Shown here: in pieces, positions 1 through 64,000 of the stretch | How the letters are laid out: each line of letters begins with the position of its first letter | Numbering within the stretch: position 1 is the stretch's first letter | DNA from: Burkholderiaceae bacterium | GTDB taxonomy: Bacteria > Pseudomonadota > Gammaproteobacteria > Burkholderiales > Burkholderiaceae_C | Direction: 5' to 3' | Assembly: GCA_004323695.1 (NCBI GenBank) | Contig: SCRU01000173.1 | Location: 1-64,000 of the forward strand | Length of the DNA: 64,000 nucleotides | Notes under the pieces: model-generated | What the model was told of the DNA's origin: nothing | The model's database searches: none | The model's input: only the letters and a program-made list of their open reading frames with translations | Translations under genes and position numbers: made by a program

Positions 1-290
1 TGGCTGTTGGTCCACGGGAAGTCTTGCCGCGTCGACGACACCACGTACTTCGGCTTGGCCTCCAGCCTGACCGCCCACTCGCGCATCGCCGGCGGCGCCT
101 CCGTGTCGCCGCGCGCGACCGCCGGCCAGGAGCTCTCCATCATCTCGTAGGTGACCCGGCCCCACAGCATCGCCCCACTCTTGTCCATGAGGCGGGTGAA
201 GAAGGCGTGTGTTTCGTCGTCGGCAATGCCCTCCCGGTGGTCGAGGCAACCGTCGAGGGTGACGTTGATGCTGAAGGTCAAGAGCCCCAT
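1..290 (-). CDS. dihydrofolate reductase (RibD C-terminal) family protein, truncated by the left window edge
   Basis: My translation of the minus strand from the ATG at 288-290: MGLLTFSINVTLDGCLDHREGIADDETHAFFTRLMDKSGAMLWGRVTYEMMESSWPAVARG...; matches the DHFR/RibD family pattern. Not in the ORF track because it runs off the edge. Confidence 0.8.
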   Translation of the reverse strand, partial: MGLLTFSINVTLDGCLDHREGIADDETHAFFTRLMDKSGAMLWGRVTYEMMESSWPAVARGDTEAPPAMREWAVRLEAKPKYVVSSTRQDFPWTNS

Positions 291-511
291 GGTGCGAATC
301 TACTCCGAGTTGGGCAGACCGCTGGGCGGGCAGTTGTCGGCGAACACCCATCCACGTTGGTGACGATGGACGCGCCGGTGACGCAGATTCCATTTCGGCA
401 CGGCTCCAACCGAGCCCACGATCGACGCCGGATATACGACTGCAGGCGCTTCCCAAAAAGCCAAAACTATCGATCAGTTTTTTGCCGTTGGGAGGAGTCC
501 ATATACGACCT

Positions 512-1267
512 GTTAGGGCGCATTGGCGCACGATCTTCGCATCTAGCTTGGCGACTGGGGCACCACAGGTTCAGAGAGATCTCGGAACTCAGGCACATAC
601 AGATGAATGGTGCTAAGTAGCTCGTGGGCAATCTGCCGCATACAGGCGAGCTCAGGACGGCCGGCGAGCGCGGACTCCACTCTCCCATCGCTGAATATCC
701 ACCCGAGTGAGTTCTCCCGCGAGAGTGCCATATAGCCTTCTTCAAGACCTGGGTCAACGTGCGCCCCTCCGTCGGTGTCAGCGACATTCAGAACCAACTC
801 GCGTCGACAAAAGGTTCGCTTCTTGTTGTCCTTCAGAACCGGTTCATTCCACCAGTCTACAAACGGCGTGGGACGCAACGGCAGCGGCCCTCCACCGGCC
901 GCTATCAGCGGGAGGTAACTGGCTCCTGTGGATGACACACGCATCATGACCAGATTGCACTCGGTCATCAGATTCCGTGGATTCAGAGGTCCCGCAGAAT
1001 CAAGAAACTTTCCGGTCCTGTATCCGAGCTGATCCAGCAAAGATCGAGAGTCGCCGTGCTGGTGCAAAAGGACCCGAAGGCTCAGGGATATGTGCTTCCC
1101 AACCGCTTCTAATCCATTGTCGTATGACTGGCACGAATGTCTTAAGAGCTGGAGCTGTTCCCGAAGCTCCTTCTTCAAATCGTCCTTGGAGCGTTGCACC
1201 CTTTGTGTCTTTGCCATTTTGTTTTCGCTTTCAGCGTGACACTGCACTAGATACCGTGCGCCCTAAC
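512..1267 (-). mobile_element. putative integron gene cassette (core site GTTAGGGCGCA to inverse core TGCGCCCTAAC on the minus strand)
   Basis: Perfect 11-bp inverted repeat at 512-522 and 1257-1267 tightly bounding one ORF, next to an intI remnant transcribed divergently. Confidence 0.55.
543..1247 (-). CDS. hypothetical protein, probable cassette-encoded (start at 1247 or the internal MAKTQ)
   Basis: 234-aa ORF on the minus strand, visibly lower GC than flanks; no family recognised. Confidence 0.6.
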   Translation of the reverse strand: MQCHAESENKMAKTQRVQRSKDDLKKELREQLQLLRHSCQSYDNGLEAVGKHISLSLRVLLHQHGDSRSLLDQLGYRTGKFLDSAGPLNPRNLMTECNLVMMRVSSTGASYLPLIAAGGGPLPLRPTPFVDWWNEPVLKDNKKRTFCRRELVLNVADTDGGAHVDPGLEEGYMALSRENSLGWIFSDGRVESALAGRPELACMRQIAHELLSTIHLYVPEFRDLSEPVVPQSPS

Positions 1268-1382
1268 TAGAAACAGACGCCGGCCATCTTACCGGGACCA
1301 GTCGGGTAAGACAATCCGTGCTCGGCGCAACCACAGGAAACCCCGATCCCGGCATCGATTAGCCAAACCTAAAATCCGGCGG

Positions 1383-1844
1383 ATGGAGCCGCACGCCACG
1401 CCGTCGCCCGCCGACCCTGCACCCCCGCCGCCGAAGCTGTTGGAGCGCATGCGCACGCACCTGCGTACGCGGCATTACAGCCTCCGCACCGAGACGGCTT
1501 GCCTCGACTGGGCGCGGCGCTTCATTCAGTTTCACGGCAAGCGGCACCCGCAGGACATGGGCGCGGCGCAAGTGGAGGCGTTCCTGAGCCATCTGGCGGT
1601 GGACCGGCAGGTGGCCGCTTCGACGCAGAACCAGGCCAAGGCGGCGCACGTGGCGCAGATCGACAAGCCGGTCACGCCACACGTGCTGAGCCATTCGTTT
1701 GCCACGCATCTGCTCCGATCGGGTTATGACATCCGAACCGTGCAGGAGCTGCTGGGGCATGCCGACATGAAAACGACGATGATCTACACCCATGTCATGA
1801 ACAAGGGCGGGCGCGGGGTGCTCAGTCCGCTGGACGCGCTGTGA
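1383..1844 (+). pseudogene. intI: internally deleted integron integrase (IntI-type tyrosine recombinase) remnant
   Basis: N-terminal [58 protein letters not shown] joined directly to C-terminal [60 protein letters not shown]; 153 aa against roughly 320-340 aa for intact IntI. Confidence 0.88.
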
Positions 1845-3163
1845 ACGCCACGACTGCCAATACGCCAACGCCAACGCCAACTCAGGGCCACGCGCCGCTG
1901 GCCGAGCGGTTGCGCCCGCGCGGCCTGGGCGAAGTCGTGGGCCAGCAGCATCTGCTGGGCGAGGGCATGGCGCTGCGCATCGCGTTCGAGTCGGGCCAGC
2001 CGCACAGCTGCATCCTGTGGGGGCCGCCGGGCACGGGCAAGACGACCATTGCGCGGCTGATGGCCGATGCGTTCGACGCCCAGTTCATCACCATCAGCGC
2101 CGTGCTGGGCGGCGTGAAGGACATCCGCGAGGCGGTGGAGCAGGCGGTCGCCGCACGCGACGGCCTGATGCGCCAGCGCACCATCGTGTTCGTCGACGAG
2201 GTGCACCGCTTCAACAAGAGCCAGCAGGACGCGTTCCTGCCGCATGTGGAAAGCGGCCTGTTCACCTTCATCGGCGCGACCACCGAGAACCCGTCGTTCG
2301 AGGTGAACTCGGCACTGCTGTCGCGCGCGACGGTGTACGTGCTGCAGCCGCTGTCGGAACAGGATCTCAAGCAAATAGTGGCCAAAGCCCTTGCCCTTGA
2401 AGAGATTTCAGCTATTGAAGATGTAGCAATTGAGCACCTGGTGGCTTATGCCGACGGCGACGCACGGCGCCTGCTCAACACGCTGGAAACGCTGGCGGTG
2501 GCGGCCGCGCGGGAGCAGTCCGGCGAGATCACCGACGCCTGGATGATGAAGGTGCTGGGGCAGCAGCTGCGCCGCTACGACAAGGGCGGCGAGCAGTTCT
2601 ACGACACCATCAGCGCGCTGCACAAGTCGGTGCGCGGCTCGGACCCCGATGCGGCGCTGTACTGGTTCGTGCGCATGCTCGACGGCGGCGCCGACCCGCG
2701 CTACCTGGCGCGCCGGCTGCTGCGCATGGCCAGCGAAGACATTGGCCTGGCGGACCCGCGCGCGCTGCGCCTGGCGCTCGATGCGGCCGAGGTGTACGAG
2801 CGGCTCGGCAGCCCCGAGGGCGAGCTGGCGCTGGCCGAGTGCGTGGTTTATCTGGCGATGGCGCCGAAGTCGAATGCGGTCTATAAGGCTTTCAACGAGG
2901 CGAAGGCGTTTGTCGCAGGCGGCGGCACGCGCGCGGTGCCGCTGCACCTGCGCAATGCGCCGACCCGGCTGATGAAGGATCTCGACTACGGCCGCGGCTA
3001 CCGCTACGCGCACGACGAGGAGGGCGCGTTTGCGGCCGGCGCGCGCTACTGGCCCGACGATATCGAGGCGCCGACGTTCTACCGGCCGGTCGAGCGCGGG
3101 CTGGAAATCCGGATCGCGCAGCGGCTGCGCGAGCTCAGGGAGCTCAACAATAAGTCGGACTGA
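1841..3163 (+). CDS. rarA: replication-associated recombination protein A (AAA+ ATPase)
   Basis: Walker [52 protein letters not shown] start overlaps the intI remnant stop. Confidence 0.93.
2374..2436 (+). repeat. degenerate AT-rich repeat copy inside rarA
   Basis: GCCAAAGCCCTTGCCCTTGAAGAGATTTCAGCTATTGAAGATGTAGCAATTGAG, composition distinct from surrounding GC-rich codons. Confidence 0.4.
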
Positions 3164-3265
3164 TCGCAGCCCAAACCCGCTGATGGCCCGCGATCTTTCG
3201 AGGGTAAACCCGAGGAAATCGGCCTCTTGGCGCGTGGCGGCCTTGGCTACAATCTCGCCACCCCG

Positions 3266-3297
3266 AACCCGCCACAGGTTGCACAGTGGCGGGTTTT
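3266..3297 (+). terminator. Rho-independent terminator
   Basis: AACCCGCCAC aggttgcaca GTGGCGGGTTTTT: perfect stem followed by a T tract. Confidence 0.8.
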
Positions 3298-3406
3298 TGC
3301 TAGGTGATCAAAAAGGCTTACAAGGTCACACTGTTGGACGGCCCGCGCCGTGGGTTCCAGCGGCGGTCAGCTAGCACATCAGCCGGTTACAAAACGGAGA
3401 ATTTTT

Positions 3407-4339
3407 ATGGATATCCTGCTTCAGCAGATCATCAACGGTCTGGTGCTGGGCAGCATGTATGCCCTGATCGCCCTGGGCTATACCATGGTGTATGGCATCG
3501 TCAACCTGATCAACTTCGCCCATGGCGACGTGCTGATGGTGGGGGCGCTGACCAGCTGGTCCATCATCATTCTCATGCAGAAATCGATGGCCGGCACGCC
3601 GGGCTGGCTGATCCTGCTGATCGCGACCGTCATCGCCTGCGTCGTGTGCGGCGTGCTCAATTACGTGATCGAGAAGCTGGCGTACCGGCCGCTGCGCAAC
3701 GCCCCGAAGCTGGCGCCGCTGATCACCGCGGTCGGCATGTCGCTGCTGCTGGAGGTGCTGGCCCAGATCATCTGGAAGCCCGACTACAAGCCGTATCCCA
3801 CGCTGTTGCCGTCCCAGCCGTTCAACCTCCCCGGCGGCGCGGTGATCACGCCGACCCAGGTCATGGTGCTGGGCGTGACCGTGATTTCGCTGGCCGCCCT
3901 GATGTGGCTCGTGAATTACACCCGCCTTGGCCGGGCCATGCGCGCCACGGCCGAGAATCCGGCGGTGGCGGCGCTGATGGGTGTGAAGCCGGACAACGTG
4001 ATTTCGGCCACCTTCATCATCGGCGCGGTGCTCGCCGCCATTGCCGGCGTGATGTATGCGTCGAACTACGGCACGGCACAGAACATGATGGGTTTCCTGC
4101 CGGGTCTCAAGGCCTTCACGGCGGCGGTTTTCGGCGGCATCGGCAATCTGGCGGGCGCCGTGGTCGGCGGCATTCTGCTGGGACTGATCGAATCCCTCGG
4201 CGCGGGTTACCTCAGTCCCCTGACGGGCGGCTTTCTGGGCAGCAACTATGTCGACATCCTCGCCTTCATCGTGCTCATCTGCATCCTGACGCTGCGTCCG
4301 TCGGGTCTGCTGGGTGAACGGGTGGCGGATCGGGCCTGA
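3407..4339 (+). CDS. livH: branched-chain amino acid ABC transporter permease
   Basis: MDILLQQIINGLVLGSMYALIALGYTMVYGIVNLINFAHGDVLMVG, typical LivH; first of four co-directional liv genes. Confidence 0.93.
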   Translation: MDILLQQIINGLVLGSMYALIALGYTMVYGIVNLINFAHGDVLMVGALTSWSIIILMQKSMAGTPGWLILLIATVIACVVCGVLNYVIEKLAYRPLRNAPKLAPLITAVGMSLLLEVLAQIIWKPDYKPYPTLLPSQPFNLPGGAVITPTQVMVLGVTVISLAALMWLVNYTRLGRAMRATAENPAVAALMGVKPDNVISATFIIGAVLAAIAGVMYASNYGTAQNMMGFLPGLKAFTAAVFGGIGNLAGAVVGGILLGLIESLGAGYLSPLTGGFLGSNYVDILAFIVLICILTLRPSGLLGERVADRA

Positions 4340-4360
4340 TCGCGGGAACGGAGTCTGGAA

Positions 4361-5443
<1,083 letters not shown>

Positions 5444-5452
5444 GGGGGCGCC

Positions 5453-6238
5453 ATGACAGACACGAATACGGATTTCGTCCTGAACGTTGCGGGGGTCTCC
5501 AAGCGTTTCGGCGGCTTGCAGGCCTTGAGTGATGTGGGCATCCAGATCCGGCGCGGCCAGGTGTACGGCCTGATCGGCCCGAACGGCGCCGGCAAGACGA
5601 CGTTTTTCAATGTGCTGACGGGCCTGTATGCGCCCGACAGCGGAACCTTCGAGCTGGCCGGGAAGCCCTACAAGCCGACCGCCGTGCACCTGGTCGCGAA
5701 GGCCGGCATCGCGCGCACCTTCCAGAACATCCGCCTGTTCGCCGACATGACCGCGCTCGAGAACGTGATGGTCGGACGCCACGTGCGCACCGGCTCGGGC
5801 GTGATCGGCGCGATTTTCCGCGGCCCCGGCTTCAGGGCCGAGGAGGCCGCGATTGCGAAACGCGCGCAGGAACTGCTCGAGTACGTGGGCATCGGCAAAT
5901 TCGCCGACTACAAGGCCCGCACGCTCAGCTATGGCGACCAGCGCCGGCTGGAGATTGCACGCGCCCTGGCGACGGACCCGCAGCTGATCGCGCTGGACGA
6001 ACCCGCCGCCGGCATGAACGCCACCGAAAAAGTCCTGCTGCGCGAGTTGATCGACCGGATCCGCAAGGACGATCGCACCATCCTGCTGATCGAACACGAC
6101 GTCAAGCTGGTCATGGGGCTGTGCGATCGCGTCACCGTGCTGGACTATGGCAAGCAGATTGCCGAAGGGACACCTGCCACCGTGCAGAAGAACGAAAAAG
6201 TGATCGAGGCCTACCTGGGCACCGGGGGAGGGCACTGA
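5453..6238 (+). CDS. livG: branched-chain amino acid ABC transporter ATP-binding protein
   Basis: GPNGAGKTTFFNVLTGLY, LSYGDQRRLEIARALATDPQLIALDEPAAGMN. Confidence 0.93.
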   Translation: MTDTNTDFVLNVAGVSKRFGGLQALSDVGIQIRRGQVYGLIGPNGAGKTTFFNVLTGLYAPDSGTFELAGKPYKPTAVHLVAKAGIARTFQNIRLFADMTALENVMVGRHVRTGSGVIGAIFRGPGFRAEEAAIAKRAQELLEYVGIGKFADYKARTLSYGDQRRLEIARALATDPQLIALDEPAAGMNATEKVLLRELIDRIRKDDRTILLIEHDVKLVMGLCDRVTVLDYGKQIAEGTPATVQKNEKVIEAYLGTGGGH

Positions 6239-6239
6239 C

Positions 6240-6968
6240 ATGGCCAGCAGCAACGCACAGATATTACTCAAGGTCAGCGGCCTGAAGGTCGCGTATGGCG
6301 GCATCCAGGCCGTCAAGGGCGTGGATTTCGAGGTCCGTGAAGGAGAACTGGTCTCGCTGATCGGCTCCAATGGCGCGGGCAAGACCACCACCATGAAGGC
6401 CATCACCGGCAGCCTGGCCCTCGCCGATGGCGACATCGAGTACATGGGCCGCAGCATCAGGGGCCAGGGCCCCTGGGACCTGGTGCAGCAGGGCCTGGCC
6501 ATGGTGCCCGAGGGCCGCGGCGTGTTCGCGCGCATGACGATCACGGAAAACCTGCTGATGGGCGCCTACGTGCGCAGCGACAAGGCGGAGATCGCGGCGG
6601 ACATCGAGAAGATGTTCACCATCTTCCCGCGGCTGCGGGAACGCAAGGACCAGCTGGCCGGCACCATGTCGGGCGGCGAACAGCAGATGCTGGCCATGGG
6701 CCGTGCGCTGATGAGCCGACCGAAGGTGCTGCTGATGGACGAACCGTCCATGGGCCTCTCGCCCATCATGGTGGACAAGATCTTCGAGGTGGTCAGTGAT
6801 GTGTACGCGCAGGGCGTGACCATCCTGCTGGTCGAGCAAAATGCCAGCCGGGCTCTGGCCATCGCGAACCGCGGCTACGTCATGGAGTCCGGCATCATCA
6901 CGATCACGGGCGACGCCAAGGAGATGTTGAGCGACCCGAAGGTTCGCGCCGCCTATCTGGGCGAGTGA
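6240..6968 (+). CDS. livF: branched-chain amino acid ABC transporter ATP-binding protein
   Basis: GSNGAGKTTTMKAITG, MSGGEQQMLAMGRALMSRPKVLLMDEPSMGLSP. Confidence 0.93.
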   Translation: MASSNAQILLKVSGLKVAYGGIQAVKGVDFEVREGELVSLIGSNGAGKTTTMKAITGSLALADGDIEYMGRSIRGQGPWDLVQQGLAMVPEGRGVFARMTITENLLMGAYVRSDKAEIAADIEKMFTIFPRLRERKDQLAGTMSGGEQQMLAMGRALMSRPKVLLMDEPSMGLSPIMVDKIFEVVSDVYAQGVTILLVEQNASRALAIANRGYVMESGIITITGDAKEMLSDPKVRAAYLGE

Positions 6969-6989
6969 CGATGAAGCCGGGGCGCGGCG

Positions 6990-8030
6990 TCAGGCCGGGG
7001 CGTCGGCCGGCGCCTTGTCGGCCTCGGTCGTGAACGCGTCGGCGTAGAACTCATCGGCCGACAGGCCGGCCAGCCGCGCGTAGTCGGCGCGTGCCGAATC
7101 CACCACCACGGGCGCCCCGCAGGCATACACCTGGTGACCCGAGAGGTCGGGGAAATCTTCCAGCACGGCGCGGTGCACGAAGCCGGTGCGCCCGCTCCAT
7201 GCATCCTCGGGCAACGCGTCGGAAACCACCGGCACATAGGTCAGGGCGGGCATTTCGGCCAGGCGCGCCCGGACCCATTCGTCCATGTACAAATCCGCCG
7301 GGCGGCGACCGCCCCAGTAGAGTGTCGCGGGGCGCGTGCTGCCCTTGAATTGCAGTTGCTCGATGACGGCCTTGATCGGCGCGAATCCCGTGCCCGAGGC
7401 CAGCAGGATGACCGGCTTGTCCGAGTCCTCGCGCAGGAAGAAGCTGCCGTACGGTCCCTCGATGCGCAGGATTTCCCTTTCCTTCATGGCATGGAAGACG
7501 TGGTCGGTGAACCTGCCGCCCGGCATGTGACGGATGTGCAGTTCGATGCCGGGTCCGTTGTGCGGCGCGTTGCCCATCGAGTAGCTGCGCCGCACCCCGC
7601 CCTGCAGGATGAATTCGATGTACTGGCCCGCGTGGTAGCGGAACGTGTCGTTCGCCGGCAGCTGCAGCCTGACCAGCATGACGTCGTGCGATTTTTTTTC
7701 GAGCGCCAGCACGCGCGTCGGCATTTTCCGGATCGGAAAGGCGCTCTCGTCGGTGACCTGGCGCGACTCCAGCACGACATCGCTGTGCGGCACGCCGCAG
7801 CAGGTCAGGATGAAGCCGTTGGCCTCTTCCTCCGCGGACAGCGCCTTGCCCTGGTGCGGGCCGTGCACCACCGTGCCTTCCAGCTTGCGGCACTTGCAGG
7901 AACCGCAGGCCCCGTCCTTGCAGCCGTACGGCAATCCGACCCCGGCGCGAATGCCGGCCGCCAGGATGGCTTCGCCGGGTTCCGCCGGAAAACCGCGGCC
8001 GCTCGGCAGCACGGAAATATGCAGGCTCAT
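6990..8030 (-). CDS. 2Fe-2S ferredoxin / NAD(P)H oxidoreductase (CDP-6-deoxy-delta-3,4-glucoseen reductase-like)
   Basis: PYGCKDGACGSCKCRKLEG...LTCC plant-type 2Fe-2S; RRSYSMGNAPH and GTGFAPIKAVIEQL FNR domains; start at MSLHISVLPSG. Confidence 0.88.
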   Translation of the reverse strand: MSLHISVLPSGRGFPAEPGEAILAAGIRAGVGLPYGCKDGACGSCKCRKLEGTVVHGPHQGKALSAEEEANGFILTCCGVPHSDVVLESRQVTDESAFPIRKMPTRVLALEKKSHDVMLVRLQLPANDTFRYHAGQYIEFILQGGVRRSYSMGNAPHNGPGIELHIRHMPGGRFTDHVFHAMKEREILRIEGPYGSFFLREDSDKPVILLASGTGFAPIKAVIEQLQFKGSTRPATLYWGGRRPADLYMDEWVRARLAEMPALTYVPVVSDALPEDAWSGRTGFVHRAVLEDFPDLSGHQVYACGAPVVVDSARADYARLAGLSADEFYADAFTTEADKAPADAPA

Positions 8031-8132
8031 CTTTCGGTATCCTCGGGGGCAACTTTTCTCTGTGAAGCGCTGATTTTGCCCGCAAACCAATCCCCCCTCG
8101 GCGCGTTGCCCGCGCGCTTTCGCCGCGAGCGC

Positions 8133-9002
8133 ATGCTGATCGTGGGCTGTGGCGATATCGGCCTGCGCGTGGCCCGCGCCACGGCGGGCCGGCTGCGGCT
8201 GCTGGCGCTGACCTCTTCGCCCCAGCGCGTCCGTGCACTGCGCGCTGCGGGCGTGACGCCCCTGCTGGGCAACCTGGACGTGCCGGCCAGTCTGCGCCGG
8301 CTCGCCGGCATCGCCACGCGCGTCGTGTATCTGGCGCCGCCGCCGGGCGAGGGTTGGGGCGACCCGAGAATCCGCGCGCTGACCCGGGCGCTGCGTTTGC
8401 GCCGTGCGCCGGTCTCGTTCGTGTACGGCTCGACGAGCGGCGTGTACGGCGACTGCCACGGGGCGCTGGTGGCCGAGAGCCGGCCGGCCAGTCCGCGCAC
8501 GCCCCGCGCCAGCAAACGTGTGTCGGCCGAACAGGCGGTGCGGTTCCTGGGACGCGGCGGCGGGCCTGCGGGTCCGGTGCGCGCCAGCATCCTGCGCATT
8601 CCGGGCATTTACGCACCGGATCGCGAGGGCGGCACGCCGCGCGCGCGCCTGGAGCGGCGCACGCCGGTACTGCGGGCGCAGGACGACGTCTATACCAACC
8701 ACATTCATGCGGACGACCTGGCGCGCGCCTGCCTGCTGGCCCTGTGGCGCGGCAAACCGCAGCGGGTGTACAACGTGAATGACGACACGCGGCTCAAGAT
8801 GGGCGAGTATTTCGATCTCGCGGCGCAGTTGTACGGACTGCCCCCGCCGCCGCGGGTGGCGCGCGACACCGCGCAGGACCAGCTGCCGCTGATGCTGCTC
8901 AGCTTCATGAGTGAATCGCGGCTGCTGGACAACGCCCGCATGAAGCGCGAACTCGGGCTGGCGCTGCGGTATCCGACCGTCCACGCCGGCTTGCGGGCAT
9001 AA
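8133..9002 (+). CDS. NAD-dependent epimerase/dehydratase family protein
   Basis: MLIVGCGDIGLRVARATAGR, FVYGSTSGVYGDC; start uncertain. Confidence 0.8.
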   Translation: MLIVGCGDIGLRVARATAGRLRLLALTSSPQRVRALRAAGVTPLLGNLDVPASLRRLAGIATRVVYLAPPPGEGWGDPRIRALTRALRLRRAPVSFVYGSTSGVYGDCHGALVAESRPASPRTPRASKRVSAEQAVRFLGRGGGPAGPVRASILRIPGIYAPDREGGTPRARLERRTPVLRAQDDVYTNHIHADDLARACLLALWRGKPQRVYNVNDDTRLKMGEYFDLAAQLYGLPPPPRVARDTAQDQLPLMLLSFMSESRLLDNARMKRELGLALRYPTVHAGLRA

Positions 9003-9056
9003 ACGGGATCGGAACAATTCCGGATCGGCGGGCGGCGTGCCGGTTTCCCCGCCACA

Positions 9057-9731
9057 ATGGCCGCCATGCGCAAACATTTTTCCGAAACGACGAGCCACCA
9101 GCGATTGATCTACGCCGTGGCGGTGGGCGTGGCCACGGCCCTGGTCTCGCTGCCGCTGCCATTGATGTCGCAGGCGCGTGGCCTGCTGGCCTGGTGTCTG
9201 GGCGCGGGCTGCTACCTGGTGCTGGCCTGGTGGCTGGCCGTGGAATTCAACGCCGGCCGCACCCGGGCGCGCGCGCAGGCGCAGGACCAGTCCGGCATGG
9301 TCCTGTTTCTGCTGATGTTGCTGGTGGTTCTGACCAGCGTGGCGGCCATCGTGCTGATGCTGCAGAGCGTGAAGGGCTTGTCCACCGCGCAGCGTACCGG
9401 GCATCTGATTCTGGCCATGACGGCATTGGCGTTCTCGTGGCTGCTGATGCACACCATTTTTGCGTTCCGCTACGCGCACCGTTATTACCAGCAACTGCTG
9501 GAGCCGGGCCCGAACGGGGGCGGGCTGGACTTTCCCGGCAAGCTGGAGCCGGACTATTTCGATTTCATGTATTACGCGTACGTGATCGGCATGACCTCGC
9601 AGGTGTCCGACGTGCAGGTGACCTCGCGCGCCATGCGGCGCCTGACGCTGGTGCACGGGGTGATCTCGTTTGCCTTCAACATGGTGGTGCTGGCACTGAG
9701 CATCAATGTGATCGCGGGTGCCATTCAGTAG
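9057..9731 (+). CDS. DUF1345 domain-containing membrane protein
   Basis: Multi-TM protein with HTIFAFRYAHRYY and LEPDYFDFMYYAYVIGMTSQVSDV characteristic of DUF1345. Confidence 0.85.
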   Translation: MAAMRKHFSETTSHQRLIYAVAVGVATALVSLPLPLMSQARGLLAWCLGAGCYLVLAWWLAVEFNAGRTRARAQAQDQSGMVLFLLMLLVVLTSVAAIVLMLQSVKGLSTAQRTGHLILAMTALAFSWLLMHTIFAFRYAHRYYQQLLEPGPNGGGLDFPGKLEPDYFDFMYYAYVIGMTSQVSDVQVTSRAMRRLTLVHGVISFAFNMVVLALSINVIAGAIQ

Positions 9732-9755
9732 CGGGTTGCGCCGGCGGCATCGGTT

Positions 9756-10700
9756 TCAGCGGGACGTTGCATCTCGGATTCGGCGCCCGGGCCTGAGCAG
9801 CCCCGTCGACAGGGCCGTGCCGCACACGATCACGGCGGCGCACAGCACCATCCAGGGCGTGATGTGCTCGCCCAGGAACGCCACGCCGTACAGCACCGCG
9901 AACACGGGCACGACAAAGGTCACCGCCAGCGCACGCGCCGGCCCGGCGTGCTCGATCAGCCGGAAGTACAGGATGTAAGCCAGGCCCGTGCACAGCACCC
10001 CCAGCGCCAGCAGCGACAGCCAGGATCGGGCGCCGGGCATGTGCGCGGGCCACAGCCACAGGGCAGGCAATGCCAGCCCGAGGGCGGCGCCGAGCTGGCT
10101 GCCAGCCGCCGTGAGCAGCGGCGGCAACCCGACCAGGTAGCGCTTGGTGAAGCTGGCCGCGGTGCCATAGCAAAGGCAGGCCAGCAGACAGGCGCCGATC
10201 GCGAGCAGGTTGGCGCCCGCGGAGGCACCACCGGACGCGCTCAGGCTCGTCTTGCTCCAGACCAGCAGCGCCACGCCGATCAGCCCGATAACCAGACCCA
10301 GCACGCGCGAGGCGTTCAGCCGGTCTTTCAGCCACAGCCATGCCACGGCCGCGCCAAACAGCGGCGCCGTGGCATTGAGGACGGCCGACAGCCCGGTGGG
10401 AATGGTCAGCAGGGCGAAGCAGTACAGCGCGAACGGAATGCCCGAATTGAGCAGACCGACGACGAACACCGGCTTCCAGTGCCGCAGTAGTTGCGGACCC
10501 AGGCCGCGCTTGAGCAGCAGCGGCATGAGGAACAGCGCGGCGATCGTCACGCGCACGGCGGCCGTGGGCACGGCGCCGAATTCCACCGTGGCCAGGTCCA
10601 TGAACAGGAACGACGCCCCCCAGATGGCGGACAGCAACACGAAGTCGCCTGCCCAGCGCGGCCTCGCGGTGGCGGCAGCCGGCGTGGCGGCGGCCGTCAA
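9756..10700 (-). CDS. DMT superfamily (EamA) transporter
   Basis: Ten-TM EamA repeat protein (AIWGASFLFMDLATVEFGAVPTAAVR...); TTG start overlapping the ogt stop is the likely start. Confidence 0.85.
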   Translation of the reverse strand: MTAAATPAAATARPRWAGDFVLLSAIWGASFLFMDLATVEFGAVPTAAVRVTIAALFLMPLLLKRGLGPQLLRHWKPVFVVGLLNSGIPFALYCFALLTIPTGLSAVLNATAPLFGAAVAWLWLKDRLNASRVLGLVIGLIGVALLVWSKTSLSASGGASAGANLLAIGACLLACLCYGTAASFTKRYLVGLPPLLTAAGSQLGAALGLALPALWLWPAHMPGARSWLSLLALGVLCTGLAYILYFRLIEHAGPARALAVTFVVPVFAVLYGVAFLGEHITPWMVLCAAVIVCGTALSTGLLRPGRRIRDATSR

Positions 10701-11227
10701 GCGGGATTCCCCGGCAGGGCGGCTTCGAGTTCGAGCAGCGCGGCCTTGCGATCGAGCCCGCCCGCATAACCCGTGAGCGAGCCGTCCGAGCCGATCACGC
10801 GGTGGCACGGCACGATCACGCCGATCGGGTTGCGCCCGACGGCGGCGCCGACGGCGCGCACGGCCGCCGGCTTGCCGATGCCCGAGCTCAAGGCGCCGTA
10901 GCTCGTGGTGGTCCCGCGCGGGATCCTGAGCAGCGCCTGCCACACCGACTGCTGGAACGCGGTACCGCCGTGCAGGTCCAGCGGCAGGTCGAACGCCGTG
11001 CGCCGGCCTGCGAAATATTCGCCAAGCTGCCGCACGGCGCGCACCAGCACCGGATGCCGGTCGTCGACGCGCCAGGCGGAGCGGTCGGGCAGGTGGCGCT
11101 GGCCTTCGAACCAGACGCCAGCCACGCCCCGGTCGGTCGCGGCCACGATGACCGGGCCGAGCGGGCTGTTGAAGGTGGTTTGCACGGTTTGCGTATCGAA
11201 TTTCATCGGGTTCACCTGTTGATTCAT
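10697..11227 (-). CDS. ogt: methylated-DNA--[protein]-cysteine S-methyltransferase
   Basis: Active-site motif IVPCHRVIGSDGSLTGYAGGLDRKAALLELE. Confidence 0.93.
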   Translation of the reverse strand: MNQQVNPMKFDTQTVQTTFNSPLGPVIVAATDRGVAGVWFEGQRHLPDRSAWRVDDRHPVLVRAVRQLGEYFAGRRTAFDLPLDLHGGTAFQQSVWQALLRIPRGTTTSYGALSSGIGKPAAVRAVGAAVGRNPIGVIVPCHRVIGSDGSLTGYAGGLDRKAALLELEAALPGNPA

Positions 11228-11235
11228 GATGATTT

Positions 11236-11285
11236 AGGCTTGTAGCCCTTTAAAAATCGATAGTGTTAGCTATATTTTTTGTAGT
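11236..11285 (-). repeat. degenerate AT-rich repeat copy at the 3' end of the ada-alkA gene
   Basis: + strand: GGCTTGTAGCCCTTTAAAAATCGATAGTGTTAGCTATATTTTTTGTAGTC. Confidence 0.45.
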
Positions 11286-12797
11286 CTTCGGTTTTTTCAC
11301 GGGCTCGGGCAGCGTGGCCCAGGCGCGGATCACGGCATAGCTGCGCCAGGGCTTCCAGCCCGTGGAGGCGGTCTTGGCTTCGCGCGCCGCGCGCAGCGGA
11401 CTTTTGTCGGTCACGCCCAGCGCCCTTTGCAGCGCCACATCGCCGGCCGGGAACGCGTCGGGCCAGCGCAGCGCCCGCATGGCGATGTATTGCGCCGTCC
11501 AGTCGCCGATGCCGGGCAGTTCCCGGAGCGCCGCCACGGTGGCATGCACATCGGCGACACCGTGCAGCGCGAGACGCTTGTCCGCCACGGCCTGCGCGAT
11601 CGCGACGATGGCGGCCTGGCGCTGACGCACGATGCCGAGTTGGCCCAGCGCGTTGCCGCCGGCCCCCGCCAGTACTGCCGGCGCGGGGAACAGGCGCGTC
11701 AACTCGGGGAAAGGCGTGTCGATCGGCTCGCCGAAGCGGTCCACCATGCGCTGCGCCAGCGTGCGCGCGGCTGCCACCGTGATCTGCTGGCCGAGCACTG
11801 CCCGCACGGCCAACTCGTAGCCGTCCATCGCGCCCGGAACGCGCAGGCCGTCGCCCTCTGGAAAGCTCGCGTGCAACACGGCATTGATGGCTTTCGGGTC
11901 GGCATCGAGGTCGAGCATGGCGCGCAGCCGGCGGATCACCAGCGGCAGCACCTCGCGCAGCGAATCGCTCACGCGCAGCAACACCCGGCAGCGCGCTTCG
12001 TCGAACTCGGCACTCAGCCAGCCGGCATGCGTGCGGCCGCCCGCCTCGGTACACAAGGTACGCCGGATCGCGGGGTTGCCGGGGCCGCCCCCAATGGACT
12101 CCACGGCCTGCAGCGTGCGCTTGCCGAAGAAGCCGAGCAGGGCCTGCACGTCGTAGGGCGGCCGGTAGCCGAGCCGGATAGCCTGAGCCAGGCCGGACGT
12201 TGCCGCGCCGTCGCGCCGCAGCTGCGTCGGGTTCAGCCCGTAGTGCTGGACAAAGGCGGCGTTGAAGCGGCGCACGCTGGCAAAGCCGCTGGCCAGGGCG
12301 ATCCGGGTCACGGGCAGGTCCGTGTCCGCCAGCAGTTGCTTGGCCGTGAGAAGGCGGCGCGTTTGCAGGTATTGCAGCGGGGAGACGCCAAACTGCGCCT
12401 CGAAGATACGGCGCAGATGGCGGTCGCTCACGCCCAGCTTGTGTGCCAGTTGCTCCACGGAAGGCGCTTCAATGCCCCACGCCTCCGTCTCGTCCAGCAG
12501 CCGCGCGGCCTGGTGCGCCAGGATGTAGGAGGCGTCCTGGACTGACCAGACGACCGAATGCGGCGCCAGCTCCGGCCGGCAGCGCAGGCAGGGCCGGAAG
12601 CCCGCGCGCTCGGCCTGCGCGGCATGGCCGAAGAACCGGCAGTTCTCCCGCTTGGGCGTCTTCACGCGGCATACCGGGCGGCAGTAGATGCCGGTCGACG
12701 TGACGCCGGTGAAGAAGCAGCCGTCGAAGCGCGCATCCCGCGCCTTGAGGGCGAGGTAGCAGGCGTCGGGCGCAATGGTGACGGTATCGGGGAGCAT
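11250..12797 (-). CDS. Ada-type regulator / DNA-3-methyladenine glycosylase II fusion
   Basis: N-terminal Ada Zn domain (GIYCRPVCRVKTPKRENCRFF, FRPCLRCRPE), AraC HTH, C-terminal AlkA HhH-GPD domain. Confidence 0.9.
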   Translation of the reverse strand: MLPDTVTIAPDACYLALKARDARFDGCFFTGVTSTGIYCRPVCRVKTPKRENCRFFGHAAQAERAGFRPCLRCRPELAPHSVVWSVQDASYILAHQAARLLDETEAWGIEAPSVEQLAHKLGVSDRHLRRIFEAQFGVSPLQYLQTRRLLTAKQLLADTDLPVTRIALASGFASVRRFNAAFVQHYGLNPTQLRRDGAATSGLAQAIRLGYRPPYDVQALLGFFGKRTLQAVESIGGGPGNPAIRRTLCTEAGGRTHAGWLSAEFDEARCRVLLRVSDSLREVLPLVIRRLRAMLDLDADPKAINAVLHASFPEGDGLRVPGAMDGYELAVRAVLGQQITVAAARTLAQRMVDRFGEPIDTPFPELTRLFPAPAVLAGAGGNALGQLGIVRQRQAAIVAIAQAVADKRLALHGVADVHATVAALRELPGIGDWTAQYIAMRALRWPDAFPAGDVALQRALGVTDKSPLRAAREAKTASTGWKPWRSYAVIRAWATLPEPVKKPKTTKNIANTIDF

Positions 12798-12885
12798 GGT
12801 GTGGATGATAGGCCCGCCGCGGGTTTTGACTCGCCGTTTCCGGACATGTCCACCCGCCTACAATCCCGGCAACTCTCCAGAAACC

Positions 12886-14286
12886 ATGCAAGGGACACGC
12901 TTCGTGCAGCTCGCCGCCTCCATTTTCAAGGCCTATGACATTCGCGGCGTGGTGCCGTCCACGTTGAACCCCGAAGTCGCCGAGGCGCTGGGACGCGCGT
13001 TTGGCACGATCGCCCGCGCGCACGGCGAGCGGGTCGTTGCCGTGGGACGCGACGGGCGCCTGAGCGGCCCCGCGCTGGCCGCCGCCCTCGTGCGCGGCCT
13101 CGTCGCCGCCGGCATCGATGTGATCGACATCGGCATGGCGACGACGCCCATGCTTTATTTTGCCGCCAGCACACTTTGCGCCAGCGGCATCCAGGTGACC
13201 GGCAGCCACAACCCGAAGGACGATAACGGTTTCAAGATGGTGCTGTGCGGCCGCGCCATTTACGGTGACGACATCCAGGCGCTGCGCCGCATGATGGAAG
13301 ACGAGAGTTGGGTGCTGCAGCCGCGCGGCCACATCCGCAACATCAGCGTGCTGGCCCCGTACCAGGCCCGCATCGTCTCCGACGTGAAGCTGGCACGCCC
13401 CATGCATATCGTGGTCGATTGCGGCAACGGCGTGGCCGGCGCGTCCGCCCCCGCCATTTTTCGCGCGCTCGGCTGCCGCGTCACCGAGCTGTTCTGCCAG
13501 GTGGACGGCAGCTTTCCGAACCACCATCCCGATCCGAACAAACCCGAGAACCTGCGCGACCTCATCGGGGCACTGCGCGACACCGGTGCCGAACTCGGCC
13601 TGGCCTTCGACGGCGACGGCGACCGGCTCGGCATCGTCACGCGGGACGGCAGCATCATCTACGCGGACCGCCAGCTGATCCTGTTCGCGCGCGACGTGCT
13701 CGGCCGCGTGCCGGGCGGCCAGGTCGTGTTCGACTCGAAGTGCTCGCAGCGCCTGGCGCCTGCGATCGAGGCGGCCGGCGGCAGGGCGCTGATGTACCGG
13801 ACCGGGCATTCGCTGATCAAGGCGAAGATGGCCGAGATCGGCTCGCCGCTCGGCGGCGAGATGAGCGGCCACATCTTCTTCGAGGAGCGCTGGTTCGGTT
13901 TCGACGACGGCACCTATGCGGGCTGCCGGCTGCTCGAAATCGTGGCCCGGTCGCCTGACGCCAATGCCGTGCTGAACGCCTTGCCGACCAGCTTTTCCAC
14001 GCCCGAACTGAATATCGGCTGTGCCGAGGGCGAGCCGCCCGGCATCGTGGCGCGCGTGGTGGCGCGGGCCCGTTTTGCGCCGCCGGCGCGCATCAGCACC
14101 GTCGATGGGCTGCGGGTGGACTGGCCGGACGGTTTCGGTCTGATCCGCGCGAGCAATACCACGCCGATGCTGGCGCTGCGCTTCGAAGGCCATACGCCCG
14201 AAGCCCTGCAGCGCATCCAGACGGAGATGCTCGCGCTGTTGCGCCAGGTCCGGCCCGAAGCAAAAATCGAGGAAGCCGCGCATTGA
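12886..14286 (+). CDS. phosphomannomutase/phosphoglucomutase
   Basis: FKAYDIRGVVP, TGSHNPKDDNGFKM, FDGDGDRLGIV. Confidence 0.92.
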   Translation: MQGTRFVQLAASIFKAYDIRGVVPSTLNPEVAEALGRAFGTIARAHGERVVAVGRDGRLSGPALAAALVRGLVAAGIDVIDIGMATTPMLYFAASTLCASGIQVTGSHNPKDDNGFKMVLCGRAIYGDDIQALRRMMEDESWVLQPRGHIRNISVLAPYQARIVSDVKLARPMHIVVDCGNGVAGASAPAIFRALGCRVTELFCQVDGSFPNHHPDPNKPENLRDLIGALRDTGAELGLAFDGDGDRLGIVTRDGSIIYADRQLILFARDVLGRVPGGQVVFDSKCSQRLAPAIEAAGGRALMYRTGHSLIKAKMAEIGSPLGGEMSGHIFFEERWFGFDDGTYAGCRLLEIVARSPDANAVLNALPTSFSTPELNIGCAEGEPPGIVARVVARARFAPPARISTVDGLRVDWPDGFGLIRASNTTPMLALRFEGHTPEALQRIQTEMLALLRQVRPEAKIEEAAH

Positions 14287-15584
14287 GCGCAAGCCGCAGC
14301 CTGTACTCGCTGGCCATGTGGCTGGCGCAACCCCTGCTGCATCGCAAGCTGGCGCGGCGCGGGGCGGCGGAGCCGCGCTACCTGCAGGACGTGCCGGAAC
14401 GCTTCGGCCGCTACGATGGGCCGCCTGATGCGGGCTTCATCTGGCTGCATGCGGTGTCGCTGGGCGAGACGCGCGCCGCCGCGATTCTGATTGGCCAATT
14501 GCGCCAGCGCCTGCCCGGCATGCGCCTGCTGCTGACCAACGGCACCGCGACGGGGCGCGCCGAGGGCGTCACCCTCTTGCAGCCGGGCGATGTGCAGGTC
14601 TGGCAGCCCTGGGACACGCCCGGCGCCGTGAAGCGCTTCCTCGCGCATTTCAGGCCGCGCATCGGCGTGCTGCTGGAGACCGAAATCTGGCCGAACCTGA
14701 CGGCGGCCTGCCGGCAAGCCGGCGTGCCCCTGGTGCTGGCGAATGCGCGCCTGAGCGAGAAGTCGCTGCGCCGGGCGCTGCGTCTGGCCTGGATTGCCAA
14801 ACCGGCCTACCAGTCGCTCGCCGCCGTCTGGGCCCAGACCGAGATCGGCGCGCAGCGCTTCCGGCAACTGGGTGCGCCGGTGCAGGCGGTGTTCGGCAAT
14901 CTCAAGTTCGACGCGATGCCCGACGCGGCGCAAATCGCTCAGGGCAAGGCCTGGCGCGCGGCGTGTGGTCGGCCCGTGATTTTGCTGGCCAGCTCGCGCG
15001 AAGGCGAGGAGGTGCAATTTCTCCAGAACCTTCAATCATTTCGGGCTAAAGCCCTCGAAAAATCTGCGAATGACGCTGCAAAATCAATAGCTGACGAAGT
15101 TCAATGGCTGATCGTGCCGCGGCACCCGCAGCGCTTTGACGAAGTGGCCGCATTGGCGGCGCAACAGGGTTTCGCGGTGTCGCGGCGCAGCGCCTGGGCG
15201 GCGCAGCCGCAAACCGCCGACATCTGGCTCGGCGACTCGCTGGGCGAGATGGCGCTGTACTACGGCCTGGCCGACGTGGCGCTACTGGGCGGCAGTTTCG
15301 AGCCGCTCGGCGGCCAGAACCTGATCGAGGCGGCGGCCTGCGGCTGTCCCGTCGTGATGGGGCCTTCGACTTTCAATTTCGCGCAGGCCGCGCGGCTCGC
15401 CGAGTCTGCCGGCGCGGCCCTGCGGGCCGATTCCATGCCCGCGGCGCTGCAGGCGGCGCTGGCGCTCGCGCGCGACGCGCGCGGCAGGGCGGCCATGGCC
15501 GCTTGTGGTACGGAGTTTGCGTCGGCGCACCGGGGCGCCGCCGGCAAGACGGCGGACGCCGTGGTGGCGCTGCTGACGCAGTAA
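14283..15584 (+). CDS. waaA: 3-deoxy-D-manno-octulosonic acid transferase
   Basis: FIWLHAVSLGETRAA, LLLTNGTATGR, LLETEIWPNL, PRHPQRFDEVA. Confidence 0.92.
   Translation: MSASRSLYSLAMWLAQPLLHRKLARRGAAEPRYLQDVPERFGRYDGPPDAGFIWLHAVSLGETRAAAILIGQLRQRLPGMRLLLTNGTATGRAEGVTLLQPGDVQVWQPWDTPGAVKRFLAHFRPRIGVLLETEIWPNLTAACRQAGVPLVLANARLSEKSLRRALRLAWIAKPAYQSLAAVWAQTEIGAQRFRQLGAPVQAVFGNLKFDAMPDAAQIAQGKAWRAACGRPVILLASSREGEEVQFLQNLQSFRAKALEKSANDAAKSIADEVQWLIVPRHPQRFDEVAALAAQQGFAVSRRSAWAAQPQTADIWLGDSLGEMALYYGLADVALLGGSFEPLGGQNLIEAAACGCPVVMGPSTFNFAQAARLAESAGAALRADSMPAALQAALALARDARGRAAMAACGTEFASAHRGAAGKTADAVVALLTQ
15011..15108 (+). repeat. degenerate AT-rich repeat copy inside waaA
   Basis: TTTCGGGCTAAAGCCCTCGAAAAATCTGCGAATGACGCTGCAAAATCAATAGCTGA. 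Confidence 0.45.
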
Positions 15585-15613
15585 GCGTTGAAGGCGGGCC
15601 GGTCGTGCGGCGC

Positions 15614-15955
15614 TCAGTAGCGCGGCACCGCCTGGTCGAGTTGCTGCGACCAGGCGTCGATGCCGCCCGTGATGTTCACCACGTGGTCGAACCCGTTCTG
15701 CGCCAGAAATGTCGCCACGCGCAGGCTGCGGGCCCCGTGGTGGCACAGGCAGGCCACGGGCTGCGCCGGGTCCAGCTCGGCCAGGCGCGCCGGTATCTCG
15801 CCCATCGGGATGGTCACCAGTGCAAAGTCGGCCGGCCGCACGCTGGCGGTCTCCAATTCCAGCGGTTCACGCACGTCGAGCAGCACGGGCTCGCCGTGTG
15901 CTCGCGCCGCCTGCAGCCAGTCGGACCATTGGGCAGGGCTGACTTCGGGAATCAT
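15614..15955 (-). CDS. rhodanese-like domain protein (sulfurtransferase)
   Basis: LLDVREPLELETASV, VACLCHHGARSLRVATFLAQNGFDHVVNITGGIDAW. Confidence 0.88.
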   Translation of the reverse strand: MIPEVSPAQWSDWLQAARAHGEPVLLDVREPLELETASVRPADFALVTIPMGEIPARLAELDPAQPVACLCHHGARSLRVATFLAQNGFDHVVNITGGIDAWSQQLDQAVPRY

Positions 15956-15994
15956 GGGACGAGCTCCAGAAAAAAATGGACGACAGTGGACGGC

Positions 15995-16672
15995 TCAGAA
16001 CACAAAGGCGGCCGTTTCGGGAAAGTTCATCAGGTGCGGCGCCAGCGTATCCCACGGCTGCAGCGTGCGCCAGTCGTTCTCGCCCACGCGCGTCACGATG
16101 GTGGCGCGCATCACGGGGTCGTCGCCGACGATGGCTGCCAGCCGGCCACCCACCTTGAGCTGCGCGAGCAGCGCCTGCGGCACCCTGGCGACCGAGCCGC
16201 TGAGCAAGATCACGTCGAACGGCGCCTCGGCCAGGATGCCGTGGGCGCCGTCCGCCTCGCGCACCTCGGCGTTGTAGATGCCGGCACGTTGCAGGTTGCT
16301 GCGCGCGGTCTGCGCCAGTTCCGGGTTGATTTCCAGCGACACCACGCGCTGCGCGCGATGCGCCAGCAGCGCCGCCATGTAGCCGGAACCGGCGCCGATT
16401 TCCAGCACCGTCTCGTGTGGCTGCACGGCCATCTCCTGCAGCAGGCGCGCCTCGACGCGGGGCTCCAGCATGCACTGGCTGGCATGCGTCTGCGGCGGCA
16501 GCGGGATCTGCATGTCGACAAAAGCCAGCGCCTTGTGCGCCAGCGGCACGAAGTCCTCGCGCTTGACCACCGACAGCAGTTGCAGCACCTGGCTGTCCAG
16601 AACCTCCCAGGGGCGGATCTGCTGCTCGATCATGTTGAATCGGGCCTGCTCAAAATTCAGGGGGGCGGTCAT
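15995..16672 (-). CDS. pcm: protein-L-isoaspartate O-methyltransferase
   Basis: NFEQARFNMIEQQIRPWEV, EIGAGSGYMAALLAH. Confidence 0.85.
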   Translation of the reverse strand: MTAPLNFEQARFNMIEQQIRPWEVLDSQVLQLLSVVKREDFVPLAHKALAFVDMQIPLPPQTHASQCMLEPRVEARLLQEMAVQPHETVLEIGAGSGYMAALLAHRAQRVVSLEINPELAQTARSNLQRAGIYNAEVREADGAHGILAEAPFDVILLSGSVARVPQALLAQLKVGGRLAAIVGDDPVMRATIVTRVGENDWRTLQPWDTLAPHLMNFPETAAFVF

Positions 16673-16747
16673 GACAATTCTTCTCCGGGGGATCAGCGGG
16701 GCAGCCGCCCATTTTACGGGATCGACCCACCCCGGGGCGCCGCCGGA

Positions 16748-17944
16748 TCAGTAAAACGCCTGCAGCCCCGTCTGGGCCCGCCCCAGGATCAGCGCATGCA
16801 CGTCGTGCGTGCCCTCGTAGGTGTTCACGGTCTCCAGGTTGATCATGTGCCGGATCACGTGATATTCGTCGTGGATGCCGTTGCCGCCGTGCATGTCGCG
16901 CGCCATGCGCGCGATGTCGAGCGACTTGCCGCATGAGTTGCGCTTGATCAGGCTGACCATCTCGGGCGCGGCCTTGCCTTCGTCCATCAGGCGGCCCACG
17001 CGCAGGCAGCCCTGCAGGCCCAGCGCGATCTCGGTCTGCATGTCGGCGAGCTTTTTCTGGATCAGCTGGTTTTGCGCGAGCGGGCGGCCGAACTGCACGC
17101 GGTCCATGGTGTACTGGCGCGCGCGGTGCCAGCAGTCCTCGGCCGCGCCCAGCGCGCCCCACGCGATGCCGTAGCGTGCCTTGTTCAGGCAACCGAACGG
17201 GCCTTTCAAACCGCTCACGTTGGGCAGCAGGTTGGCTTCGGGCACGAACACGTCGTCCATCACGATCTCGCCCGTGACGGAGGCGCGCAGGCTCATCTTG
17301 CCCTCGATCTTGGGCGCGCTCAAACCCTTCATGCCTTTCTCCAGCACGAAGCCGTGGATGCTCTCCTGTCCGCCGACCTTGCCGTCCGGATCGGCCAGCT
17401 TGGCCCAGACCACGAACACGTCGGCAATCGGCGCGTTCGTGATCCACATCTTGGCGCCCTTGACGATGTAGCCGCCGTCCACCGGCTTGGCGCGCGTGAT
17501 CATGCTGGCCGGGTCGGAGCCGTGGTTCGGCTCGGTCAGGCCGAAGCAGCCGACCCATTCGCCGGTAGCGAGTTTCGGCAGATATTTCTGGCGCTGCGCC
17601 TCGGAACCGTACTCGTTGATCGGGTGCATCACGAGCGAACTCTGCACGCTGATCGCGCTGCGATAGCCGCTGTCCACGCGCTCGACCTCACGCGCCACCA
17701 GGCCGTAGCTCACGTAGTTGAGGCCGGCGCAGCCGTAGCCTTCAATAGTGGAGCCCAGGAAACCCATGGCGCCGGCTTCGTTCATGATCTCGCGGTCGAA
17801 CTTCTCATTGCGGGCGGCCATCAGCACGCGCGGCTGGAGTTTTTCCTGGCAGAAGGCGTGCGCGGCCTCCTGGATGGCGCGCTCGTCGTCGCTGAGCTGC
17901 TCCGACAGCAAAAACGGGTCTTCCCAGTTGAATTTGGCTTTCAT
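16748..17944 (-). CDS. gcdH: glutaryl-CoA dehydrogenase (acyl-CoA dehydrogenase family)
   Basis: [53 protein letters not shown]. Confidence 0.9.
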
Positions 17945-18102
17945 GTCTCGTGTCCTTCAGGTTGACGGAAAAAGTAGAGGAACCGTGGTGCCGATGGCCT
18001 TGGCAAGTCGCGTGGTCCGCCCCGGCCGCGCACTGATTGTTCAACGGTCATTAATATCTGTCCAATACCTGATATTGATTCAACGATATATTATTCATAT
18101 TC

Positions 18103-19005
18103 ATGGAATTCCGGCACCTGCGCTATTTCCTGGTTCTGGCCGAAGAACTGCACTTCGGCCGCGCGGCGCGGCGCCTGTCGATTTCACAGCCGCCGCTGTC
18201 GCTGAACATCCAGCAGCTGGAAGCCTCTGTCGGCGCCCGGCTCTTCACCCGCAACAGCAAGCAGGTCGCACTCACCGCTGCGGGCCAGGCTTTTTTACCG
18301 GCGGCGCGTGCGCTGCTCGAGCAGGCGGCGCAGGCGGCCGGCCACGCCCGCGATGTCGGCCAGGGCATGGCCGGCAGCCTCGCGATCGGCTTTACCGGCA
18401 CCATGCTGTACAGCGGCCTGCCGAAGATCCTGGAGCGCTTTCAGGCCCGCCATCCCTTGCTGCGGCTGATGCTCAAGGAGCTCAGCTCGAACGAGCAGCT
18501 GCTTGAACTGGCACAGGACCGGCTGGACCTGGGCTTTGTGCACACCACGCGCGTGCCGCCCGAATTGAGCGAAATCCTGGTGGCCAGCCAGGCCTTTGTC
18601 TGCTGCCTGCCTGCCGGCCATGCACTGGCGCGCAAGCGCACGCTGTCGCTTTCTCAATTGCAGGGCCAGCCCTTTGCCGTCGTGTCGCGCACAGTGTCGC
18701 CCGACTACCATGAGCAGATCATGGCCATCTGCACCGGAGCCGGCTTTTACCCGGAGATACGCTATGAATTGCGGCATTGGCTCAGCGTGGTATCGCTGGT
18801 GTCGCAAGGCATGGGTGTGGCCCTGGTGCCGGCGGCCTTGCAGCAATCGGCGCTGGCCGGCACGGCGTTCGTGCCGCTGGACATGGCCACCGCAGCTTAC
18901 GATACCCATTGCCTGTGGAAAGCCAGTCGCGACAATCCGGCGCTGGCGGCATTTGTCAGTGCAGTGCGCGCGGCATCCCACCCGTCGCGCGGGAACGTGC
19001 GCTGA
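18103..19005 (+). CDS. LysR family transcriptional regulator
   Basis: MEFRHLRYFLVLAEELHFGRAARRLSISQPPLSLNIQQLE HTH. Confidence 0.92.
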   Translation: MEFRHLRYFLVLAEELHFGRAARRLSISQPPLSLNIQQLEASVGARLFTRNSKQVALTAAGQAFLPAARALLEQAAQAAGHARDVGQGMAGSLAIGFTGTMLYSGLPKILERFQARHPLLRLMLKELSSNEQLLELAQDRLDLGFVHTTRVPPELSEILVASQAFVCCLPAGHALARKRTLSLSQLQGQPFAVVSRTVSPDYHEQIMAICTGAGFYPEIRYELRHWLSVVSLVSQGMGVALVPAALQQSALAGTAFVPLDMATAAYDTHCLWKASRDNPALAAFVSAVRAASHPSRGNVR

Positions 19006-19045
19006 GGCCACGAGTGAGACGAGTCAACCCCCAAGGAGTATCGAC

Positions 19046-19585
19046 ATGAGCGATTTGCAAACCATCACCCTGGCCGGCGGCTGCTTCTGGTGCACCGAAG
19101 CCGTGTACGTCAAGGTGCGCGGCGTCACTGACGTTGAATCCGGCTACAGCAACGGCCACACGAAAAATCCGAGTTACGAGCAGGTCTGCGGCGGCGACAC
19201 CGGGCACGCCGAGGTGGTCAAGCTGACCTACGATCCGTCCCAGATCAGCGTGCGCGAGATTCTGGAGATCTTCTTCGTGGTGCACGACGCGACCACGCTG
19301 AACCGCCAGGGCAACGACACCGGCACGCAATACCGCAGCGGCATCTACTGGTCGACGCCCGAACAAAAGCAGGTGGCCGACGACATGATCCACCAGATGA
19401 CCCGGGACAAGGTGCTTGGCGCGCCCATCGTGACCGAGGTGCTGCCGCTGTCCAACTACTGGCCGGCCGAGGACTACCACCAGGACTTCTACGAGAAGAA
19501 TCCGAACCAGGGTTACTGCGTGGCCGTGGCCGGCCCGAAGGTGGCGAGGTTCCGCAAGACGTTTGCGGATCGCGTGAAGACCTGA
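19046..19585 (+). CDS. msrA: peptide-methionine (S)-S-oxide reductase
   Basis: LAGGCFWCTEAVY, GNDTGTQYRSGIY, YHQDFYEKNPNQGYC. Confidence 0.95.
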   Translation: MSDLQTITLAGGCFWCTEAVYVKVRGVTDVESGYSNGHTKNPSYEQVCGGDTGHAEVVKLTYDPSQISVREILEIFFVVHDATTLNRQGNDTGTQYRSGIYWSTPEQKQVADDMIHQMTRDKVLGAPIVTEVLPLSNYWPAEDYHQDFYEKNPNQGYCVAVAGPKVARFRKTFADRVKT

Positions 19586-19594
19586 GCCACGCGC

Positions 19595-20245
19595 CTAGGG
19601 CGCCAGCCGCTCGCGCAACCAGCCACCACCGCTCTCTGTCGTATAGCGCAGGCGGTCATGGAGCCGGCTCTTGCGGCCCTGCCAGAACTCCCAGGTGTCA
19701 GGCACGAGGCGAAAGCCGCCCCAGTGCGGCGGGCGCGGCGGCTTGAGCAGAAACTTCGCGCCGTAGCGGGCGGCGTTGGCGACCAGTACGCTGCGCCCCG
19801 CGATCACCTGGCTTTGCGGACTGGCCCAGGCGCCGATGCGCGAATCGAGCGGGCGGCTGTCGAAGTAGGTGTCGCTTTCTTCGTCGCTGACCTTCTCGAC
19901 CAGACCTTCGATGCGCACCACGCGTTCCAGTAGGGTCCAGTGGAACTGCAGCGCCGCGTACGGATTGCCCGCCAGCTCCTGGCCCTTGCGGCTGTCGTAG
20001 TTGGTGAACCAGACGATGCCGCGCTCGTCATAGCCCTTGATCAGCACCACGCGCGTGCTGGGGCGCAGGTTGCTCGCGACCGTGGCGAGCGTCATCGCAT
20101 TGGGCTCGGGCACTTCGGCGGCGATGGCTTCGGTCAGCCACTGGTCGAACTGCCTGAGCGGGTCGGCGTGCGAGGCGTCTTCACCGAGCTCGGCGCGCTC
20201 GTAGCTTTTGCGCAGGTCGGCAATGTGGGCGGCGGTGTTTGTCAT
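19595..20245 (-). CDS. pdxH: pyridoxamine 5'-phosphate oxidase
   Basis: [48 protein letters not shown]-terminus. Confidence 0.94.
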
Positions 20246-20316
20246 ACTGGCAGTATAGAAACTCCGCCTTCCATTCGGGCGCGCGTGCGGCGCGGCCGCG
20301 CGGGCCGGCAACTCAG

Positions 20317-20850
20317 ATGCAACAACCCACCATCCTGGTGCTCGCCTCCGGCCGCGGCGAGCGCTTCAAAGCCTCGGGCGGCACCGTGCACAAGCTGCAG
20401 GCGCTGCTGGCCGGCAAGACCGTGCTGGAGCGCACGCTCGAAGCGGTGCGGGCGAGCGGCCTGCCCTGGCATCTGGAGAACGCGGGGCATCCGGGCATGG
20501 GCGATTCGATTGCCGCTGCGGTCGGCGCGACACGGAGTGCGGCCGGCTGGCTGATTCTGCCGGCGGATTTGCCACTGATTCGGGCGACGACGCTGCAACA
20601 GGTGGCGATGGCGCTGCAGGCCCATGAGGTGGCCGTGCCGGTGTTTCAAGGCCGCCGCGGCCATCCGGTGGGGTTTGGTGCCGCGTGCGGCCCCGCGCTG
20701 CTGGATTTGAAGGGAAACAACGGCGCGGCCCAAGTTGTTCGTTTACATGAAGCTATCGAATTGATAGTTGACGATATCGGCTGCGTGGCCGACATCGATA
20801 CCGTTGACGATCTGACGCGGGCCGAGGCGCTGCTGGACAGAGCCGGCTGA
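20317..20850 (+). CDS. MobA-like NTP transferase family protein
   Basis: [34 protein letters not shown]. Confidence 0.85.
20728..20775 (+). repeat. degenerate AT-rich repeat copy inside the mobA-like gene
   Basis: AGCTATCGAATTGATAGTT palindrome within an AT-rich patch. Confidence 0.4.
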
Positions 20851-20868
20851 CGCGCGCAAATCGCCGAC

Positions 20869-21480
20869 TCAGCGCGCGGGCGGCGGCGCGTCGGGCTCGC
20901 CTGCCAACGCCAGCAGCCGCGCCAGCGTACGGTCATGGATGCCCTGCGCGCGCAGGCTATGCAGCGTCTGGCGCGCGTAGTCCTGCGTGCTGCCGTAGCG
21001 CCCGTGCGAGCGCCCAAAGATGTCCCGGTACTGTGCCGGCGTCAGTTCCCCGGTAAAGCTCGGGCTGCGGCGCGATAGCGTGAACGCGAGCGCGCGAATC
21101 GGTCCTTGCGGCGTGCGGCAGTGCAGCCAGCGCGGGTCGTACACACCGGTCACCATCTCGCGCAGCCACAGGGTCGCCAGCACATCGGCGGCCTCCTGGC
21201 GGCGCACCCGGAATGCCATGCCCTGGCAACTGCCCCCGGAGAGCAGCGCGAACACCAGGCCCGGACATTCGGGCGTGCCGCGGTTGATGCGGCTCCACAT
21301 CTTGAGCGCGCGGTGCCAGCCCTGCACCCGCGCGATGCGCTGCTCGGCAAAATCGAAGTCCGGTCGCCAGATCAGCGAGGCATAGCCAAAAATCCAGAGG
21401 TCCGACCGGCCGCCCCAGGCGGCCAGCGCCTGCGCCAGCATGGGAGCGGGGTCGCGCACGGGTATCAGCGGTCCAGCCAT
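20869..21480 (-). CDS. chaC: gamma-glutamylcyclotransferase (ChaC-like)
   Basis: DLWIFGYASLIWRPDF, GTPECPGLVFALLSGGSCQGMAFRV. Confidence 0.88.
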   Translation of the reverse strand: MAGPLIPVRDPAPMLAQALAAWGGRSDLWIFGYASLIWRPDFDFAEQRIARVQGWHRALKMWSRINRGTPECPGLVFALLSGGSCQGMAFRVRRQEAADVLATLWLREMVTGVYDPRWLHCRTPQGPIRALAFTLSRRSPSFTGELTPAQYRDIFGRSHGRYGSTQDYARQTLHSLRAQGIHDRTLARLLALAGEPDAPPPAR

Positions 21481-21527
21481 GCCCCGCACTTTACACAGCG
21501 CACGGCGATGTCGCTGCCCCGGGCTGA

Positions 21528-21608
21528 TTTGGTAACCCATTGGTAACCCATTTCCGGCCACGGATCGCCAGTTCGGGAGTACGATGGCGGTTGTAATTTA
21601 GTTACCAA
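21528..21608 (+). promoter_or_regulatory. operator cluster upstream of edd: tandem TTGGTAACCCAT direct repeats plus HexR-like palindrome
   Basis: TTGGTAACCCAT at 21529-21540 and 21540-21551 (11-bp period); TTGTAATTTAGTTACCAA at 21591-21608. Confidence 0.55.
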
Positions 21609-21623
21609 TATGCGGGTGAACAG

Positions 21624-23521
<1,898 letters not shown>

Positions 23522-23531
<10 letters not shown>

Positions 23532-24163
23532 TACAGACGTTGACGGCGCTGCAGGTGATGCAGGACGCCCCGGTGATTCCGGTGATCGTGCTGACCGACA
23601 CCCGGCACGCCGTGCCGATGGCGCGCGCGCTGGTGGCCGGCGGCATCCGCATGCTGGAGATCACGCTGCGCACGCGCGAGGCACTGGCCTGCATGGAGCT
23701 GATTGCGCGCGAGGTGCCGGAGGCCGTGGTGGGCGCGGGCACCGTGCGCAGCGCCGCCGACGCGCAGGCTGCGGCGATGGCCGGCGCGCGCTTTGCGGTG
23801 AGCCCCGGCTACACCCATGCGGTCGGCCACGCCTGCCGCGACCTGCACCTGCCGCTGCTGCCGGGGGTCGCGACCGGCAGCGAGATCCTGATGGCGCAGG
23901 AAGACGGGCTCACCGAACTCAAGTTCTTCCCCGCCATGCAGGCCGGCGGCGCCGCCATGCTCAAGGCCTGGAGCGGCCCATTCGGCGACGTGCGGTTCTG
24001 CCCGACGGGCGGCGTCACGCTCGGTAATGCGCCCGATCTGCTAGCGCTACCCAATGTGGCCTGCGTGGGCGGCTCGTGGCTGGTGCCGGGCGATGCGCTG
24101 GCCCAAGGCGACTGGGCGCGCATTGAGACGCTGGCGCGTGAAGCGGCGCAACTTGCGCGTTGA
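23522..24163 (+). CDS. eda: 2-dehydro-3-deoxyphosphogluconate aldolase
   Basis: [41 protein letters not shown]. Confidence 0.95.
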
Positions 24164-24169
24164 GGAAGT

Positions 24170-25597
24170 TCAGGATGAATCGGTCAGACCCAGCGGCGGC
24201 GCGATGTCTTCGAGTGACCGGCGCTCGGCATCGACCGCAAAGCGCAGTGCGATCAGCCCGGCGCCGATGACCAGCACGGCGCCGATCGCGTAGCCGGCCG
24301 CGACGGCGCCGCGCTGGCCGGTTTCGATCAGCAGGCCGAATAGCACCGGCGCCGCGAAGCCGCCCATACCGGTTCCCACCGCGTAGAAAAGCGCAATTGC
24401 AAGTGCGCGCATCTCGAGCGGAAAAACCTCGCTGACCGTCAGATAGGCCGAGCTGGCCGCCGCCGACGCCAGAAAGAAAACCACCGACCAGCACAAGGTC
24501 TGGCTGGCTGCGTTCAGCCAGTCCAGCATGAAGGCCCCGCCCGTGAGCGCAAGCCCGACGCCCGACAGTCCGTAAGTCAACGCGATCATCCGGCGCCGTC
24601 CGATGCGATCGAATAGCGGGCCCAACAGCACGGGGCCCAGGACGTTGCCGAGCGCGAAGGGAAAGATGTACAGCGCCACACGTCCGTCAGGCACGCCGTA
24701 AAAGCGCGTGAGAACCAGCGCATAGGTAAAGAAAATGGCGTTATAGAAGAAGGCCTGTGAAATCATCAACGCGAGCGCGACCCCGCTGCGTTGCCGATAC
24801 TGCCGCAGCAGCACCCGTGCCACTTGCCGCATCGAGGGTGCCGCCTGCTGCACAAAGCGAAGCTGCGTGGTTACGGGCGGCAGGGGACCCCGCTGCGCGG
24901 TCACGCTGGCCTCGATGCCTTCGATGATGCGGTTGGCCTCTTGCGCGCGTCCGTGCGCCACGAGCCAGCGAGGGCTTTCGGGCAGGTCGCGGCGTACCCG
25001 GAGGATAGCGATAGCCAGTAGTGCCCCGAGCGCAAAACCGGCGCGCCAGCCAAGCACCGGACCCAGCACGCGGGGATCGAGCAGCAGCAGGCTGAAACCT
25101 GCCCCAAGCGCCGCGCCGATCCAGAAGCTGCCGTTGATCGCCAGGTTGACCCGGCCGCGCACCCGGGCCGGGATCAGTTCGTCGATGGCGGAGTTGATGG
25201 CCGCGTATTCGCCGCCGATGCCCAGCCCCGTGAGGACGCGGCACACCGCAAAGACGAAAAAGTCGGGCGAGAGGGCGGTTGCCAGCGTCGCGGCCGCATA
25301 CACCGCGAGGGTCGCCAGAAACAGCTTCTTGCGCCCGAGCCGGTCGGCCAGCCGGCCGAACAATAGTGCACCGGCCACGGCGCCGCCCACGTAGAGCGAG
25401 CCCGCGCCGCCCACCTGCGCCGCCGTTAGGGCCAGGGTGTCGGGTCGTTCCAGTACCGAACCCATGGAGCCGACCAGCGTGACCTCGAGTCCGTCGAGTA
25501 TCCAGGCCACGCCGAGCGCGACTACCACCCGCCAGTGCCAGCGCGACCACGGCAGGCGGTCGAGGCGGGCCGGAATGTCGGTGTGGGTCACGGTCAT
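24170..25597 (-). CDS. MFS transporter (sugar/acid:H+ symporter type)
   Basis: 12-TM MFS with FGRLADRLGRKKLF and GPLFDRIGRRRMI motifs. Confidence 0.88.
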   Translation of the reverse strand: MTVTHTDIPARLDRLPWSRWHWRVVVALGVAWILDGLEVTLVGSMGSVLERPDTLALTAAQVGGAGSLYVGGAVAGALLFGRLADRLGRKKLFLATLAVYAAATLATALSPDFFVFAVCRVLTGLGIGGEYAAINSAIDELIPARVRGRVNLAINGSFWIGAALGAGFSLLLLDPRVLGPVLGWRAGFALGALLAIAILRVRRDLPESPRWLVAHGRAQEANRIIEGIEASVTAQRGPLPPVTTQLRFVQQAAPSMRQVARVLLRQYRQRSGVALALMISQAFFYNAIFFTYALVLTRFYGVPDGRVALYIFPFALGNVLGPVLLGPLFDRIGRRRMIALTYGLSGVGLALTGGAFMLDWLNAASQTLCWSVVFFLASAAASSAYLTVSEVFPLEMRALAIALFYAVGTGMGGFAAPVLFGLLIETGQRGAVAAGYAIGAVLVIGAGLIALRFAVDAERRSLEDIAPPLGLTDSS

Positions 25598-25675
25598 GTT
25601 GCGTGTCTCCGCGTTGGCTCCATGTCGTGGAGTCGCTATAGTGGACTACTGTCGGTCAACCCAAGGAGTTCGAAA

Positions 25676-26164
25676 ATGAAAGCACGCCTCAATCCCGCCA
25701 CGATCGGTGCCATCCTGCTCGTCGCCTCCTTGCCATTCTCGGCCGCCCACGCGCAATTGAGCGGGCTGCTCAAGCAGGGGGAGGGTGGCGGATTGTCCGG
25801 CGCCCTCGGGAACCTGGGGGGTGGCAGTAACGGAACCAGTGGCGCGGGCGGCATCGCAGGCGCATTGTCAGGCGGCTCGATGCTCTCCGGCAGTTCCAGC
25901 AACGTCGCCGGCCTGCTGGAGTTCTGCATCAAGAACAACTACCTCAGCGGCAACAGCGTGGCTTCGGTGAAGAACTCGCTGATGAGCAAACTGCCCGGCG
26001 GCTCCGCGTCGGCCTCTTCGGACAGCGGCTACACCAATGGTGCCAAGGGCATCCTGAGCGGCAGCAACGGCAGCCAGCTCGACCTGAGCGGAGGCGGCCT
26101 GAAGGAGAAGATCACGAAGCAGGTCTGCGACAAGGTCCTCGCCCAGGGCAAATCCATGTTGTGA
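25676..26164 (+). CDS. DUF2501 domain-containing secreted protein
   Basis: Signal peptide, Gly/Ser-rich, LLEFCIKNNYLSGNSVASVKNSLMSK and KEKITKQVCDKVLAQGKSML as in the YjjA/DUF2501 family. Confidence 0.82.
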   Translation: MKARLNPATIGAILLVASLPFSAAHAQLSGLLKQGEGGGLSGALGNLGGGSNGTSGAGGIAGALSGGSMLSGSSSNVAGLLEFCIKNNYLSGNSVASVKNSLMSKLPGGSASASSDSGYTNGAKGILSGSNGSQLDLSGGGLKEKITKQVCDKVLAQGKSML

Positions 26165-26202
26165 GCCGGTTGGGCTCGATGCAATACCCGGTTTCAGATA
26201 CA

Positions 26203-26256
26203 AAATAGGGTGTCGACCCTTATTCAGAATAGATAGTTTGCTATTGAATATGGGGA
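26203..26256. repeat. degenerate AT-rich repeat copy, intergenic
   Basis: AGGGTGTCGACCCTTATTCAGAATAGATAGTTTGCTATTGAATATGG. Confidence 0.45.
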
Positions 26257-26271
26257 ACGCCGCTCTGCGAT

Positions 26272-26682
26272 TCAGCGCAATCCGCCGCCGCCCGCGTTCT
26301 CCGGGCGCTGGATCAGCTCGATCTTGTAGCCGTCCGGGTCGGTGACGAAGGCGATCACGGTGCTGCCGCCCTTGACCGGGCCGGCTTCGCGCGTGACGTT
26401 GCCGCCAGCGGCCTTGATCTTCTCGCAGGCCGCGTAGGCATCGGGCACCCCGAGCGCGATGTGGCCGTAGGCGCTACCCAGGTCATAGTGGTCCACGCCG
26501 TGGTTGTAGGTCAGTTCGATCTCGGCGTGCTCGGGGTTGTTGCCGTAGCCCACGAACGCGAGTGAGTATTTGTACTCGGGGTTCTCGGAGGTGCGCAGCA
26601 GCTTCATGCCGAGCACCTGCGTGTAGAAGTCGATGGCGCGCTGCAGGTTGCCGACGCGCAGCATGGTGTGAAGGAGTCTCAT
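26272..26682 (-). CDS. gloA: lactoylglutathione lyase
   Basis: [47 protein letters not shown]. Confidence 0.94.
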
Positions 26683-26716
26683 GGCGGAAGTGGGAACGTC
26701 CAATGGCGGGAGCACC

Positions 26717-26801
26717 TGGTGCCCGGGGCCGGAATCGAACCGGCACGCCTTGCGGCGGGGGATTTTGAGTCCCCTGCGTCTACCAATTTCACCACCCGGG
26801 C
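26717..26801 (-). tRNA. tRNA-Leu (anticodon CAA)
   Basis: Reverse complement GCCCGGGTGGTGAAATTGGTAGACGCAGGGGACTCAAAATCCCCCGCCGCAAGGCGTGCCGGTTCGATTCCGGCCCCGGGCACCA; long variable arm and encoded CCA. Confidence 0.96.
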
Positions 26802-26840
26802 GGCAGGAAGGAAGTCTCAAATTATGGCACAGTGCTATCC

Positions 26841-27743
26841 ATGAACTACCTCACGATTGAAGACGCCATCGGCAAAACGCCGTTGGTGGCACTGCAGCGC
26901 ATCAACGCCTCCGGCAACGCCCAGCGCGGCAATGTCGTCCTCGGCAAGCTCGAGGGCAACAACCCGGCCGGTTCGGTGAAGGACCGGCCCGCCCTGTCCA
27001 TGATCCGGCGCGCGGAGGAGCGCGGCGAGATTAAGCCCGGCGACACGCTGATCGAGGCCACCTCGGGCAACACCGGCATTGCGCTGGCCATGGCGGCCGC
27101 CGTGCGCGGCTACCGCATGGTGCTGATCATGCCGGAGGACCTGTCGGTCGAGCGCGCCCAGACCATGAAGGCGTTCGGCGCCGAGCTGATCCTGACGCCC
27201 AAGAGCGGCGGCATCGAATACTCGCGCGATCTGGCGGAAAACATGCAAAAGGACGGCAAGGGCCATGTGCTCGACCAGTTCGCGAACCTGGACAACCCGC
27301 GCATCCACTACGAGACCACGGGTCCGGAAATCTGGGCAGACACGCATGGCAAGGTGACCCATTTCGTGAGTGCCATGGGCACCACCGGCACCATCACCGG
27401 CGTGTCGCGCTTTCTGAAAGAAAAGAACCCCGGCGTCAAGGTGATCGGCGCGCAGCCGTCGGAGGGCTCCCGCATCCCCGGCATCCGCAAGTGGCCGCAG
27501 GAGTATTTGCCGAAGATTTATGACTCGACCTGTGTGGACGAGCTGATGTACGTGAGCCAGGACGAAGCCGAGGAGATGGCGCGACGCATGGCGCGCGAGG
27601 AGGGCATCTTCGCGGGCATCTCGGCGGGCGGCGCGGGCTGGGTCGCGCAGGAGATCGCCCAGCGCGAGGCGAATGCGGTCATCGTGTTCATCGTGTGCGA
27701 CCGCGGCGACCGGTATCTCTCGACCGGCGTGTTTCCCGCCTGA
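26841..27743 (+). CDS. cysM: cysteine synthase B
   Basis: [39 protein letters not shown]. Confidence 0.94.
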
Positions 27744-27746
27744 GGC

Positions 27747-27803
27747 CGTCATGCCGGACCCGATCCGGCATGCATGGATTGCGGGCCAAGCCCGCAATGA
27801 CGA
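27747..27803. repeat. REP-like double palindrome
   Basis: ATGCCGGA cccga TCCGGCAT followed by ATTGCGGGC caa GCCCGCAAT flanked by GTC..GAC. Confidence 0.7.
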
Positions 27804-27809
27804 AGAAAA

Positions 27810-28340
27810 ATGACGCATCAATTTAAATTTTGTCCCAACTGCGCGACCCCGCTGGAGTGGATTGCCCAACTGGAGGACGGCGGCGAAAAGCAGCGGCTGC
27901 GCTGTGTGGCCTGCGGCTATACGCACTGGAACAACCCCACCCCCGTGCTGGCCGCGGTGATTGAATACCACGGTCGCATTCTGCTGGCCCGCAACGCGGC
28001 GTGGGCCGGCAAGATGTACGCGCTGATCACGGGCTTCATGGAGGCGGGCGAGACGCCCGAGGGCGGCATCGCGCGCGAGATCAAGGAAGAAACCAATCTG
28101 GATGCCGGCGCGCTTGACCTGATCGGGGTATATGACTTTCAGCGCATGAACCAGGTCATCATCGCCTATCACGCGGTGGCTGAGGGCGAGGTGCGGCTGT
28201 CACCCGAACTCGCGGATTACCGGCTGTACACCCCCGAAGAGGTGAAGTGCTGGCCGTCGAGCACCGGCTATGCGCTGGCCCGGTGGCTCAAGTCGCGCGG
28301 GCACGAGCCGCAATTCATCGAATGGCCAAAAAGTTCATGA
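27810..28340 (+). CDS. NUDIX hydrolase with N-terminal zinc ribbon
   Basis: FCPNCATPLE...RCVACGYTHWNNPTP; GFMEAGETPEGGIAREIKEETNL NUDIX box. Confidence 0.92.
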   Translation: MTHQFKFCPNCATPLEWIAQLEDGGEKQRLRCVACGYTHWNNPTPVLAAVIEYHGRILLARNAAWAGKMYALITGFMEAGETPEGGIAREIKEETNLDAGALDLIGVYDFQRMNQVIIAYHAVAEGEVRLSPELADYRLYTPEEVKCWPSSTGYALARWLKSRGHEPQFIEWPKSS

Positions 28341-28439
28341 AAATCCGTGTTTGTCCAGCATTGACGAGAGCTTGTAGCTAGCTAAGAGATAGCAACCGGC
28401 GGCGGCCCCGTCCATCCGGGCGGGGACCGCCCCGGCCAG

Positions 28440-29432
28440 TCAGTCGACCCGGATATGGCGCGCCTTGATCACGCCACCCAGCAGCGCGGTATCGGACTTG
28501 ATGCGGTTCTCGAGCCCCTCGGGCGACGAGCCCACGGCATCCCAGCCCTGGATGAACAGCTTCTGCCGCATCTCGGGGGTGCGCACGATGTCGCTGATCA
28601 GCGTGGACAGGCGTGCCACGATGGCTTTGGGCATGTGGGCCGGGGCGGCGGCGGCGGTCCAGATTTCCAGCTGATAGTCCTTCACGCCGGCATCGGCCAG
28701 GCTGGGGATCTCGGGCACCAGCGGGCTGCGCGTGGCGGAGGTGACGCCTATGGCCTTGAGTTTGCCGGCGCGGATTTGCGTGGTCGCCAGTCCCGGCGGC
28801 AGCAATGCGAGATTCACCTGGCCGCTGATCATGGCCGAGATCACCTGTGGATTGCCCTGGTAGGGCACATGCACCGGGTCGATCCCGGCCTTGCCCTTGA
28901 GCAGTTCCATGCCGATCTGGCCCACGGTGCCCACGCCGGGACTGCCGTAGCTCCACTTGTCGCCGGCCTGGCGTGCCGCCGCGAGGAATTCGCGGGCATT
29001 GTGACCGGGGGCCGACACCGGCGCGGTCAGTACCAGCGGCGCCGTGCCGATCAGGCTGATCGGGGCCAGATCGGTCGCCGGGTCGTAGGGCGTGGACGGG
29101 TTCAGCAGTTTGGCAATCGTCAGGTTGCCGTTGATCATGACCCCAATGGTGTAGTCGTCGGTGGCCTTGGCGACCAGATTCGCGGCAATGTTGCCGCCGG
29201 CGCCCGGACGGTTTTCCACGATCACGGGCTGGCCCAGCGCCTTGGACAGGGGGGCCTGCAGCGCGCGCGCCACCAGATCGGGCGTGGAACCGCCCGGAAA
29301 GCCGACCAGGATGCGCAGCGGGCGGTCCGGCCAGTGATCCGGAAGCTTGGAGGTATTCTGGGCCAAGGCCCCGACAGATACGGCAGCGGACGCTACCAAA
29401 ACCAGAGCGTTTTTGAGGAGGTGGCGGAACAT
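28440..29432 (-). CDS. tripartite tricarboxylate transporter substrate-binding (Bug family) protein
   Basis: WPDRPLRILVGFPGGSTPDLVARALQAPLSKALGQPVIVENRPGAGGNIAANLVAK. Confidence 0.93.
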   Translation of the reverse strand: MFRHLLKNALVLVASAAVSVGALAQNTSKLPDHWPDRPLRILVGFPGGSTPDLVARALQAPLSKALGQPVIVENRPGAGGNIAANLVAKATDDYTIGVMINGNLTIAKLLNPSTPYDPATDLAPISLIGTAPLVLTAPVSAPGHNAREFLAAARQAGDKWSYGSPGVGTVGQIGMELLKGKAGIDPVHVPYQGNPQVISAMISGQVNLALLPPGLATTQIRAGKLKAIGVTSATRSPLVPEIPSLADAGVKDYQLEIWTAAAAPAHMPKAIVARLSTLISDIVRTPEMRQKLFIQGWDAVGSSPEGLENRIKSDTALLGGVIKARHIRVD

Positions 29433-29519
29433 GCGTGCAATCCTGAAAAAGCACGATGTTACCGCCGGGGGGCACAGGCCGGCGGATTAGCCCCGCCCCA
29501 GGGGCCGGCGCGGGCCCGC

Positions 29520-30461
29520 TCAGGCGTACTCGACCAGCGCCTTTTTCATCTTCTTCATGGCGGCCGCCTCGATCTGGCGAATGCGCTCGGCGCTGACGCC
29601 ATACACGGCAGCCAGGTCGTGCAGCGTCATGCCGCCCGAACCGTCATCGTTCACCTTGAGCCAGCGCTCCTCGACGATGCGCCGGCTGCGTTCGTCCAGC
29701 GTGGCCAGCGCCTGCGTCACGCCGTCACTGGCCAGCACGTCGCGCTGGTGCGCCTCGATCATCGCGGTCGGCTCGTGGCTGGCGTCGGACAGGTAGGCGA
29801 TCGGGCCGAAAACCTCCTCGCCATCGCTGGAGGCGCCCGGGTCGAGCATCACGTCGCCGCCCGACAGCCGGGTTTCCATTTCCGTTACGTCCGTGCGCTT
29901 CACGTTGAGCTCGCGCGCCATCACGTCGATTTCGGCCTCGCTCAGCGTCTCGCGGCGCGTGTCGGCATCGGTGGCGCCGGCATCGGACTTGAAGCCCTGT
30001 TTCATCGAGCGCAGGTTGAAAAACAGCTTGCGCTGCGCCTTGGTGGTCGCCACCTTGACCATGCGCCAGTTTTTCAGGATGTACTCGTGAATCTCGGCGC
30101 GGATCCAGTGCAGCGCATAGCTCACCAGCCGCACGCCTTGGTCCGGGTCGAAGCGCTTCACGGCCTTCATGAGGCCGATGTTGCCTTCCTGGATCAGGTC
30201 GCCGTGCGGCAGGCCGTAGCCCAGGTATTTGCGCGAGACCGCGACCACCAGCCGCAGGTGTGACAGCACGAGCTTGCCGGCGGCTTCCAGATCGTTGTTT
30301 TTCCTGAACTTTCTGGCGAAATCCTGCTCTTCTTCCAGCGTCAGCATGGGCAGGCGGTTGACCGCCGAAATATAGGCGTCGAGATTTCCGAGCGACGGAA
30401 TGACCGCCCACGGATTGACCACCGCCAGGGCGGTTCTGGAGGCTCCAGTTTCAGTCGACAT
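29520..30461 (-). CDS. rpoH: RNA polymerase sigma-32 factor
   Basis: LVLSHLRLVVAVSRKYLGYGLPHGDLIQEGNIGLMKAVKRFDPDQGVRLVSYALHWIRAEIHEYILKNWRMVKVATTKAQRKLFFNLRSMK. Confidence 0.96.
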   Translation of the reverse strand: MSTETGASRTALAVVNPWAVIPSLGNLDAYISAVNRLPMLTLEEEQDFARKFRKNNDLEAAGKLVLSHLRLVVAVSRKYLGYGLPHGDLIQEGNIGLMKAVKRFDPDQGVRLVSYALHWIRAEIHEYILKNWRMVKVATTKAQRKLFFNLRSMKQGFKSDAGATDADTRRETLSEAEIDVMARELNVKRTDVTEMETRLSGGDVMLDPGASSDGEEVFGPIAYLSDASHEPTAMIEAHQRDVLASDGVTQALATLDERSRRIVEERWLKVNDDGSGGMTLHDLAAVYGVSAERIRQIEAAAMKKMKKALVEYA

Positions 30462-30490
30462 GCCAGAATCCTTTCGTCAATATCGAAATA

Positions 30491-30517
30491 TTAGCACTCT
30501 ATTGGAGAGAGTGCTAA
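30491..30517. promoter_or_regulatory. CIRCE element (HrcA operator)
   Basis: TTAGCACTC-TATTGGAGA-GAGTGCTAA: exact match to consensus TTAGCACTC-N9-GAGTGCTAA, about 30 bp upstream of rpoH. Confidence 0.95.
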
Positions 30518-30549
30518 ACAATAAGTTCAATGCGCCTGGTAGTTTCTGT

Positions 30550-31914
30550 TTATGCAGCCAGGGCGCGGATCCGGCGCCGGTTCAGCAGCAGCGGCGCGAC
30601 GCCGATCGCGATGCCGCCCAGGCCCACCACGTTGGTCACCCAGTCGAAGGTCGGGATGCTGTAGAGCGCGATGAAGAACAGGAACACCCCGCTGGCTGCC
30701 GGCCACCACACGTGGGTGACGGCCGCCCAGCCGGCGGTGGCTCGCGCGCGGAAGTACCACGCGCAGGCCAGGCCCGTGAGGCCCAGGTAGAAGCAGATCT
30801 GGAAGCCGATCGCGGTGATCGAGTCCTGCAGGATCACGTTGATCGTTGGCAGGTACGACGAGATCAGCAGCAGGACCAGGCCCACCGCCCAGATGAAGAA
30901 GATCGCCACATGCGGCGTCTGCCAGCGCGCATGCAGCCGGGCATAGCGCGGGTGCAACATGCCGTCGCGCGCCTTGGCGAACAGCATGCGCGTGAACTGC
31001 AGCATCTGCGTTTCCACCGTGCCGATCGTGCTCAGCAGCACTGCGATGATGGCCACGTAGCCCCAGGTTTTGCCCAGCAGTTTCTCCGCGATCGCGAAGA
31101 TGATGTTCGTGTTGTAGTGCTGGATCTCGGCGTCGGACAGGCCGATCAGCGTGATCGTGATGAACACGAGGAAGAAAATCATCAGCAGGACCATGGCCCA
31201 GAACGTCGCGCGGCCTGGCGTGTGATTCGGGTCGCGCGTTTCTTCGCTCAAGTTGAGCGTGACGTCCCAGCCGTAGTAGAAGAAGATCGCCACCAGCGCC
31301 CCGTTGGCGAAGGTCTTGGGCGAAAAATCGAAAGGCGAGAACCAGTGCCAGGAAAACGGGTGCGCTGGCGCCTTCGGGAACACGATGAACGCCATCACGA
31401 TGATCACCAGCAGGATCACCGCCTCCACGACGGTGAGCAGCACCTGCACGTAGCTGGTCAGCTTGATGCCCTTGACCACCACCGCGCTCACCACAGTGAG
31501 CCACAGCGCCGCCAGCAGCGTGACCCAGTGCACGTTATTCATCAGCCTGGGCGCGAACACGAGCAACGTCGCGTTGGCCGCGGGGATCATCGCCGACACC
31601 ATGAATACGCAGCACAGCACGAGGAGCGACCAGCCCGCGAAGAAGCCCAGCGTGCGCCCGAACACCATGGCGACCCACGTATAGGAGGTGCCGGCGCTGG
31701 CCAGCGCCCGGTTCAGGTGGATGAATGCGAACGCGATGCCGAACATGATCAGTCCGCAGGCCAGCACGCTGGCTGGCGACAACACGCCCGCGGTCGCGAC
31801 GATCGTGGAGGTGGTGATCTCGATGCTGTACGCCGGCGCGGTGCCGGCCACCCCCATGACTACCGATTCGGTCAGGCCAAGAGCGCCCGCTTCCAGCTTG
31901 CCTTGATGTTCCAC
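30550..31914 (-). CDS. APC family amino acid permease
   Basis: LGLTESVVMGVAGTAPAYSIEITTSTIVA...; likely GTG start (VEHQGKLEAGALGL). Confidence 0.88.
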   Translation of the reverse strand: MEHQGKLEAGALGLTESVVMGVAGTAPAYSIEITTSTIVATAGVLSPASVLACGLIMFGIAFAFIHLNRALASAGTSYTWVAMVFGRTLGFFAGWSLLVLCCVFMVSAMIPAANATLLVFAPRLMNNVHWVTLLAALWLTVVSAVVVKGIKLTSYVQVLLTVVEAVILLVIIVMAFIVFPKAPAHPFSWHWFSPFDFSPKTFANGALVAIFFYYGWDVTLNLSEETRDPNHTPGRATFWAMVLLMIFFLVFITITLIGLSDAEIQHYNTNIIFAIAEKLLGKTWGYVAIIAVLLSTIGTVETQMLQFTRMLFAKARDGMLHPRYARLHARWQTPHVAIFFIWAVGLVLLLISSYLPTINVILQDSITAIGFQICFYLGLTGLACAWYFRARATAGWAAVTHVWWPAASGVFLFFIALYSIPTFDWVTNVVGLGGIAIGVAPLLLNRRRIRALAA

Positions 31915-32133
31915 CGTCGTTCCTTCGTGCCGCTTTCCGCGGTCATTGATGATTGAGGGCCAGTGATACCGCCCGTGATTATCCGAGATGTAGTGGGGTT
32001 TTTTCAGGGAAATCCGGCCCCGGCGCATTTTCCGTTGCCGCGCCGCCGCGCGCTGGCGGGAAAATACCGGCCTATAGTGGTGGCGGCAGCAATCCGCGCC
32101 GGCACCCGGCGCACTGCACCCAATGGACAGGGG

Positions 32134-33168
32134 ATGAGTATGCAAATCGGAATGATTGGATTGGGACGCATGGGCGCCAACATGGTGCGTCGTCTGGTGC
32201 AGGGGAACCACGAATGCATCGTGTATGACCGAGATGCCCGGGCGGCCAGCAGCTTGCAGGCGCAGGGCGCGACAGCGGCGTCTTCGATCGAGGCGATGAT
32301 TTCGCAGTTGAGCGCCCCGCGCGTTCTGTGGCTGATGCTGCCGGCTGCGGTGGTGGACGACATGCTGGGCACGTTGCTGCCGCTGCTCCAGCCGGGGGAC
32401 ATCGTCGTCGATGGGGGCAACTCGTATTACCGCGACGACATCCGGCGCGGCGCCGAGGCGCGATCGAAGGGGTTGCACTACGTGGATGTTGGCACCAGCG
32501 GCGGCGTTGCGGGACTCGACCGTGGCTACTGTCTGATGATTGGGGGCGAAAAGGAGGTCGTCCAGCATCTGGCCCCGATTTTTGCAACGCTCGCGCCCGG
32601 TGTCGGCGCGGCACCGGCCACCCCCGGCCGGAACAAGCCTGGCAGCACCGCCGAGCAGGGCTTCCTGCACTGCGGCCCGCAAGGCGCTGGCCATTTCGTC
32701 AAGATGGTTCACAACGGCATCGAATACGGCATCATGGGTGCCTACGCGGAAGGGCTGAACGTGCTGCGCCACGCGAATGTGGGCAAGCGCCAGGCCGATG
32801 CGGATGCCGAGACGACACCGCTGCGCAACCCGGAGCTGTATCAATATGAACTGGACCTGCCCGAGATCACGGAGCTGTGGCGGCGCGGCAGCGTGATCGG
32901 TTCCTGGCTGCTCGACCTCACCGCGGGCGCGTTGCTCGGGGATCCGGGGCTGGACCATTATGTGGGGCGCGTGTCGGATTCCGGGGAGGGACGCTGGACG
33001 ATCGCGGCGGCGATCGACGAGGCCGTGCCGGTACCGATCCTGAGCGCCGCGCTGTTCGAGCGCTTCAGTTCACGTGGGGACGCCGATTTTGCGGACAAGG
33101 TGCTGTCGGCCATGCGCCACGGGTTTGGCGGGCATCTGGAAAAGGCCGCTCCGAAGCTGGAGGAATGA
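32134..33168 (+). CDS. gnd: 6-phosphogluconate dehydrogenase (decarboxylating)
   Basis: MIGLGRMGANMVRRLV, VDGGNSYYRDD, GPQGAGHFVKMVHNGIEYGIMGAYAEG. Confidence 0.93.
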   Translation: MSMQIGMIGLGRMGANMVRRLVQGNHECIVYDRDARAASSLQAQGATAASSIEAMISQLSAPRVLWLMLPAAVVDDMLGTLLPLLQPGDIVVDGGNSYYRDDIRRGAEARSKGLHYVDVGTSGGVAGLDRGYCLMIGGEKEVVQHLAPIFATLAPGVGAAPATPGRNKPGSTAEQGFLHCGPQGAGHFVKMVHNGIEYGIMGAYAEGLNVLRHANVGKRQADADAETTPLRNPELYQYELDLPEITELWRRGSVIGSWLLDLTAGALLGDPGLDHYVGRVSDSGEGRWTIAAAIDEAVPVPILSAALFERFSSRGDADFADKVLSAMRHGFGGHLEKAAPKLEE

Positions 33169-33204
33169 TGCGCTTGGCGCGTTGCGCCGCGCGCCTGCGC
33201 TCGT

Positions 33205-33837
33205 CTAGCCCCCATACGCTGAAGACACGAGTTCCAGCCCCAACGCCATCATCACGCTGCCCGCAACGCGGTCCAGCCACGCCTTGTAGCGCAGGTAGGC
33301 GTTGCGTGGGCGTTCCGAAGCCAGCGCCAGCGCCACCAGGGTGTACCAGCTTGTTTCGATGACAAAGACGACCGCCACCAGAATCAGGTTGAATGCCACG
33401 GATGGCTGCGTCGGCAGAAAGGCGGCGAACACGCTGGCGTAGACGATGGCGGTCTTCGGGTTGCTGATCTGGGTGGAAAAGCCCAGCAGCAGCGACTTGC
33501 GCGTATTCTTGCCGGCACCGGCCGGCATGCCCATGAAGGCCAGCGGCCGGCGGGCCGACTTCCAGATGCGCAACCCCAGGTAGGCCAGGTACAGGCCACC
33601 GGCCACTTTCAGAACTACGTACACCACCGGCACAGCCAGCAGCAGCGCATTCAACCCAAGCACGGTCGCGATGGCAAACAGCATGCCGCCACAGCCCATG
33701 CCCAGCGCGGCCGCCACGCCGTTTTCGCGCGAGGTGGCCACGGCCGTGCGCGCCACCATGACGAAGCTCGGGCCCGGGCTGACGACCCCCGCCGACAGGG
33801 CTGCCACGAGCCCCACCAGTGCTGGAATGTTCTGCAT
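33205..33837 (-). CDS. LysE family translocator
   Basis: SPGPSFVMVARTAVATSRENGVAAALGMGCG, FSTQISNPKTAIVYASVF. Confidence 0.9.
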   Translation of the reverse strand: MQNIPALVGLVAALSAGVVSPGPSFVMVARTAVATSRENGVAAALGMGCGGMLFAIATVLGLNALLLAVPVVYVVLKVAGGLYLAYLGLRIWKSARRPLAFMGMPAGAGKNTRKSLLLGFSTQISNPKTAIVYASVFAAFLPTQPSVAFNLILVAVVFVIETSWYTLVALALASERPRNAYLRYKAWLDRVAGSVMMALGLELVSSAYGG

Positions 33838-33877
33838 GAGGATGTCGATTATGAAGTCGTTTTGCCGGTGATCCCCT

Positions 33878-35023
33878 TCACCAGCCGCCAAAGCGTTCCC
33901 ATCGCTCCAGTTCGCCGCCAGCCTGCGGCAGAACGTGGTAGGCCTGATGCTGGGCGCTGGTCGCGCACGCATGGTTCGGCATGATCCGGAGCAGGGCGCC
34001 GACCGGAAACCGCCGGGTGATGTCGGTGGCCGGGTCGCCGGTCCATTGCAACACACCGTGCTCCTGATTTGCCTCGCCAAACTGAAGCTGCGCAATGGCA
34101 CGACCGCTCGCGTCGCACACCATGCCGTATCCCCAGTCGTGCGCCTGACTCTGCGTGCCCCGGTCGCGGCTCATCGCCATCCACCCGGCATCGGTGATGA
34201 TCCAGCCGGCCTGCGGCTGGTGCCCGATCACCGAACAAAGCACCGTCAACGCGATGTCGTCCTGCGTGCAAACGCCGACGCCCGCCATCACCAGGTCGAA
34301 GAAGACGTACACCCCGGCCCGTACCTCCGTCACCCCCGCGAGGGTCTTTGCGCTCAGGGCCGTCGGCGTGGATCCCACGCTGACCACCTCGCAGGCATGG
34401 CCGGCGGCGCGCAGGCGGTTGGCGGCTTCGACGCAGCGCGCCCGCTCCTGCTCGGCCATCGCTGCGAGCGCTTCGGGGGTGTTCAGGCTGTAGGAGCCCC
34501 CCGCGTGCGTCATGACGCCTTTCAGGCGAGCGCCGCGTCCCCCATCGGTTCGAAGCGCGCCGGCAACCTGCGCCAACAGCGGGTCATCCGGTGCGATGCC
34601 CGAGCGATGGTGGTCCGTGTCGACCTCGATGAATACCTCGTGGCACAGGCCGTTTTCCATGCCGTGGCGTGAAAGCTGCTGTGCCGCGGCCACCGATTCG
34701 ACCAGCAGGGTGAGTTGCACGCCCGCGCGGGACAGCCGCATCGCATGATCGAACTTGGCCGGCGCGATGGCCACGGCGTACAGGATGTCGTTGATGCCGG
34801 CGGCGAGGAATTCGTCGGCCTCCTTGAGCGTGGAGACCGTGATCCCGTGGGCCCCGGCGGCCAGCTGCCGGCGCACGACCTCGGGGCACTTGCTGGTCTT
34901 GACATGCGGGCGGAACGAAACGCCCAACCCGTTCATGCGCCGCTGCATGCGGTCGATGTTGTGCTGCATGCGCTGCTCGTCGAGCAACAGCAGCGGGGTT
35001 TCGAGGCCAGTGAGCTGTGTCAT
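33878..35023 (-). CDS. DSD1-family PLP-dependent enzyme (D-threonine aldolase / D-serine dehydratase-like)
   Basis: LETPLLLLDEQRMQHNIDRMQ, FRPHVKTSKCPEVVRRQLAAGAHGITVSTLKEADEF. Confidence 0.88.
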   Translation of the reverse strand: MTQLTGLETPLLLLDEQRMQHNIDRMQRRMNGLGVSFRPHVKTSKCPEVVRRQLAAGAHGITVSTLKEADEFLAAGINDILYAVAIAPAKFDHAMRLSRAGVQLTLLVESVAAAQQLSRHGMENGLCHEVFIEVDTDHHRSGIAPDDPLLAQVAGALRTDGGRGARLKGVMTHAGGSYSLNTPEALAAMAEQERARCVEAANRLRAAGHACEVVSVGSTPTALSAKTLAGVTEVRAGVYVFFDLVMAGVGVCTQDDIALTVLCSVIGHQPQAGWIITDAGWMAMSRDRGTQSQAHDWGYGMVCDASGRAIAQLQFGEANQEHGVLQWTGDPATDITRRFPVGALLRIMPNHACATSAQHQAYHVLPQAGGELERWERFGGW

Positions 35024-35094
35024 GCGGCATCCTTCAAAAATCGGGTGGGTGTGGCGCTTCGCATCAAGCCGGGCGGTTGAATGCAGGCAGGGTC

Positions 35095-36063
35095 TCAAGC
35101 GGCGAGCAGGCTGCAAAAACGGGGCATGTCGACATTGCCCCCGCTGATCAGAATCCCGATGCGTTGGCCCTTCAATTGATCCTTCATCTGCCGCGCCGCG
35201 GCGAAGCCGAGGCAGCCCGTGGGTTCGATCACCAGTTTCATGCGGGAGGCGGCAAAACGCATGCACTCCACCAGCTGCGCATCGGTCGCGGTGAGCACGT
35301 CGTCCACATCGCGGCGGATGATCGGGAAGGTGTAGTTGCCCAGATGCTGGGTCTGCGCGCCGTCGGCAATCGTCTGGGGCGTATCGATGTGCACGATCGT
35401 GCCCGAGCGAAACGATTGCTGGCCGTCGTTGCCGGCCTCCGGCTCCACCCCGTAGAGCCTGCAGCCGGGCGCCAGCGCGCGGGTCGATAGCGCCGAGCCG
35501 GCCAGCAAGCCCCCGCCGCCCAGGCAAACGAACAGGGCGTCGAGCGCGCCGACCTCCTCGAACAACTCCTTCGCCGCGGTGCCCTGACCGGCGATCACAT
35601 CGGGGTGGTCGTATGGCGGAATCAGGGTCATGCCCTGGCGGCTGGCCAGGTCGCTGCCGATCTGCTCGCGGTCTTCCTTGTAACGGTCGTAGACCACGAC
35701 CTGGCCGCCGTATCCTCGGGTGGCGGCGAGCTTGGCGGCGGGGGCGTCGTGCGGCATCACGATGGTGGCTGGAATGCCCAGCAGCCTGGCGGACAGGGCG
35801 ACGGCCTGTGCGTGGTTGCCGGACGAGAACGCGACTACACCGGTGCGGCGCTGCCGCTCGTCGAACCGGGACAGGGCGTTGAACGCCCCGCGGAACTTGA
35901 ACGCGCCCATGCGCTGCAGGTTCTCGCACTTGAAGAACACCTCGGCGCCGAACGCCTCGTTGACGGTCCGCGAGGTGAGGATCGGCGTCTTGTGGGCGTG
36001 CCCCTGGAGGCGCGCGGCGGCAGCCGTCACATCGGCATACGTGGGAAGGGTGAGTGTGTTCAT
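35095..36063 (-). CDS. threonine/serine dehydratase (PLP fold type II)
   Basis: HKTPILTSRTVNEAFGAEVFFKCENLQRMGAFKFRGAFNAL, SSGNHAQAVAL, CLGGGGLLAG. Confidence 0.9.
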   Translation of the reverse strand: MNTLTLPTYADVTAAAARLQGHAHKTPILTSRTVNEAFGAEVFFKCENLQRMGAFKFRGAFNALSRFDERQRRTGVVAFSSGNHAQAVALSARLLGIPATIVMPHDAPAAKLAATRGYGGQVVVYDRYKEDREQIGSDLASRQGMTLIPPYDHPDVIAGQGTAAKELFEEVGALDALFVCLGGGGLLAGSALSTRALAPGCRLYGVEPEAGNDGQQSFRSGTIVHIDTPQTIADGAQTQHLGNYTFPIIRRDVDDVLTATDAQLVECMRFAASRMKLVIEPTGCLGFAAARQMKDQLKGQRIGILISGGNVDMPRFCSLLAA

Positions 36064-36189
36064 GGGGGTGGCGGCGAAGGGGCGCGAAGACGCACCGATA
36101 TTTGCGATATGGTAAACCGGGGTCAATGGGGGCAGGGGCGCTGCTCCACCAGCGGCTACACTGGAATTCTTCAAGCAGGAGCAGTCACG

Positions 36190-37644
<1,455 letters not shown>

Positions 37645-37663
37645 GACTGAGCGCGGCCAGGAA

Positions 37664-38605
37664 TCAGGCCTGGAAGGCGCGCTTCAACTCCACGGCGCAC
37701 ATTGCCACGGCCGAGTTCGCCTCCTCCAGCACCTTGCCCATGAGGATGAAGCCGTGGATCTGGCGCTCGAAACACACGTAGGTGACGCGGTTGCCGGCCT
37801 CGCTCAAACGCTGCGCGTACTGCAACCCTTCGTCGCGCAGCGGGTCGTAGCCCGCCGTCAGGACCAGCGCGGGTGGCAGGCGGCCGACATCCTGGTGGAG
37901 AAGGGGCGAGGCGCGCTCGTTCAGCTTGTCCTGCGCGTTCGGCAGATAGTGGCCCATGTAGTACGCCATCGATTCGGTCGTGAGCAAATAGCCCTGACCG
38001 TTCGTCTGGTGCGATGGCGCGCCGCAGCGCGCGTCGGTGGCCGGATAGATCAGCAACTGAAACGCGATGGGCAGATCGCCCGCGTCGCGTGCCTGCAGCG
38101 ACACGACGGCCGCCAGGTTGCCGCCCGCGCTGTCGCCGCCGACCGCCAGCCGCGTGGCATCGAGTTGCAGTTGCGCTGCATTGCGTGCCACCCAGCGCGT
38201 CGCGGCCAGGCAGTCGTCCACCGCGCCGGGAAATGGATGCTCGGGCGCCAGCCGGTAGTCCACCGAGACCACCGCGCAACCGGCGCCGTTGGCGAGTTCC
38301 CGGCACAGCACGTCGTGCGTGTCCAGATCGCCGATGACGAAACCACCGCCGTGAAAGTAAACAAGGACAGGCAGCAGGGCAGCCTCCGGCATGCCGGCGG
38401 GGCGGTACAGACGCAGCGGAATCGCCCCGTGCGGGCCCTGCGCCTGCAGGTTGCTCAGCATCGAGACCGCCGGGGGCGCCGGCTGGGTGAGGCTGCGACG
38501 GTCGCGGTACGACGCACGTGCCTGTGCTGGCGACAGGGTGTGGACCGGGGGCAGGCCCGACTTTTCCATGAGATCGAGCAAGGCGCGAACCTGGGGGTGC
38601 AGCAT
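37664..38605 (-). CDS. alpha/beta hydrolase (HSL-type esterase)
   Basis: VYFHGGGFVIGDLDTHDVLCRELA, VGGDSAGGNLAAVV, TAGYDPLRDEG. Confidence 0.93.
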   Translation of the reverse strand: MLHPQVRALLDLMEKSGLPPVHTLSPAQARASYRDRRSLTQPAPPAVSMLSNLQAQGPHGAIPLRLYRPAGMPEAALLPVLVYFHGGGFVIGDLDTHDVLCRELANGAGCAVVSVDYRLAPEHPFPGAVDDCLAATRWVARNAAQLQLDATRLAVGGDSAGGNLAAVVSLQARDAGDLPIAFQLLIYPATDARCGAPSHQTNGQGYLLTTESMAYYMGHYLPNAQDKLNERASPLLHQDVGRLPPALVLTAGYDPLRDEGLQYAQRLSEAGNRVTYVCFERQIHGFILMGKVLEEANSAVAMCAVELKRAFQA

Positions 38606-38631
38606 CCTGCTGTCCTGGCAAGTGGTGGGGC

Positions 38632-38880
38632 TCAGCGGTAAAACGCTTCGACCCTGCCCTTGAGCTTGATCAACAGCGGCTGGCCCTTGCGATCCAGCGT
38701 CTTGCCGGCGGGCACCTTGATCCAGCCCTCGCTGATGCAATACTCCTCGACGTCCGTGCGTTCCTTGTCATTGAGCCGTATGCCGACGTCATGCTCGAAC
38801 ACGGCGGCGACGTGATGCGGGCTGCGCGGGTCGATGGACAGATGGTCCGGCAGAGGGGGCGGTTGAGTGGATTCGTTCAT
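38632..38880 (-). CDS. DUF3297 family protein
   Basis: Small protein LPDHLSIDPRSPHHVAAVFEHDVGIRLNDKERTDVEEYCISEGWIKVPAGKTLDRKGQPL. Confidence 0.88.
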   Translation of the reverse strand: MNESTQPPPLPDHLSIDPRSPHHVAAVFEHDVGIRLNDKERTDVEEYCISEGWIKVPAGKTLDRKGQPLLIKLKGRVEAFYR

Positions 38881-38926
38881 GGGCATCGTTTTTCAATTTT
38901 CACCTACTTTACACGCATGTCCGCCC

Positions 38927-39631
38927 TCACCACGGAACCGTCCGGCCCAGGTAATCCAGATACTGAAGACCCGCGCGTCCGGCCTGCGCGTCCATCGTGT
39001 TCACGAGATTCGGAATGCTCTCCTCGACGCTCAGGCGTGCTTTGGGGCCGCCTAAATCGGTTCGCACCCAGCCCGGCGCCATCAGCAGCAGCGTGCGCGG
39101 ATCATCGGCGTGGCGGGCGGCGAAGCTGCGCATGAGCATGTTGAGCGCGGCCTTGCTGCCGCGATAGACCTCATGGTTTCCGTTCACGTTGTTCGCGATG
39201 CTGCCCTGCCCGGAGGACATGATCCCGATTGTGCCGCTCGGGCAGACCAGGTCCTGCAAGGCTTCGACGGCGCGCATGGGACTGAGGGCGTTGGTGACCA
39301 TCACGCGTATGAATTCGTCGGTCGAAACGTCGGCGATCGTTTCACGCTCGTTGTTTGTGACGCCGGCGTTGACGAACAGCAGATCGAATTCTCGAGGCGC
39401 CAGACGCGCTCGCAGCGCGGCAACCTGATCGGGATGGGTGATGTCAACAGTCTCGATTTCGAGCCGGCCGCCGCAGGCTTCCAAAAGATCGTGCAGTTGG
39501 GACGTGGCTCTGACCCGTTCGGTGGCCACGACATGCCAGCCGCGCCGGAGGTACTCCTTTGCCAGGGCAAAACCGAGGCCACGCGACGCGCCAATGAGAA
39601 GTAGCTGTTTATTGGACGATGGAGGTGACAT
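38927..39631 (-). CDS. SDR family oxidoreductase
   Basis: LIGASRGLGFALAKEYLRRGW, NAGV, YRGSKAALNML. Confidence 0.9.
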   Translation of the reverse strand: MSPPSSNKQLLLIGASRGLGFALAKEYLRRGWHVVATERVRATSQLHDLLEACGGRLEIETVDITHPDQVAALRARLAPREFDLLFVNAGVTNNERETIADVSTDEFIRVMVTNALSPMRAVEALQDLVCPSGTIGIMSSGQGSIANNVNGNHEVYRGSKAALNMLMRSFAARHADDPRTLLLMAPGWVRTDLGGPKARLSVEESIPNLVNTMDAQAGRAGLQYLDYLGRTVPW

Positions 39632-39965
39632 TTACATTTTTCCTCGGAAAGCCATCAATGAAAGGCAGAACGGCATGATCCGTCCGCAACAGGACGTCGT
39701 ATGGCTGATACCGATCCGCTTCGGGCATTGTGAAGTAAGTTTAAGAAAATAGTGCTTCCAGCCATTATGGGTTATCGGTAGTTAGCTATAAATTATGTAG
39801 TAATTTGATTTTCTCCTCGAAACCCTCAAGCCAATGTCCCACGGCACCTGCGCTGTTCAACACCGGCACTCGCTGCATCGATGCAAGTGGTTGGCTTGAC
39901 CCGACCTGCACCAGTCGCCACCCGCTGGTAGAGTGGGACGCTGTGTAGGGTCACGCAAGGCGCGC

Positions 39966-41099
39966 ATGAAATCACTTGGCAAAAGAGCGGACGGCCTGCG
40001 GCTGGAGCGCATGAAAGCGTCCCCGCTCTGGGCGGGCGACGGGTTCCGCAACAGGTATCCGATACCGCCGGGACTGCGCAATCTGGAGGTGCCGCGCCCG
40101 ACCCTGAGCGACTTCCTGTGCGGCGGGGGCCGGCGCGTGCCGCGCGCTCCGCTGCCGTCGGTCGATCCGCGGGACGGCTGGCGGCGCCCACCCGGCACCG
40201 GACTGCGCGCCACCTGGCTCGGCCATTCCACGGTGTTGATCGAGATCGACGGCCTGCGCGTGCTGACCGATCCGGTCTGGGGCCTGCGTGCCTCTCCATC
40301 GCAACTGGCCGGACCGAAGCGCTTCCAACCCGTGCCGATCGCGCTGCGCGAGTTGCCGCCTGTCGACCTGGTGCTGGTGTCGCACGACCACTACGACCAC
40401 CTGGACTACCCGACCATCCGCGAACTGGCGCGGCGCGAGGTGCCATTCGTCACCTCGCTGGGCGTCGGCGCGCATCTGGAAGCCTGGGGCGTCCCGGCGC
40501 AGCGCATCACCGAGCTCGACTGGTGGGAGTCGTACACATTGCCGAAGGCCGACCTGACCATCACGGCCGCGCCGTCCCAGCATTTCTCCGGCCGCGGTCT
40601 CAAGGACCGCAACGCGACGCTGTGGTCGTCGCTGGTCATCCGCTCGCCACGCCACGCGGTGTTCTTCAGCGGCGACACGGGGCTGACGGCCGAGTACGCC
40701 AGCATTCGCGAGCGGCTCGGCCCGTTCGATCTCGTGATGCTGGAGGTCGGCGCCTTCCATCCGTCGTGGGGCGATATCCACCTCGGTCCGGTGAACGCAC
40801 TCAAGGCCCACGCCCTGCTGGGCGGCGGCGCCTTTTTGCCGGTGCACTGGGGCACGTTCAGCCTGGCGCTGCACGCGTGGGACGAGCCGGCCGAGACCCT
40901 GCTGGAACTCGGCGCCAAACAAGGTGTGCAATTGGTTATGCCGTGTCTGGGCGAGCCGGTGGAGCCGGCGCAGGTCGACGGCGTCATGCCCTGGTGGCGT
41001 GCCGCCCAGGAGCCGCAGGGCCCCGCGACGCCGGTCGAACCCTCCGGCGAGCCGCCTGCCATGACGCTGCCCAAGGCCATGTCCTGGCCGATCGACTGA
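39966..41099 (+). CDS. MBL fold metallo-hydrolase
   Basis: ATWLGHSTVLIEIDGLRVLTDPVWG, SHDHYDHLD, FSGDTGL, PVHWGTF. Confidence 0.92.
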   Translation: MKSLGKRADGLRLERMKASPLWAGDGFRNRYPIPPGLRNLEVPRPTLSDFLCGGGRRVPRAPLPSVDPRDGWRRPPGTGLRATWLGHSTVLIEIDGLRVLTDPVWGLRASPSQLAGPKRFQPVPIALRELPPVDLVLVSHDHYDHLDYPTIRELARREVPFVTSLGVGAHLEAWGVPAQRITELDWWESYTLPKADLTITAAPSQHFSGRGLKDRNATLWSSLVIRSPRHAVFFSGDTGLTAEYASIRERLGPFDLVMLEVGAFHPSWGDIHLGPVNALKAHALLGGGAFLPVHWGTFSLALHAWDEPAETLLELGAKQGVQLVMPCLGEPVEPAQVDGVMPWWRAAQEPQGPATPVEPSGEPPAMTLPKAMSWPID

Positions 41100-41434
41100 G
41101 CGTGGCGTTGCTCAGCGCGTTTCGGAAAAGCGCAATGATGCGGTCATCATGAGAGCATCGAACGACCGTATTGGGGATTCACACCAGGTGGTCTGTCCGC
41201 TTTTGTCAGATCGCTGCACGCCGATATGCTGATTGGCGATGATCATTCGATTGCGCCGCTGACCGAGCCTGGACTCAGCTGTGCCGGGCACCGCGCCCCA
41301 TCCGCTGTCGTGCTCGTGTTGGCTGTTCTGCCCTCGCAGCGTCCCGGCATGGCAACCCATCGTGGCCGCGTTCGACACAATCGCCGGGCGTCACGACTCA
41401 TGCCTGCGCTTGGCTTACCGGGTTCCGGCGGCGC

Positions 41435-42769
41435 TTAATGATTGAAGAACAGGTTTGGAAGCCACAGCGCGATCTGAGGCGCGAGCGAGATTGCAACGAT
41501 GAACAGCATCATGATGACGATAAACGGCGTCACGCCCCAGACCAGTTGCTTCAGTGTGATGTCGGGCGCGATCCCCTGGATCACGAACAGGTTGAGCCCG
41601 ACCGGCGGATGGATCATTCCCATTTCCATGATGATGGTCATGTTGACGCCGAACCAGATCGGATCGAAGCCGTGCGCGAGCAGCCCCGGCATGATGACCG
41701 GTGTCACCATCAGGATGATCGCCACCGGTGGCAGGAAGAAGCCGAGAGCGACGACAAGGATGTCGGTCCAGAACAGATAGGCCCACTTCGACAGGCCGAG
41801 CCCGACCATCCACTCGGTGGCGCTTTGGCTGATGTGCAGGTAGCTCATCACGTAGGTGAAGAGAAACGCCATCGCGATGATCATCATGAGCATGCACGAC
41901 TCTTTCGCGGTGCCGAGCAGGATCGCCTGCAGTTCGCGCCAGCGCCAGCACTGGTAGATCAGGATCACCATGACGATCGTCGAGAAGGCGCCGACCCCGG
42001 CAACCTCCGACGGCGTCGCGAAGCCGCCGTAGAGTGTGATCATCACCAGCGTGACGATCACCGCGAACGGCAGGATGCGCGGCAGCGACTCCAGGCGTTC
42101 GCCCCAGGTGAAGGTCTCGCGCGGGACGCTGGCGGCGGGCGAGGCGTGCCGGCGCGTCTCGCCCGCTTCGCGGTGCGACTTGTAGATGACCCACAGCGCG
42201 AACAGCAGCGTCAGGAGGATGCCGGGCACGATGCCCGCCATGAACAGCCGGCCGATCGACTGCTCGACGACGATGCCGTAAAGGATGAAGGTGAGCGACG
42301 GCGGAATCAGGATGCCGAGCGTGCCGCCGGCCGCGACCAGTCCGCCCGCCAGCCCCGGCGAATAGCCGCGCTTGCGCATCTCGGGCACGCCCATCGCACC
42401 GATTGCCGCCGCGGTGGCGGTACTGGAGCCGCACATCGCGGCGAAGATCGAACAGCCGATGACATTGGCCACGCCGAGACCGCCGGGCAGCTTGTGCAGC
42501 CAGCGGTAGGCCGACTCGTAGAGATCGCTGGCGGCGCGGGTGCGCCCGACCGCCTCGCCCATCAGGATGAACAGCGGAATGGCCAGCAGCGTGAAGTTGT
42601 CCATGCCCTGGTAGAGCGTGTCGGCCAGCCCCTGGATATTGGCTGGCGGCATGAAGCCGAGCATGAAGGACACCGAGACGGTGCCAAGCGCGAACGCAAC
42701 CGGCATGCCCGAAAACAGCAGCACGAGTGTCGTGCCCACGAAGAGGATCCCGAGTTCATGCTCGCCCAC
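41435..42769 (-). CDS. TRAP transporter large permease (DctM family)
   Basis: AIPLFILMGEAVGRT, FAAMCGSSTATAAAIG, GILIPPSLTFILYG. Confidence 0.94.
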   Translation of the reverse strand: MGEHELGILFVGTTLVLLFSGMPVAFALGTVSVSFMLGFMPPANIQGLADTLYQGMDNFTLLAIPLFILMGEAVGRTRAASDLYESAYRWLHKLPGGLGVANVIGCSIFAAMCGSSTATAAAIGAMGVPEMRKRGYSPGLAGGLVAAGGTLGILIPPSLTFILYGIVVEQSIGRLFMAGIVPGILLTLLFALWVIYKSHREAGETRRHASPAASVPRETFTWGERLESLPRILPFAVIVTLVMITLYGGFATPSEVAGVGAFSTIVMVILIYQCWRWRELQAILLGTAKESCMLMMIIAMAFLFTYVMSYLHISQSATEWMVGLGLSKWAYLFWTDILVVALGFFLPPVAIILMVTPVIMPGLLAHGFDPIWFGVNMTIIMEMGMIHPPVGLNLFVIQGIAPDITLKQLVWGVTPFIVIMMLFIVAISLAPQIALWLPNLFFNH

Positions 42770-43286
42770 GCTGCGCTCCGGTGATTTCGGGGTAGGCCAC
42801 CTCGTCGACGATCTGCACGATGTATTCGAGCGAGATCAGGGTCAGGCCGAGCGCGATCAGCGCGAACGGGATCCACAGGTGCGGAGCCCAGACCGAATCG
42901 GTGGTCCATCCCTCGCGCCAGGCCTGCGCGGTGTATTCCCACACCTTCACGCTCAGGAAGCCGCACAGCAACAGCGACAGCGCGTCGCCTGCAAGCATGC
43001 GCCAGCGATTCCAGCGCGGCGACATCAGCGTCTCCAGCACCTCGGTGCCGACGTGGCTGCGTTTCATCTGCGTGTAGTTGGCGGCGAGGAACGTCGCTGC
43101 AACCAGCAGGAACACGTTGAACTCGAGGTTCCAGGTGTGCGGCTGGTGCAGGAAATAGCGCCAGACGACCTCGTTGGTAATTGCGATGCAGGATACGAGG
43201 ATCAGCACGCCGCTCAGGTTGCCGGTGACGACGCTGATGGCTCTGACCGTGCGACGGAAGGCCCGCCAGGCTGGATGCATGTCCAC
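42756..43286 (-). CDS. TRAP transporter small permease (DctQ family)
   Basis: Four-TM protein NEVVWRYFLHQPHTWNLEFNVFLLVAATFLAANYT between dctM- and dctP-type genes. Confidence 0.9.
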   Translation of the reverse strand: MDMHPAWRAFRRTVRAISVVTGNLSGVLILVSCIAITNEVVWRYFLHQPHTWNLEFNVFLLVAATFLAANYTQMKRSHVGTEVLETLMSPRWNRWRMLAGDALSLLLCGFLSVKVWEYTAQAWREGWTTDSVWAPHLWIPFALIALGLTLISLEYIVQIVDEVAYPEITGAQRGRA

Positions 43287-43299
43287 TCCCGAAACGAAA

Positions 43300-43324
43300 A
43301 TGCGCCGGCGTGCGGCCGGCGCAT
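43300..43324 (-). other. strong hairpin between dctP- and dctQ-type genes
   Basis: Perfect 10-bp stem ATGCGCCGGC gtgcg GCCGGCGCAT; minus-strand continuation TTTTCGTTT. Confidence 0.7.
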
Positions 43325-43351
43325 GGGATCGTGCGTGCTAGCGCGCCGTTG

Positions 43352-44365
43352 TCATTTAACTGCCTCGGCCATGTCGAGCAGCTTCTGGCCGTCCTTCACC
43401 TGCGCGGCGAAGTCCTTGTAGGCACTTTGCTGCGCGACCTTCTTCCATTCAAGGAATTGCTGCTCGTTCATCTGCAGGACCTTGGCGCCGGCCTTGCCGT
43501 AGACCTCGGCGACCTTCTCGTCGTCGGCCTTGCAGGCGTCGAGCGCGTACTTCTGCAGCGAATGGCCTACGTCCATGACGATCTTCTGCTGCTCGGGCGT
43601 CAGCTTGTCGTAGGTGGCCTTGGACATCAGCAGCGGCTCGAACATGTACCAGAAGCTGTGGTCCTGCGCGGTTGTCACGTACTTGGCCACCTCTTGCAGG
43701 CGGAAGCTCATCAGGGATGCGCTAGAGGTCCACAGCGCGTCAACCACGCCCGACTGCATCGCGCTGTAGGTTTCGTTCGACGGGAACGTCGCGATCGAGG
43801 CGCCGGCGGCCTGCAGCATCAGCTCGATCATCTTGCCGGCGCCGCGCACCTTCAGACCCTTGACGTCGGGCGGCACCAAGATCGGGTGGTCACGCGACGC
43901 CACGCCGCCGCCCTGCCAGACCCAGGTGACGAGGATGACGCCGTGGTCGCTGAGGTACTTCTCGAGCCATTTGCCGATGTCGGCGTTCTCCCAGTCATAG
44001 GCCTGCTTGTAATTCTTGATCAGCGCCGGCATCAGTGTCAGGTTGACCGCGGGCAGCTTGCCGCCCGAATAGGCCAGCGGATAGACCGTCATGTCGAGTG
44101 CACCACTCTGCAGCGCATCGAACTGCTGCGTCGCCTTGTAGAGCGACGCGCCCGGGTAGATCTGGAACTTCAGCTGGCCGTTGGTGCGCTTCTCGACCTC
44201 CTGCGCGAAGCGCCGCGCGATAGTGTCGCGGAAGTCAGTGTTGGCCGGAAACTGATGCGAGATCTTCAGCACCATCGGACCGGCCGCCAGCGCGGGCGGA
44301 ACCGCAAATGCAGCACAGGCGGCAATCAAGCCGGCCGCCGCCGCGACGCAAAAACCTCGCTTCAT
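43352..44365 (-). CDS. TRAP transporter substrate-binding protein (DctP family)
   Basis: Signal peptide plus LKISHQFPANTDFRDTIARRFAQEVEKRTNGQLKFQIYPGASLYK. Confidence 0.94.
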   Translation of the reverse strand: MKRGFCVAAAAGLIAACAAFAVPPALAAGPMVLKISHQFPANTDFRDTIARRFAQEVEKRTNGQLKFQIYPGASLYKATQQFDALQSGALDMTVYPLAYSGGKLPAVNLTLMPALIKNYKQAYDWENADIGKWLEKYLSDHGVILVTWVWQGGGVASRDHPILVPPDVKGLKVRGAGKMIELMLQAAGASIATFPSNETYSAMQSGVVDALWTSSASLMSFRLQEVAKYVTTAQDHSFWYMFEPLLMSKATYDKLTPEQQKIVMDVGHSLQKYALDACKADDEKVAEVYGKAGAKVLQMNEQQFLEWKKVAQQSAYKDFAAQVKDGQKLLDMAEAVK

Positions 44366-44463
44366 GATGCTGTCTCCTTGATCGGGTGGTCCTGGGCGCT
44401 CAGTGCGGGCTGTGGCGTTACAGCGCATGCGGCTATGGGCTATCGCAGCACGCCCTCTTACGT

Positions 44464-44475
44464 TATGTATACATA
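44464..44475. promoter_or_regulatory. palindromic operator-like site TATGTATACATA upstream of the TRAP operon
   Basis: Perfect 12-bp palindrome about 100 bp upstream of the dctP start. Confidence 0.45.
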
Positions 44476-45112
44476 CAATATGACAGTTTTGCATGGCCAC
44501 GACCTCAGGAGATACCCGTATTCCCGAACAAGCATGCCCAGACCCGCATGCAGCCGTGGCGGGTGAGGCAGAGCCGGCCTCGTGTCTCAAAGTCTCACGG
44601 ACCCTGATCCGCGAGGCGTTGAGCCTTCCCCTGGCTGGGAGCTTGATTGAAGCGGGCCCGCCGCTGGCTGCAATCGCGGCGCCTTCCCGGGTGCGTCCAG
44701 GCGATCCGGGTTGACCGTCTGAAACAAAATGGAGCCGTGCTGCCGAGCAAGTGCGGGGGCGGATTGTCAGGGTGTAGTCGCCCTTGGTGGTTTGTCTGGC
44801 TGACCCGCGAACACCAGTTGCCCGCAACTGTTCAAGGCGATCAGGACCCCGTGTGTTCTTGGTGATCAGGTCGCACTGACGCAGACCCTGGATTGGGTCG
44901 GTGCCCGGACATCGCAGTCCAGCACCTTCGCGTTGGCGGCCGGCGGCGCAGCAGACGTGGTAGCTGCGAGCGACGTTGCGCGCAAGAGCAATTTGCGTTT
45001 GACCATCGAGAGGCAGTACGACTCCGATGACCTGTTCTTTGTGCGCCACAGAGTGGGCAGCGAAGAATGGAGCGCCGACGGTTTCACCAAGCTGGCCTGA
45101 AGTGGCTCAAGG

Positions 45113-46573
45113 TCAGGCCCGCACCGAGATAGCCGGCACGGTTCTGGGCCGGACGGTGGCCATCGCGTAATAGACCACGCCGCCAATCGCCACCCCGAAG
45201 AACCAGCCGTAAGTGACCCACCACGAAGGCAGCAGATCGGTCAGGTTCGGCAGGATGCTGGAAAACAGGGCGCCGATGGCGGTGGCGATCAGCGCGTTGA
45301 TGTTCCAGCCGCCCTCGTAGCGGTATTCGCCGTTCTCGTCGTACAGCGCCGCGACGTTGAGGGCCCCCTTCGCGACGAGGTAATAGTCCACCAGGATGAT
45401 GCCCAGCAGGGGGCCCATCGTCGCGCCGATGGCATTCACGAAATGCGACGCGTTGCCGTCCCATGGCGCGAACGGGTAGAGCACCAGCGCGATGAGCGCG
45501 GCGATGTAGCCACCCTTCTTGAAGCTGATCTGGCGCGGGAAGACGTTGGAGAAGTCGAACGCCGGCGAGACGAAGTTGGCGACCACGTTGATGCCCAGCG
45601 TCGCCACGGCAAAAGTCAGCGCGGCCAGCGCGGCGAGAAACCAGCTGTCGAACTTGGCCGAGATCTGCTCGGGGTGCAGCAGTACCTCGCCGTAGACCTG
45701 AAACGCCGCGATGGTGGTGATGCCGGCGACCAGCGAGAACAGCAGCAGATTCACCGGCAGACCCCACAGGTTGCCTTTGGTGATTGCGTCCTTGTTCCTG
45801 GCGTAGCGCGAGAAGTCGCAGAAGTTCAGGTACAGCGCCGCGAAGTAGGTGACCCAGGTCGCGCCCACGGCCATCAGCGCCCAGAACGAGCCGGGCTTGC
45901 CGGTTACGCCCACGTCGCTGGTTTTCTCCAGCAGTACCGCCTGGGGAATGTTGTGGGCGAATGAAAAGCCACCCGCCTTGACGCACAGGCCAATGGCCAG
46001 AATCAGCATCGCGACCCACACGGCGGGGCCGGCCCAGTCCTGGAACTTGCGCACGGTCTCCATGCCGTTCTGGATGATCAGCAGCTGCAGCGCCCAGACC
46101 ACGACGTAGCAGATCACCTCGAGGCCCGAATGCCCAAGCCAGTGGGTGTTCTGCTGGAAGTGCATCATGGCATCGGAGCGCGTCAGCAGCGCCACGATGG
46201 CGCCGGACGCCGCAGCCGTCTGCGCGCCGTACCAGAAGCAGGCCACGATGGCGCGCACCAGCGCCGGCAGGTTCGCGCCCCAGACGCCAAACGAGGCGCG
46301 CGCCAGCACCGGGTACGGCACGCCGGTCTTCTCGCCCGCGTAGCCGACCAGGCTCATGAGCGCGAAGATGATGAGTGAACCGAGTCCGATGGCGACGATG
46401 AAGTTGAGGAAGGTGCCGCACAGCAGGAACAAGCTGGCCGCGAGGTAGTAGCCCCACAGGCTGTGCACGTCCGAGGTCCAGACGTTGAAAATGCTGAAGG
46501 CGCCCCAGCGGCGATCCCGGGCGGGCGCCAGGTCTTCGTTGTACAGGCCGGGCGACGGATTGTGAATGTCCAC
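45113..46573 (-). CDS. NCS1 family nucleobase/hydantoin:cation symporter
   Basis: SPGLYNEDLAPARDRRWGAFSIFNVWTSDVHSLWGY; GTG start preceded by GGAGAG; ORF stays open to 46633. Confidence 0.9.
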   Translation of the reverse strand: MDIHNPSPGLYNEDLAPARDRRWGAFSIFNVWTSDVHSLWGYYLAASLFLLCGTFLNFIVAIGLGSLIIFALMSLVGYAGEKTGVPYPVLARASFGVWGANLPALVRAIVACFWYGAQTAAASGAIVALLTRSDAMMHFQQNTHWLGHSGLEVICYVVVWALQLLIIQNGMETVRKFQDWAGPAVWVAMLILAIGLCVKAGGFSFAHNIPQAVLLEKTSDVGVTGKPGSFWALMAVGATWVTYFAALYLNFCDFSRYARNKDAITKGNLWGLPVNLLLFSLVAGITTIAAFQVYGEVLLHPEQISAKFDSWFLAALAALTFAVATLGINVVANFVSPAFDFSNVFPRQISFKKGGYIAALIALVLYPFAPWDGNASHFVNAIGATMGPLLGIILVDYYLVAKGALNVAALYDENGEYRYEGGWNINALIATAIGALFSSILPNLTDLLPSWWVTYGWFFGVAIGGVVYYAMATVRPRTVPAISVRA

Positions 46574-46647
46574 GAATTCTCTCCAATCGGTTGAAAATAC
46601 AGACGGCGCAAGATGCGTCGTGGGCATCCGCAACGCTGCCAGCGGAA

Positions 46648-46685
46648 TTTCTGTATACGGAATAACTTATGAACTGTATACAGTT
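46648..46685. promoter_or_regulatory. tandem palindromes CTGTATACGG / AACTGTATACAGTT upstream of the NCS1 gene
   Basis: Two CTGTATAC-core palindromes spaced 23 bp apart. Confidence 0.5.
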
Positions 46686-46754
46686 TGGTTTATCCCAATT
46701 GCGTATTTACCCTTAGAGAGGGCCTATTCCTCGCAAAACTCTTTGAACCAGAAG

Positions 46755-48239
46755 TCATGTATCGGGCGCCGGAGCGCCCATGAAATGTGGCTCCAGCGCC
46801 GGGTAGAGTGAGCGAAAGCGCCGGTGGCGCAGTTGCAGCATGGCGGCCGCGATGGGATCGGGCTCGAATAGCTGTCCGCCCTGTGGCGGGTGGCACACCT
46901 GGGCCTCGTGGCCACCCGCCGCCAGCCATCCCAGCCGGGCTGCTCCCACCGCAGCCGCCGCATGCGCACCCTCGTGCCGGCGCAATCCGCAGCCCAGGCC
47001 GGACGCCAGCAACTGCGCCCACAGGTCGCTGCGGGCACCTCCGCCCACCAGGGCCAGTTCATGCACCTGGGGGCCATCGCCGCGCATGGCGGCGAAGCCA
47101 TCCATGAGTCCAAAACTCACGCCTTCGATCACGGCATAACCCATGTCGCCCGCGTCATGCTCCTGCCGCAGTCCCGTGAACGAGGCGCTGGCCTGCGCGT
47201 TGTTGTGCGGTGTGCGTTCGCCCGACAGATAGGGCAGAAACAGCGGCGCCTGCGCGCGCCGTGCCGCCGACAGTTGCGCCGCCTGGGCCAGCAGCACCGC
47301 TTCGCTGGTCTGCCCGGCCAGCCGCGTGGCCCAGGACAATGCGCTCGCGGCGCTCAGCATGACGGACATCTGGTGCCACCGACCCGGCAGTGCATGCGCA
47401 AAGGCATGCACGGCCTGCGCGGGTGCCGGGCGAAAGACATCGGTCGCCAGAAAGATCACGCCCGAGGTGCCCAGCGAGACAAAGCCTCCGCCCGCACGCA
47501 CCACGCCCATGCCCACGGCACTGGCGGCGTTGTCGCCCGCGCCGCCGGCCACGATCACCCCCGCGGGCAGTCCCCACCGCTGTGCAACTTCGGCGCGCAC
47601 CACGCCGCAGGCCGCACTGCCCTCCACCAGGCGAGGCATATGCGCCAGCGTCAGGCCGCAAGCCTGCAACATCGTCTCGCTCCAGCACCGCGCCTCGACA
47701 TCCAGCCAGAGCGTGCCGGAAGCATCGGACATGTCGCTCACCGCCTCGCCGGTCAGGCGCAGCCGCAGCCAGTCCTTGGGCAGCAGCACGGTGCGGATTT
47801 GTGCGAACACGTCCGGCTCGTGTTGACGCACCCACAGCAGTTTGGGGGCCGTGAAGCCGGGCATCGCCAGGTTCCCGGTGATGGTGCGGGACTGCGGCAC
47901 GGCGGCCTCCAGGTGCGCGCACTGTGCGAAAGCGCGGCCATCGTTCCACAGTATCGCCGGCCGCAACACGCGCCGGTGCGCGTCGAGCAGCACGGCACCG
48001 TGCATCTGGCCCGACAGGCCAAGTGCGCGCACCCGCGCCAATGCAGAGGGCGCGGCGTGACGCAACCCCTGCATGGCATGGTCCAGCGCCTGCCACCAGG
48101 CCCACGGATCCTGTTCGCTCCAAAGGGGATGCGGACGCGAGACCTGCAGCGGCGCATCGGCCACCGCGACGATCCGGTGGGCCTCGTCCAGCAGCACCGC
48201 CTTGACGCCCGAGGTGCCCAGATCGATGCCGAGGTACAT
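46755..48239 (-). CDS. xylB: xylulokinase
   Basis: MYLGIDLGTSGVKAVLLDE, GLSGQMHGAVLLD, YLSGERTPHNNA. Confidence 0.94.
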   Translation of the reverse strand: MYLGIDLGTSGVKAVLLDEAHRIVAVADAPLQVSRPHPLWSEQDPWAWWQALDHAMQGLRHAAPSALARVRALGLSGQMHGAVLLDAHRRVLRPAILWNDGRAFAQCAHLEAAVPQSRTITGNLAMPGFTAPKLLWVRQHEPDVFAQIRTVLLPKDWLRLRLTGEAVSDMSDASGTLWLDVEARCWSETMLQACGLTLAHMPRLVEGSAACGVVRAEVAQRWGLPAGVIVAGGAGDNAASAVGMGVVRAGGGFVSLGTSGVIFLATDVFRPAPAQAVHAFAHALPGRWHQMSVMLSAASALSWATRLAGQTSEAVLLAQAAQLSAARRAQAPLFLPYLSGERTPHNNAQASASFTGLRQEHDAGDMGYAVIEGVSFGLMDGFAAMRGDGPQVHELALVGGGARSDLWAQLLASGLGCGLRRHEGAHAAAAVGAARLGWLAAGGHEAQVCHPPQGGQLFEPDPIAAAMLQLRHRRFRSLYPALEPHFMGAPAPDT

Positions 48240-48243
48240 GGCA

Positions 48244-49179
48244 TCAGTGCCTGGTGCCAAAGCGGCCGTCCACCTGGCGCCGGAATTCCCCGGGTGTCAT
48301 GCCCTTGAAGTCGAGAAAGCGGCGGTTGAAATTGGCCACGTTGTTGAAGCCGACCTCGTAGCAGATGTGGGTGATGTACCGATCCGTCTCCATCAGCAGC
48401 TGGCACGCCCGGTTGATGCGCACCTGGTTCACGAAGTCGGTGAAGGTGTTGCCCGTGGCACGGCGAAAAAAGCGGGAGAAGCGGCTCTCGCTCATGCCCA
48501 GTTCCGCCGCGAGCTGGGCGGCCGGCAGCGGCTGCGCCGGATCGTTCGTGAGGCGCCGCAGGATCGCATCGATCTGGCGCAGTTCGGTGTCGTTGTCTTC
48601 GCTTTGCAACTGCGCGTGCGACAGCAACCGGTAATCGGTGCAGCGGGCCAGCTCGCCGAGAAACTCGCAGAACGCGCCGAGGCGCCCCAGCCCGCGCGCG
48701 GCCTTCACTTTGTGCCAATGCTCCACCGCGCGGTCGGACAGTCCAAAGAACTCGATGCCGTTGCGCGCGCGCTCCAGCAACGGCATCAATTCGGCGAGTT
48801 CCGGCAAATGTTCGGCGGCCTGCGCGATGGGCGCGTGCGGGAACTGGATCACCAGGTCGCGCTGTTCAATGCCGCCCTCGGGCAGGTCCAGCGAAATCCA
48901 GTTGTGCGGCAAGCGCGGGCCGGTCAGCACCAGATGCCCCGGCTGGAAATAACCGATGTAGTCGCCCACGAAAGTCTTGCCCGACGATGCCACGATCAGG
49001 TGCAGTTCGTATTCGTCATGGTAGTGCCAGCGCGCCAGCGGCGTGGGGAAGCCGTGCGCCAGGCAGCGGATGGACCCCACCGTCTCGGGCGGTTCATAAC
49101 CGAGTTCGGGGCTGCGCGCGCGGTCGTGCTCCAGCTCGGGCTGGCGCTGGCGCGGCAGGGTGTGATGGCGTGCGGGCAT
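48244..49179 (-). CDS. AraC family transcriptional regulator
   Basis: C-terminal double HTH FRRATGNTFTDFVNQVRINRACQLLMETDRYITHICYEVGFNNVANFNRRFLDFKGMTPGEFRR. Confidence 0.93.
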   Translation of the reverse strand: MPARHHTLPRQRQPELEHDRARSPELGYEPPETVGSIRCLAHGFPTPLARWHYHDEYELHLIVASSGKTFVGDYIGYFQPGHLVLTGPRLPHNWISLDLPEGGIEQRDLVIQFPHAPIAQAAEHLPELAELMPLLERARNGIEFFGLSDRAVEHWHKVKAARGLGRLGAFCEFLGELARCTDYRLLSHAQLQSEDNDTELRQIDAILRRLTNDPAQPLPAAQLAAELGMSESRFSRFFRRATGNTFTDFVNQVRINRACQLLMETDRYITHICYEVGFNNVANFNRRFLDFKGMTPGEFRRQVDGRFGTRH

Positions 49180-49214
49180 GGCGGTGAGAAAGCGCTGAGG
49201 TGCTCGGCAATAGC

Positions 49215-50000
49215 CTAGCTCATGACGGAGCCACCGTCCACATTGAGGGTTTGCGCCGTGATGTACGAGGATTCGTCGCTGGCCAGAAAGACGGCGGCGC
49301 CCGCAATGTCCGCCGGCGCGCCCATGTAGCCCAGCGGCACCGCGAGGCCGACCTGCCTTTTCTTTTCACCGAGGGGCAGGTTCTCGTAACGCGCGAAAAG
49401 CGCATCCACCTGCTGCCACATGGGCGTGTCGATGACGCCCGGCGAGATGGCATTCACGCGGATGCGGTGCGGCGCCATCGCGAGCGCGGCGCTCTGGGTG
49501 TAGCTGATTACCGCGGCCTTGCTCGCGCAGTAATGCGCCACCAGCGCCTCGCCGCGCCGTCCGGCCTGCGAGGCCATGTTGATAACGGCGCCATGCACAC
49601 CATGCTCGACCATGCGTGCCAGCACCTTCTGCATCACGAAGAACATGCCCTTGACGTTGACCGCGAACAGGCGGTCGTACATGGCTTCGTCGGACTCCAG
49701 CAGCGGCGCCAGGGCGAACACGGCGGCGTTGTTGAACAGCACGTCCGGCACGCCAAAGCGGCTCACCGCGGTTTCCAGTAGAGCCTCGATCTGGTCCGGC
49801 CGGGTGATGTCGGCGGTCACGTACTGCAGGCGAGCCGCATGTTCCTTCAGTAGCGACGCCAGCGCGGGGGGCGCGGTGGACCCGATATCGGCCACCGTGC
49901 AGCGTGCGCCCTGTGCCAGATAGGCTTCGGCGACGGCCAGGCCAATACCTCCACCGGCGCCGGTCAGCAGGGCGTGCCTATTCTGCAAACGTGCGCTCAT
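49215..50000 (-). CDS. SDR family polyol dehydrogenase (L-iditol 2-dehydrogenase-like)
   Basis: LLTGAGGGIGLAVAEAYLAQGARCTVADI, YCASKAAVISYTQSAALAMAPHRIRVNAISPGVIDTPMW. Confidence 0.88.
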   Translation of the reverse strand: MSARLQNRHALLTGAGGGIGLAVAEAYLAQGARCTVADIGSTAPPALASLLKEHAARLQYVTADITRPDQIEALLETAVSRFGVPDVLFNNAAVFALAPLLESDEAMYDRLFAVNVKGMFFVMQKVLARMVEHGVHGAVINMASQAGRRGEALVAHYCASKAAVISYTQSAALAMAPHRIRVNAISPGVIDTPMWQQVDALFARYENLPLGEKKRQVGLAVPLGYMGAPADIAGAAVFLASDESSYITAQTLNVDGGSVMS

Positions 50001-51418
50001 GCATGCCCCTTTTCAAAATCCAGAACCCGTTGTGCGGCGTGGCGCAATGCGTTGCGCAGCATCTCGTTGCCGGCCAGCTCGCCCCACAGGCCGGTGTCGG
50101 CGCTGATGGCGGCGACCGGATCCGCGCTCGCGCAGATGGCGTGCGCGGTATCCGGGTTCATGCCCTGGTCCTCGTAGGTGTAGGCCAGCGCGCCGCGATG
50201 CCAGCGCTGCAGGAACGCAAGGAACAATGCCGGCAGCACGGCCACGCTGTCTATCGTCTGGCCCTGCGCCAGCCGCTCGCGCACGGTGGGTGCGATGAAG
50301 CCCGGAATTTTCGAGAAACCATCCATCGCGACACGCTGATTCGTGTCGCGCAGCGCCGCGTTGCCAAAACGCTCCAGCACCACATCGCGGTAGTCCGGCA
50401 AGTCGACGGGACTGCGCCTGCCGGATTGGGTCAGGCACGGAATGACATCGTGCGTGACGTAGTCCCAGGCCATCTGACGGATTTGCGGCACGCGCGTGCC
50501 CTCGTGGATGAATCGCAGTCCGATCAACGTGCCGGCCCAGGCGACGCAGCTGTGCGTTGCGTTCAGGACCCGGATCTTGGCCTCTTCGTAGGGCGCGACC
50601 GAATCGACCATCTGCACGCCCACGCGCTCCCATTCGGGCCGGCCTGCGAGGAAGTCGTCTTCAATCACCCACTGGATGAAGGTCTCCGCTGTGACGGGCG
50701 CAGCGTCGGTCCAGCCGGTGGCCTGACGTACGCGCTCGCGCAGCTCGGGCGGTGGACGCGGCGTGATGCGGTCCACCATCGCGTTTGGGCAGGTGGTGTT
50801 GGCGCGCACCCATTCAAGCAGCGCGGCGTCGCCGCAGCGGTCAATGAATTCCAGCAGGCCGCCGCGAAAGCGATGGCCGTTGTGGCGCAGGTTGTCGCAG
50901 CACAGCAGCGTGACCGGACCGGCGTTGCCGGCGCGACGCGCCCGCAGGATGGCGCAGACCGCGCCGTAGATGGTTTGCCCAGCCTCGCCGCGCCGCACGC
51001 GATCGATGTCGCTCGCGAGGTCGGCAAAACCCAGGTCGAGTTTGTCGTGCAGGTCCAGGTAGTAGCCAGCCTCGGTCACGGTAAAAGAAATCACGCGGGT
51101 GGCCGCATGGGCGCCGCGCGCGATCAGTGAGGCCAGCGTCGGCTCGAACGCCAGCACCTCGCGGATCGCCTCGATGCGCTGATAGCGGTACTCGCCAGCG
51201 GGTGATACGGTTTCCAGCGTGTAGCGTCCGCCCTGTGCCTGCAGCGCAGACAGCAGTTCCGTCGTATCGGGGCGCAGGTTACCCCCCGAGAACGACCAGC
51301 GTGCGTCACCGGCATCGATGAGTTGCTGCAGATAGACCGCCTGGTGAGCGCGGTGAAAGGAGCCAAGCCCAAGATGGAGCACCACGTAGGGAGTGGCTGG
51401 CGCTGCTGCAATTGACAC
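49997..51418 (-). CDS. mannitol dehydrogenase family protein
   Basis: HLGLGSFHRAHQAVYLQQLIDAGDARWSFSGGNLR, MVDRITPRP. Confidence 0.94.
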   Translation of the reverse strand: MSIAAAPATPYVVLHLGLGSFHRAHQAVYLQQLIDAGDARWSFSGGNLRPDTTELLSALQAQGGRYTLETVSPAGEYRYQRIEAIREVLAFEPTLASLIARGAHAATRVISFTVTEAGYYLDLHDKLDLGFADLASDIDRVRRGEAGQTIYGAVCAILRARRAGNAGPVTLLCCDNLRHNGHRFRGGLLEFIDRCGDAALLEWVRANTTCPNAMVDRITPRPPPELRERVRQATGWTDAAPVTAETFIQWVIEDDFLAGRPEWERVGVQMVDSVAPYEEAKIRVLNATHSCVAWAGTLIGLRFIHEGTRVPQIRQMAWDYVTHDVIPCLTQSGRRSPVDLPDYRDVVLERFGNAALRDTNQRVAMDGFSKIPGFIAPTVRERLAQGQTIDSVAVLPALFLAFLQRWHRGALAYTYEDQGMNPDTAHAICASADPVAAISADTGLWGELAGNEMLRNALRHAAQRVLDFEKGHA

Positions 51419-51439
51419 GTCAAATTCTCCGGAAAATTC

Positions 51440-52471
<1,032 letters not shown>

Positions 52472-52490
52472 GGAGGGTCTCCTTGTGGGG

Positions 52491-53315
52491 TTATTTCACG
52501 GCGCCGAAGGTCAGCCCCTGGACGAGTTGTTTCTGGCACAGCCAGCCAAACACGATGATGGGCGCGATCGCCATGGTCGAAGCCGCCGACAGCTTGGCCC
52601 AGAACAGGCCTTCGGGGCTGGAATAGGAGGCGATCATGACGGCCAGCGTGCCGGCTTTCGCCGAGGTCAGGTTCAGTGCCCAGAAAGCCTCGTTCCAGCT
52701 CAGCACCAGGCACAGCAGTCCGGTGGAGGCGAGCCCGCCAATGGTCAGTGGCAGCACGACGTGGCGGAATTCCTTCCAGAGGCTGGCGCCGTCCATGCGC
52801 GCCGCCTCGAGAATTTCGCCGGGGACTTCCTTGTAGTTCGTGAAGAGTATCCAGACCATGATGGGAAGGTTCGACAGCGTGTACACGATGATCAGCGCCG
52901 GCACCGAGTCCAGCATGCCGGCGGTCTGACACATCACGTAGACAGGTATCAGCGCGCCCACGGCCGGCATCATCTTGGTCGAGAGCATCCACAGCAGGAT
53001 GTCGCGGGTGTGCCGGGTCTTGAAAAACGCCATCGAATAGGCTGCCGGTACTGCAATCAGCAGGCCCAGAACCGTCGAGCCCAGGCTGGTGTAGAGAGAG
53101 TTGCGCGCAAACAGCAGGTAATCGCTGCGCTGCTGCACCAGACTGAAGTTCTCCAGGGTCGGATGGAACACGAACAGTGGCGGCACGTGGATCGCCTGCA
53201 GTTCGGTCTTGAACGACGTCAGGAACACCCAGCCGAGCGGAAAGAACAGCAGCAGAGTCACGACCCAGGCGACCAGGGTGCGCAGCGTCACGGGCAGAAG
53301 ATTGCGGGGTGGCAT
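52491..53315 (-). CDS. carbohydrate ABC transporter permease
   Basis: EAARMDGASLWKEFRHVVLPLTIGGLASTGLLCLVLSWNEAFWAL EAA motif. Confidence 0.93.
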   Translation of the reverse strand: MPPRNLLPVTLRTLVAWVVTLLLFFPLGWVFLTSFKTELQAIHVPPLFVFHPTLENFSLVQQRSDYLLFARNSLYTSLGSTVLGLLIAVPAAYSMAFFKTRHTRDILLWMLSTKMMPAVGALIPVYVMCQTAGMLDSVPALIIVYTLSNLPIMVWILFTNYKEVPGEILEAARMDGASLWKEFRHVVLPLTIGGLASTGLLCLVLSWNEAFWALNLTSAKAGTLAVMIASYSSPEGLFWAKLSAASTMAIAPIIVFGWLCQKQLVQGLTFGAVK

Positions 53316-53327
53316 GGTGTGTCCCTT

Positions 53328-54185
53328 TCAGTCCAGGTTCTTGCCGATGATGCGGACCAGGAAGACCGCCACGATGTTCGCCAGGATGACCGCGAACACT
53401 GCGCCGGCCGATGCGACGCCCACATTGAAACCCAGCAGCGCCTGCTTGTAGATCATGTACGTAATGTTGGTGCTCGCATTGCCGGGCCCGCCGCTGGTGG
53501 TGATGGCGATCTCGGCATAGATGCTGAGCAGGAAGATCATCTCGATCATGATCACCACCGACATCGGCCGGCCCAGGTGCGGCAGCGTGAGGTACCAGAA
53601 GCGCTGGCGTGCGCTGGCGCCGTCCATGCGGGCCGCTTCCATCTGCTCACGGTCGAGCGACTGCAGGGAGGTGATGAAGATCAGGCAGGCGAACGGTAGC
53701 CACTGCCAGGCGACGATGATGATGACCGACAGCAAGGGCCAGTTGGTCATCCAGTCCACCGGCGTCGCGCCAAAGGCGCGCCAGACATCCGCCAGCACGC
53801 CGTAGATCGGGTTCATCATCATGTTCTTCCACAGCAGCGCGTTTACCGTGGGCATGACGAAAAACGGGGAGATCAGCAGCACACGCACGATGCCACGCCC
53901 CGGGAACGGTTCGTTGACTAGCAATGCCAGCAACACCCCGAACACGACCGTGATCGCGATTACGCTGCCGATCAGCAGCAAGGTGTTCCACACCGCAGGC
54001 CAGAAATCCGGATCCGTCACGAAGTACCGGAAATCATTGATTCCGGCAAACGTGTGCGCGCCCGGCTCCAGAAGGTTGTAGTTGACGAACGCGTAATACA
54101 GCGTCATCACCAGCGGCACGATCATCCACAGGAAGAGCGTGAGCACGGCGGGCGCCATCAGCGCCCTGGGCATCAGTCGTTTCAT
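53328..54185 (-). CDS. sugar ABC transporter permease
   Basis: MEAARMDGASARQRFWYLTLPHLGRPMSVVIMIEMIFLLSIYAEI EAA motif. Confidence 0.93.
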   Translation of the reverse strand: MKRLMPRALMAPAVLTLFLWMIVPLVMTLYYAFVNYNLLEPGAHTFAGINDFRYFVTDPDFWPAVWNTLLLIGSVIAITVVFGVLLALLVNEPFPGRGIVRVLLISPFFVMPTVNALLWKNMMMNPIYGVLADVWRAFGATPVDWMTNWPLLSVIIIVAWQWLPFACLIFITSLQSLDREQMEAARMDGASARQRFWYLTLPHLGRPMSVVIMIEMIFLLSIYAEIAITTSGGPGNASTNITYMIYKQALLGFNVGVASAGAVFAVILANIVAVFLVRIIGKNLD

Positions 54186-54212
54186 GGCGGTGGTCCCGTT
54201 GGGTGACAGGGG

Positions 54213-54247
54213 ACGCCGGGCAGGCGCTCGCGCAGCCCGCCTGGCGT
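54213..54247 (-). other. hairpin between substrate-binding and permease genes of the polyol operon
   Basis: ACGCCGGGCAGG ... CCCGCCTGGCGT imperfect stem. Confidence 0.5.
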
Positions 54248-54257
54248 GTTTGCTTTA

Positions 54258-55568
54258 CTACTTGTAATAGCCGGCCTGGCGCATGTCGCGCTCGGCGAGC
54301 TCCTGCGAGGTCTTCAACGCCTGATCGACCGTTTCCGTGCCGGCCAGGGCCGCGCTCATTTGCTGACCCACTGCCGTGCCAATGGCCTGGAATTCCGGAA
54401 TGGCGGCGTACTGAATGCCGACATACGGCGACTTCGGCAGCGTGGCATCATGCGTATCGGCGGTTTCAATCGCCTTCAGCTCCGCCGGGGCGAAGGTGGC
54501 CGCCTTTTTGAAGTCGGGGTTGGCGTAGGTCGATTCACGCGTGCCGGTCGGTACATTGGCCCAGCCTTCCTGCGACGCCACCAGCTTGATGTAGTCCTTG
54601 GAGGTCGCCCAGGTCACGAACTTGTCTGCCGCCTCGGCCTTTTTTGTGCTCGCCGGGATGGCCAGCGACCAGGACCACAGCCAGTTCGCGCCCTTGGGGG
54701 TGACCGCCACCGGCGCCTGGGCAAATGCGACGTCGCTGGCCACCTTCGACTGCTTCGGATTGCTGATGAAGGAAGCCGCGATGGTGGCGTCCACCCATTG
54801 GGCGCACTTGCCCTGATTGAAGAGCGCCAGATTCTCATTGAAGCCGTTCGCGGAAGCGCCGGGGGGACCATATTTCTTCATCATGTCGACGTAGAAATTG
54901 ACCGCGTCGTGCCAGGGCTTGGTCTCCAGTTGCGGCTGCCACTTCATGTTGAACCATTGCCCGCCGAAGGTGTTGACCATGGTACTGAGCAGCGCCATGT
55001 TTTCGCCCCAGCCCGCCTTGCCGCGCAGGCAGATGCCATAGACGCCGGCCTTCGGATCGTTCATCTTGGCGGCCGCGTCGCGCACTTCGTCCCAGGTCGG
55101 GCGCGCGCTGTACTTCACGCCGGCCTTCTCCGCCAGGTCCTTGCGGTACATCAGCATCGAACTCTCACCGTAAAACGGTGCGGCGTACAGTGTGCCGTCG
55201 TAGCTGAGGGCAGAGCGGATCGGGGGCAACAGGTCATTGACGTCGTAGGCCGCGTCAGTCTTCAGGGGCAAAATCCACTTGCGCTTGGCCCAGATCGGCA
55301 CCTCGTAGGAGCCGATGGTCATCACGTCGAACTGGCCGCCATGGGTCGCGATGTCGGTCGTCACGCGCTGGCGCAGCGTGTTCTCTTCCAGGGTGACCCA
55401 CTTGAGCTTGATGTCGGGATACGCCTTCTCGAAAAACGGCGTGAGCTTTTCCATCTCGATCATGTGGCCGTTGTTCACGGTCGCAATCACGAGTTCGGTG
55501 GCGGCGTGCGCCGTTCCCGCCACGATCATCGCGGCGGCCAGTGTGGTGAGTGTCGCTGAAAGTTTCAT
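54258..55568 (-). CDS. sugar/polyol ABC transporter substrate-binding protein
   Basis: Signal peptide; ELVIATVNNGHMIEMEKLTPFFEKAYPDIKLKWVTLEENTLRQRVTTDIATHGGQFDVMTIGSYEVP. Confidence 0.93.
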   Translation of the reverse strand: MKLSATLTTLAAAMIVAGTAHAATELVIATVNNGHMIEMEKLTPFFEKAYPDIKLKWVTLEENTLRQRVTTDIATHGGQFDVMTIGSYEVPIWAKRKWILPLKTDAAYDVNDLLPPIRSALSYDGTLYAAPFYGESSMLMYRKDLAEKAGVKYSARPTWDEVRDAAAKMNDPKAGVYGICLRGKAGWGENMALLSTMVNTFGGQWFNMKWQPQLETKPWHDAVNFYVDMMKKYGPPGASANGFNENLALFNQGKCAQWVDATIAASFISNPKQSKVASDVAFAQAPVAVTPKGANWLWSWSLAIPASTKKAEAADKFVTWATSKDYIKLVASQEGWANVPTGTRESTYANPDFKKAATFAPAELKAIETADTHDATLPKSPYVGIQYAAIPEFQAIGTAVGQQMSAALAGTETVDQALKTSQELAERDMRQAGYYK

Positions 55569-55675
55569 GAACTAATCTCCTGATGGTTGTGATGGGAACG
55601 GTCTGCAAGGCGTCGACAACACCACGCTGACATGTCGCAGATTAGGTGTTCCGCGTTGACGAATGAATACTCGAA

Positions 55676-55703
55676 TGGAGAAAACCTATACTTTATTTCT
55701 CCA
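55676..55703. promoter_or_regulatory. inverted repeat TGGAGAAA-N12-TTTCTCCA upstream of the polyol operon
   Basis: 8-bp perfect arms in an AT-rich segment about 110 bp upstream of the substrate-binding protein gene. Confidence 0.45.
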
Positions 55704-55914
55704 ATTCATGAGGGGTTTCACTGATGTGGTGCCAGAGCGTACCTGTTTCCAGGCCTTGCCTGCCTCTACGGGACGCTGCGGGGCGTGCCGTCATCTGGCC
55801 CTCCCGTATCGGGAATGAACACCGGCCAGTGCGCTGATATCGTCTGCTTTATATACTCAAGAATATAGCGATACCGCCGCTGCGATTCGTTGCCAAACCC
55901 CTGACGGAGACGAT

Positions 55915-56796
55915 ATGAGTGACCTTGAACAAGATACGGTAGTGCGGTCCATCTCCGGCGAGGCGGTGCGGCGCCGAACGGCGCAGGTGGCAGAGTGGCG
56001 GATCGAAAAGGAAATCGAATCGGATGGTGTGGTGATGTCAGTGGTGACCCCGGATGGCATGAGGCGGTCGCTGCGGATCGAGGCGATGGACGCGCAGGAT
56101 ATCGGCGAGGTACTGCGGCAGCAGGCCGGGCCGGTTGACCTGAATGCTGACGCCGCGTCGGAAGCGGTCGGTGTCGCGCGGGGTCTGGGGGGTCTGTTGG
56201 CGCGGCGTTCGGTCTCGCCCCGGCGCTTGCAGACCCCCGGGCCCGACGCCGCGGAGCTGGACCGGTTGATCCAGGCCGGCTTGCGCGCACCCGATCACGG
56301 CGGCTTGCACCCGTGGCGCATCATTGAGTTTCGCGCGCGCAGCCGGGCGACACTGGCACGTTGCTTCGAGCAGGAGAAGTTGCGGCGCGATCCACTGGCC
56401 AGCGCCATCGATCTCAAGCGCGCGCGAGAGCACGCCACCCTGGCGCCGGTGCTGCTTGGATTTGTTGTGGCGCCGCGCCAGCTCAGCAAGGTGCCGCTGC
56501 GCGAGCAGTGGCTGGGCGCCGGGGCCGCACTCGGCAACATCCTGAATGCGGCGCACCAACTGGGCTTTGGCGCGATCGTGCTGAGCGGTGAACGCTGCTT
56601 CGATGCGATCCTGGTGCGTCAGTTGGGCTTGTCCGAGACGGAATTCCTGGCCGGCTTCATCAGCCTGGGCACGATCGCCGAGACGCCACCGCCTGCCAGG
56701 CAGAAACTCTCGCAGGACGTCTGGTCCTGCTGGATGGGCCACGAACTGCCCGATCTGATCGAGGGCGACCCCTCGTTCCGGCAGACGCGCCCGTGA
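55915..56796 (+). CDS. nitroreductase family protein with N-terminal extension
   Basis: LIQAGLRAPDHGGLHPWRIIEFR and LGAGAALGNILNAAHQLGFGAIVLSG match YdjA-type nitroreductases; first ~95 aa not recognised. Confidence 0.85.
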   Translation: MSDLEQDTVVRSISGEAVRRRTAQVAEWRIEKEIESDGVVMSVVTPDGMRRSLRIEAMDAQDIGEVLRQQAGPVDLNADAASEAVGVARGLGGLLARRSVSPRRLQTPGPDAAELDRLIQAGLRAPDHGGLHPWRIIEFRARSRATLARCFEQEKLRRDPLASAIDLKRAREHATLAPVLLGFVVAPRQLSKVPLREQWLGAGAALGNILNAAHQLGFGAIVLSGERCFDAILVRQLGLSETEFLAGFISLGTIAETPPPARQKLSQDVWSCWMGHELPDLIEGDPSFRQTRP

Positions 56797-56856
56797 CTCG
56801 TATAAAGCGGCGCTGCATGACGCCGACGGGGTGACCGCACCGGGGTGTCGCCGGGC

Positions 56857-57204
56857 TCAACGTGCCAGCTGCCGGGTCAAGGCCCTGATGTCGGCCGCGG
56901 CGGCCATTCGGGCCGTGCGTTCCAGGGCACGGTAGCGCGTGACCAGGCCGGTGCCGAACCGCGTCAGTGCCGCGCCGCCGCCATGCGCGCCGCCCGTCGC
57001 GGTGTCGACCGCAGGCGAGTTGAACGAGCGGTTTACTTCATCGACCAGGATCCAGGCGCGCCGGTACGACATGCCCAGCTGGCGCGCCGCGGCCGAAATC
57101 GAACCCGTCTCGGCGATGGCTTCCAGCAAGGCGACCTTGCCCGGTCCAATGGCGATGCGCTCGTCGCTGTAGATGCGAAGGCGGAACTGCACTTGGGATT
57201 TCAT
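56857..57204 (-). CDS. ModE-type winged helix-turn-helix regulator (single domain)
   Basis: GPGKVALLEAIAETGSISAAARQLGMSYRRAWILVDEVNRSF. Confidence 0.9.
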   Translation of the reverse strand: MKSQVQFRLRIYSDERIAIGPGKVALLEAIAETGSISAAARQLGMSYRRAWILVDEVNRSFNSPAVDTATGGAHGGGAALTRFGTGLVTRYRALERTARMAAAADIRALTRQLAR

Positions 57205-57257
57205 GCTCCTGATTGTTGCAGGCTTGCGCACGGCGGGAACCGTCCCAGGCCCCGGCT

Positions 57258-57935
57258 TTAGCGATTGGTGCCCAGCACCGAGCGCAGGAAGCGGCTGATG
57301 TCGGCAATCTCCTGCGGGTGCACGCTGTGCGGCATGGGGTAGGTGTGCAACTGCACCGGGTAGCCCAGCGCCAGCAGGGCCTCGCGCGAGGCTTCGGCGC
57401 GTGCGATCAGCACGACCGGATCGGCCAAGCCGTGCGCCATGAAGATCGGCGTGGCGGCGTTGGCCGTGCTGCGCTCGGCCGCCAGCGTGCCGGCCAGCGG
57501 CAGATAGCCCGATAGCGCCATGATGCCGGCCAGTCGTGCGCTATGGCGCAACCCGACCTGCAGCGCCATCGCGCAGCCCTGCGAAAAGCCGGCCAGCACG
57601 ATGGCGCCGGGGGCGATGCCGCGTTGCACCTCGTGCGCGATCAACGCCTCGATGGCCAGCGCCGAGTGGTGAATGCCGGCCGCGTCTTCGCGCTTGGCCA
57701 GGTCGGTTCCGAGGATGTCGTACCAGGCGGGCATCACGTAGCCGCCGTTGATCGTGACCGGGATGCTCGGTGCGTGCGGAAAGACGAAGCGGATCGGCGG
57801 GCAACCCTGCAGGTCCAGTTCGGGAACGATAGCGGCAAAGTCGTTGCCGTCGGCGCCCAGGCCGTGCAGCCAGATCACGGCGGCGGTCGGTTGCGGGGCG
57901 CTTTCAAGTTCGATGCGGGGCAGCAGGGCGGTCAT
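57258..57935 (-). CDS. phospholipase/carboxylesterase family alpha/beta hydrolase
   Basis: VIWLHGLGADGNDFAAIVPEL, FPHAPSIPVTINGGYVMPAWYDI, GFSQGCAMAL. Confidence 0.93.
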   Translation of the reverse strand: MTALLPRIELESAPQPTAAVIWLHGLGADGNDFAAIVPELDLQGCPPIRFVFPHAPSIPVTINGGYVMPAWYDILGTDLAKREDAAGIHHSALAIEALIAHEVQRGIAPGAIVLAGFSQGCAMALQVGLRHSARLAGIMALSGYLPLAGTLAAERSTANAATPIFMAHGLADPVVLIARAEASREALLALGYPVQLHTYPMPHSVHPQEIADISRFLRSVLGTNR

Positions 57936-57984
57936 GGTGGTGGCTTGGTTCGGATTGTGGGCGGATGGGGTCGCGGTGAATCGA

Positions 57985-59076
57985 TCATGACAGCAGCGCC
58001 TGCGCGAACTCGCGCGCGTTGAAGGTCTCCAAGTCTTCGATTTTTTCACCAACGCCGATAAAGTAAACCGGCACCGGACGCTCCCGCGCAATCGCGGCCA
58101 GCACGCCGCCCTTGGCGGTGCCGTCGAGTTTGGTCACGATCAGGCCGGTGAGTTGCAGCGCGTCGTCGAATGCGCGCACCTGGGTCAGCGCGTTCTGACC
58201 GGTGTTGCCGTCGATCACCAGCAGCACTTCGTGCGGCGCGCCCGCGTCGGCTTTTTGCACCACGCGCTTGATCTTGCGCAGCTCTTCCATCAGGTGCAGT
58301 TGCGTCGGCAGGCGCCCCGCGGTGTCCACCAGCACCACGTCGCGCCCGCGCGCCTTGCCCGCGCTCACCGCGTCGAAGCTCACGGCGGCCGGGTCGCCAC
58401 CCTCCTGGCTGATGATCTCCACCGTATTGCGATCCGCCCACACGCCGAGCTGCTCGCGCGCGGCCGCGCGGAAGGTGTCGGCCGCGGCCAGCAACACCGA
58501 GGCCCCGGCGTCCGAGAGGTGCTTGGTCAGCTTGCCGATCGACGTGGTCTTGCCCGCGCCGTTGACGCCGGCCACCATGATCACGGTGGGTTTGTACTCG
58601 CCGATGACCAGCGGCTTTTCCAGCGGCCGCAGCAACTGGGTTAGCGCCTCGGTCAGGAGGTTCCTGACCGCCACCGGATGCGTGGCGCCGCCTTCCTTGA
58701 CGCGGCGCCTGACCTCGCCCAGCAGGTGCTGCGTGGCCTGTACACCCGTGTCGGCGGTCAACAGCGCGGCCTCCAGATCTTCGTACAGCGCCTCGTCGAT
58801 CTGCGCACCGGCGAACACCGTGGAGATGCTCGAGCCGGTCTTGCGCAGGCCGGCCTTGAGCTTGTCCAGCCATTTGGCTCGCTCGGGCGCCGCCGTTGTC
58901 ACCGCCTCAGGCAGTGGAATGCCGATCGGCGTGACCAGTGCGCTGGCGATCAGCGAGCCCGCCGCCGTGGGGCCGGCCGGTGCCGGAGTCGTCGCCGCAA
59001 GGTTGGTCGATTCCGGTTCGGACGGCGGCGTGACGGGGGTGGATGCGGGGTTCTTTTTCTTGAAAAAGCTGAACAT
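57985..59076 (-). CDS. ftsY: signal recognition particle receptor
   Basis: MVAGVNGAGKTTSIGKLTKHL, DTAGRLPTQLHLMEELRKI, TKLDGTAKGG. Confidence 0.96.
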   Translation of the reverse strand: MFSFFKKKNPASTPVTPPSEPESTNLAATTPAPAGPTAAGSLIASALVTPIGIPLPEAVTTAAPERAKWLDKLKAGLRKTGSSISTVFAGAQIDEALYEDLEAALLTADTGVQATQHLLGEVRRRVKEGGATHPVAVRNLLTEALTQLLRPLEKPLVIGEYKPTVIMVAGVNGAGKTTSIGKLTKHLSDAGASVLLAAADTFRAAAREQLGVWADRNTVEIISQEGGDPAAVSFDAVSAGKARGRDVVLVDTAGRLPTQLHLMEELRKIKRVVQKADAGAPHEVLLVIDGNTGQNALTQVRAFDDALQLTGLIVTKLDGTAKGGVLAAIARERPVPVYFIGVGEKIEDLETFNAREFAQALLS

Positions 59077-59163
59077 GGGGCGGTTCGTAGAATGACTGCA
59101 TTCTATGAAACGCCTTATTCCCTTTCTGTTGACTGGCCGGCGACCGGCTTTACGGGGCGGAGT

Positions 59164-59739
59164 ATGAAAACGGCGCCCACCGGCGCGGTGCGCCTGATCG
59201 GCGGCCAATGGAAACGCACGCGCCTGCCGGTCGCCGACAAGCCGGGCCTGCGCCCCACGCCCGATCGGGTGCGCGAGACGCTGTTCAACTGGTTGGGGCA
59301 GGACCTGGCCGGCTGGCGTTGCATCGACGTCTTTGCCGGCACCGGCGCGCTGGGTTTCGAGGCGGCGTCACGCGGCGCGGCGCAGGTGCGCCTGGTGGAG
59401 CATGACGGTGAGCTGGTGGCGCAACTGCGGGCGATCCGGCTCAAACTGCAGGCCAGCACAGTCGAGGTAGAGCGCGGCGATGGCCTGCGCGCGCTTGGGC
59501 AACTGGCTCCCGCCAGCATGGACCTGGTGCTGCTCGACCCGCCATTCGATGCGGGTCTGTTCGAAGCTGCCGTGCAGGCCGCGGGCCGCGCGGTGGCGAG
59601 CGGGGGTTATGTGTACCTGGAAGCGCCCTCGGCATGGCGTGACGACATGCTGGCGGCGGCGGGCCTGATCGTGCACCGGCACCTGAAGGCGGGCGCCGTG
59701 TATGCGCACCTGCTGATACCCCGAACATCCGGTGAGTGA
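59164..59739 (+). CDS. rsmD: 16S rRNA (guanine(966)-N(2))-methyltransferase
   Basis: RLIGGQWKRTRLPV...LRPTPDRVRETLFNWLG, DVFAGTGALGFEAASRGA, LLDPPF. Confidence 0.95.
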   Translation: MKTAPTGAVRLIGGQWKRTRLPVADKPGLRPTPDRVRETLFNWLGQDLAGWRCIDVFAGTGALGFEAASRGAAQVRLVEHDGELVAQLRAIRLKLQASTVEVERGDGLRALGQLAPASMDLVLLDPPFDAGLFEAAVQAAGRAVASGGYVYLEAPSAWRDDMLAAAGLIVHRHLKAGAVYAHLLIPRTSGE

Positions 59740-59835
59740 TCGGCAGGGCGATTCGCGGCGCTGCGGCGACTGCATAATGGCGCGCAGAGATTCGGCCGCG
59801 CCACCGCGCGGGAGCAACGCGAGGAGAAGTTCACC

Positions 59836-60336
59836 ATGTCCCTGAACGTGACGGCCGTTTACCCCGGCACTTTTGATCCCATGACGCTGGGCCACGAAGA
59901 TGTGGTGCGCCGGGCCACCCAGTTGTTCGACCGCATCATCGTCGCGGTCGCGGCGGGGCATCACAAGAAGACCCTGTTCAGCCTGGACGAACGCATCATC
60001 ATGGTGCGCGAGGCGGTCAAACCCTATCCCCAGGTGAGTGTCGAGAGTTTTTCCGGGTTGCTGCGCGATTTCGTGGTGGCGCGGGGCGGCAAGGCGATGG
60101 TGCGGGGCCTGCGCGCCGTGACCGACTTCGACTACGAGTTCCAGCTGGCCGGCATGAACCGCAGCCTGATGCCGCATGTCGAGACGGTATTCCTGACGCC
60201 GGGCGACAAGTACCAGTTCATTTCGAGCACCTTTGTGCGCGAGATTGCCTCGCTCGGCGGCGAGGTGAACAAGTTCGTCTCGCCCGCGGTTCTGACACGC
60301 CTGCTGGGCAAGGTGCGTGCCGCGCCGGCCGAGTGA
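59836..60336 (+). CDS. coaD: pantetheine-phosphate adenylyltransferase
   Basis: AVYPGTFDPMTLGHEDVVRRA, ISSTFVREIASLGG. Confidence 0.96.
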   Translation: MSLNVTAVYPGTFDPMTLGHEDVVRRATQLFDRIIVAVAAGHHKKTLFSLDERIIMVREAVKPYPQVSVESFSGLLRDFVVARGGKAMVRGLRAVTDFDYEFQLAGMNRSLMPHVETVFLTPGDKYQFISSTFVREIASLGGEVNKFVSPAVLTRLLGKVRAAPAE

Positions 60337-60435
60337 TCGGCGTCGGCCCGCCGGCTTGTTGCACCCGGATCGGTGCAACCGCGTGGGCCTACACTTGAAG
60401 GCGCCGAAACGAGGCTTGAAACCGGAGAACAACCC

Positions 60436-60882
60436 ATGAAAATTCTGCTGCCCGTGGACGGATCCGAAGTCGCGCTCAAGGCGGTCCGCACGGCGATCGC
60501 GCTGACGCGCAAGGGCTTGCAGGCCCAAATGGTGCTCGCCAACGTGCAGGACCCGGCTTCCCTTTACGAAATAGTGATGGCGCCCGATCCCAAGGTATTG
60601 GAGAACGTGCGCGAGGGGGCCGGCGCGTATCTGCTGGAGGGGGCCGAGGCGCTGCTCAAACAGGCCGGGGTGCCGTACGAATGCGAGGTGGCGTCAGGGG
60701 ATCCCGGACACACGATCATCGACATCGTGGAGCGGTTCGGCTGCGACATGGTGCTGATGGGCTCGCATGGCAAGGGTGGCCTGCGCAGCGCGCTGCTGGG
60801 TTCGGTGTCGCAGGCCGTGGTGCATGCCGCCCACGTTCCGGTCATGCTCGTCAAGCCCGATGACGAAGACGCCGGTGGGTGA
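60436..60882 (+). CDS. universal stress protein
   Basis: MKILLPVDGSEVALKAVRTAI, MGSHGKGGLRSALLGSVSQAVVHAAHVPVMLVK. Confidence 0.93.
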   Translation: MKILLPVDGSEVALKAVRTAIALTRKGLQAQMVLANVQDPASLYEIVMAPDPKVLENVREGAGAYLLEGAEALLKQAGVPYECEVASGDPGHTIIDIVERFGCDMVLMGSHGKGGLRSALLGSVSQAVVHAAHVPVMLVKPDDEDAGG

Positions 60883-60988
60883 GCGGGCGAGTTGACATAA
60901 CTTTACCTGCCCTTCGTCATCCGGCGCGTGGCCTGGGCGTTTACTGATGAAGTCGTCATTCCCGTTCAACCCCAGGAGCATCGTTCAG

Positions 60989-61243
60989 ATGAAACTCGTC
61001 GCCATCAGCGCCATCGTTATCGCCGCCGCCAGCCTCAGTGCCTGCGTCGTGGCGCCCGCCGGGTATGGTGCTCCCGGCTATGTTGCACCGGCGTATGTCG
61101 AGCCGGTGGCGCCGCCGGTGGGCGTGGTCGTCGTCGGGCCTACCTACCCGTCGCCGGGTCCCGGGTGGGCATGGCGCTATCACCCGCGCTACGGCTGGGG
61201 CTGGTTCAACCCCCATCGGGGCTGGCACCGCGGCTGGCGCTGA
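60989..61243 (+). CDS. small Pro/Gly/Trp-rich lipoprotein
   Basis: Lipobox LSAC after a hydrophobic signal; low-complexity mature part ending GWFNPHRGWHRGWR. Confidence 0.7.
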   Translation: MKLVAISAIVIAAASLSACVVAPAGYGAPGYVAPAYVEPVAPPVGVVVVGPTYPSPGPGWAWRYHPRYGWGWFNPHRGWHRGWR

Positions 61244-61249
61244 CGCGGA

Positions 61250-62623
61250 TCATGCGCGGGCACGCGGCTGCGGCGCGCATTCGCGCAATCCCAGCCCGGC
61301 ATAGACGTCGGTGGCCTGCCGCCGCAGGCGCAGCGACTCGGGCTGGGTGTTGAGCTGGCGCTGCAGCAGGCCTTGTGCTGTGGCCAGCGCGGCGTCGGTG
61401 CCGCTGCGTACCAGCGCGTCGAGATACAGCTGCTCGAACAGGTCGCGCTGGGCATGGCTGCCGCCAATCTCGACCAGGCGTGGCAGCGCCAGGCCCAGAT
61501 GATCGATCGCCCCGGCGAAATCGCCACGCGCATGGGCCAGCAGGCCGTGCGCGGTCGGCACGCAAACGCGCTCCCAGGCCGACCGGGTGGATGGCGGGGC
61601 CAGCGGCGCGAAGGCTTCCATGTGACGCAAGAGGGTGTCCGCCCCGGTGCTGCGGCCTGCACGCGCCAGGCCGTACAGGTATTGCAGGTCGAGAAAGGGC
61701 AGGACCTGGTCGTCCAGCCGGCTCATCAGGTAATCGGCTACGTCGTTCCAGCGTTCGCCAACGGCAATGCCGGCCAGCTCGAAACGCGCGAGCAGCGAGA
61801 CGGCACCGATCTGGTCCTGCGAATACGCCTTCTCGACACCCCATGCATGGCGGTCGTACACCTCGAGCGCCTCGGTATCGCGCCCGAGATCGATCAGGAA
61901 CAGCGCCACATGCCACCAGTCGTGCGTGACCATGAAGGAGTTGAGGCCGGTCCATGTGTCGCTGACGCCCTGCATGAACGCCAGCCCTTCGTGGAGCCGC
62001 CCCTCGGTCAGCATGACATGGGCGAGCGCATGATGCGCCCACGGCTCCTTGCGGCACATTGCGATGGCACGACGCGCGCTGTGCTCGGCCTCGCGCATCA
62101 GATGGCACTGCTCGTACCCGAACGCCGCCATCCCGTGCAGATAGGGAACATCCGCCGCGGCCGGCAGCGCCGCCAGCGCGAGCCGCAGCATGCCGGGGCA
62201 GTCGCCGATATTGAAGCAGTGGTACTGGCCCAGCTTGAGCGAGGCGAGGTCACGCGGAAATTCGCGCGCCTGTTCCTGGTGCAGCGCGATGGCGCGGCGG
62301 ATGTCCCCGTCGGCCCAGGCCGCGACCGCCTGGACAAAGCGCTGCTCGCGCGGCGTGGCCTCGTCGATATTTGCTAGTGCGCGCGCAATGAAAGGCCGTG
62401 CGTTGGGCACCGCTTCGCGCGATTCGGCGAACAGGTGCAGCGCGGCGCAGCAGGCCTGCACGATCGCGCCGGAGTCGTGCGCGGCAGCGAGCACGTTGAC
62501 GGCGCGCGCCTCGCACGAAATGAAGCCCATCACGAAGTCGTCGACCGCCGGCGCGCTGCCTGCGTCGTGCAGCGTCAGTCGGTTTCCCAGAGTGTCCGTG
62601 ATGCACGCCATGATCCTGGTCAA
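61250..62623 (-). CDS. tetratricopeptide repeat protein (TTC38-like)
   Basis: VPYLHGMAAFGYEQCHLMREAEHSARRAIAMCRKEPWAHHALAHVMLTEGRLHEGLAFM...HDWWHVALFLIDLGR. Confidence 0.82.
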   Translation of the reverse strand: MTRIMACITDTLGNRLTLHDAGSAPAVDDFVMGFISCEARAVNVLAAAHDSGAIVQACCAALHLFAESREAVPNARPFIARALANIDEATPREQRFVQAVAAWADGDIRRAIALHQEQAREFPRDLASLKLGQYHCFNIGDCPGMLRLALAALPAAADVPYLHGMAAFGYEQCHLMREAEHSARRAIAMCRKEPWAHHALAHVMLTEGRLHEGLAFMQGVSDTWTGLNSFMVTHDWWHVALFLIDLGRDTEALEVYDRHAWGVEKAYSQDQIGAVSLLARFELAGIAVGERWNDVADYLMSRLDDQVLPFLDLQYLYGLARAGRSTGADTLLRHMEAFAPLAPPSTRSAWERVCVPTAHGLLAHARGDFAGAIDHLGLALPRLVEIGGSHAQRDLFEQLYLDALVRSGTDAALATAQGLLQRQLNTQPESLRLRRQATDVYAGLGLRECAPQPRARA

Positions 62624-62690
62624 ATCATGGTTTTGCCGTTATGCAGTATTTATTGCTTGCTATGAATAACATAATACTGTCGTACTGTCA

Positions 62691-64000
62691 TCAATCCGCA
62701 GGAGGGGCCGGCCAGGGCCGCTGGGCGTCGCGGATCAGTTCGAAGGCCCGCGCTACCTGGAGTACGCCCAGGTCGTCGAAACGCTGGCCGGCGATCTGCA
62801 GACCGATCGGCAGGCCGCCCGCGTCGTAGCCGCAGTTGATCGACGCGGCGGGCTGCTCCGACATGTTGTACGGTACCGTGAAGCCGATGTGCTCCAGCGG
62901 GCGCAGCGGGTCGTTCGTGGGCGAGGGGTCTTCGGCAGGCGCCGGCATGTTGGGCGACACAGGCGAGATCACGTAGTCGTATTTCGCGCAGGCGGCGACA
63001 CTCGCCACCCGGGTCGCGTGGAACTGGCTGAACGCGCGAAACACATGCTCGCCGCTGAAGGCGGCCGCGCTCTCGGCCCATTGCCGGATGTAGGGCAGCA
63101 CCCTGGCGCGCTGCGCAGGCGCCAGCGCGTTCAGGTCGGCCAGCGAGCGCATGCGCCACAGGTGGTCCATGCCGTCCAGCATGGCCTGCGACATGAAGGG
63201 CGGCATGGGTTCCACGCTGGCGCCGGCCTGTTCGAACAGATGTGCCGCATGTTCCACTGCCGCCCGGATTTCGGGCGTCACCGCGAGGCCGCAACCGGCC
63301 TCCAGCAGCAGGCCGATGCGCAGTCCACGCAGCCGTTCGACCGTCGCATCGGCCGACGACCACGCGATGTCTTGCGCCGGCAGGCTCATGCTGTCGCGTG
63401 CGTCGGGCCGGGCCAGCACCTGCATCATCAGCGCCGCGTCACGCACGGTCCGTGTCATCGGCCCGGCCGCGCGGCCCATGTAGGGTGGATCGATCGGGAC
63501 CCGACCCAGACTGGGCTTGAGCGTGAAGATGCCGCACCAGCTGGCCGGCAGGCGCAGCGATCCGCCGATGTCGGTGCCGATGTGCAGCGGCCCGTAGCCG
63601 GCCGCGGCCGCGGCGCCGGCGCCGGCACTCGACCCGCCAGGCGTCCTGCGCAGGTCCCAGGGGTTGCGCGCCAGCGTGTGAAAACTCGACAGGCCCGACG
63701 ACAGCATGCCGTAGTCGGGCATCGTGGTCTTGCACATGATCACCGCGCCGGCTTCGCGCAGGCGCGCGGCGGGCGGCGCATCGGCGCCGGCCGGCTGCAG
63801 CACGGTCGCGGCGGTGCCGGCCGGCATGGGGTCGCCGCGCGTGGCGATGTTTTCCTTGATGGTGACGGGCACGCCATCGAGCACGCCGCAAGGCTCGCCG
63901 CGCTGCCAGCGCGCTTCGGAAGCGCGCGCCTGCGCCAGTGCCAGGTCGGGCCGCAGCAGGTAGCTGGCCTGCAGGTGCGGCTCCCAGCGCGCCATGTGTC
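62691..64000 (-). CDS. amidase (amidase signature family), probably continuing past the right window edge
   Basis: GVLDGVPVTIKENIATRGDP, NPWDLRRTPGGSSAGAGAAAAAGYGPLHIGTDIGGSLRLPASWCG. Confidence 0.9.
   Translation of the reverse strand, partial: HMARWEPHLQASYLLRPDLALAQARASEARWQRGEPCGVLDGVPVTIKENIATRGDPMPAGTAATVLQPAGADAPPAARLREAGAVIMCKTTMPDYGMLSSGLSSFHTLARNPWDLRRTPGGSSAGAGAAAAAGYGPLHIGTDIGGSLRLPASWCGIFTLKPSLGRVPIDPPYMGRAAGPMTRTVRDAALMMQVLARPDARDSMSLPAQDIAWSSADATVERLRGLRIGLLLEAGCGLAVTPEIRAAVEHAAHLFEQAGASVEPMPPFMSQAMLDGMDHLWRMRSLADLNALAPAQRARVLPYIRQWAESAAAFSGEHVFRAFSQFHATRVASVAACAKYDYVISPVSPNMPAPAEDPSPTNDPLRPLEHIGFTVPYNMSEQPAASINCGYDAGGLPIGLQIAGQRFDDLGVLQVARAFELIRDAQRPWPAPPAD

What the first reader, a model, noticed from the sequence alone, without database searches (positions are those of the whole stretch)
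512..1267. Single-ORF gene cassette bounded by an 11-bp inverted repeat next to a relict integron integrase
Read on the minus strand, GTTAGGGCGCA (1267-1257) lies just before the 234-aa ORF and TGCGCCCTAAC (522-512) just after its stop. They are perfect reverse complements. Integrated integron cassettes show exactly this: the first bases of a cassette are complementary to the inverse core (R'') of its own attC. The ORF reads away from intI, as cassettes do in class 1-3 layouts, and is visibly less GC-rich than its flanks. One deviation: the strict 7-mer GTTRRRY is matched only up to the last position (GTTAGGG, then C). The protein matches no family I recognise.
Basis: partly seen in the sequence, partly recalled or inferred. 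Interest (0 to 1): 0.75.

Follow-up and report, generated by a model that had tools for sequence, protein, structure and literature searches.

The report
Stranded gene cassette in dead integron
The gene is a genuine integron cassette, captured next to an integron integrase that has since lost most of its length; its own recombination site was cut off after the first box by a targeted insertion sequence, so it is a decayed example of a known system carrying a protein of unknown function.

Summary
The 11-bp inverted repeat is real and the cassette reading holds. Window 512-1267 is an integron cassette at the attI site of a chromosomal integron next to rarA. The integrase (1383-1844) is dead: about 180 residues are deleted and the HxxR arginine is Ser. 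Homologs of the ORF (64-80% identical) occur in Vibrio, Luteimonas, Rhodocyclaceae and another betaproteobacterium; in four of five the ORF is bounded by attC-type boxes, and V. tasmaniensis shows the same 11-bp pairing. At the same locus one congener has a different first cassette and two have no integron. The attC itself is missing: only its first box (R'', 522-512) survives. The next ~150 bp (360-508) are the right end of an IS110/IS1111-family insertion sequence whose complete copies, here and in relatives, sit at exactly this point between R'' and L'' of attC sites. The cassette can therefore no longer be excised by the normal route (inferred). The protein (224 aa from ATG 1217; the GTG-started 234 aa is probably an overcall) has no Pfam family. 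Distant relatives sit beside Gabija, Lamassu and type I restriction genes, so a defence role is a testable lead, unproven. Kind: known. Protein function: open.

The parts
1383..1844 (+). Relict integron integrase intI: N-terminal SAM-like part fused in frame to the C-terminal part; about 180 internal residues missing; HxxR motif reads HVLS
   Evidence: comparison with full-length intI of G007 and G017
1268..1382 (-). attI region; conserved in relatives up to ...TTTCTAG|TTAGG. Possible cassette promoter Pc on the minus strand: TTGTCT (1314-1309), 17 bp, TAAGAT (1291-1286); -35 conserved as TTG[AT]CT in three of four loci
   Evidence: alignment; the generic promoter scan did not call it
1257..1267 (-). 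Cassette 5' end GTTAGGGCGCA: attI/cassette junction core plus first cassette bases
   Evidence: conservation among attI sites stops here
546..1217 (-). Cassette ORF, 224 aa from ATG at 1217 (stop 543-545); family phrog_7805, function unknown
   Evidence: dN 0.17 with saturated dS against the 79%-identical homolog L058
512..522 (-). R'' box, first box of the cassette's own attC (TGCGCCCTAAC); the rest of the attC is missing
360..508 (+). Right-end (3' non-coding) remnant of an IS110/IS1111-family element of the attC-targeting type, abutting R'' through 3 bp
   Evidence: 88% identical to the right end of the complete element at G000:C160
3..290 (-). N-terminal part of a RibD_C-domain gene reading away from the cassette; continues in contig C34 of the same genome; not shown to be a cassette
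1841..3163 (+). rarA (mgsA), the chromosomal neighbour of intI; intI is also directly upstream of rarA in G017 and G036

Best explanation
512-1267 is one integron gene cassette that an active IntI inserted at the attI of a chromosomal integron lying between lolA and rarA. Two decay events then fixed it in place. First, intI suffered a large in-frame internal deletion and a change in the catalytic HxxR motif. Second, an IS1111-type element that targets attC sites inserted between the R'' and L'' boxes of the cassette's attC; later deletion removed the body of the element together with the rest of the attC, leaving R'' joined to about 150 bp of the element's right end. The gene itself stays open and was probably transcribed from a promoter in attI. 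Shown: sequence anatomy, homologous cassettes elsewhere, homology of the IS end, state of intI. Inferred: order of events, expression, loss of excision.
For: Homologs of the ORF at 64-80% identity lie in scattered taxa. In V. tasmaniensis, V. hannami and a Rhodocyclaceae MAG the ORF is preceded by an attC ending in a GTTRRRY core and followed by an R'' box complementary to its own first bases (11, 9 and 9 bp); in SCN2 the match is 7 bp with a downstream attC scoring 24 against a 95% shuffle level of 17.5. The attI region is conserved in G001, G007 and G017 and conservation stops at the GTT core. G001, same genus, has its own dead intI, with a larger deletion, and a different first ORF at the same attI; G002 and G005 have lolA-rarA without integron. 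Right-end copies in relatives mostly start 2-3 bp from an attC-type RYYYAAC core, and complete elements in C160, G047 and G007 are flanked by the two parts of an attC; joining the flanks in G047 gives a clean attC hairpin. G194 shows the same layout, intI - first cassette - R'' - IS right end, with an intact intI. Contig C34 overlaps window 1-120 and leads on to lolA.
Against: No complete attC remains, so attC identity rests on R'' alone plus the IS junction. The core deviates at its last position. The Luteimonas copy has only a degenerate downstream site. The C34 link is a 120-bp contig overlap, not a closed assembly. The IS remnant has no left end here, so insertion rather than recombination with another copy is inferred.
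Confidence: 0.93

Rival explanations
1. The 380-522 stretch is the cassette's own long attC (R' at about 409-403, GTTGGAG), and its near-copy in C160 is a second attC of the same chromosomal array.
For: A second copy 88-90% identical exists in the genome, many copies exist in relatives, and GTTGGAGC lies about 115 bp from R''.
Against: The same stretch is the right end of complete IS elements with an IS110-family transposase; homology runs on past the supposed R' into the IS non-coding region; no better fold than shuffles; scan at background.
Confidence: 0.02
2. An ordinary chromosomal gene with a chance inverted repeat, beside an unrelated integrase fragment.
For: An exact repeat of 11 bp or more arises in about 0.3% of random intervals; no complete attC.
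Against: Homologs are bona fide cassettes with the same kind of repeat; the gene is absent from the 6 congeners searched and only two distant homologs occur in 200 relatives; the repeat's 5' arm coincides with the end of conserved attI.
Confidence: 0.03
3. The cassette lies in the opposite direction (R'' at 1257-1267, entering from the IS side) and the ORF is antisense to it.
For: The two arms are inverted repeats, so the boundary alone does not give direction.
Against: 1268-1382 is attI by homology, not attC; ORF direction equals cassette direction in homologous cassettes; in the complete IS copies the right end faces R'', as here.
Confidence: 0.02

Closest known systems
Sedentary chromosomal integrons with inactivated intI (Xanthomonas, downstream of ilvD)
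   Same: Integron at a fixed chromosomal neighbour, intI inactivated by large deletions, cassettes left in place and differing between lineages (PMC12444791).
   Different: Here the neighbour is rarA and the host is a Burkholderiales-type betaproteobacterium (inferred); no intact attC near intI.
IS1111-attC group insertion sequences (ISKpn4, ISPst6, ISPa25)
   Same: IS1111-type element with a long 3' non-coding region that inserts at one end of attC sites (PMC11187229; Tetu and Holmes 2008 and Post and Hall 2009 known by citation only).
   Different: Only the right end is left in the window; a complete relative is in contig C160. seekRNA and target pairing were not tested.
phrog_7805
   Same: The ORF matches over nearly its whole length (E 1.3e-48).
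   Different: The PHROGs family has no function; members here are carried by integron cassettes, plasmids and phages alike.
Anti-phage integron cassettes (Darracq 2025, Getz 2025, Kieffer 2025, cited in PMC12444791)
   Same: Small single-gene cassettes of unknown function in chromosomal integrons; distant kin beside defence genes.
   Different: No PADLOC match, no phage test.

Membership tests
Integron gene cassette (integrated) | Single ORF between a GTTRRRY-type core at the 5' end and its own attC at the 3' end | tested here: inconclusive
   5' core and R'' present and complementary over 11 bp; L'', L' and R' absent, replaced by IS sequence.
Integron gene cassette (integrated) | Located at attI beside intI, reading away from intI | tested here: met
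Integron gene cassette (integrated) | Variable content at that position among relatives; same gene as cassette elsewhere | tested here: met
Functional integron integrase | Full-length IntI with catalytic residues and the integron-specific domain | tested here: not met
   188.7 bits against cut-off 265; about 180 internal residues missing; HVLS for HxxR
IS1111-attC group | IS110-type DEDD transposase | tested here: met
   Met for the complete copy in C160 (PF02371, PF01548); the window remnant has no transposase.
IS1111-attC group | Insertion at a fixed point at one end of attC | tested here: met
   Complete copies in C160, G047 and G007 split attC between R'' and L''; window remnant abuts R''.
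IS1111-attC group | seekRNA with segments matching the attC target | not tested
   Not searched in the non-coding region.
Known anti-phage defence proteins | Match to a defence family, or tested protection | tested here: not met
   No PADLOC match at E <= 1; no similar solved structure.

The most novel reading that the evidence does not exclude
The 224-aa protein belongs to an uncharacterised single-gene anti-phage (or anti-plasmid) family that travels as integron cassettes in Gram-negatives and on plasmids and prophages in other phyla; invariant residues C29, D33, R138, GGAH-D (150-155), R194 and E199 would form its active or effector site.
Probability: 0.3. Interest if true: 0.6.

Novelty: new member of a known kind. 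Interest (0 to 1): 0.35.

Why it matters
It is a clear fossil of how a chromosomal integron dies: integrase deletion plus attC truncation by an attC-seeking insertion sequence turns a mobile cassette into a fixed gene. A standard attC-based search would probably miss this cassette, since no complete attC is left. The cassette protein family spans Proteobacteria, Firmicutes, Actinobacteria and phages and has no known function, so a small defined set of homologs is ready for phage-challenge tests.

Tried and rejected
Folding 398-527 on both strands as attC: no better than shuffles. Reading the 407-508 repeat as a second attC of an array: rejected once the complete IS copies were seen. Reverse cassette direction: rejected. 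A first version of the attC scan was too strict to recover known sites; a relaxed one reached or passed the 95% shuffle level in five of six control regions (not in Luteimonas L062) and found nothing in the window or C34. Pfam, NCBIfam and PADLOC gave no family for the ORF. Two AlphaFold2 models (pLDDT 78 and 83) matched no PDB fold; the AbiV hit (E 4.5 and 9.2, TM 0.26-0.28) is not meaningful. In BFVD one uncharacterised Gordonia phage protein matched. Tetu and Holmes 2008 is not held.

Full report
Observation. In 3000 random gene-sized intervals of the window, with the same flank sizes, an exact repeat of 11 bp or more occurred 8 times, so the repeat alone is suggestive, not decisive. The ORF is open, lower in GC (0.556 for 512-1267) than its flanks (0.657 and 0.677), and reads away from a truncated intI. 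Homologs align from the ATG at 1217, so the protein is probably 224 aa.

Integrase and locus. The 153-aa product keeps the N-terminal part and profile positions 248-315 of the integron integrase model TIGR02249 and misses about 180 residues between. Where full-length relatives read PHVLRHSFATH the window reads [11 protein letters not shown], so the HxxR arginine is lost too. It cannot be a working integrase (inference from the known catalytic residues of tyrosine recombinases). Full-length intI lies directly upstream of rarA in G017 and G036. In the same genus, G001 has a dead intI with a larger deletion in the same place, while G002 and G005 have lolA followed by rarA with no integron. Contig C34 of the window's own genome shares 120 bp with the window's left end and runs through the RibD_C gene, a tautomerase, a GFA protein, a methyltransferase-like ORF and a permease to lolA. 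The ancestral order lolA - integron - rarA is therefore likely, although the C34 join rests on the overlap.

Cassette. The ORF has close homologs in only a few, unrelated genomes, and only two distant ones among 200 relatives. In V. tasmaniensis it lies in a Vibrio-type array: the attC before it ends in GTTAGCCGTAA and the ORF is followed by TTACGGCTAAC, an 11-bp pair exactly like the one in the window. V. hannami and a Rhodocyclaceae MAG show 9-bp pairs, SCN2 a 7-bp pair with a strong attC downstream; the Luteimonas copy has a core upstream and a degenerate site downstream. The repeat is thus what an integrated cassette should show. Synonymous sites are saturated against the 79%-identical SCN2 homolog while dN is 0.17, which points to purifying selection on the protein.

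The missing attC. The stretch left of R'' does not fold better than shuffles. It is 88% identical to the end of a complete 1473-bp element in contig C160 whose transposase belongs to the IS110 family. Copies of this end in relatives abut an RYYYAAC-type core, in most cases 2-3 bp away. Complete copies in G007, G047 and C160 have the rest of an attC on the other side; in G047 the joined flanks fold into a clean attC hairpin, in G007 and C160 the hairpin is weaker or less complete. So the element enters attC between R'' and L'' with its right end facing R'', in keeping with IS1111 elements that target one end of attC sites (PMC11187229). In the window only about 150 bp of that right end remain (360-508), followed by unrelated sequence before the RibD_C gene. 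G194 has the same arrangement beside an intact intI. The most economical account is insertion into this cassette's attC, then deletion of the element's body and the rest of the attC.

Expression. A TTG[AT]CT hexamer is conserved in attI of the window, G007 and G017 (CTGTCT at that place in G001), 17 bp before TAAGAT in the window. This is a plausible cassette promoter, though the generic scan did not call it; it is an inference.

Protein. The family is phrog_7805, function unknown. Fourteen members share C29, D33, R138, GGAH-D at 150-155, R194 and E199. Two models of fair confidence (pLDDT 78 and 83) match no solved fold. Distant relatives (28-43% identical) lie beside GajA/GajB on a Staphylococcus plasmid, beside LmuA/LmuB-like genes on a Pseudomonas plasmid, beside a type I restriction system on a Lactococcus plasmid, and in accessory positions of phages; other contexts examined held a toxin-antitoxin pair, recombinases or nothing telling. 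This is a hand-picked set without a background rate. Work on Vibrio cholerae found that a fifth of integron cassettes without predicted function were anti-phage genes (cited in PMC12444791). A defence role is therefore a reasonable lead, at about 0.3, and is untested.

Verdict. The finding is a new member of a known kind: a cassette stranded in a decayed chromosomal integron. The host is a betaproteobacterium of Burkholderiales type by gene content; the genome record is unnamed, so this is an inference.

Noticed in passing
L002 (G000:C160) 20-1650: A second integron trace in the same genome: an attC split by a complete IS1111-type element (131-1603); its right flank AGCCAAACCTGAAATTTTGCGGATGG resembles the 5' end of the window's intI (about 1361-1386), next to a fumarate-hydratase-like gene.
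   Followed up: partly
L066, L068, L069, L070, L072, L073: Many relatives carry only the last 130-260 bp of this IS, mostly at attC-type cores, without a transposase nearby. Decayed copies or non-autonomous elements carrying the guide-RNA region; not distinguished.
   Followed up: partly
L123 (G001), upstream of rarA: Sister species: dead intI with a different deletion, a YdeI-like ORF as first cassette and attC-like sites further along.
   Followed up: partly
L065 (G194:C13) 11445-12977: Intact intI followed by one short cassette whose R'' abuts the same IS right end at the contig end: the same layout as in the window.
   Followed up: partly
L118 (G000:C34) 1-4418: RibD_C, tautomerase, GFA and methyltransferase-like genes, all reading away from intI between the cassette and lolA, without detectable attC; possibly old cassettes with eroded sites.
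   Followed up: partly
L142 (NZ_CP154367.1) 1-4223: Distant homolog of the ORF directly downstream of Gabija gajA-gajB on a Staphylococcus xylosus plasmid.
   Followed up: partly
L137 1625-2491: Viral-contig homolog (55%) shortly after a tRNA-like 3' end, a typical integration point.
   Followed up: no
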